Origin: Erysipelotrichaceae bacterium
GTDB lineage: Bacteria > Bacillota_I > Bacilli_A > Erysipelotrichales > Erysipelotrichaceae
Assembly (NCBI GenBank): GCA_028723085.1
Contig: JAQYFP010000068.1
Span: forward strand, 1-34,076
DNA length: 34,076 nt
Direction: 5' to 3'
The notes below the pieces were generated by a model. The model did not search any database. It saw only the letters and a program-made list of their open reading frames with translations, and was not told the origin of the DNA. Position numbers and translations under genes: made by a program. Shown here one piece after another: positions 1 to 34,076 of the stretch; the first letter of the stretch is position 1, and each line of letters opens with the position of its first letter.

Positions 1-109
1 CCAAACCATGATAAAATATGCCAAAATATGCCAAGTTACGAAAAAAGTCTAAAAGTCAATAAGTGCTTTATATAAAGGGAAAGTGCTATAAATAAAGGAG
101 AATTTGAAG

Positions 110-553
110 ATGGTAAAAATTATGTTTATATGCCATGGCAATATTTGTAGAAGTCCGATGGCAGAATTTATTATGAAAAAATTAGTAGATGGAAAAGGGT
201 TGAGTTCTGATTTTTATATTGAATCAGCTGCAACTTCAACCGAAGAAATTGGAAATGATATGTATCCACCGGCTAAAAGAATATTAAAAGAAAAGAATGT
301 TCCTTTTAGTCCTAGAAAAGCTCGTCAAATTTGTTTAGAAGACTATAATCGTTTTGATTATATTATTGGTATGGATTCCTATAATATGAATAACCTACAT
401 AGACGTTTTCCAGATGATAACGAACATAAAATATATCCTTTATTAGAAGATAGAAGTGTATCGGATCCTTGGTATACCGATGATTTTAATAAAGCTTATT
501 GGGATATTTATGAGGGATGTAAGCAATGGCTAGAAAGGATTTTAAATGATTAA
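110..553 (+). CDS. Low-molecular-weight protein-tyrosine phosphatase
   Basis: Cytoplasmic phosphatase of the LMW-PTP family, 147 residues, the usual family length. The P-loop CHGNICRS (C-x5-R-S) gives catalytic Cys8 and Arg14, and the DPWY motif near residue 119 supplies the general-acid Asp. The ORF track starts at a TTG at 104, but the Shine-Dalgarno AAAGGAG at 94-100 fits the ATG at 110 (9-nt gap), so I start there. The stop overlaps the next gene by 8 nt, so it is translationally coupled to the PHP phosphatase. The substrate is not evident; the family includes phosphotyrosine and phosphoarginine phosphatases. Upstream, 1-103 holds short direct repeats (AAAATATGCC twice, AAGTGCT twice) and no recognisable gene. 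Confidence 0.93.
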   Translation: MVKIMFICHGNICRSPMAEFIMKKLVDGKGLSSDFYIESAATSTEEIGNDMYPPAKRILKEKNVPFSPRKARQICLEDYNRFDYIIGMDSYNMNNLHRRFPDDNEHKIYPLLEDRSVSDPWYTDDFNKAYWDIYEGCKQWLERILND

Positions 554-1373
554 ACAAAATCTTCATACGCATAGTTTATATTGCGATGGTATTAATTCTT
601 TAGAAGAAATGATAGAAAGTGCTATTCAAAAAAAGTTCACTGTTTTAGGTTTTTCTTCTCATGGATATACGCCTTCAGAGTCTTTTGGAATGGATGAAAA
701 TAGACAAAATTCTTATTGTTTAGAAGTAAATAAATTAAAGGAAAAATATAAAGATCAAATTGATATTTTTCTAGGAATTGAACAAGATGAATTGTATCGC
801 ATTAATGATCCTTCTCAATTTGATTATATTATTGGATCAAAGCACTATGTAAAAGGAGAAGGATATGAACATGGCATAGATTGTTCAAAAGAAGTAACGG
901 AACAACTAGTTTCTTCTTATTTTAATAATGATTTTTTATCTTTTTGTCAGTGTTATTTTGGTGATTTAAAAAAAATGGCAACATGGGATGAAGTTGATAT
1001 TATTGGACACTTTGATTTATTTATGAAATTCAATGAAGATGAATCGTTTCTTTCTTTTTCTAATAAACAATACTTAAAAATGGCATATGAAACACTGGAT
1101 TGCTTGATTCAAAACAATAAAATTATTGAAGTCAATACCGGTGCCATTGCTAAGGGATATCGAACAAAACCATATCCAGATTTTCATTTATTACAGTACA
1201 TTAACCAACATAATGGCAAAATTCTATTAAATAGTGATTGTCATAATGCCAAGTTTTTAGATGAAGGATATGACATCGCTATGGATTTAATTCGAAGAGC
1301 TGGGTTTAAATCAATGGAAGTATTAACTTCAAAGGGGTTTGAAACAAAAGATATTGATGAATTTATAATGTAA
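546..1373 (+). CDS. PHP-domain phosphatase, histidinol-phosphatase (HisJ/HisK) type
   Basis: Metal-dependent phosphoesterase of the PHP superfamily, 275 residues. The N-terminal NLHTHSLYCDG is the first metal-binding motif (HxH and D). FSSHG, GIEQDE, IGSKHYV, IGHFDLF and the C-terminal LNSDCHN supply the remaining motifs in the order expected for HisJ-type enzymes. It overlaps the LMW phosphatase by 8 nt and lies just upstream of a SIS-domain gene, so all are probably one transcript. No other histidine biosynthesis gene is visible, so histidinol phosphate is a family-based guess; another small phosphorylated metabolite is possible. Confidence 0.85.
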   Translation: MIKQNLHTHSLYCDGINSLEEMIESAIQKKFTVLGFSSHGYTPSESFGMDENRQNSYCLEVNKLKEKYKDQIDIFLGIEQDELYRINDPSQFDYIIGSKHYVKGEGYEHGIDCSKEVTEQLVSSYFNNDFLSFCQCYFGDLKKMATWDEVDIIGHFDLFMKFNEDESFLSFSNKQYLKMAYETLDCLIQNNKIIEVNTGAIAKGYRTKPYPDFHLLQYINQHNGKILLNSDCHNAKFLDEGYDIAMDLIRRAGFKSMEVLTSKGFETKDIDEFIM

Positions 1374-1425
1374 TTATTGAATGTTTTCTGATACCATTTA
1401 AGTATAAAAAATAGGAGAAAAAATA

Positions 1426-2472
1426 ATGTTTGAGAGTATAATGTGGACGTATATGAAAGAAGAACAAACACTTCTTTCAAATTTATTGAATTCTAAATTA
1501 GATGTACCTGATATGGAAGCTCTTTATATTGTTTGTCATGGCTCTAGTTATAATGCAGCAATGGCTATTTCATCTTTTATTGCCAAATACGCTAAAATTC
1601 GTGTGTACGCCTATACACCATCTAATTTTATGAATACGGCAATTTCCCTTCAATATGAAAATAAAGAAACAACCTATGTTCTAGGGATTTCTCAAACAGG
1701 GACATCAAGTGGAGTATTAAATGCTTTAGAATGTGCTAAAAAAGATGGGTTTTCCATTCTTGGGATTACCAATGAAGTGGATTCACCAATCGATAAGATG
1801 TCAAATCAAACTTACTATTTGAATTGTGGACTAGAAAATAGTAATGCCAAAACAAAGGGATATAGTTCCACATTGGTTTTATTGATGTTGTTTGGTCTTC
1901 AATTAGCTCAAAAGAAGAACACAATATCGGATGAATTGTATAAAGAAATAAAAGATGAGCTTTCAAATCAAGTCAATGATATAAATAATGTTATTGATCA
2001 AACAATTACATGGTGTCAAAACAATCAATATGGAAAAGACATGGATAATTTATATGTGATTGGAAATGGAATGAATTTTGCCACAGCTATGGAAGGACAA
2101 TTAAAATTAATGGAAACACAGTGTATTCCTACGATGTTTAATGACATTGTAGAGTTTTCTCATGGAATGCATCGTTCTTTAAATGAGAAGTCCTTTATTT
2201 TATTAATTAACGATGGACTAGATAGTGTTTTAGTAAACAAGACATTTGATTATTGTCAAAACAAAAAATACAATGTTGTTATGATTGATACAATGAATCA
2301 TAAAGACAATAAAATTATTAATGTGAATTCTTATAAACATTCGCATTCTATTTTATTGATCACAAGCGTGATTCAAGCAATTTCGGCGTTTGTTCCTGAA
2401 TTAAATGGAACAGATCCTAATCGCAATGCCAATGATGATTATACAGACTGGATGGAGACAAGAGTACTATGA
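1426..2472 (+). CDS. SIS-domain sugar-phosphate isomerase/deglycase-like protein
   Basis: 348 residues with two SIS (phosphosugar-binding) domains, like the isomerase half of GlmS and like FrlB/AgaS. CHGSSYNAAM near residue 38 and GISQTGTSSG near residue 87 are the first SIS domain's phosphosugar loops. The second domain contains GNGMNFATAMEGQLKLMET and an EFSHGMHRS stretch corresponding to the 'EF-HGP' motif of this family. There is no glutaminase domain, so it does not use glutamine. SD AGGAG lies 8 nt before the ATG. It could deaminate or deglycate an amino-sugar phosphate; the substrate is not deducible. Its stop overlaps the next start (ATGA). Confidence 0.8.
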   Translation: MFESIMWTYMKEEQTLLSNLLNSKLDVPDMEALYIVCHGSSYNAAMAISSFIAKYAKIRVYAYTPSNFMNTAISLQYENKETTYVLGISQTGTSSGVLNALECAKKDGFSILGITNEVDSPIDKMSNQTYYLNCGLENSNAKTKGYSSTLVLLMLFGLQLAQKKNTISDELYKEIKDELSNQVNDINNVIDQTITWCQNNQYGKDMDNLYVIGNGMNFATAMEGQLKLMETQCIPTMFNDIVEFSHGMHRSLNEKSFILLINDGLDSVLVNKTFDYCQNKKYNVVMIDTMNHKDNKIINVNSYKHSHSILLITSVIQAISAFVPELNGTDPNRNANDDYTDWMETRVL

Positions 2473-3083
2473 CAAAATGGATTATTTTCACAGTGATTGT
2501 GGTATTTGTTTTAGAAGTTGTGTTTCAGGTTAAGAAACAAAAAGATGTTTCTAAATTAGAAAATGAATTGACTTCGGCTTTATTAAAGAAAGATTATCGT
2601 AAGTTTGATGAATTAGTAAATTCAGTGGATGCGAAAAAAAACATTCCTCCTTATAATTTGAATTATTTAAAATTAAATGCAGCAATTATTCGTGGTAAGA
2701 AACAAGACATTGATTCTATTTGTGATAATTTTGAAAATGTTCATATGAATCAAGCACAAAAAGAGAATTTCTATGCGACGGCTTTTGGTTATTATGCCCA
2801 ACAAAATAATAAAAAGAAGGCATTGTATTATAAAGATAAAATTTTAAAAGAGTCAAAGAATGAAAAAAACATCGAGGCTTGTAAGAGAATGTATAGTGTA
2901 TACATTGAATCAAGTGATGAATATTTAGATGTTTTATTAAAAGAATGTGAGTCTTTATCAGGTCAACAAAGAACAACGAACGATGCTTTATTGGCTAAGA
3001 TTTATGAAAACAAAAATGATAAAGAAAATGAAGAGAAGTATTTAAAACAATTAAAAGAGGATTCACTTCAAACAAATAAGTAG
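2469..3083 (+). CDS. Membrane-anchored helical-repeat-like protein of unknown function
   Basis: 204 residues. Residues 3-20 (WIIFTVIVVFVLEVVFQV) form a single N-terminal membrane segment followed by KKQK, so the rest probably faces the cytoplasm. The body is charged and helical (KKDYRKFDEL, NLNYLKLNAAIIRGKK, FYATAFGYYAQQNNKKKALYYKDKI) with spacing like TPR-type solenoids, but I cannot assign a specific repeat family. It starts by a 4-nt overlap with the SIS gene and is the last gene before a terminator. I do not recognise a function. Confidence 0.7.
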   Translation: MTKWIIFTVIVVFVLEVVFQVKKQKDVSKLENELTSALLKKDYRKFDELVNSVDAKKNIPPYNLNYLKLNAAIIRGKKQDIDSICDNFENVHMNQAQKENFYATAFGYYAQQNNKKKALYYKDKILKESKNEKNIEACKRMYSVYIESSDEYLDVLLKECESLSGQQRTTNDALLAKIYENKNDKENEEKYLKQLKEDSLQTNK

Positions 3084-3109
3084 GCATTCCTAGTGAATGT
3101 CTTTTTTTT
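3083..3109 (+). terminator. Intrinsic terminator after the phosphatase/SIS operon
   Basis: GGCATTC (3083-3089) pairs with GAATGTC (3095-3101), with one G-U pair and a 5-nt loop, followed by eight Ts. It begins at the stop codon of the preceding gene. Confidence 0.85.
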
Positions 3110-3117
3110 AGGTCGAA

Positions 3118-3181
3118 TTCCTATTGACATAGTAGGAAAAGAAGAGTAGTATTAACACAACCTACTTAAATGGTAGGAATA
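3118..3181. repeat. Two matching palindromes flanking the metY promoter -10 box, possible tandem operators
   Basis: CCTA-N9-TAGG occurs at 3120-3136 and again at 3161-3177, 41 bp apart, close to four helical turns. The copies also match outside the arms; both continue GTAGGAA (CCTATTGACATAGTAGGAA against CCTACTTAAATGGTAGGAA). The first covers the -35 box and the second falls at the transcript start, an arrangement expected for a repressor. The regulator is unknown; CymR/Rrf2- or TetR-like sulfur regulators are possible by pathway only. Confidence 0.55.
3124..3152 (+). promoter_or_regulatory. Promoter of the T-box/metY transcript
   Basis: TTGACA (3124-3129), 17-nt spacer, TAGTAT (3147-3152). 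The -35 box lies inside a palindrome (TTCCTA...TAGGAA, 3118-3138), and a second palindrome of the same form lies just after the expected start point. Confidence 0.75.
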
Positions 3182-3191
3182 AGGAGACAAT

Positions 3192-3260
3192 ATGAAATTA
3201 GTCATTTATTTAAAGTCTCGTTGTACGTTTCGAATGTGTAACGAAAATGATAAAAAATGA
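3192..3260 (+). CDS. Possible 22-residue leader peptide ahead of the T-box
   Basis: ATG at 3192 preceded by AAGGAG (5-nt gap), 22 codons, TGA at 3258-3260. It contains a short run with Cys, Met and Cys (SRCTFRMC). It lies between the promoter and the first strand of T-box Stem I and is too short for the ORF track. A translated leader in front of a T-box is unusual. It may be spurious, but the Shine-Dalgarno match and spacing are as good as those of the real genes here. Confidence 0.4.
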   Translation: MKLVIYLKSRCTFRMCNENDKK

Positions 3261-3264
3261 ATAT

Positions 3265-3503
3265 ATAAAGGTTATGAAAAGAAGAATAGCTTAATAGGAT
3301 TTTAAAGAGAGTCTTTGGATGGTGGAAAAAGATAATGATAATTAAGTGAAGATGGTCTTGGAACTGGATAATCGATAGGTAGGTTATCACGCAAGTAAGC
3401 GTTAAAATACGTAGTCAATAAGACTGATAAGACCATAATTGTGAGGTTATGGTGAATTTAGGTGGTAACACGATATGCTCGTCCTAATTGGATGAGCTTT
3501 TTT
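3265..3503 (+). promoter_or_regulatory. T-box leader, tRNA-Met responsive, with terminator
   Basis: The T-box sequence AGGTGGTAACACG (3460-3472) matches the consensus AGGGTGGNACCGCG; its UGGU can pair with an ACCA tRNA end. It is followed by the terminator GCTCGTCC/GGATGAGC (3477-3497) and a T run. In Stem I, GCTTAAT (3289-3295) pairs with ATTAAGT (3341-3347). The 3' side then reads GAA-G-ATG, which aligns with GAA-A-GGC in the B. subtilis glyQS specifier loop, so the specifier is ATG (3352-3354), methionine. AAAGAGAG and GGATGGTGG are the distal Stem I elements. Uncharged tRNA-Met should allow read-through into metY. Confidence 0.9.
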
Positions 3504-3518
3504 ATAAGGAGAAAAATC

Positions 3519-4820
3519 ATGGCATATACAAAAAGAGAAGATCGTAAATTAAAATTTGAAACATTACAACTACATGTTGGACAAGAACAAGCAGATCCAG
3601 CTACAGGAGCAAGAGCTGTTCCTATTTATCAAACAACATCGTATGTTTTTGATAACAGTGCTCATGCTGCAGCTCGATTTGGTTTAGCTGATTCAGGAAA
3701 TATTTATGGACGACTAACTAATTCTACACAAGAAGTATTTGAAAAACGAATTGCGGCATTAGAAGGAGGAACTGGAGCATTAGCCGTTGCTTCTGGAGCT
3801 GCAGCTATTGCCTATACCATTCAAGCTTTAGCTAAACAAGGTGAACACATTGTTGCACAAAAAACTATTTATGGAGGAACATCTAACTTATTAGCTCATA
3901 CATTCCCAAATTATGGAATTAGTACAACATTTGTGAATGCTCATAATTTAGAAGAAGTAGAACAAGCTATTCAATCCAATACAAAAGCTATTTACTTGGA
4001 AACACTTGGAAATCCAAATAGTGATATTCCTGATATCGATGCAATTAGTGAAATAGCTCATAAACATGGATTACCAGTCGTTGTTGACAACACTTTTGGA
4101 ACACCTTACTTGATTCGTCCTATTGAACATGGAGCTGATATTGTTGTGCATTCGGCAACTAAATTTATAGGAGGACATGGAACAAGTTTAGGTGGTGTCA
4201 TTGTTGAAGGAGGAACATTTGATTGGGCAAAAGATGATAAATATCCTTGGTTATCACAACCAAATCCAAGTTATCATGGCGTAAAATTTACAGAAGCTGC
4301 ACCTAATACTTCATTTGTGACATATGTTCGAGCTATTTTATTACGTGATACAGGGGCAACGCTTTCGCCATTTAATGCGTTTTTATTACTTCAAGGAACA
4401 GAAACTTTGTCGCTAAGAATTGATCGACACAATGAAAACACAAAGAAAGTCGTTGAATATTTATCACATCATCCACTTGTAGAAAAAGTAAATCATCCTT
4501 CTTTACCAAATCATCCAGACCATGATTTATATGTTAAGTATTTCCCAAATGGAGGAGGTTCTATATTTACTTTTGATATAAAAGGAGGCGAAAAAGAAGC
4601 CCATAAATTTATTGATTCTCTAGAAATATTTTCTTTATTAGCCAATGTAGCCGATGTGAAATCACTAGTTATTCATCCCGCTACTACAACGCATTCTCAA
4701 TTAACACAAGAAGAATTACTTGACCAAGGTATTAAACCAAATACAATTCGTTTATCAATTGGAACAGAAAATATTGATGATATTTTGTTTGACTTAGAAA
4801 ATGCGTTTTCAAATCTATAA
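3519..4820 (+). CDS. metY: O-acetylhomoserine sulfhydrylase (aminocarboxypropyltransferase)
   Basis: PLP enzyme of the Cys/Met-metabolism family, 433 residues. It makes homocysteine (or methionine) directly from O-acetylhomoserine and sulfide (or methanethiol). Diagnostic stretches are FETLQLHVGQE, PIYQTTSYVF, YGRLTNST, and SATKFIGGHG with the PLP lysine near residue 215; the length is typical of MetY rather than shorter MetB/MetC. The tracked start at 3462 lies inside the T-box, so I use ATG 3519, with AAGGAG 7 nt upstream. The methionine-specific T-box supports a role in methionine synthesis. Confidence 0.93.
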   Translation: MAYTKREDRKLKFETLQLHVGQEQADPATGARAVPIYQTTSYVFDNSAHAAARFGLADSGNIYGRLTNSTQEVFEKRIAALEGGTGALAVASGAAAIAYTIQALAKQGEHIVAQKTIYGGTSNLLAHTFPNYGISTTFVNAHNLEEVEQAIQSNTKAIYLETLGNPNSDIPDIDAISEIAHKHGLPVVVDNTFGTPYLIRPIEHGADIVVHSATKFIGGHGTSLGGVIVEGGTFDWAKDDKYPWLSQPNPSYHGVKFTEAAPNTSFVTYVRAILLRDTGATLSPFNAFLLLQGTETLSLRIDRHNENTKKVVEYLSHHPLVEKVNHPSLPNHPDHDLYVKYFPNGGGSIFTFDIKGGEKEAHKFIDSLEIFSLLANVADVKSLVIHPATTTHSQLTQEELLDQGIKPNTIRLSIGTENIDDILFDLENAFSNL

Positions 4821-4828
4821 AAATTACA

Positions 4829-4866
4829 AAATGCTTAGAGTTTTATAAATTTTAAGCATTTTTTTC
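4829..4866 (+). terminator. Terminator of metY
   Basis: AAATGCTTA (4829-4837) pairs with TAAGCATTT (4853-4861), followed by a T run. Confidence 0.8.
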
Positions 4867-4923
4867 ATCTTTTTTTTACAAATTCAATTTTTTTTCGAAT
4901 TATATAATGAAGGAGGAAAAAAG

Positions 4924-5835
4924 ATGAATCTTGATACCATCGCAAAGAAAATAAATGCGAATAAAAATGTGATTGCGATATACGCAAAGAATTTATTAGA
5001 TGAATTTAAAGACTATGACAAAGAGACAATTAAAAAATGTATTGAATCAATCGAAGTAGATTCCAATATGATTGTTGGATACAATACCGAAATCAATCTT
5101 AAAGGAAAAATCATTCTTGATTTATTAGTGGGTATTCGTGACCCAAAGACAAATGATTTAATTTATTTAAATATTGAAATGCAGGCAACCGAAAAGAAAT
5201 TGGATTATCCCATTGAGAAAAGAGGAGAATACTATGGCAGTAATTTAATCGTGAATCAAAAAGATATCAACTTTAAAAACGATCATTATGAAGACATCAA
5301 AAAAGTGTATTCGATATGGATCATACTGGATTGTTTCCAATATCGAGATAAAAACAGTATTGTAGCTATAGACAAACATCCAAGAATCCTAACCGGAAAA
5401 CCAAATCTAATCAAGAAAAACTACGACAATCAAACCCAAATCTATATATTCATGGACGAAGAAAGCATCAATCAATGTGAAGAAGAATATAAAGAAGTGA
5501 TTATGATTATCTATGAATTATTTATTCAAAAACAGGACCTAACACAAAAGAAAGAGATATTATCAAAATATGGTATAATCGACATAGAAGAACAGGAGAT
5601 GATGACAATGTGTAATTTATCCTATTATTTTGAACTTAAAGGCGAAGAACGTGGACTAAGTCAAGGAATTGAAATTGGTCGCAGTGAAGGAATTGATATT
5701 GGTCGAACTGCAGAACGTAAAGAAACAATACAAAATCTAATGTCATCTTCTAATCAAAGTTTTGATAAAGTATATGATTTATTGAATTACGATGAAAATG
5801 AAAAAGAAAAGTATCGTAAACTTATAGCCAACTAA
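4924..5835 (+). CDS. Rpn/YhgA-like PD-(D/E)XK nuclease family protein
   Basis: 303 residues of the Rpn/PDDEXK_2 family (recombination-promoting nuclease/putative transposase-like). The core is visible as INLKGKIILDLLVGI (Asp) followed by YLNIEMQAT (the E-x-Q variant of E-x-K), then the helix PIEKRGEYYGSNLI. The C-terminus has short GIEIGRSEGIDIGR repeats typical of the family. SD AAGGAGG is 7 nt before the ATG. Its upstream DNA (TTTTTTTTCGAATTATATAATG) nearly matches that before the truncated Rpn remnant at 15224, so the two are paralogues. Confidence 0.85.
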   Translation: MNLDTIAKKINANKNVIAIYAKNLLDEFKDYDKETIKKCIESIEVDSNMIVGYNTEINLKGKIILDLLVGIRDPKTNDLIYLNIEMQATEKKLDYPIEKRGEYYGSNLIVNQKDINFKNDHYEDIKKVYSIWIILDCFQYRDKNSIVAIDKHPRILTGKPNLIKKNYDNQTQIYIFMDEESINQCEEEYKEVIMIIYELFIQKQDLTQKKEILSKYGIIDIEEQEMMTMCNLSYYFELKGEERGLSQGIEIGRSEGIDIGRTAERKETIQNLMSSSNQSFDKVYDLLNYDENEKEKYRKLIAN

Positions 5836-5840
5836 CAATA

Positions 5841-5873
5841 AAAAGATGGATTATTTTACTAGATCCATCTTTT
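5841..5873. terminator. Bidirectional terminator between the Rpn and MFS genes
   Basis: AAAAGATGGAT (5841-5851) pairs with ATCCATCTTTT (5863-5873). A/T tracts on both sides serve both converging genes; the hairpin overlaps the last codons of the MFS gene. Confidence 0.8.
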
Positions 5874-7044
5874 GTTCTTTTAAACCAAATTGTAAAATTA
5901 AAGCCGTGATGAATGATAAACTAGCACCTAATAAGAAAGGAGCATAAGAACCAACATATTCATATAAGAAACCAGCAATCACACTACTAAATAATAAAGC
6001 AATTCCTACTAATGTTCCGTGTAATCCTAACATAGTTCCTTTTAAGTATTTTGGACTGATTTCACTAATAAAGGCTTTTTCTACTCCAGCAATCATAGCT
6101 GTATAGAATCCATATAATACAAAGGCCAATAAAATAGATATTTTATTACTTCCTAGTCCAAATAATAAATAAACTAAAGAAAATAATAAATAACCTTTTA
6201 CTAATATACCTTTTCTTCCTTTTTTATCCGATTTCTTTCCCATGGGAATCGATAATAAAGAACACACTATATTATATATAAAATACAATAAAATCACATG
6301 CGTACTTGTATATCCAACATCTTGTGCTCTCAACAATAAAAATGAATTCGATGAATTTCCTAGTGTAAATAAAACAGCTACGAATAAATATAGTTTTAAT
6401 TGATTATCTAATTTATCTACATTTTTAAAGATGTTTTCTTTCTTGGTTTGAACTCTATTTTTATTTTCTTTGACAAAGATAAAGAAAAATAAAGCGATGA
6501 CAATAGGAATTATCGAAACAATAAATATCTTTTTATAAGAAGAAATAGAATCTCCAAAATATTTTAGAATCAAAAGCGATAATAAAATCCCAATCGCCGA
6601 TCCCAACATATCCAAGGCCTTATGAATACCAAAAGAAGTTCCTAAATTATCTTCTGTACTTTCCGCTACCATTACATCTCTTGGAGCCGTTCGAATTCCT
6701 TTTCCAAAGCGATCAATAACACGAGCAACTAATATTCCTACCCAACTAGTAGATACCAATAAAGCAATCTTATAAATAAAGCCTGTGCAATATCCACAAA
6801 AAGCTAATTTCTTTTTATTTTGATATTTATCCGAAATATAACCACTAAATACTTTTACTAAACTAGCTAAGCTTTCAGCAATTCCTTCAATAATTCCTAC
6901 ATTCGCAGGTGTTGTTCCTAATACTGCTGTTAAATACAAAGGAATAATGGGATAAACCATTTCCGATGAAATATCCGCAAAACAACTAATTAAACCCAAA
7001 AAGACAATATTTCTAAGTCCTTTATTCTTCTTTTCCTTTTCCAT
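5851..7044 (-). CDS. MFS transporter, possibly part of the Ni/Co-controlled unit
   Basis: About 397 residues with many hydrophobic segments. The loop RVIDRFGKGIRTAPRD is a strong family signature after the third or fourth membrane segment, and GLHGTLVGIALL and MGKKSDKKGRKG support an MFS exporter. The track starts at TTG 7050; ATG 7044 with GGGGTGAT upstream is preferred. It overlaps the end of the CDF gene by about 23 nt, so it is co-translated with it and falls under the same NiCo riboswitch. A role in metal or metal-complex export is inference from context. Confidence 0.82.
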   Translation of the reverse strand: MEKEKKNKGLRNIVFLGLISCFADISSEMVYPIIPLYLTAVLGTTPANVGIIEGIAESLASLVKVFSGYISDKYQNKKKLAFCGYCTGFIYKIALLVSTSWVGILVARVIDRFGKGIRTAPRDVMVAESTEDNLGTSFGIHKALDMLGSAIGILLSLLILKYFGDSISSYKKIFIVSIIPIVIALFFFIFVKENKNRVQTKKENIFKNVDKLDNQLKLYLFVAVLFTLGNSSNSFLLLRAQDVGYTSTHVILLYFIYNIVCSLLSIPMGKKSDKKGRKGILVKGYLLFSLVYLLFGLGSNKISILLAFVLYGFYTAMIAGVEKAFISEISPKYLKGTMLGLHGTLVGIALLFSSVIAGFLYEYVGSYAPFLLGASLSFITALILQFGLKEQKMDLVK

Positions 7045-7933
7045 TTTCAATCACCCCGGGATTCACATGCACCATAATGTGTTTTACTTTAGGAAAGTTT
7101 GTTTCGATTTTTTCATGAACTTGTTCCGCAATTTCATGGGCTCTTTTTAGAGTGTAGTTCTCATTGACTTCAATTTCAACATCAACATAGATTTTATTAC
7201 CAAATATACGAGTTTGAAGCAAGTCAATTTTTAATACTTCTTTATTTTCCATTACACATTGACATAGTTCTTGTTCCGTTTGTTCATCGCAACTATGATC
7301 TACCATTTTATCAACTGCATCTTTGAAAATATCATAAGCCGCTTTAACAATAAACAAGAAAATTATAAGACTGGCAACTGAATCCATAATAGGATATCCC
7401 ATACGAGCACCTACTATACCAATTAAAGCTCCAATAGAAGACAATGCATCCGAACGATGATGCCAGGCATCAGCCATTAAAGCACTGGAATCAATTTTTT
7501 TGGCATAGTGTCGTGTATACCAATACATTGCTTCTTTTACAACAATAGAAATAATAGCCGCTAATAAAGCTAATAAACCAGGAACTTGAATGTTTTTATA
7601 ATTTCCTGAAAAAATCGTTTGAATGGCTTCCATTCCAATGGCAAGTCCTGTAATAAATAAGACCATTGCCAAAACAATGGCAGCTACACATTCCATTCTT
7701 TCATGTCCATAAGGATGTTCTTTATCCGCTTTTTTTGATGAAAGCTTAACTCCAATCATAACAATAAACGTACTAAATACATCACTTGCCGAGTGAACGG
7801 CATCACTAATCATGGCATTGGAATGAGCAAACAGTCCGGCCAATAGCTTTAAAATTGATAAAGCTAAATTGGCAAAAATAGTTACAATCGATACATGATT
7901 GGCAACTTTAGAAAATTCATTTTGATCTGTCAT
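7022..7933 (-). CDS. CDF-family cation efflux protein, probably Ni2+/Co2+ exporter
   Basis: 303 residues of the cation diffusion facilitator family. Metal-site motifs are visible: DAVHSASD in TM2 and DAWHHRSD in TM5, plus HPYGHERME between TM2 and TM3. The C-terminal cytoplasmic domain ends with VKHIMVHVNP. SD AGGAGG lies 5 nt before the ATG. The upstream leader carries a NiCo riboswitch, which predicts Ni2+/Co2+ as substrate (and perhaps Fe2+); the protein alone would not distinguish these from Zn2+. Confidence 0.92.
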   Translation of the reverse strand: MTDQNEFSKVANHVSIVTIFANLALSILKLLAGLFAHSNAMISDAVHSASDVFSTFIVMIGVKLSSKKADKEHPYGHERMECVAAIVLAMVLFITGLAIGMEAIQTIFSGNYKNIQVPGLLALLAAIISIVVKEAMYWYTRHYAKKIDSSALMADAWHHRSDALSSIGALIGIVGARMGYPIMDSVASLIIFLFIVKAAYDIFKDAVDKMVDHSCDEQTEQELCQCVMENKEVLKIDLLQTRIFGNKIYVDVEIEVNENYTLKRAHEIAEQVHEKIETNFPKVKHIMVHVNPGVIENGKGKEE

Positions 7934-7984
7934 ATTGTCCTCCTAATCTCTTTACATGACCAGGAAAGTTTTAAAAAATGGTAT

Positions 7985-8100
7985 AAAAAAACTTCCACGA
8001 ATCAGTGTTAGCAACTACTGTCCCATGGAAGAAATGATTTCCACTGTCACTTTTGTGACCCGACTCCATAACTATGTTACGGTCTGCTCAGTTTGTACTG
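7985..8100 (-). promoter_or_regulatory. NiCo (czcD) riboswitch with terminator expression platform
   Basis: Read on the minus strand, the leader contains the conserved blocks ACTGAGCAG, GTCGGGTCAC and GGGACAGT in order. They are joined by hairpins CCGTAAC/GTTATGG, GTCAC/GTGAC and TGGAA/TTCCA, giving the four-way junction of czcD-motif RNAs. A competing terminator pairs CTTCCATG (8024-8031) with CGTGGAAG (7992-7999) and is followed by seven Ts. It uses the 3' halves of P4 and P1, so metal binding should block termination and switch on the exporter. ORF 7956-8183 of the track is a shadow of this RNA. Confidence 0.88.
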
Positions 8101-8130
8101 TAGATTCAATGCAGCGCAAAGAGTATATAT

Positions 8131-8159
8131 ATAGTATCGATTATATTTTTTTAAGTCAA
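8131..8159 (-). promoter_or_regulatory. Promoter of the riboswitch-CDF-MFS transcript
   Basis: On the minus strand TTGACT (8154-8159), 17 nt, TACTAT (8131-8136); it begins transcription about 25 nt before the aptamer. Confidence 0.7.
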
Positions 8160-8165
8160 TTTGAT

Positions 8166-8195
8166 TTGGTTAGGCATATATAATTGATGTATAAT
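8166..8195 (+). promoter_or_regulatory. Promoter of the methionine gamma-lyase family gene
   Basis: TTGGTT (8166-8171), 18 nt, TATAAT (8190-8195), diverging from the riboswitch promoter. Confidence 0.55.
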
Positions 8196-8221
8196 AAAAA
8201 ACGAAATTGAAAGAGGTAGTT

Positions 8222-9481
8222 ATGATTTTAGAACAAATTGATAAAGACTTATTAGAACTTTCTAAACAATCCGATATTGTTTTAAAAGACATTTATGAAA
8301 ACATAGATGACATTTGTTTGTACAACTCCAATCGTATTTTATCGTATTTCATTGAAAATAAAGTATCATACTCTGATTTTACTGATATCAATGGATATGG
8401 AAACTACGACGAAGGAAGAGATAAATTAGAACGTATTTTTGCCAGTGTATTAGGATGTGAAGATGCTTTGGTTCGTCCACAAATTATGAGTGGAACCAAT
8501 GCCCTATATCTGACCTTATCAGCTTTATGTAAACATGGAGATACAATGATTTCTATTTCCGGTGCACCTTATGATTCTTTACAAGAAATGATTGGAATTA
8601 TTGGTTCTTCTAGTCAATCCCTAAAAGCCAATGGTGTAAAATACGAACAAATTGAATTAGTAAACGATGACTTTGATGATGATGCCATTATCAATCGATT
8701 AAAAGAAAAAAATGTGAAACTAGTTGAAATTCAACGATCACGTGGATATTCTCATCGTTTATCTTTAAGTATGGATAAAATTAGTCGCATCATCAAAAAA
8801 ATCCGTGAAGTTAATCAAGAAGTTATTATTATGGTTGATAACTGTTACGGTGAATTAGTTGAAAAAATTGAACCCGGACATGTTGGGGCTGATGTTGTGG
8901 TTGGTTCTTTAATGAAAAACTTAGGAGGCGGAATTGCTTCAACGGGTGGATATGTTGCCGGAAATGCGGATTTAATTCACATGGTTGCGGAGCGCTTAAC
9001 TTCTCCTGGAATTGGAAAAGACTTGGGTGCTAACTTTAATTTAAATAATTCTTTCTTCAAAGGAATTTTCATGGCACCTAGTGCAGTTCGTTCGAGTCTA
9101 AAAACAGCTGTTTTCTCGGCTTACATGCTAGAGCAATTGGGATATAAAAATGTATCTCCTCGCTATAATGAACCAAGAACCGATATTATTCAAACACTTG
9201 AACTAGAAACAAAAGAAAACTTAGTTAACTTTACCCAAGGAATTCAAAACACAAGTCCAATTGATTCTTTTGTTCGTGTTATGCCAGCTCCAATGCCTGG
9301 TTATCCATTTGATGAAGTTATGGCAGCGGGAAGCTTTACCCAAGGAAGTACCATTGAATTAAGTGCCGATGCACCGGTTGTTGAGCCATATACTTTATAT
9401 ATGCAAGGTGGTTTAACACTAGAATACGGTAAATTATCAATTTTATTAGCTCTTACAAACATGAAAAGGAAGTTGGATTAA
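8222..9481 (+). CDS. ynbB: Methionine gamma-lyase family (YnbB / 'aluminium resistance') PLP protein
   Basis: 419 residues, fold type I PLP enzyme of the YnbB family. RPQIMSGTNALYLTL, SISGAPYDSLQEMIG and GSLMKNLGGGIASTGGY (PLP lysine near residue 232) are diagnostic, as are the C-terminal VMPAPMPGYPFDEVMAAG and MQGGLTLEYGK. The track uses TTG 8207; ATG 8222 sits 5 nt after AAAGAGG and gives the usual N-terminus. Actual activity in this family is poorly defined; the names come from homology. The stop overlaps that of the convergent SDR gene by 4 nt. Confidence 0.85.
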   Translation: MILEQIDKDLLELSKQSDIVLKDIYENIDDICLYNSNRILSYFIENKVSYSDFTDINGYGNYDEGRDKLERIFASVLGCEDALVRPQIMSGTNALYLTLSALCKHGDTMISISGAPYDSLQEMIGIIGSSSQSLKANGVKYEQIELVNDDFDDDAIINRLKEKNVKLVEIQRSRGYSHRLSLSMDKISRIIKKIREVNQEVIIMVDNCYGELVEKIEPGHVGADVVVGSLMKNLGGGIASTGGYVAGNADLIHMVAERLTSPGIGKDLGANFNLNNSFFKGIFMAPSAVRSSLKTAVFSAYMLEQLGYKNVSPRYNEPRTDIIQTLELETKENLVNFTQGIQNTSPIDSFVRVMPAPMPGYPFDEVMAAGSFTQGSTIELSADAPVVEPYTLYMQGGLTLEYGKLSILLALTNMKRKLD

Positions 9482-9494
9482 CAACTTCCTTTTT
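9464..9494. terminator. Bidirectional terminator embedded in two overlapping convergent genes
   Basis: AAAAGGAAGTTG (9464-9475) pairs with CAACTTCCTTTT (9482-9493) around a 6-nt loop holding both stop codons. The arms encode the final residues of the two convergent proteins. Confidence 0.85.
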
Positions 9495-10221
9495 GTCCAC
9501 CATCAATACGAATCACCGTATTATTTATAAAATTAGCTTCACTGCTGATTAAAAATTTCACTAAATATGCGACTTCTTCCGGATTTCCATAGCGATTTAC
9601 CATAATCTTTTCACATTCTTCTTTTAAGAATTCTTCATCATATCCATCTAATTCATTTTCTGTTCCAATGAAACCAGGTGCAATGCAATTCACATTTACA
9701 TAAGGCGCAAATTCAAATGCCAAATTATGTGTTAAAGAAATAAGCGCAGCTTTAGAGGCATCATAGTCAATACACATTGGATAGTATGTATTAATTCCAT
9801 TGGTAGAAGAAATATTAATAATTCTTCCATATTCTTGATCCAACATATGATGATACACTCTTTTAGCACAATTAAACGCCCCAATCACATTAACATCCAT
9901 GGTTTTTCGAAATTCATCGGCTGTTTTTAAGTGAAATAAATTCGATAAATCGATACCAGCATTATTAATCAGAACATCAACGCCACCCATTTCCTTTTCA
10001 ATTTGACTAACCATGTCATCAACTTCTTGTTCCTTGGAAACATCGGCACAAATTGCCATGCATCGAACACCTAAATTAAGGATTGTTTCCTTTAATTCCA
10101 TCGCTTCTTTATGACTTGAACGATAATTGATTACGATATCATAGTGATTCTTAGCTAGTTCTAAAGCAATGGCTTTACCAATTCCTTGAGCGGCTCCTGT
10201 AATTAAAACAACTTTATTCAT
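9478..10221 (-). CDS. ymfI: SDR-family reductase, probable EF-P 5-aminopentanone reductase
   Basis: 247 residues. The NAD(P)-binding motif TGAAQGIGKA, NNAG at about residue 88, catalytic Ser in IINISSTNG and Y-x3-K in YDASK mark a classical FabG-like SDR. It directly follows efp, the position that suggests YmfI, which in B. subtilis reduces the 5-aminopentanonyl group on EF-P. Context and length support this over fatty-acid FabG, since no fab genes are near. Oddly, the ATG directly follows the T run of the efp terminator and has no Shine-Dalgarno, so expression is probably low and read-through dependent. Confidence 0.78.
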   Translation of the reverse strand: MNKVVLITGAAQGIGKAIALELAKNHYDIVINYRSSHKEAMELKETILNLGVRCMAICADVSKEQEVDDMVSQIEKEMGGVDVLINNAGIDLSNLFHLKTADEFRKTMDVNVIGAFNCAKRVYHHMLDQEYGRIINISSTNGINTYYPMCIDYDASKAALISLTHNLAFEFAPYVNVNCIAPGFIGTENELDGYDEEFLKEECEKIMVNRYGNPEEVAYLVKFLISSEANFINNTVIRIDGGQKGSC

Positions 10222-10227
10222 AATTTT

Positions 10228-10254
10228 AAAAAAAAGAGCTTATTATTAAGCTCT
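10228..10254 (-). terminator. Terminator overlapping the efp stop codon
   Basis: On the minus strand AGAGCTTA, loop ATAA, TAAGCTCT and a run of eight Ts. The 5' arm contains the last efp codons and stop, and the T run ends about 7 nt before the SDR start. Confidence 0.85.
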
Positions 10255-10803
10255 TCCTGCGTATTTTCCATCTGCTGTGAAAACAACAACCTTTTCTCCT
10301 TGTTCAATGAACTGAGGAACACGGATTGTTAATCCTGTATCTGTAACAGCATCTTTAGTTTGGTTAGATGGAGCACCTTTGATTGCTGGATCTGTTTCGA
10401 CGATAGTTAATTCAACTTTTTCTGGAACAGAAACAGATAATAATTCACCTTCAAAGAACATTAATGAAACTTCAGAACCTTCAACAACATAGTATTTGTT
10501 TTCTCCCATGTGTTCTTCTGTTAATTCATAAGTATCAAATGTTTCTAAGTCCATGAAATAATAAGTTCCACCTGCTTCATACGAATATTGAGCCGCTTTT
10601 TTAGAAATATTAGCTTGATCAAATTTTGTATTCGCATTGAAGTTTTTTTCTTGAATAGAACCAGTTTTTAAGTTTCTCATCTTAGTTTTTAAGATAGCTG
10701 CACCTTTTCCTGGTTTAACATGTTGAAAATCTAAAACTTGACAAGGATCTCCATCAACGATTAATGTTAATCCTGTTTTAAAATCACCTGCAGAAATTGC
10801 CAT
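10246..10803 (-). CDS. efp: Translation elongation factor P
   Basis: 185 residues, the standard EF-P length with three beta-barrel domains. EF-P relieves ribosome stalling at polyproline. The domain I loop KPGKGAA carries the modified lysine (Lys33 with Met counted), as in B. subtilis-type EF-P. C-terminal signatures are ETDPAIKGAPSNQTKDAVTDTG and IRVPQFIEQGEKV. SD AGGAG lies 9 nt before the ATG. The following SDR gene is the likely modification enzyme. A terminator follows the stop at once, so efp should be made in excess of that enzyme. Confidence 0.97.
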   Translation of the reverse strand: MAISAGDFKTGLTLIVDGDPCQVLDFQHVKPGKGAAILKTKMRNLKTGSIQEKNFNANTKFDQANISKKAAQYSYEAGGTYYFMDLETFDTYELTEEHMGENKYYVVEGSEVSLMFFEGELLSVSVPEKVELTIVETDPAIKGAPSNQTKDAVTDTGLTIRVPQFIEQGEKVVVFTADGKYAGRA

Positions 10804-10834
10804 AATTCATCACTCCTATTTTTTTACACGCTAT

Positions 10835-10863
10835 ATTGTATCAGCTTTTAAGGGCAACCTCAA
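10835..10863 (-). promoter_or_regulatory. Promoter of efp
   Basis: On the minus strand TTGAGG (10858-10863), 17 nt, TACAAT (10835-10840), immediately after the pnuC stop. I see no terminator between pnuC and efp. Confidence 0.6.
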
Positions 10864-10865
10864 GA

Positions 10866-12092
10866 CTAGAATATTGATACTTCTTTCTTTTCCGAATGAG
10901 AATTTATATATTTACTCCATTTAATGTATCCATAAGTAGTATTTGTGAAATATCCAAGTTTCAATACCAACAATACATATTGCCCAGAAATAATATTAAT
11001 AACTGCTTCTAAGAATGCACAAATATACCAAGCAATCCATTGTTCTCTAAAACGGAAGAAAATGAATAGACCATTGGCAATTCCTACTGCTGATGCACAT
11101 GCATCAATATAAATAATTGCGGTTTCTAGTGTTTCATTGTGATAGAAATCTGTTGCGATATCTAATCCGCTGATTAAATATCCCACACCAAAAGTCCAAA
11201 CCACAATTCCTAAAATAACCAATACTTCTTGCCATCCTTTTAAACGACGAACCACTGTTAATTCATCTTCTTGATCGTCTTTGTGTTTCGACCAGTTAAT
11301 ATAACTGATAATATCAATTGGAAGCCAGAAGAATAGGGTTGTTGCCATGGTTGCGAAGCGATACATTAATACAATACACATCACAATTTCCACGATTTCC
11401 ACTAACACCGAAACCAAGAAATTGTATCGCGATTGTTTTGAAATCAATAGTTCACATAAAATATTTAGGAACGTATCTAATAAATACAACAACATGATTA
11501 CAATTCCATTTACTCCATTGGCACTTTCTTCTGGGAAGATTACTGAAATAACAGTAGCCAAGGCCATAATAGATAAGAACCATGCTTTTTCATAGGTTGT
11601 GAATTGTCTTGAAAATAACATCATAATCACAACTGATAAGGCAAGAATTAAAGAAGCAATGGCTAAGTTAAAAATCGACATTGTTTTATTTGCCATTACC
11701 GATGTATATACATCTTGTGCTTCTGATTTACTTACATCTTTATGATCAAAATAAAGCTTTGTCCCATCTTTACTTTCAAATTCATAAGCCGTAATTGTTT
11801 TTTCATCATGATTCACATATTCATCATAAGAATACGTAATAACCATTGAATCTTTACCTTTTGTATAAGTTACATCACATGAAGCATAGTCTTCGTCATA
11901 GTCTTCTAATGAGAAGTCTCTTGTCATTTCTACTTGTTCAATAAAATTAATTTGACCTACATTGGCATTGATTTTACTTGTTCCCATCGCAAAAGAAACA
12001 ATAGACGTTAAACATAAACCAATTAATAATAGAATTTCAATTGTTTTTACCTTTTTATTAGGTTCAATATTCTTCCTAAAAAATTCAATCAT
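10866..12092 (-). CDS. pnuC: PnuC-family nicotinamide riboside transporter with a large N-terminal extra-membrane insert
   Basis: 408 residues. The C-terminal half has PnuC features: LPIDIISYINW, RRLKGWQEVLV, ANGLFIFFRFREQWIAWYICAF, and a final region YVLLVLKLGYF..YGYIKW. PnuC imports nicotinamide riboside by facilitated diffusion for NAD synthesis. Between the first membrane helix (IEILLLIGLCLTSIVSFAMG) and the second lies a roughly 90-residue hydrophilic segment, making it much longer than typical ~220-260-residue PnuC. The tracked ATG 12122 lacks an SD; ATG 12092 has AAAGGAG 9 nt upstream and is preferred. No NAD riboswitch is evident. It probably shares a transcript with xpt upstream. Confidence 0.8.
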   Translation of the reverse strand: MIEFFRKNIEPNKKVKTIEILLLIGLCLTSIVSFAMGTSKINANVGQINFIEQVEMTRDFSLEDYDEDYASCDVTYTKGKDSMVITYSYDEYVNHDEKTITAYEFESKDGTKLYFDHKDVSKSEAQDVYTSVMANKTMSIFNLAIASLILALSVVIMMLFSRQFTTYEKAWFLSIMALATVISVIFPEESANGVNGIVIMLLYLLDTFLNILCELLISKQSRYNFLVSVLVEIVEIVMCIVLMYRFATMATTLFFWLPIDIISYINWSKHKDDQEDELTVVRRLKGWQEVLVILGIVVWTFGVGYLISGLDIATDFYHNETLETAIIYIDACASAVGIANGLFIFFRFREQWIAWYICAFLEAVINIISGQYVLLVLKLGYFTNTTYGYIKWSKYINSHSEKKEVSIF

Positions 12093-12142
12093 ATCTATAC
12101 TCTCCTTTAAATTCGAAAACAATTATATAAAAAAATTTTCTA

Positions 12143-12170
12143 TAAAAAAAGAGTTCATTTTCATGAAGCC
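12143..12170 (-). terminator. Weak terminator after xpt
   Basis: On the minus strand TTCAT-GAAA-ATGAA with partial outer pairing, then CTC and seven Ts. The stem is short, so read-through into pnuC is plausible. Confidence 0.5.
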
Positions 12171-12176
12171 TAATTT

Positions 12177-12752
12177 TTATCTAAAAGTAATTTCACCAGT
12201 TTCATCATCCATCGCATCCACGATAGCCAATGATTCCAAGTGATATCCTAAATTACGAATGATTTGTCCTCCATTTTGGAATCCTTTTTCAATCGCAATT
12301 CCAATTCCTTCAACGCTTCCACCTGCTTGTTGTACAATTGAAATTAACCCTTGAAGAGCACATCCATTTGCTAAAAAATCATCAATAATCAATACATGAT
12401 CTTCTGGCCCTAAAAACTTTTTCGAAACAATAACTTGGTTCTTTGTTTTATGTGTGAAAGATTCAACTTCAGCTACATACATATCTCCATCTAGATTAAT
12501 GCTATGTGATTTTTTTGCGAATACAACAGGCACATTGAAATATTGAGCTGCAACACAAGCAATTCCAATTCCTGATGCTTCAATGGTTAAGATTTTATTG
12601 ATATTTTCATTTTTAAATCGTTCTTTAAATTCTTGTCCCATTTTTTGATATAAATCAATATCAATTTGATGATTTAAAAAACTATCGACTTTAAGAACAT
12701 TTCCTGGCTTTACAACACCATCTTTAATGATTCTTTCTTCTAAAAAATTCAT
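12177..12752 (-). CDS. xpt: Xanthine phosphoribosyltransferase
   Basis: 191 residues, matching Xpt length. It converts xanthine and PRPP to XMP in purine salvage. [13 protein letters not shown]-like text near the N-terminus ([13 protein letters not shown]), [19 protein letters not shown] and the PRPP loop [16 protein letters not shown] are diagnostic. SD AGGAG lies 8 nt before the ATG. In many Firmicutes xpt has a purine riboswitch; only about 107 bp separate it from the divergent lipoprotein gene and I see no such aptamer. Confidence 0.95.
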
Positions 12753-12859
12753 TTCATTTCTCCTGCGTAATAATATAATAAGAATAACGCATCTTCTTTA
12801 AAAAATCTATCTTTTTATCATATTTTCTGTATATAATAGATATATAGAAAGGACTCTCA

Positions 12860-13300
12860 ATGAAAAAAATACTATCAACAATTCTTTGTGTTTGTTTCCT
12901 ATTTGGATGTGCAAACGACAAACCAACAACACTTCAAGAAGATATTGATGCTCTTTATGAAGGAGTCGACAAAGATTCGATTCCTGCTTATGAAGTCATT
13001 GAACTCAATGAAGAAAACTTTGAATACTTCGCCTTTGTTCCTTGGTGCGATGGCATTGAAGCTGTACACGCTGATGCTCTAATCAATGCTCTACCTCATT
13101 CAGTGGTCTTAATTCGTAAAACCGATGATTCTGTTGATTTAGAAAAAATGGCCGAAGAAATCAAAGAAAATGCCAACCCTGCTAAATGGGTTTGTGTAGA
13201 AGCTGAACAAAGTGAAGTCGTAGTAAATGATGATGAACTATTATTGGTCATGACATCAAAAGACTTAGCAGATCAAATGATTGCGAATTTTATGGATTAG
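12860..13300 (+). CDS. Small lipoprotein of unknown function (DUF4358-like)
   Basis: 146 residues with a lipoprotein signal: MKK, hydrophobic stretch and lipobox LFGC with Cys17, so it is anchored outside the membrane. The mature part is acidic; the C-terminal pattern (VVLIRKTDDSVDLEKMAEEI... LLLVMTSKDLADQM) resembles DUF4358 lipoproteins, a tentative match. A -10 TATAAT is at 12832-12837 and SD AAAGGA precedes the ATG. The 3' end overlaps the convergent acyltransferase gene by 36 nt. Confidence 0.8.
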   Translation: MKKILSTILCVCFLFGCANDKPTTLQEDIDALYEGVDKDSIPAYEVIELNEENFEYFAFVPWCDGIEAVHADALINALPHSVVLIRKTDDSVDLEKMAEEIKENANPAKWVCVEAEQSEVVVNDDELLLVMTSKDLADQMIANFMD

Positions 13301-14155
13301 CCTTGTGCTAATCTTTTTATTTATAAGAACAAGAATTGTTGTACTTACAAATAAAACAATGTATTTTCCTACTATATTAAAAGGAAGGAAAAACACACAA
13401 TTTACTAACCAAGTAACTGTTAAATAAACTTCATAAGAATAATTTCCAATTGTTTCTATTACTTTATTTTGTTTCGAAATGGTTTCCATTAAACAAACAA
13501 AACCAATCGCAAATAAACTTCCAAACATATAAAATAAATTATTTTGTAGGAATTGATTTCGATAAACAATATAAGTAATCAAAACTATAAATGGAAAACA
13601 ATATCCAATGTATTTCTTTATGTTTTCTGTTAACTCAAAATAATATAGTCCACAAACACATACTAGAATTCTTCCGGATAATAAAGGATATGGTAAGGCA
13701 CATGATAAAAATATAGATAGAATCAATACAGTAATTTTATTATTTATTTTATATAAGATAGGTAAAATAAATGACATAAATAAGGCAAATAAAACATACC
13801 AATAATATAATGATTGTTTCATGATGCCATATAATAATATAGTAGAAATATATTTGTTTAGATTAAAGGTATGAAAACAAATATATTTAATCAATGATTC
13901 TATGTTCACAGAAATAAAAAATGGAATATATAATCGTATAAAGCGAAGAATACAATATTGAATGTAGTCTTTAAAAGATACAATTGGTTCTTTTTTCATT
14001 TTGAAACAAAAAGAAATTCCCATACAAAGTGCAAAAATATCAACGCCTAAAATTCCCATTTGAACTAGGTTTCGATCTATTTTATTCATAGGTAATACAT
14101 GAAATAAAAACACCATTATAGTGGCAATTCCCATACATATTTTTCTTGTTTTCAT
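13265..14155 (-). CDS. Acyltransferase-3-family membrane protein
   Basis: 296 residues with about ten hydrophobic segments. The N-terminus CMGIATIMVFLFHVLP matches the 'RGIAIlmVvlfH' opening of acyltransferase 3 (OafA/YrhL-like) proteins, whose His is catalytic; IQYCILRFIRLYIPFF and IGNYSYEVYLTVTWLV fit the later conserved helices. Such proteins O-acylate surface polysaccharides or lipids. No clear Shine-Dalgarno is seen before the ATG, and the gene stands alone. Confidence 0.75.
   Translation of the reverse strand: MKTRKICMGIATIMVFLFHVLPMNKIDRNLVQMGILGVDIFALCMGISFCFKMKKEPIVSFKDYIQYCILRFIRLYIPFFISVNIESLIKYICFHTFNLNKYISTILLYGIMKQSLYYWYVLFALFMSFILPILYKINNKITVLILSIFLSCALPYPLLSGRILVCVCGLYYFELTENIKKYIGYCFPFIVLITYIVYRNQFLQNNLFYMFGSLFAIGFVCLMETISKQNKVIETIGNYSYEVYLTVTWLVNCVFFLPFNIVGKYIVLFVSTTILVLINKKISTRLIHKIRNHLIC
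13295..13318 (+). terminator. Terminator of the lipoprotein gene, inside the convergent acyltransferase gene
   Basis: GATTAGC (13295-13301) pairs with GCTAATC (13307-13313), followed by TTTTT. It lies within the last codons of the opposite-strand gene. Confidence 0.75.
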
Positions 14156-14267
14156 ATGTAATATTTTACCATATTTATAGTGTAGATTTCTTTACAAAAC
14201 AAGGAAAAAACTATAGAATTAAGCTTTGTGGGTACATGATTTTTACCCCTGGAATGGGAGGAAAAAA

Positions 14268-15149
14268 ATGAAGAAAAATAAAATAAAAACATTAAGTATA
14301 CAAATATTATGGGAAACCATTGGAAGTATTTTTATTGCCATTGGGATCTATAACTTTGCGGTTCAAGCTAAGTTTCCAATGACTGGTTTTTCCGGAATTT
14401 CAATTATTTTATATCGTTTATTTGATATGCCAATTGGTTTATCAACAATTATATTAAATATTCCAGTTGCGATTCTTTGTTACAAGTTGTTGGGAAAGAA
14501 ATTCTTTATTAGCTCATTAAGATGTATGTTTATTTCATCTATGATTATTGACTATGTTGCACCTTTATTCCCCGTCTATACAGGAAGTCGATTATTAGCT
14601 GCATTATGTACAGGCGTATTTGCGGGAATTGGATATGCCCTTGTTTATTCAAAGAATTCATCAACAGGGGGATCGGATTTTATCATCATGGCTGTAAAAG
14701 CTAAATTTCCTTATTTATCATTAGGAAACATCGCTTTCTGGTCAGATGTTGGTATTATCACGATTGGTGGTATTATTTTCAATGATGTCGATGGTATTAT
14801 TTATGGAATGATTATCAATTATATTTTCTCTATTGTAGTTGATAAATTTGTATATGGTCTTAACTCTGGAAAATTAGGATTGATTGTTACCGAACACGGA
14901 AAAGAAATTTGTAAAGTCATTGATGATGTTTGTCAAAGAGGTACAACAATTCTACATGGTGAAGGTGGATATCAAGGAGATACTAAACAAGTTGTTATGT
15001 GTGCCTGTGATACAAAGGAAATGATTCAAGTACAACAAGCCGTTAAAGAAGCAGATCCGGCTTCTTTCATTATTGTATTAGAGTCTCATGAAGTTCATGG
15101 AGAAGGTTTCCACATGTTCCAAATTGGAGAAGAAAAGAAAAATTCATAG
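14268..15149 (+). CDS. YitT-family membrane protein
   Basis: 293 residues with five to six N-terminal membrane segments and a C-terminal DUF2179 cytoplasmic domain (RGTTILHGEGGYQGDTKQVVMCACDTKE). SKNSSTGGSDFI and the repeated glycine-rich helices are typical of YitT. The function is unproven in general. The track begins at TTG 14226; ATG 14268 has GGGAGG 7 nt upstream. A small hairpin GGGTA/TACCC (14229-14247) lies just before the Shine-Dalgarno. Confidence 0.88.
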   Translation: MKKNKIKTLSIQILWETIGSIFIAIGIYNFAVQAKFPMTGFSGISIILYRLFDMPIGLSTIILNIPVAILCYKLLGKKFFISSLRCMFISSMIIDYVAPLFPVYTGSRLLAALCTGVFAGIGYALVYSKNSSTGGSDFIIMAVKAKFPYLSLGNIAFWSDVGIITIGGIIFNDVDGIIYGMIINYIFSIVVDKFVYGLNSGKLGLIVTEHGKEICKVIDDVCQRGTTILHGEGGYQGDTKQVVMCACDTKEMIQVQQAVKEADPASFIIVLESHEVHGEGFHMFQIGEEKKNS

Positions 15150-15155
15150 TGCATT

Positions 15156-15184
15156 AAGTGTTCGATATTTTCGGACACTTTTTT
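15156..15184 (+). terminator. Terminator of the YitT gene
   Basis: AAGTGTTCGA (15156-15165) pairs with TCGGACACTT (15171-15180) with one G-U pair; a T run follows. Confidence 0.85.
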
Positions 15185-15223
15185 AAATTATTTTTTTCGA
15201 ATATATATAATGGAGGTTTTATA

Positions 15224-15300
15224 ATGAACAAACATGAAACAAAAGAATTAGATGTCATAGCTAAAAAGATTAATACCCATAAAAGTATCGTTTATATTTC
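15224..15300 (+). pseudogene. Rpn/PD-(D/E)XK gene remnant cut after about 25 codons
   Basis: The start ATG with SD GGAGG and a promoter region close to that of the intact Rpn gene at 4924 remain (TTTTTTTCGAATATATATAATGG at 15191-15212). LDVIAKKINTHKSIVYIS aligns with LDTIAKKINANKNVIAIYA of the intact gene. After about codon 25 the frame enters DNA that on the other strand encodes a relaxase, so the gene was broken by insertion or deletion. No remaining Rpn sequence appears to the right. Confidence 0.8.
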
Positions 15301-15522
15301 GGCAGAGTCCCAAAGTGTTGCTCTGTCAAAATATTCGGGTGGGGCATTTGTCGGAAGCATGATTTCTGTATAAACGACTTCCTTTTGCTTTCGGTGGTGA
15401 TCTTTGTTTTTCTGGTCGTACTCGGAAAACAGTTTTTCTTCGGCTTGATAGTTAGCTCCGGCAACCGCAGAACTGCCTTTGCTTCTCTGAACAATTCGTA
15501 TGTTCAGATGGGGTACTGGCAT
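15300..15522 (-). pseudogene. MobA/MobL (MobQ) relaxase, N-terminal fragment
   Basis: From ATG 15522 (AAAGGAG 9 nt upstream) about 74 residues match the start of MobA/MobL plasmid relaxases: PHLNIRIVQRSKGSSAVAGANYQAEE with the opening catalytic region, and LPTNAPPEYFDRATLWDSAE. The reading frame then ends at the junction with the Rpn remnant. The catalytic Tyr/His domain is incomplete, so it cannot nick DNA. It marks the left end of an acquired plasmid- or ICE-derived segment. Confidence 0.82.
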
Positions 15523-15557
15523 TTTCATCAACTCCTTTCGCAATAATGAATAAAACA

Positions 15558-15590
15558 AAAGGCACTAACTTTTTTACTGTTAGTGCCTTT
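15558..15590 (-). terminator. Perfect 12-bp inverted repeat, probable minus-strand terminator
   Basis: AAAGGCACTAAC (15558-15569) and GTTAGTGCCTTT (15579-15590) pair perfectly. On the minus strand the stem is followed by TTTTGTTTTATT, as expected for a terminator of the hydrolase transcript before the relaxase. Confidence 0.7.
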
Positions 15591-15650
15591 AGGCTTAGTC
15601 ATTATTTGATTTTTGTTGTCTGCGTGAAATTGGAATTTTCCATTCTTAAG

Positions 15651-16466
15651 TCATAGCTTATTTACCAATTTTTCTATCAACGAGTTTACCTCTTCCGGTG
15701 CATCGGTATTAGAATTGTGCCCCGCATTTTTTATCCATGCAATAGGAATTCCTGATTTCTTATGCCATGCTTTGTTATAGCGGATGCAGGAACCCGCATG
15801 ATCCTTTTCTCCGCATATCAACTGTGCAGGACATTTAATTTTATATGGTAGATTTGCTTCCATTGCTTCGGCTAATATTTTGAAACCATGACCTGAGATT
15901 TTGGCGTATCTTTTCTGGTCACCATCATAAGTCATCATTATTTCATGCATTACGTTTCTTCCATACTCAGACATAGCAACACCATTTGTTCCTATCTTCA
16001 ATAATGATTTCCATGGATAATATCTATATACTGGCTCCATTCTTTTAAGAAGCCACAATTCTATTCCCGTCACATAACTTCTCTGCAACGGTGCAGAATC
16101 AATAGAAACAAATCCCTTTAATTTATCTGGATATAGTTCTGAGTATGCTTGTCCGACATAGCCACCCATTGACTGTCCTATAATTATAGGACATTGAATA
16201 TTTTCTGAACACAGAATCTCATCAAGCCATTTCGCTTTATCCATCAAAGAAAATGTAAATGCAAACGGCCATGATTTTGCGTGACCAGGTGCATCCCATA
16301 CAAATACATTATATTTTTCTTCAAAATATGCGATCTGTTTATCAAATAATCTGTGATCTGCGGTTAACCCTGGAAGAAAAATCAAGGTTGGATTTTCTAA
16401 GCCATGTTCCATATTAATCCAATAATGAATCTCTCCACATATAGTTTTATATACTTTTTCCTCCAT
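15651..16466 (-). CDS. Alpha/beta-hydrolase
   Basis: 271 residues. LIFLPGLTADHRLFD forms the oxyanion region; IIGQSMGGYVGQ is the nucleophile elbow with catalytic Ser; CGEKDHAG gives the Asp and NAGHNSN the His. The substrate is not deducible. SD AGAGG is 7-8 nt before the ATG. Base composition is clearly richer in G and C than neighbouring chromosomal genes, and it lies inside the acquired segment. Confidence 0.88.
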   Translation of the reverse strand: MEEKVYKTICGEIHYWINMEHGLENPTLIFLPGLTADHRLFDKQIAYFEEKYNVFVWDAPGHAKSWPFAFTFSLMDKAKWLDEILCSENIQCPIIIGQSMGGYVGQAYSELYPDKLKGFVSIDSAPLQRSYVTGIELWLLKRMEPVYRYYPWKSLLKIGTNGVAMSEYGRNVMHEIMMTYDGDQKRYAKISGHGFKILAEAMEANLPYKIKCPAQLICGEKDHAGSCIRYNKAWHKKSGIPIAWIKNAGHNSNTDAPEEVNSLIEKLVNKL

Positions 16467-16495
16467 TGCATTTCCTCTGTAAGCTTCAGATTTTA

Positions 16496-17023
16496 CTAAT
16501 TCATTTCTTTTTCAAATCTAAAGAAATAGTTGTTTTCCTCTGGGATATTCCCTGCGGTATCTCCTGTCTGATGTGGGTCTTTATGTTTGGGATTGAAAAA
16601 TTCCACAATCTTGAATCCACAGCGATTTACATAAAAATGTATGTTTCTCTTATCATAATATGGTGTATGTGTTTCCCAAAGAGTTATTTCAGGGTGCAAT
16701 TCCTCGATAGCTTTCCAAATCTTCAATCCGTATCCGGCATTTTGCGAACCCATCTTTACATACAGAAGATGAAGCGAGCCAAACTTTGTTTCATTTTCTG
16801 TAACGATTATTGTGCCGCCGACTCTTTCTCCGCCAACCTCAGCAAAATATGCTTCGGAAGCGTCTGCATTAAAGGATTCTTCAATATCCTCTATTGGAAG
16901 AATTGTTTTATCAAACGCGCCGAACTCATCGGTATAAGCGTTCTGAAAGGCTGCCTGAATTTCGGTTATAAATGTGCTTTTGTCCTCGCCGGTAATTATC
17001 GGTCTTAAAAAAAATTTATCCAT
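16496..17023 (-). CDS. GNAT-family N-acetyltransferase
   Basis: 175 residues. YFAEVGGERVGGTIIV and LHLLYVKMGSQNAGYGLKIWKAIEE are strand beta4 and the acetyl-CoA pyrophosphate loop (Q-x-x-G-x-G type); HFYVNRCGFKIVEFF is the C-terminal GNAT pattern. AAGGAG is 11 nt upstream. It may share a transcript with the hydrolase (29-nt gap) and shows the same higher-GC composition. The substrate is unknown. The 17024-17193 stretch upstream holds a possible -10 (TATAAT on the minus strand near 17147) and nothing else I can name. Confidence 0.85.
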   Translation of the reverse strand: MDKFFLRPIITGEDKSTFITEIQAAFQNAYTDEFGAFDKTILPIEDIEESFNADASEAYFAEVGGERVGGTIIVTENETKFGSLHLLYVKMGSQNAGYGLKIWKAIEELHPEITLWETHTPYYDKRNIHFYVNRCGFKIVEFFNPKHKDPHQTGDTAGNIPEENNYFFRFEKEMN

Positions 17024-17193
17024 ACTTCTTTATTCTCCTTAAAAATATTGTTGCTTTCTTAGACAAAGAAGCATAGTTTATTCTCTCCCACCCCAATTAA
17101 ATAATCTCATTGTTCATTACTCCAAATTCAAATTTTCGTTTGCTCCTATTATACTGCATCTGATTTCAAAATGATAGTAGGCAGAATTACGTG

Positions 17194-17390
17194 TTAATTG
17201 CTTAATCCCCTAGTAAGAATCACATCATTTGATAATTGTTTTTTAGTGACATGTTGAACCACTTATTGGCAGAGCATTTATCGTTCATCAAAAAATCCAC
17301 AACCATACCATTTTCAGCTTGAATAAATTTCGTGTCTTGTCCGCCAACATCAATAATTGAACAATCGCTTCCATACATAGCACCTCCACT
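17194..17390 (-). pseudogene. BadF/HgdC-type activase fragment (2-hydroxyacyl-CoA dehydratase activator)
   Basis: On the minus strand CSIIDVGGQDTKFIQAENG and VVDFLMNDKC match the ASKHA ATPase core of BadF/BadG/BcrA/HgdC activases, including the Cys that ligates the inter-subunit 4Fe-4S cluster. The frame then breaks. In another frame SNDVILTRGLSN resembles the later 'vvlTGGlsn' motif. The segment between is deleted, so this is a decayed gene. Confidence 0.7.
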
Positions 17391-17394
17391 TTTT

Positions 17395-17548
17395 CCGTGG
17401 TAAGTGATGTTTCTTTACTATTCCATCCTGTGGCAGAACAAAATGGGTATCAACATCTCCTATTGTCATTACTTTGGATGCTGTGAATCCTCCAATTCCT
17501 TGTGGTCCTAGTAATACTTTATGTCCCGTAAAAGCTAAAAAATCATAG
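17395..17548 (-). pseudogene. Class V aminotransferase / cysteine desulfurase-like fragment
   Basis: On the minus strand DFLAFTGHKVLLGPQGIGGF matches the PLP-lysine region (TGHK) of EF2568-like cysteine desulfurase-family proteins. Similarity fades after about 25 residues and no start or end remains. In some Firmicutes such genes sit next to BadF-type activases, so the two fragments may come from one lost locus. Confidence 0.6.
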
Positions 17549-17595
17549 TTTTACTTTTTTTAATGTATTATTATAAACTATATATGAGGTATTTT

Positions 17596-17910
17596 ATGGT
17601 TGGAAAAATTATTTGTGCTTTATGTGGAATTTTATATGCGCTTCCTTTTCTTTATATTGGTTTCTTTAGAAAAGATGACATAGTTCCTATTTCTTTTTGG
17701 AGTGGTGATGAATTAAAAATAAACAATGTCAAAGATTATAATATTCATATGTCTTCTTTGTATAAAAGATATGGATTCATTTTATTAGTTTGTTCAAGTC
17801 TATGTTTTATGAATACTTATATAGGTCTTATTTCATTGTTTATTTGTAGTATATTAGGTCTATTCCTAATTTATCGTAAATACAAACAATATTTAAAAAA
17901 ATACGCATAA
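17596..17910 (+). CDS. Small membrane protein of unknown function
   Basis: 104 residues with about three hydrophobic segments: one at residues 3-22, then FILLVCSSLCFMNTYIGLISLFICSILGLFLIY. Between them is PISFWSGDELKINNVKDYN, a motif I recall from small uncharacterised membrane proteins of gut Firmicutes. The track starts at 17563, but ATG 17596 has TGAGG 6 nt upstream. Low-GC composition shows native DNA has resumed. Confidence 0.65.
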   Translation: MVGKIICALCGILYALPFLYIGFFRKDDIVPISFWSGDELKINNVKDYNIHMSSLYKRYGFILLVCSSLCFMNTYIGLISLFICSILGLFLIYRKYKQYLKKYA

Positions 17911-17932
17911 AAAAACTGGATTGCTCCAGTTT

Positions 17933-17934
<2 letters not shown>
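17911..17934. terminator. Bidirectional terminator
   Basis: AAAAACTGG (17911-17919) pairs with CCAGTTTTT (17926-17934) with a 6-nt loop, between the converging small membrane protein and beta-glucosidase genes. Confidence 0.85.
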
Positions 17935-21233
<3,299 letters not shown>

Positions 21234-21241
21234 TTCTTTTT

Positions 21242-21292
21242 CCTCCTATAAGTACGTAAATAAGAGGTTTGGCCAACTTAATGTTACCATCC
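21242..21292 (-). promoter_or_regulatory. Second RAT overlapping a Shine-Dalgarno-sequestering hairpin
   Basis: On the minus strand GGATGGTAACATTAAGTTGG..AAACC (21266-21292) fits the ribonucleic antiterminator consensus (GGATTGTTACT...GGCAAAACC). Its final CC begins a stem CCTCTTAT (21260-21267) / ATAGGAGG (21242-21249), which contains the bglP Shine-Dalgarno. No T run follows, so this is not a terminator. A short hairpin ACTGA-GAAA-TCAGT at the licT stop lies just upstream. Confidence 0.7.
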
Positions 21293-21310
21293 AATATAAG
21301 AACTGATTTC

Positions 21311-22153
21311 TCAGTCATTATCAAAACAATGTACAATACGATGAATATGGATTGTTAAATACAATTTCTCTCCATCACTTACGGAATACTCATAATTACT
21401 CTTTAACATCTTAGCAATGTTTTCAACGCAATTATAAGAATTCTTATATTTCATTTTCACAATATCTAATAACTCTGCATCGTCTTTGTCATCTAATGTT
21501 TTATTATAGACAAGACGCTGTGCAAAGAACTTAATATGTGTAATAAAACGATCATAGTAAACTGAATCACTTGAAAAATCTGTTTCATAATAGTTACGAA
21601 CTACTTTTAAAATTTGTTTAATGATTTCCGTTGCCTTTAAAGTTTCTTCTATATAAGAGTTTTCTGTTTCCGCATTCACAATATGTAACGCAATAAAAGA
21701 GGCTTCATCTTCTTTTAAACCAGCACCTGTTTTTTTATTAATCATTTCTAGTGCTTTAATTCCTAATTTATGTTCTTGACTATAATAACGAGAAATTTCC
21801 CAAGACATTGAATTAGTCAAATAAATTCCTTCTTTAGCTCGTTTAATGGCTTCATAAATATGATCGGATAAAGAAATATAAATAATATCAGATATATTTT
21901 GATTGATATTCGCACGTACCATTTCAATAATTTCACAAGTTAAGTCAATAATTTCAACGGGAATGTGTTTTGTGATTTCTTGAAACTTCGACATGTTTTC
22001 TTCTTTTAAAACAAAGATTTGCGTAATACGTGATTCATCAATCGCATCTCCTACTTTTTTAGAAAAGGCAATTCCTCTACCACTAACAACTTCATCTTTA
22101 CCATTGTTTTCGACAACTACAACATTATTATTAAAGATTTTCTTGATGATCAT
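21311..22153 (-). CDS. licT: BglG/LicT-family transcriptional antiterminator
   Basis: 280 residues: CAT RNA-binding domain at 1-58 (IIKKIFNNNVVVVE, GRGIAFSKKVGD), PRD1 at about 65-170 with His in LSDHIYEAIKR and FIALHIVNAE, and PRD2 at about 171-280 with His in FITHIKFFAQR and TIHIHRIVH. It binds RAT RNA when beta-glucosides are imported and is controlled by PTS phosphorylation of the PRDs. Two RAT copies, before its own gene and before bglP, are visible. SD AGGAGG lies 7-8 nt before the ATG. Confidence 0.95.
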   Translation of the reverse strand: MIIKKIFNNNVVVVENNGKDEVVSGRGIAFSKKVGDAIDESRITQIFVLKEENMSKFQEITKHIPVEIIDLTCEIIEMVRANINQNISDIIYISLSDHIYEAIKRAKEGIYLTNSMSWEISRYYSQEHKLGIKALEMINKKTGAGLKEDEASFIALHIVNAETENSYIEETLKATEIIKQILKVVRNYYETDFSSDSVYYDRFITHIKFFAQRLVYNKTLDDKDDAELLDIVKMKYKNSYNCVENIAKMLKSNYEYSVSDGEKLYLTIHIHRIVHCFDND

Positions 22154-22171
22154 TGTATTACCTCCTAAAAA

Positions 22172-22232
22172 AATAAAAAACCTATAGAAAAAAAGGGATT
22201 CTCTATAGGTTTAGCTCTTTCGATTACTATCC
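22172..22232 (-). promoter_or_regulatory. RAT antiterminator and overlapping terminator before licT
   Basis: On the minus strand GGATAGTAATCGAAAGAGCT..ACC (22208-22232) is a RAT. Its end overlaps the terminator stem AAACCTATAGA (22202-22212) / TCTATAGGTTT (22178-22188), 11 perfect base pairs, followed by TTTTATTTTTTT. LicT binding should stabilise the RAT and prevent termination, giving autoregulation of the operon. Confidence 0.88.
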
Positions 22233-22239
22233 ATAACTT

Positions 22240-22267
22240 ATTATACTGAAGTTGAAAGCGATTTCAA
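22240..22267 (-). promoter_or_regulatory. licT operon promoter with cre site in the spacer
   Basis: On the minus strand TTGAAA (22262-22267), 16 nt, TATAAT (22240-22245). TGAAATCGCTTTCA (22253-22266) matches the cre consensus TGWAANCGNTNWCA at every fixed position and overlaps the -35 box, so CcpA should repress the operon on preferred sugars. Confidence 0.88.
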
Positions 22268-22328
22268 GTGGTTTTTTGTTTTTTATTAAAAATATTTGAT
22301 ATACTAAAATCAAAGGAAGGAATACATT

Positions 22329-22973
22329 ATGGAAGACAACAAACAAATTGAAACAAAGAAAGAAAGTAAAGTTAAATCATTCTTTAAGAAGCTTATTTTT
22401 AATAAATATGTGTTCAGTGTACTAATCGTTATTATATTGGTATTAGGTTTATTTATCGGATTTGGTGATAAATTCATCACTCGTAGTGATCCTACTAATT
22501 TAGTTTTAAAAGACATCGGTGAATTGGCCACACAATGTGCGTATGTAACAGAAGTTAATGAAGTGAAAGATACAAGAACACTATGGAATGTCGATATACC
22601 TCTTACTACTTCTCATCTAATCTATAGTTATGATTTTGAAATAAAAGCTGGTTTTAATGTAGATGAGATAAAACCAGTCGTTAATGAAGAAAAGAAAACA
22701 GTGACAATCAAAATGCCTAAAGCTGAGATTTTATCAAATGAAATCAAACTTGAAACTTTTAAGGTTTATTTAGAAGATGAAAGTAAATTCAATAACATCA
22801 AATTAAACGAAAACAACGAAGCTATTATTGCGATGCAAAAAGAAGCTCAAGAACATGCCATTCGTAATGGTATCTTAACAGAAGCAGAAGAAAACGGTAA
22901 AAAGGTTATTACTTCTTTATTTTCTAATACTTTTGATCCTGAAGAATATGAATACAAATTTAAATTTAATTAG
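22329..22973 (+). CDS. DUF4230-family membrane-anchored protein
   Basis: 214 residues. A charged N-terminus (1-30) is followed by one membrane helix (VFSVLIVIILVLGLFIGFG) and an extracellular domain. LVLKDIGELATQCAYVTEVNEVKDTR and IYSYDFEIKAGFNVDEIKP... IKMPKAEILSNEI match the DUF4230 pattern. Function unknown. SD GGAAGG precedes the ATG. The stop is immediately followed by a tiny membrane-peptide ORF. Confidence 0.8.
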   Translation: MEDNKQIETKKESKVKSFFKKLIFNKYVFSVLIVIILVLGLFIGFGDKFITRSDPTNLVLKDIGELATQCAYVTEVNEVKDTRTLWNVDIPLTTSHLIYSYDFEIKAGFNVDEIKPVVNEEKKTVTIKMPKAEILSNEIKLETFKVYLEDESKFNNIKLNENNEAIIAMQKEAQEHAIRNGILTEAEENGKKVITSLFSNTFDPEEYEYKFKFN

Positions 22974-22982
22974 GAGTTCAAT

Positions 22983-23066
22983 ATGAAAAAGACAGTATTA
23001 ATGATTTTAGCGATTGTAGTAGTTGCTTTAATCTTATTTTATGGTTATTTATTTTTTACAGCTTAA
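22983..23066 (+). CDS. 27-residue membrane peptide
   Basis: ATG 22983 with AGGAG (6-nt gap) overlapping the end of the DUF4230 gene, 27 codons and TAA. After MKKT the whole peptide is a hydrophobic helix (VLMILAIVVVALILFYGYLFF). It is too short for the ORF track. Position and a terminator 7 nt after the stop make it a real small gene of the DUF4230 transcript; function unknown. Confidence 0.6.
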   Translation: MKKTVLMILAIVVVALILFYGYLFFTA

Positions 23067-23072
23067 ATAGAC

Positions 23073-23098
23073 AAAAAAACAGGTTGCCCTGTTTTTTT
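23073..23098. terminator. Bidirectional terminator
   Basis: AAAACAGG/CCTGTTTT stem with loop TTGC and long A/T tracts on both sides, between the converging small peptide and P-loop genes. Confidence 0.85.
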
Positions 23099-23738
23099 AT
23101 ATGTTCAAATATTGTTCAACTTTTTGAACAGCTTCATCTATTGTACTTTCTTTTGTTCTTTCATACCAAAAATATATGCTCTTTTTAATGTCATTGTAAT
23201 ATGGTTCATTAATGCTTCTAAGTGTTTCATTACATGTTTTCTTAGCTTGATTGGGATTGGTTGCACTATTAATGAATTCATTAAAATCTTGATGATCTTT
23301 ACGATTACAATAGTCTTCAATTATATTCGTTGGATCTTTAATTAAGAAAACAATTCGTTCTGATTCTGTGATTTGTTTTGCTTGATTCAGATTTAAGTGA
23401 CAGTCACATATTATTTTTTGGTTTTGAGAAAGACGAATTAAGTCCAATAAAATAAAATCTAATTGTTCACGTGTATTTTCTAATAACCATTTTCTGTATT
23501 CTTCTACACTTCTTCCAAAGAATTCATCGGCATCTTGAAAGTCTTTATTCATTGCTGATTGGTCATTTGAATTGGATAGTTTTAAATGATTACTGAATTG
23601 TTCATCTACATCGTATACAAATAAATTATGTCTTTTTCCTATTTCTCTTGAAATGGTTGTTTTTCCTCCACATGGAGTTCCTGTTATAAAATATACGTTT
23701 TTTAAGTATTCTTTAATTACATTATCTTGAAATATCAT
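23097..23738 (-). CDS. P-loop NTPase, small-molecule-kinase-like
   Basis: 213 residues. Walker A GTPCGGKTTIS at residues 20-30, VYDVDEQF after the first strand (the substrate Asp position of nucleoside/shikimate-kinase-like proteins), and KIICDCHLNL as the later beta strand. The C-terminal part lacks signatures I recognise. SD AAAGGAG is 8 nt before the ATG. A short SD-preceded six-codon frame (encoding MVAFTR) lies about 60 nt upstream. The substrate is unknown. Confidence 0.7.
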   Translation of the reverse strand: MIFQDNVIKEYLKNVYFITGTPCGGKTTISREIGKRHNLFVYDVDEQFSNHLKLSNSNDQSAMNKDFQDADEFFGRSVEEYRKWLLENTREQLDFILLDLIRLSQNQKIICDCHLNLNQAKQITESERIVFLIKDPTNIIEDYCNRKDHQDFNEFINSATNPNQAKKTCNETLRSINEPYYNDIKKSIYFWYERTKESTIDEAVQKVEQYLNI

Positions 23739-23818
23739 TTTAAATGCTCCTTTTCTTTTATTTAATTTGATATTTCTTTATCGTGTAAATGCCACCATTT
23801 CTATCATCTCCTTTATTT

Positions 23819-23860
23819 CTTATTCCGAAAAAGTGAAAAAAATTCAAATTGTCGGAATAA
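23819..23860. repeat. 42-bp palindrome, copy A, directly after the DUF4143 ATPase stop codon
   Basis: CTTATTCCGAAAAA...TCGGAATAA. It matches copy B at 25069-25110 in 39 of 42 positions in the same orientation. TTATTCCGA pairs with TCGGAATAA, with an inner TGAA/TTCA. It ends one base before the ATPase stop codon on the minus strand. Confidence 0.9.
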
Positions 23861-25042
23861 CTAGTTTGTAAGTAACCATCTTTCAATATCAATAATTTGT
23901 ATACCTTCGTATTGATATTGTTCATGATGCGTATTAGCTAATAATATTTTAGGATAGTTGTCTTTGATTTGTAGTAGTGAAGATACTTCTCTTTCGAATG
24001 TCTTTTCATTTGTGATGTCATCACTGACTTGAATATATATTTTCTCACTTTGTTTCATCGCAACAAAATCTACTTCTTTTTTATATAGTTTTCCAACATA
24101 TATTTCATATCCTCTTCTTAACAATTCAATCGCAACGATATTTTCATATATTCTTCCATAGTCCATATTTCTTGTACCAATGTTGGCATATCGAAAAGAA
24201 TGATCTGTTAAATAGTATTTGTCATTGGTAAACAAGTATTTTTTTCCTTTAATATCATAGCGACGTACTCTATAGAATAAAAACGCATCTGTAAAGTATT
24301 TCATATACAATTTAATTGTTTTGTCACTGATATTAAAATTAGCTTTTTCTATTGTTTTAGAAATACTGCTTGCAGATGTTAGCGCACTTACGTTATCCAT
24401 CATAAAATAAGCTAAATCTCGTAGTATTTCTTTATTTCTCATAGCGTGTTTACTTGTGATATCTCTAATAATAAGTGTTTCAAATATATCACGGATGTAT
24501 TTGTACTTTTCGTTTCGTTCTCTATAGACAAATGATCCTGGCATTCCGCCTTCTAAAACGTATTTTTCTAAAGTATATTCGTTTCCATAGTATTCCACAC
24601 ATTCGGAATAAGAAAATGGAAATATTTCTATTTCATAGGTTCTTCCTGTAAATAGGGTTGCCAAATCACTGCTTAATAAAAAGGCATTGGAACCAGTAAT
24701 GTATATGTCATATTTTCTACTATTATGAAGACTATTAATGACTTTTTCAAATCCTTCGCACATTTGAACTTCATCAATGCAAACATAATTATTTTTAGTG
24801 GGGTTGTAACAATTATTAATGTAATTGTTTAAGGCATGGTATTCCAAGTATGGTTCACTGTCCAATGAATTGAAGTCAATAAAAATGATATTCGCATTGG
24901 CATCGTTTTGTTTAAGATATTCCATGAACTGCATCAATAAAAAGCTTTTTCCTGATCTTCGAATTCCTGTAATTACTTTTATATCAGGAGTTCCTAATAC
25001 GTTAATCATTTTTTGTAGGTAATTTCTTTGTATTATTTTCAT
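23861..25042 (-). CDS. AAA_14/DUF4143 ATP-binding protein
   Basis: 393 residues. Walker A GIRRSGKSFL (residues 26-35), Walker B YVCIDEVQ, sensor region IYITGSNAFLLS, then the DUF4143 C-terminal domain (YLTDHSFRYANIG... IYENIVAIELLRRGYEIYVGK... EVDFVA... IQVS). This part resembles a PD-(D/E)XK nuclease fold with E-VDF and Q in place of K. Such proteins are widespread, variable in copy number and functionally unclear. SD GAGG precedes the ATG; a TATAAT lies between the gene and palindrome B. The gene is bracketed by two copies of the 42-bp palindrome. Confidence 0.88.
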   Translation of the reverse strand: MKIIQRNYLQKMINVLGTPDIKVITGIRRSGKSFLLMQFMEYLKQNDANANIIFIDFNSLDSEPYLEYHALNNYINNCYNPTKNNYVCIDEVQMCEGFEKVINSLHNSRKYDIYITGSNAFLLSSDLATLFTGRTYEIEIFPFSYSECVEYYGNEYTLEKYVLEGGMPGSFVYRERNEKYKYIRDIFETLIIRDITSKHAMRNKEILRDLAYFMMDNVSALTSASSISKTIEKANFNISDKTIKLYMKYFTDAFLFYRVRRYDIKGKKYLFTNDKYYLTDHSFRYANIGTRNMDYGRIYENIVAIELLRRGYEIYVGKLYKKEVDFVAMKQSEKIYIQVSDDITNEKTFEREVSSLLQIKDNYPKILLANTHHEQYQYEGIQIIDIERWLLTN

Positions 25043-25068
25043 GATTGATCCTCTTTTTTATTATATCT

Positions 25069-25110
25069 CTTATTCCGAAAAAATGAAAAAAATTCAAGTT
25101 TTCGGAATAA
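25069..25110. repeat. 42-bp palindrome, copy B, in the DUF4143 gene promoter
   Basis: Here the arms are perfect over 12 bp (TTATTCCGAAAA / TTTTCGGAATAA) with an inner TGAA/TTCA. It lies just upstream of the -10-like TATAAT of the ATPase gene, so it could be an operator. A half copy TTCGGAATAAGAAAA occurs inside the gene near 24603. Confidence 0.9.
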
Positions 25111-25138
25111 GAAAAAACTCGTCTTTTTTTGACGAGTT
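25111..25138 (-). terminator. Terminator of the ldh-yjiH operon
   Basis: On the minus strand AACTCGTC (25131-25138) pairs with GACGAGTT (25116-25123), followed by TTTTTTC. The hairpin begins within the stop codon of the last gene. Confidence 0.85.
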
Positions 25139-26480
25139 AGAATACAAAAGAACTGAATAATACAATTAAAGGAATTGCGATAATTGTTCTTTCTAAGAAT
25201 ATAATTAATAGTTTCCAGAAATTTAGTGGCACTTCACTTTTAATGGCAATGACTCCTACTTCGGTTAAGTAAATGATTTGAACTAAAGATAGAGCCGCAA
25301 CCACAAATCTTGTTTTAACAGATTGAATTCCAGTTAATAATAGGGCAGGGATAAACATGTCTGTGAATCCAATCAATGTAGCTGGAGCAGCTGCAAAGGC
25401 TTCTTCTATTCCAAATAATTTCAAATACATTCCCATTGGATAGGAAATAATATCAACCAATGGTGTATATGTCGCAACAATTAAAGCTAATGTTCCCCAT
25501 GCGATTACCGTAGGCACTAAGTCAAACAACATACCCATAACAACTTCCATTCCATTGGTAATAATGTTTTTTAGGGTAAATGTTGAGGCTCTTTTACATC
25601 CCATTTCCACGGCATATTTAAAGATATGATGTTCATCTGGGATATCTTCTTGGATTTGTTTTCCTACTTGTTCTTGGTATGTGTTTTCTATATTACAAAT
25701 TGGAGGGATTCTTCTAATAATAATGGCCAGGATAATTCCAGTCACACATATAATCAAGTAAAAAGCAGGGAACAAATGGGCTACGCCTACACTATTGGCA
25801 ATCAATAAACAAAATGGAATGGATACTAATGAGAAGTTAGTCATAATATAGGCTGCTTCTCTTTTCGTATAAAAGCCTTTCATGTATTGTTCTCTAGTTA
25901 AAATAACCGCGGCATTGCTTGCTCCAAACCATGAAGCAATCAAGTCTACCGATGCTCTTCCGGGTACTCCAAATAGTGGTTGTACAATGGGTCTTGCCAT
26001 AACGCCTAAAAATTCCATGATTCCACAATCTGTTAAAAAAGGAAGCATGAAGCTAAATCCTAAAACAATGCATAGAAGTGTTCCTGCGAGTCCTACAATG
26101 GTTCCTCCTACATCAACTCCAATAATGAATTCGGGTCCAATGTTGAAGACAACCATAAAACAGATAATAGCTCCCATTATTTTAAATGTTAGGTAAAAAG
26201 GAGTTGTAGAGAATGCTTTTTTTAAATAGTGGTTGTTTTCAATCCATTTTGGTTTAAAAATCGTATCGTATAGACTTCCTATTGCAGCAATCATCATTAA
26301 AGTCAATAAAACATAAGGAAGTGCATTTCCTAATAAATCATGAATAAAGTTTTTTACGTAATCTATAAATGTTGTGAAGGCTCCATCTTGGGGAATTGGG
26401 AAAAGGAACATAAAAATTCCTAATCCAGAGCCAATCACAAATTTCGTTAAGTTTTTCTTATTTATGTATTTTTGTTCCAT
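25137..26480 (-). CDS. YjiH/nucleoside-recognition (Gate) family membrane protein, copy 2
   Basis: 447 residues with about ten membrane segments and Gate-domain features: SWFGASNAAVILTREQYMKGFYTKREAAYI, MEFLGVMARPIVQPLFGVPGRASVDL and the C-terminal LTEVGVIAIKSEVPL. It is paralogous along its entire length to the preceding gene and the same length as my start choice for it. The ATG is 3 nt after the previous stop with no Shine-Dalgarno, so translation is probably coupled. Predicted transporter of unknown substrate, presumably connected with the dehydrogenase of the operon. Confidence 0.82.
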   Translation of the reverse strand: MEQKYINKKNLTKFVIGSGLGIFMFLFPIPQDGAFTTFIDYVKNFIHDLLGNALPYVLLTLMMIAAIGSLYDTIFKPKWIENNHYLKKAFSTTPFYLTFKIMGAIICFMVVFNIGPEFIIGVDVGGTIVGLAGTLLCIVLGFSFMLPFLTDCGIMEFLGVMARPIVQPLFGVPGRASVDLIASWFGASNAAVILTREQYMKGFYTKREAAYIMTNFSLVSIPFCLLIANSVGVAHLFPAFYLIICVTGIILAIIIRRIPPICNIENTYQEQVGKQIQEDIPDEHHIFKYAVEMGCKRASTFTLKNIITNGMEVVMGMLFDLVPTVIAWGTLALIVATYTPLVDIISYPMGMYLKLFGIEEAFAAAPATLIGFTDMFIPALLLTGIQSVKTRFVVAALSLVQIIYLTEVGVIAIKSEVPLNFWKLLIIFLERTIIAIPLIVLFSSFVF

Positions 26481-26483
26481 AGA

Positions 26484-27827
26484 CTAGAAAATCAAGAAAC
26501 TAATTAAAACAACAAATGGTAAAGAAATAATTGTTCTTTCTAAGAAAATAATAACAATGTCAATGAATTTTTGTACTAATTTAGTTGAAGTTAATAAAGC
26601 ACCGATTTCTGACATAAATACGATTTGTAGAATACTCATAGCTCCTACAATGAATTTAACTTGAGGATCTACTAATCCTTTAGCTAAGATAACTGGTAAG
26701 TAGTTATCGGCAAATCCAGAAAGAATAGCTGAAGATGCTACGTATGCGTCTTGAATTCCTAATACGTCCATGAATAATCCAATTGGATATGAAATGTATT
26801 CAAGAATTGGTGTATAAGTTGATAATACTAAGGCAGCTGTTCCCCAGAAAATAATAACTGGTTGTAGACATAAAACATAAGTTAACATGTTTTGAATCTT
26901 ATTTTTGAAGTTGTCTACTGTTACAGTTTCAACACGTTCACAAGCTAATGTTAAGGCTTGTTTACAGATTCCACCTTCTGTTTCTTTTTCAACAACACGA
27001 TCACTTGTTTCTTTACCATTTACATATAAGTCTTGGTAATGAGAAATAGGTGGAATACGAATTCCAATAATCGCAACAATTACACCAACCAAAGTAATTG
27101 TTAAGAAGAACCATCCGAATTTATCCATTAAACCTAATACATTGGCAACTAATACAACCCATCCAATACTTGAAGTTGAGAAAGTTGTTCCAATGATTGC
27201 AGCTTCTTTTAATGTATAGTATCCTTCATCAAATAATTGACGAGTTCCCATAATAGCAGCGTTTCCAGGTCCTACCCAAGCACTAATGATACTTACGGCA
27301 GCCATTTTACTTACTTTGAATAATGGTTTAACAATGAATCCAAATAAAGTACCTACAAATTCCATGAAACCGAATTCTAAGATAAATGTTTGGAAGAAAA
27401 TCATTGGTGGAATGATAATTGATAATTGAGCTGACAATGGTAACATTGTTCCTCCTGTATCAATTGAAGTAAGCATTTCCACTGGGAAATTGAAACAAAC
27501 GATTACGGCGATAATTGCTCCACATACACGATTGATTACATCAAAACGTGAACAAGAAAATAATTTTTTCATTAATTTGTTTTCTTCGATGAATTTAGGT
27601 TTTCCAAAGAAATCAATTACCGCTAATACAGCTGATAGCACAACTAAACAAGTAATGGCAATTTCTAAGTAGTGACCAGCAAAGGCTACGAATTTCTTTA
27701 AGTAATAGAAAGTAAATGTATCCATGCTGTCAGTAAAATTTAATGGAATAACAACTAAGAATAATCCTAGAAGAGTTCCAAGTGCAAATTTCAATGTACT
27801 TTTTAAAGTACTTTTAGTTTCTTTCAT
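26484..27827 (-). CDS. YjiH/nucleoside-recognition (Gate) family membrane protein, copy 1
   Basis: 447 residues from ATG 27827, which has GGAG 9-10 nt upstream; the tracked ATG 27842 lacks an SD. Motifs parallel copy 2: SAWVGPGNAAIMGTRQLFDEGYYTLKEAAII, MEFVGTLFGFIVKPLFKVSKMAAVS and MSEIGALLTSTKLV. It follows the dehydrogenase by a few bases. Two full-length paralogues side by side suggest a heteromeric transporter or two related substrates; YjiG/YjiH pairs are a precedent for paired Gate proteins. Confidence 0.82.
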   Translation of the reverse strand: MKETKSTLKSTLKFALGTLLGLFLVVIPLNFTDSMDTFTFYYLKKFVAFAGHYLEIAITCLVVLSAVLAVIDFFGKPKFIEENKLMKKLFSCSRFDVINRVCGAIIAVIVCFNFPVEMLTSIDTGGTMLPLSAQLSIIIPPMIFFQTFILEFGFMEFVGTLFGFIVKPLFKVSKMAAVSIISAWVGPGNAAIMGTRQLFDEGYYTLKEAAIIGTTFSTSSIGWVVLVANVLGLMDKFGWFFLTITLVGVIVAIIGIRIPPISHYQDLYVNGKETSDRVVEKETEGGICKQALTLACERVETVTVDNFKNKIQNMLTYVLCLQPVIIFWGTAALVLSTYTPILEYISYPIGLFMDVLGIQDAYVASSAILSGFADNYLPVILAKGLVDPQVKFIVGAMSILQIVFMSEIGALLTSTKLVQKFIDIVIIFLERTIISLPFVVLISFLIF

Positions 27828-27846
27828 TTTTCTCTTCTCCATTTAT

Positions 27847-28785
27847 TTATTCTGCTTCAAGTTCCGCAATTAAACTCTTAAGCATATTTCCTGATTTTAA
27901 TAATTTTTCTTTTTCATCTTCAGCAATTTCTACTTCTAATGTACGAACCACTCCGCTTTCCGCTACAATAGCAGGAACAGATAAACATACATTATCTAAT
28001 CCGTATTCTCCTTCTAAGAAACTTGAAACAGGTAAAATAGTGTGTTCGTTTCTTAAAATAGCACATACAACAGATTTAATCGCATCGGCTACGCAATAAC
28101 AGTTAGGTCCTTTTTTCTCCCAAACATCGAAGGCACTTTGTTTAACGTTGTTTTCAACTAAGTCATGGTATCCTTCTGGTAATTCTTTACCAACCACTTT
28201 AGCGTATTCTTCTACGGATACACCGGCAATATTTGTTAAAGACCAAGCCGCAACTTGAGAATCTCCATGTTCTCCTAACATAAATCCATGTACCGATCTT
28301 CCATCGATTCCAAAGTCATTTGATAACATGCAACGGAATCTTGATGAATCTAATACAGTACCTAATCCAAATACTTGGTTTTTAGGTAATTTAGAAATCT
28401 TATATGTTAAGTAAGTTAAGATATCTACTGGATTTGATACAACTAAGATTTTTCCATTTGGACTGTTTTCTACGATTTGAGGAACAATACTATTTAAAAT
28501 CGCAGCATTTTTTCTTAATGGAACTAGTCTTGATTCCCCTGTTACTTCAGGAACACCAACAGTAATCACAACTACATCAGAGTCTTTACTATCGGCATAA
28601 GATCCATTTCTTACTTTAACAGGTTGAATTAGTGGAACACCGTGTGCAATATCCCATGCATTTCCCCATGCACGGTCATCGTTAATATCAACGATTACGA
28701 TTTCATCGACAAGTCCACTTTCGGATAACGCAAATGCTGCAGTAGAACCTACAGCCCCTGCACCTACAATTGTTACTTTTCTCAT
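27847..28785 (-). CDS. L-lactate/2-hydroxyacid dehydrogenase family protein of unclear substrate
   Basis: 312 residues. VTIVGAGAVGSTAAFAL is the NAD loop; VSNPVDILTYLTYK, GTVLDSSRFR (Asp and Arg171) and GEHGDSQVAAWS (His195) are the LDH catalytic set. The mobile substrate loop reads GVPEVTGESRL where lactate dehydrogenases have GANQKPGETRL. The specificity residue 102 is therefore Glu instead of Gln (LDH) or Arg (MDH), while Arg109 is kept. KKGPNCYCVA replaces KGATYYGIA, changing Thr246 to Asn. A substrate other than lactate is likely. SD AAAGGAG is 5 nt before the ATG. First gene of the operon with two YjiH proteins, opposite an IclR regulator. Confidence 0.85.
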   Translation of the reverse strand: MRKVTIVGAGAVGSTAAFALSESGLVDEIVIVDINDDRAWGNAWDIAHGVPLIQPVKVRNGSYADSKDSDVVVITVGVPEVTGESRLVPLRKNAAILNSIVPQIVENSPNGKILVVSNPVDILTYLTYKISKLPKNQVFGLGTVLDSSRFRCMLSNDFGIDGRSVHGFMLGEHGDSQVAAWSLTNIAGVSVEEYAKVVGKELPEGYHDLVENNVKQSAFDVWEKKGPNCYCVADAIKSVVCAILRNEHTILPVSSFLEGEYGLDNVCLSVPAIVAESGVVRTLEVEIAEDEKEKLLKSGNMLKSLIAELEAE

Positions 28786-28842
28786 TCTTTCTCCTTTATC
28801 CTGATTTTTCAGGTAATATACAAATTTATTTAATAAATATTT

Positions 28843-28869
28843 AAAAAGTGAAACGCTGTTTCGCTTTTT
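28843..28869. promoter_or_regulatory. IclR/KdgR-like operator
   Basis: AAAAAGTGAAAC-GCT-GTTTCGCTTTTT is a 27-bp palindrome with one mismatch. Its core GAAAC-N3-GTTTC is the same form as KdgR-type IclR-family sites. It lies directly after the -10 box of the ldh operon and between the divergent iclR and ldh genes. Confidence 0.75.
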
Positions 28870-28897
28870 ATTGTATTAAATTTTTACCATTTGTAAA
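28870..28897 (-). promoter_or_regulatory. Promoter of the ldh-yjiH operon
   Basis: On the minus strand TTTACA (28892-28897), 16 nt, TACAAT (28870-28875). The palindromic operator begins at the next base, so bound IclR protein would block transcription. A hairpin CCTGA/TCAGG (28800-28813) precedes the Shine-Dalgarno. Confidence 0.65.
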
Positions 28898-28958
28898 GAA
28901 AAAATAAATATTTTTTAAACCAAAAAATATGTTATTATAAATCGATAGGAGAAAACAC

Positions 28959-29720
28959 ATGGAAAAAGAACCAACATTTATCACTATCCTTGGAAAAGCC
29001 TTCCATATCTTGGATTATTTATATGAAATTGACCAACCCGTAGGCGTCACAGCCATCTCAAAATCATGCGAAATACCTAAAGCCAATACGTTTCGTATTT
29101 TAAAAACTTTGGAAACTTTAGGTGTAATTGAAGAGAAAAAAGATGGATATGTATTAGGAAAGAAACTAATGACATATGGAAACAATGCAGCGAATCAAAA
29201 TGATTTAGTTACTTTAGCTAAACCATATATGAAACAGCTATGTGAACAAACCAATGAAACTATAAATTTAGGAATACAATATGAAGATCAAGTATTAATG
29301 ATGCACTCGGAATTAGGAGCCAAAACATCATTAGTTTCTAGATTATTGCCTGTTTGTCCTTTGTATTGTTCATCAATAGGAAAATTATTCTTAGCTAATT
29401 TAGAAGATAATTTAATTGAAGAATACTTTAATAGTATTACACCTGAACAAAGAACTATCTCAACAATCACAACAGCACAACAATTCAAAAAAGAAAAAGA
29501 CACAATCCTAAAAGAAGGATGTGCCTATGATAGAGAAGAATATGAATATGGTCTATCTTGTATGAGTGTTCCTATCTATGATAGAAATAAAAAAATAATA
29601 GCAGGTATCTCCCTTTCAGGTCCTACTACTAGACTACAAGTACATGGTTTCAATAATTTAATGGAACAACTTCATAATACAGCTAAACAAATCAATCATG
29701 ATGTTGAGATGTTTCTATAA
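28959..29720 (+). CDS. IclR-family transcriptional regulator
   Basis: 253 residues. The N-terminal winged helix has GKAFHILDYLYE, VGVTAISKSCEIPKANTFRILKTLETLGVIEE and YVLGKKLM. The C-terminal effector domain has LPVCPLYCSSIGKLFLANL, REEYEYGLSCMSVPIYD and IAGISLSGP, the usual IclR signatures. It diverges from the dehydrogenase-transporter operon, with an IclR-type operator between, so it probably senses that operon's substrate. SD AGGAG precedes the ATG. Confidence 0.92.
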   Translation: MEKEPTFITILGKAFHILDYLYEIDQPVGVTAISKSCEIPKANTFRILKTLETLGVIEEKKDGYVLGKKLMTYGNNAANQNDLVTLAKPYMKQLCEQTNETINLGIQYEDQVLMMHSELGAKTSLVSRLLPVCPLYCSSIGKLFLANLEDNLIEEYFNSITPEQRTISTITTAQQFKKEKDTILKEGCAYDREEYEYGLSCMSVPIYDRNKKIIAGISLSGPTTRLQVHGFNNLMEQLHNTAKQINHDVEMFL

Positions 29721-29727
29721 AAGAAAG

Positions 29728-29759
29728 AGCCAATCAAACTAAATCTGATTGGCTTTTTG
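29728..29759. terminator. Terminator after iclR
   Basis: AGCCAATCA (29728-29736) pairs with TGATTGGCT (29746-29754), followed by TTTT. The minus-strand side has a broken T run and may end the unknown pair as well. Confidence 0.8.
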
Positions 29760-29761
29760 AT

Positions 29762-30019
29762 TCATCGTTTAAATTTATCTAGATCTGCTATCGTTTTATA
29801 TTTATCTCCTATTTCAGCAAATCGAAGGGCCTCTTCGAAAGTAAATCTATAAATTATATTTACAAATAAGTGAATAAAATCTTCACTATCTTCATACACT
29901 CCTTCTCTTATTAGTTCTCGAGCAGTTTCATATACATTTCCAAATAAACAATCTTCTAAATCCACAGCAATACTATTAGTATCTGCATATTTAAATTCAA
30001 GAACTTTTGATATTTCCAT
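29762..30019 (-). CDS. 85-residue protein of unknown function
   Basis: An acidic, helical small protein (FEEALRFAEIGDKYKTIADLDKF at the C-terminus; VDLEDCLFGNVYETARELIREG in the middle). I do not recognise a family. It begins 14 nt after the stop of the 224-residue gene, with only a weak Shine-Dalgarno, so it is probably the second gene of a two-gene unit. A toxin/antidote or effector/immunity pair is possible from layout alone. Confidence 0.6.
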   Translation of the reverse strand: MEISKVLEFKYADTNSIAVDLEDCLFGNVYETARELIREGVYEDSEDFIHLFVNIIYRFTFEEALRFAEIGDKYKTIADLDKFKR

Positions 30020-30033
30020 ATTTCTTAGTTCTT

Positions 30034-30708
30034 TTAATGTTCCAATTTTTTACTTGGTGGATCATACGAAAATATTTCTTCATCTTCATGGTCTTTAAAA
30101 TAATATCTAACATACGATGTCATAGAATGTCTAAAATACTCACCAATTTCACGATTATCTTTGTAGTATTTAATTTGCTTCATTTCCTTTAATTCTTTAT
30201 CAACCGCATCCAATATCCCTTTACTAACCATTTCATATAGTTGCCCTACTTTTTGATCAATTTCTTCTTGTGAATGCGGATCAAAAGAAATACCTATTTT
30301 CTTATCTATAAGATTAACCAATTGAGCATAGTCTTTTGAAATCTTTATGATTTTCTTTGATACAATGGATTCCACTATTTTTCCCAATATAAACTCATAA
30401 AAACTCATTCTTTTCAATTTTCTTAAACATGCATTTAATCGTTCTCTTTGGATAGATAAATCATCAATCCCATACATTGCCAAAGTCAATGGATTCAAAT
30501 TCTTCAATTCATCAAAATCAACTCCATCAAAAATAGGCATACATTTTTTAAAGGATTTTTCATATATTCCATTAAAAGTAACCAATGAATCAATTATATC
30601 CAATTCAATAGAACCTAAATCGACTAAAGACTCAGGATAAATAAAGCTAGATACTCCATCAATTGGTTTGTTGCGACTTTTTAAAATATCATAATCATGT
30701 TCATTCAT
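30034..30708 (-). CDS. 224-residue protein of unknown function
   Basis: Mostly helical and soluble, with no signal peptide or membrane segment. The N-terminal part has DGVSSFIYPESLVDLGSIELDIID, the middle is a Lys-rich helix (RLNACLRKLKRMSFYEFILGKIVESIVSKK), and the acidic tail reads KDHEDEEIFSYDPPSK. I do not recognise a family. SD GAGG is 9 nt before the ATG. Paired with the 85-residue gene downstream. Confidence 0.65.
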   Translation of the reverse strand: MNEHDYDILKSRNKPIDGVSSFIYPESLVDLGSIELDIIDSLVTFNGIYEKSFKKCMPIFDGVDFDELKNLNPLTLAMYGIDDLSIQRERLNACLRKLKRMSFYEFILGKIVESIVSKKIIKISKDYAQLVNLIDKKIGISFDPHSQEEIDQKVGQLYEMVSKGILDAVDKELKEMKQIKYYKDNREIGEYFRHSMTSYVRYYFKDHEDEEIFSYDPPSKKLEH

Positions 30709-30797
30709 AAATCAAAACCTCACTTTACTTTATAGGACTGCTTCTTGTATCTTAATTCTATAAACATAATTGACATTATGGATGATGAAAAAGAAAA

Positions 30798-30842
30798 AAG
30801 CTCTGATACACACATCAAAGTGTTTTTCAGAGCTTAATTTTT
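30798..30842. terminator. Bidirectional terminator downstream of the RiPP locus
   Basis: AAGCTCTGA (30798-30806) pairs with TCAGAGCTT (30827-30835), with inner ACAC/GTGT pairing possible. On the minus strand it is followed by TTTTTTCTTTTTC and could end the operon containing the coiled-coil gene. Confidence 0.75.
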
Positions 30843-30850
30843 TTAACGAA

Positions 30851-30943
30851 ACCCCAGTTAACCATGGTAAAAAAGGAGACCACGGTTAATGACCCCGGTG
30901 TTGACCCCAATTAAATTTGGTAAAACCCCGCTTAAGTTGTTAC
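30851..30943. repeat. Array of ACCCC repeats, possible insertion-sequence end remnant
   Basis: ACCCCAGTTAACCATGGTAAAA (30851-30872) recurs as ACCCCAATTAAATTTGGTAAAA (30904-30925), 53 bp apart, with further TGACCCCGG and AAACCCCGC units. Multiple short terminal repeats of this kind occur at IS21-type (istAB) ends. No transposase gene is seen here. The rest of the 265-bp gap 30709-30973 contains only this array and the hairpin to its left. Confidence 0.5.
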
Positions 30944-30973
30944 CCTTGATTATTTCAATATATTTGAATAGAA

Positions 30974-31804
30974 TTACTTTTTATTAATTCTTTCATTATA
31001 AATTTTTTCTTTATCAACAAGATCAGAAATCATGTTTCTTCGTATTTTTACTTGATCATTCATTTCATTTATTTTTTCTAACAAATCATCTGCCTTTGAT
31101 GCTTGTCTATCAAATAAAAATCCAAATCCATTTACTGAATCAAACATTTTATCTTGAATTCTATCCAATTGTTTATCTAAACTACATATATTTTTTTTCA
31201 ATTCCTCTATTTCATAATTTAGTATTTCTTTTTCATTTTCACAAAATTCATGTGCTAAATTTTCATATTTTCCTTTTAATTGTTCAAAGTCATCTCGTAT
31301 TTCAGTTAATTTCACTAAATCATTTGATTCTTCATTTTGATCATATTCATCGCATAATTTTATATATTCATCATTAATAGAACATAATTCCCTAGTACTA
31401 TCGTGTACTGGCGTATTACCGAAAATTTCTAGAAACAATTCTATTTTTTTTGAGCACATTCTCATATTTATGCAAATATCAAATTTAGTTACAGTAATAC
31501 TTGCTTTTTCATTTTTCGTATTTTGTACATTTTCATCCTGGAGATTATTTTTCTGTTCTTGTTTTTTCTTATTATCATAATACGTATTTTTCATTTTTTG
31601 CGCATTTCTATGACTATTATTCGCTTTATTTTTTGCTGATTGTATTTCACTATTACTTTTATCAGATAGCGTTGTGCCAGCTTTTTTTGCACTATTCTCT
31701 GCACTTTTCTCTATTTCTGATACTTTCTTTTGTGCTTCTTTTGCAATTTTTTCGTTGATATCCAAAGAAGCCTCCATCACTTTATCAAAAAAATTTGATT
31801 TCAT
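30974..31804 (-). CDS. Coiled-coil protein of unknown function, last gene after the radical SAM gene
   Basis: 276 residues. Residues 1-100 are charged, Ala/Lys/Asn/Gln-rich helix (KIAKEAQKKVSEIEKSAENSAKKAG, NNSHRNAQKMKNTYYDNKKK). The rest contains long helices (ENEKEILNYEIEELKKNICSLDKQLDRIQDKM, LLEKINEMNDQVKIRRNM). No signal peptide or membrane segment. It starts 30 nt after the maturase stop with SD AAAGG, so it is probably co-transcribed. I do not recognise a family. Confidence 0.65.
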   Translation of the reverse strand: MKSNFFDKVMEASLDINEKIAKEAQKKVSEIEKSAENSAKKAGTTLSDKSNSEIQSAKNKANNSHRNAQKMKNTYYDNKKKQEQKNNLQDENVQNTKNEKASITVTKFDICINMRMCSKKIELFLEIFGNTPVHDSTRELCSINDEYIKLCDEYDQNEESNDLVKLTEIRDDFEQLKGKYENLAHEFCENEKEILNYEIEELKKNICSLDKQLDRIQDKMFDSVNGFGFLFDRQASKADDLLEKINEMNDQVKIRRNMISDLVDKEKIYNERINKK

Positions 31805-31834
31805 ATATTAATCCTTTCCTCAATAACAATTCGG

Positions 31835-32398
31835 CTATTCATTCATAACTAATGGTAAATCAATATAAATGACATACTTTTCATTTACTATTTCTACTTT
31901 ATTTACTTTTTTATCTTTGAAAGCATTTACTGCTTTCTTGCTATATGCTTGAGAATACTGATCTTTAACAAAAGGATTCTCAGTTTCTTTTTCACATATG
32001 ATTTTATCAATTTTGAAATCTTCTTTTTCAAGAACCTCCACACAATCTAATAGTGTATATCCAATTAATGAATCTAAATTCAACATCAACTTATAGCAAG
32101 TATTTCCTAACATATCGTCAATAAATTCCTCCTTATTTTTCCATGTTGATTCATAAGGATTATATGTACAATACCAAGGTTGAGCATACACATTTTTTGA
32201 AATACTGTCCGCTCTGCAATCATAGCAAGCATACCTTAACTCACAATCCTTACACACATCAATTTTGTCTTTATTCATAAAATAGATTTCTTGGTTTAAA
32301 ACATCTTTTAACCTTTTCCCATACAAATTACCATGACTAATTCTTCTTTCCATTACACATGGAAAAATATCAAGATTTGCTGATATATAAATTTTTTT
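31835..32398 (-). pseudogene. Radical SAM peptide maturase, C-terminal SPASM part after a frameshift
   Basis: Continues the radical SAM protein in another frame. Downstream of the A9 run it reads IYISANLDIFPCVMERR, then the SPASM cluster-binding region with CKDCELRYACYDCR and a later WYCTYNPYE. This pattern closely resembles SPASM domains of grasp-with-SPASM and Cys-rich-peptide maturases. About 100 further residues form an extra C-terminal region. There is no Shine-Dalgarno for an independent start: the tracked start at 32428 is upstream of the shift and reads out-of-frame sequence. Removing one A would give a continuous protein of about 490 residues. Confidence 0.8.
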
Positions 32399-33308
32399 TT
32401 GAAAAACATTTATGATATTTAAGACCATTTATAAACATTGTCGAAAATACTTTATTTTTAAAATTTTGTTCCGTAATCAATTTCTTTTCTAATAATTCTC
32501 GATTAAGTAAATTTACCTCAGCTCTTCCACTCATTCGTACAATATCCCTGCTTGGGTTAAGAGTAAATAGATCATCTCTTTTAACTCCTAAAATACAACC
32601 ATCCATATGAACGGTCGCAATCTTATAGGGTATTCCCTTTTCCTTTAAAATTCTTATTGCGTTTGTGGTTTTATTAAACGAGCCTTTAATTTTTGTTACT
32701 GAATCATGAAAATAAGCATTATAAGAATATAATGATAATGCAACTTTTATGTTATTTTCTTTAAAGAAATTTGCCCATTCTTCATTTAATAACGTTCCGT
32801 TTGTAAAAACTTCAATATATTCAAATTTATCTTTGGCATATTCAATCATTTTCTTTAAATTATCACCAATCAACAATGGCTCACCACCAATAAATTGTAT
32901 TTTTGATATTTTATTTTCAAATAATTCATCAAGTATATATTTAGCTGAATCATAATCTAAGCTACTGTTGCATTCACTTGAAGATTCTTCATAACAATGT
33001 TTACAATACAAATTACACTTTGTAGTTACTTCAATCCAAGCAAATTCGATATTATTTTTCCCTATTTGTATATTTTCAATTTCTCCATCACTAAATTCTG
33101 ATTCACTTACATCTACTAGAATTTCTTTTTCAAAACATCTATCAAGGAAACTATCATTTCCACCATAGCATTGATTATCTAAAAGTAAGTTCTTTATTTT
33201 ATTTGTATCGCTTTTATAAATTTGAAAATATTCCCCAGTATTTAAATTGTATATACAATCCTTTTTTGCACCATAAACGAGATACACATTTTTATTAAAA
33301 GATAACAT
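32370..33308 (-). CDS. Radical SAM peptide maturase, N-terminal part, frameshifted at a nine-A run
   Basis: 312 residues before a premature stop. Residues 1-80 are a small N-terminal domain (NVYLVYGAKKDCIYNLNTGEY) of the type that opens grasp-with-SPASM-like maturases. The radical SAM core has CNLYCKHC (Cys98, Cys102, Cys105) for the 4Fe-4S cluster, IQFIGGEPLL (GGEP) and VFTNGTLL. Text after the A9 tract (32392-32400) is out of frame and stops; the SPASM part follows in the next frame. SD GAGGAGG is 5 nt before the ATG. Enzymes of this class install thioether or carbon-carbon links in a peptide; the Cys-rich peptide encoded just upstream is the obvious substrate. Confidence 0.85.
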   Translation of the reverse strand: MLSFNKNVYLVYGAKKDCIYNLNTGEYFQIYKSDTNKIKNLLLDNQCYGGNDSFLDRCFEKEILVDVSESEFSDGEIENIQIGKNNIEFAWIEVTTKCNLYCKHCYEESSSECNSSLDYDSAKYILDELFENKISKIQFIGGEPLLIGDNLKKMIEYAKDKFEYIEVFTNGTLLNEEWANFFKENNIKVALSLYSYNAYFHDSVTKIKGSFNKTTNAIRILKEKGIPYKIATVHMDGCILGVKRDDLFTLNPSRDIVRMSGRAEVNLLNRELLEKKLITEQNFKNKVFSTMFINGLKYHKCFSKKNLYISKS

Positions 33309-33324
33309 AGTAGCCTCCTCTATA

Positions 33325-33351
33325 CAAAAATAGGAACACTAAGTTCCTATT
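33325..33351 (-). terminator. Attenuator hairpin between peptide and maturase genes
   Basis: On the minus strand AATAGGAAC (33343-33351) pairs with GTTCCTATT (33329-33337) with a 5-nt loop, followed by a T tract. Partial termination here would give more precursor than enzyme, a common RiPP arrangement. Confidence 0.8.
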
Positions 33352-33357
33352 CTTTCA

Positions 33358-33537
33358 CTATACATACAATGCGTTTAAATCATTATCATACGTTGTAGTA
33401 TGTATACTATTCAAAAGACCATTAGCAAAATCAATATCAGGTTGACAATCTTGATCACTTGGATAACATACAGGATAACAAGAAGCATCAACCGGTTCAC
33501 AATCTCCATTTGGATAACATTCAAATATCATTTTCAT
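33358..33537 (-). CDS. Candidate RiPP precursor with five Cys-x-Pro motifs
   Basis: 59 residues from ATG 33537, which has AGGAGG 7 nt upstream; the tracked GTG at 33558 lies before that SD and is rejected. All five Cys (7, 13, 20, 24, 31) are followed by x-Pro: CYP, CEP, CYP, CYP, CQP. The Cys-rich part is N-terminal and the tail (DFANGLLNSIHTTTYDNDLN) is Cys-free and hydrophilic, the reverse of a normal leader-core order. It is immediately upstream of a radical SAM/SPASM gene with an attenuator between. I know of no exact family; Cys-rich peptides with CcpM-type maturases are the nearest comparison. Confidence 0.7.
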   Translation of the reverse strand: MKMIFECYPNGDCEPVDASCYPVCYPSDQDCQPDIDFANGLLNSIHTTTYDNDLNALYV

Positions 33538-33617
33538 ATAAGTTCCTCCTTTCTTCACAAATTTTGAATAGATAAAAATTTATATGCCATGACAACAATT
33601 GTCATTGCTTCGATACA

Positions 33618-33797
33618 TTAGAATTTTTTCCACCAATCTTTATGCTTATCTATAAATTCAGCTCTTTTTTCAATCTCGCATTCATACCATTCTTTATTAG
33701 TTGGATTATCCTCACAATTAGAAGCTAATAACCATTCTTCATAATTCTCAGGCTCTTTTGACCAATCCCAACTGCTATCATCTCTACTATTTCCCAT
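33618..33797 (-). CDS. 59-residue acidic Trp-rich small protein upstream of the RiPP precursor
   Basis: ATG 33797 with GGAG 8 nt upstream, 59 codons, TAA at 33618-33620; it was just below the ORF-track cutoff. It contains six Trp (SSWDWSKEPENYEEWLLASN, NKEWYECEIEK, KDWWKKF at the end) and two Cys, and is strongly acidic. No family recognised. It is about 80 nt before the precursor gene on the same strand, so it may be a second precursor, an immunity factor or an unrelated small protein. The gap 33798-33895 holds only candidate AT-rich promoter sequence. Confidence 0.55.
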   Translation of the reverse strand: MGNSRDDSSWDWSKEPENYEEWLLASNCEDNPTNKEWYECEIEKRAEFIDKHKDWWKKF

Positions 33798-33895
33798 ACT
33801 TATTTCTCCATTTCATACTAAGATTTCAGTAAAAGAAATCCCATATTATGCTTCAGTATTAAATTATCTAATTTTTTTATCTGCAAAATCATTTT

Positions 33896-33906
33896 CCCCC
33901 CCCCCC
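33896..33906. repeat. C11/G11 homopolymer tract
   Basis: Eleven consecutive C on the plus strand (G on the minus) in otherwise AT-rich DNA, about 100 bp upstream of the 59-residue ORF start. Such tracts change length by slippage. Confidence 0.9.
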
Positions 33907-33929
33907 GTATGTTTATTCAATATAAATTT

Positions 33930-33967
33930 TTCAGTTCAAAAAAAACAAACCTCTATTTTGAACCGAA
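33930..33967. repeat. Inverted repeat at the IS3-family element end
   Basis: TTCAGTTCAAAA (33930-33941) pairs with TTTTGAACCGAA (33956-33967) with one mismatch. On the minus strand it carries a T-rich loop after the transposase gene. The element's terminal repeat may begin at about 33959 (TGAACCGAACCC), but the exact end is not certain. Confidence 0.55.
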
Positions 33968-33992
33968 CCCAATAATTTGGACAAATTAATTT

Positions 33993-34076
33993 TTAAGCTG
34001 ATGCTAAGGATTGGCTTCTGTATTGTGCAGGAGTTAATCCTTTTAATTTTGTTACTATTCTTTGATTATTATAATA
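33993..34076 (-). mobile_element. IS3-family transposase, C-terminal end, cut by the window edge
   Basis: On the minus strand YYNNQRIVTKLKGLTPAQYRSQS then stop. This matches the conserved end of IS3-family (IS150-like) OrfB integrases ('yYNn.Ri..kLkglsPvqyR'). The catalytic DDE part lies beyond the window. The element borders the RiPP locus. Confidence 0.85.

Follow-up and report, generated by a model that had tools for sequence, protein, structure and literature searches.

Insertion sequences with an autoregulated transposase carry the promoter in one of their ends, and the protein binds both ends. RAYT genes, which encode HUH tyrosine transposases, are flanked by REPs in inverted orientation, and these REPs are dispersed in high numbers (PMC2817692). 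IS200/IS605 elements and palindrome-associated transposable elements (PATEs) have palindromes near both ends, and direct palindromic repeats allow a loss of the core by which a short remnant is left (PMC3119063). COG1373 is among the gene families that are most often shared between gut genera, with 19 gene variants (PMC10782964), which agrees with a mobile gene. DUF4143/COG1373 ATPases are widespread, and our literature search found neither a paper that links DUF4143 or COG1373 with a palindrome, nor a described function, binding site or mobile unit for the COG1373/AAA_14-DUF4143 family. The locus analyzed here provides such ATPases with a candidate DNA target, a putative recognition code, a putative regulatory site and a unit that is a candidate for movement.

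The window, i.e. the complete 34,076-nt stretch of Erysipelotrichaceae DNA under study, appears to contain one copy of a discrete unit of ~1.3 kb that consists of a palindrome, a promoter, an ATPase gene and a second palindrome. As in the RAYT-REP system (PMC2817692), a single gene lies between palindromes, one of them directly past the stop codon, the gene copy number is low, and the palindrome sequence co-varies with the encoded protein. Unlike RAYTs, however, the unit protein combines AAA+, winged-helix and PD-(D/E)XK-like domains without any HUH/Y1 transposase domain, and the palindromes are in direct orientation and not dispersed. The unit shares with IS200/IS605 elements and PATEs the terminal palindromes and the direct repeats that allow core loss to a short remnant (PMC3119063), but it has no TnpA or TnpB, its single gene being of the AAA_14-DUF4143 type, its palindromes are outermost, and a code ties them to the ATPase. 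Like insertion sequences, it is a discrete unit with sharp ends that is found in unrelated sites and has empty sites, with the promoter in one end and the protein expected at both, but a DDE or HUH domain and multiple identical copies are absent, and a fixed short target duplication is not supported.

A palindrome pair brackets the ATPase gene

A repeat search identified two palindrome copies at 23814-23860 and 25064-25110, which are 91% identical over 47 nt, have the same orientation and are inverted repeats in themselves. Their 41-bp cores (23820-23860 and 25070-25110) differ at three positions, in good agreement with an earlier note that had counted 39 matches in 42 positions by inspection of the letters, and that had placed one copy at the stop codon and the other in the promoter: the downstream palindrome (P_D) immediately follows the stop codon, and the upstream palindrome (P_U) lies beside a TATAAT box (Table 1). 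P_U has the core TTCCG/CGGAA, ends 26 nt ahead of the ATG, and has a counterpart at the matching place in relatives. From its position and sequence, it is a candidate operator and a candidate outer left end of the unit, and P_D is the candidate right end. The -35 element of the window is weaker than that of most relatives.

The same note had proposed a search of the whole genome, and in the 1.89-Mb assembly (184 contigs, 91% complete), with up to three mismatches permitted, the palindrome occurs only as these two bracketing copies, while the reversed-sequence control gave 0 matches in the same search. Such a pair is not a product of chance, since an upstream palindrome score of at least 8.5 is reached by 72% of 96 homologues, but only by 12% of 594 other ORFs drawn from the same loci, and by 3% of shuffles.

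The note had also pointed to a half-site inside the gene. This half-site does exist at 24602-24616, where it coincides with the codons F-S-Y-S-E of a conserved protein motif, but it did not hold up as a site: the relatives L008, L037 and L038, whose palindrome type is identical or almost identical, have TTATAAAGAA or TTTTAAAGAA at this position. As these close relatives differ, the half-site is not conserved, we rejected a function as site, and from the sequence comparison it is a coding coincidence.

Table 1. Positions of the unit and its parts in the window.
Feature	Position	Strand	Remarks
ATPase gene	23861..25042	-	393 aa, AAA_14 + DUF4143 (COG1373-type)
Walker A	24944..24967	-	residues 26-33, GIRRSGKS
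Walker B	24770-24775	-	D90-E91
Winged-helix domain	24203..24445	-	residues 200-280, AlphaFold2 model
Turn and start of recognition helix	24311..24343	-	residues 234-244 (...F-N-I-S-D-K-T-I-K), columns most tied to palindrome type
PD-(D/E)XK-like C-terminal domain	23933..24160	-	residues 295-370, predicted models
P_U, upstream palindrome	25068..25112	-	45 bp, 20-bp arms, 5-nt centre, 90% complementary
P_D, downstream palindrome	23820..23860	-	starts at first base past stop codon of ATPase gene
-10 box	25060..25065	-	TATAAT, adjoins P_U, read from sequence
Terminator-like hairpin of upstream neighbour gene	25116..25138	-	AACTCGTCAAAAAAAGACGAGTT, ends beside P_U

The upstream palindrome overlaps the promoter

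A first set of homologues came from 146 related genomes. A second set came from a scan in which each species was represented by a single genome; from at least 569 homologues, the best 80 were taken, which makes this set non-random, and it consists mostly of metagenome-assembled contigs. Altogether, 96 loci including the window were compared, with protein identities of 50-78%. According to the record titles, these loci span Erysipelotrichaceae, Clostridia, Phascolarctobacterium, Paludibacteraceae, Synergistaceae and Riflebacteria. Most of them have a palindrome of 33-45 bp that ends about 12-45 nt ahead of the ATG, with the design (C)TATT-core-AAAA...TGAA...TTGATTTT-core'-AATA(G). A TTGANN-N16..18-TANNNT promoter is present within 80 bp upstream of the ATG in 69/95 relatives versus 44/576 other ORFs, with a spacer of exactly 17 in 66 of the 69. 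The TTGA falls inside the right arm of the palindrome, which therefore covers the -35 region, and this region is the usual place of a repressor site. The idea of a gene that controls itself through a site it binds, likewise raised in the earlier note, is thus supported, as promoter and palindrome overlap and the core varies together with the recognition helix (see below), and repression would be the expected outcome. Terminator-like hairpins precede 11/95 units versus 15/568 other ORFs.

Significant upstream palindromes are also found at 12 of 19 distant DUF4143 genes (L005, L006, L024, L026, L027, L029, L031, L034-L036, L163 and L164), where their design is different; upstream of L035 and L036, there are two copies of TTTCGA-TATAATCGAAA. 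Self-recognition may, judging from these upstream regions, be general to the DUF4143 family.

Predicted fold of the ATPase: AAA+, winged-helix and PD-(D/E)XK-like domains

Both Pfam domains, AAA_14 and DUF4143, score above their curated cut-offs, and Walker A and B motifs are present, of which G26, R29, G31, K32, S33, D90 and E91 are invariant in 55 homologues. The ATPase matches the PADLOC candidate defence model PDC-S01 with an E-value of 2.1e-144; the PDC models of PADLOC constitute a candidate class only. A sequence search against solved structures returned nothing for the ATPase. In the AlphaFold2 model, which has a mean pLDDT of 89, an AAA+ domain is followed by a winged helix, formed by helices 204-216, 224-233 and 240-252 and strands 256-263 and 268-278, and by an alpha-beta domain at the C terminus. 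The best structural matches of the whole chain are Cdc6/Orc1 and STAND ATPases, and the C-terminal domain, when folded alone, gave Foldseek matches to the Bax1 nuclease, archaeal Holliday-junction resolvases (Hjc), EcoRV and DdmD. According to these models, the C-terminal domain has a PD-(D/E)XK-like fold. All of the 55 homologues have E300, E323 and D325, and Q338 is almost invariant, but there is no lysine at its usual place, and a nuclease activity is therefore uncertain.

The genome of the window encodes three more full-length relatives (36-40% identity) and one fragment, none of them with the palindrome of the window, and two near-identical copies of a unit within one genome were not found in any of the genomes examined. 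The suggestion that such ATPases duplicate is therefore not borne out, as the copy number within genomes stays low.

The palindrome core follows residues 239-241 of the ATPase

The 4-bp core of the palindrome differs among protein clades and follows the protein tree, on which the palindrome type changes 25 times, versus 58 times with shuffled labels. We compared protein pairs of equal overall identity that have either the same or different cores, and the alignment columns with the largest excess difference were 241 (0.70), 236 (0.51), 158, 239, 88, 238, 141, 66, 92 and 234. Residues 234-244, at the turn and the start of the predicted recognition helix, account for five of the ten columns (hypergeometric p 1.4e-6, with relatedness ignored).

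In case of the core TCCC, residues 239-241 are NHK in 34/34 proteins. TACC goes together with NHV or NHI (V/I241 in 20/24), AGCC with HHT, HHN or NHT (T/N241 in 15/15), and GACC with SHN (3/3). The core TCCG is associated with SDK or TDK, and the cores TCGC, TCGA or ACGC with NDK or NDR, NDR being found with TCGC. The protein of the window, with S239-D240-K241, is paired with TCCG. D240 is present with 12/13 cores that contain CG versus 0/77 CC cores, and the sole exception, L037, has the core TCCA and N240. Of the labels behind these counts, 13 were assigned manually, from the left arm if the right arm was decayed or the automatic label was wrong. Automatic labels, which are blind to the protein, gave TCCC-NHK in 26/26, TACC-NHV/NHI in 9/9, AGCC-HHT in 8/8, TCCG-(S/T)DK in 5/5, GACC-SHN in 2/2 and TCGC-NDR in 2/2, counting the classes that were read in frame, as the remaining classes were mostly terminator hairpins or frame offsets.

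Core and residue switch together in the sisters L104 and L107. Independent switches are few (L104/L107; L037 versus L003, L008 and L038; L059 and L083 as distant loci with TCCG), and a formal independent-pairs test has too few pairs for significance. As far as aligned sequences can tell, there are hardly any exceptions to the agreement between the core and the three residues (239-241) where the recognition helix starts. Direct recognition by the winged helix predicts just this pattern, and because the core follows these residues, the ATPase very probably binds its own palindrome. The code can be tested by changes of one or two residues.

Most pairs of related units align within the unit only

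When all loci were compared with each other, 132 pairs had 82-100% nucleotide identity. In 111 of these, the alignment is limited to a segment that starts at -140..-60 upstream and ends at -20..+60 downstream, and 8 of the 13 pairs with at least 95% identity are confined to the unit. The cassettes of L040, L042 and L043, which are assigned to Eubacterium, Clostridium and Roseburia, are 96-97% identical in unrelated surroundings, and their common sequence reaches from the outer edge of P_U to the stop codon or to the downstream palindrome, and not beyond. A cassette of repeat, gene and repeat, as the earlier note had envisaged, is well reflected in these alignments. The ends are sharp in unrelated sites, and the right end varies between copies. 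The first downstream gene is a singleton in 64 of about 81 loci, and as first downstream genes are nearly all different, a conserved cargo gene was rejected. A phage or plasmid as main vehicle was also rejected, with scattered matches only, at <60% identity.

A downstream palindrome of the same type as the upstream palindrome was detected in at least 22/94 loci versus 6/618 controls, and decayed ones are readable in many more loci. In the closest relatives of the window (L008, L037 and L038), the downstream palindrome is decayed or absent, as in many units. Downstream copies decay where upstream copies persist, which suits a site for movement rather than a site for expression. In six loci (L048, L049, L054, L088, L089 and L110), the downstream palindrome has GGATA(G/A) as its right arm, regardless of the unit's own type.

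Outside the palindromes, 13/87 units are flanked by direct repeats versus 2/341 other ORFs. These repeats are about 27 to 130 bp long and often include the 3' end of the upstream gene or a terminator. As they vary in length and one of them, the 109-bp repeat of L105, is dispersed in its own genome, we do not claim a fixed-length target duplication. The L105 repeat (5814-5922 and a downstream copy) lies on both sides of the unit, has inverted ends and is present in several more copies in that genome, and a small mobile repeat thus seems to be associated with the ends of this unit. For L112, with its argH duplication, the lack of conservation around tRNA-argH leaves no empty site for comparison. 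At L041, L067, L039 and L046, common stretches end 0.8-1.6 kb past the ATPase stop codon in the conserved sequence GTGCGTAGCCAATTTCTCCGAAATTGTTAAAGGG(G/T)TTGGGATGTTTCCCAACAAG, which may be where a different mobile element has its right end.

Empty sites and solo palindromes

For the site of the window itself, a synteny comparison gave no empty counterpart, as none of 98 relatives shows synteny for the upstream transporter gene. Two other loci permit the comparison. At purC, L053 has the order purC end, palindrome, ATPase, purC end, palindrome; G173 has the purC end followed by one palindrome, the only one of its kind in that genome, and by the next gene, with no ATPase; and G160 has the same neighbours with neither palindrome nor ATPase. 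At groEL, the unit of L116 sits between two copies of a terminator. In G446 and G453, the terminator is single and the unit is absent, and G436 has a single terminator together with a solo palindrome of another type, AGCC. Sites with a single repeat and no ATPase, which the earlier note had proposed to look for, were thus found at purC (G173) and at groEL (G436). From the arrangement of these sequences, solo palindromes may be scars of unit loss by recombination.

The downstream palindrome of L116 has a left arm of type TCCC and a right arm of type AGCC, which hints at an exchange with a resident palindrome. L103 and L113 also have mismatched arms, but their recognition residues match the outer arms, and a decay of the inner arms therefore explains these cases too, so that L116 and the solo AGCC palindrome of G436 alone still point to an exchange inside the palindrome. 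L103 and L113 are orthologous, with 2.2 kb of upstream sequence and the ATPase in common, and have different genes right after the downstream palindrome; this point, 52 bp past the stop codon, looks like an insertion hot spot.

A model for the unit, and its alternatives

The co-variation strongly supports a recognition of the own palindrome by the winged helix of the ATPase. A dimer would then bind with one protein copy per arm, and at P_U, over the -35 region, it would most likely repress its own gene. The protein presumably acts at both ends. The available sequences further support a model in which a unit with palindromes as its end marks entered unrelated sites of many bacteria, and in which its loss can leave a solo palindrome. 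Most likely, the ATPase itself takes part in the movement, by synapsing or cutting the palindromes, perhaps in the form of hairpins or cruciforms. This hypothesis has to cope with the fact that near-identical copies within a genome, as they would be expected for an active transposon, do not occur in the genomes examined, that the downstream palindrome of many units is decayed or absent, that the flanking direct repeats are no fixed target duplication, and that the PD-(D/E)XK-like domain has no usual lysine; moreover, solo palindromes could also result from ordinary recombination between direct repeats. Altogether, we regard it as somewhat favoured by the sequence comparisons that the gene is autoregulated and that its recognition palindrome delimits a moving unit, with participation of the ATPase in the movement. 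The more far-reaching version, an autonomous single-gene mobile element whose sole protein recognizes both ends, moves the element and is retargeted via three residues, can be put forward only tentatively.

How else could the observations be explained? The palindromes could simply be operators of an autoregulated gene, the downstream copy being a second site, e.g. for DNA looping, and a gene that is useful to the host or serves defence could have spread by ordinary horizontal transfer, in which case the boundaries would be those of the gene with its regulatory region because nothing else is conserved. The operator position and the recognition code fit this explanation, as do the low copy number, the palindromes of the distant DUF4143 genes and the listing of the family as candidate defence system PDC-S01. 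However, at 96-98% identity, larger transferred pieces should have left common flanks, yet most of the highly identical pairs are confined to the unit. In addition, the downstream palindrome lies at the stop codon in many lineages and decays freely while the upstream one stays, unlike an operator for expression, and neither solo palindromes nor flanking direct repeats are predicted. Such pure autoregulation is therefore unlikely, albeit by no means negligible.

The unit could also be passive cargo that is mobilized via its palindromic ends by the enzyme of another element, such as a single-strand transposase of the IS200/IS605 type or a recombinase similar to that of integrons. The ends indeed resemble those of IS200/IS605 elements and PATEs (PMC3119063), and the mismatched arms of L116 and L103/L113 suggest an exchange inside palindromes, but the ends follow the recognition residues of the unit's own ATPase and not a common signal of a third party, which makes a foreign mobilizing enzyme improbable. 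That REP-like dispersed palindromes bracket the gene by chance is the least credible explanation and was rejected, as despite a length and structure similar to REPs there are only two copies in the own genome, related genomes have one or two, each with a unit or at its empty site, and the palindrome pattern gave 0 matches in 394 genomes of one order, although it is a pattern that recovers P_U in about 16/96 known loci as positive control.

If the ATPase does move the unit, AAA+/PD-(D/E)XK proteins would constitute a mobilization machinery outside the known transposase and recombinase families, and the unit might represent a novel type of mobile gene, one that marks itself. If it does not, the code still opens a large uncharacterized family to direct testing.

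Two further observations concern the window. Right after P_D, at 23797-23817 (- strand), there is a ribosome-binding-like AAAGGAG with the mini-ORF ATGGTGGCATTTACACGATAA, followed by the next gene, and the spacing from P_D to that gene resembles the spacing from P_U to the ATPase start. At 15292-15558 (- strand), an 88-aa ORF looks by eye like the N-terminal part of a MobA/MobL relaxase and is perhaps a remnant of a mobilizable element.
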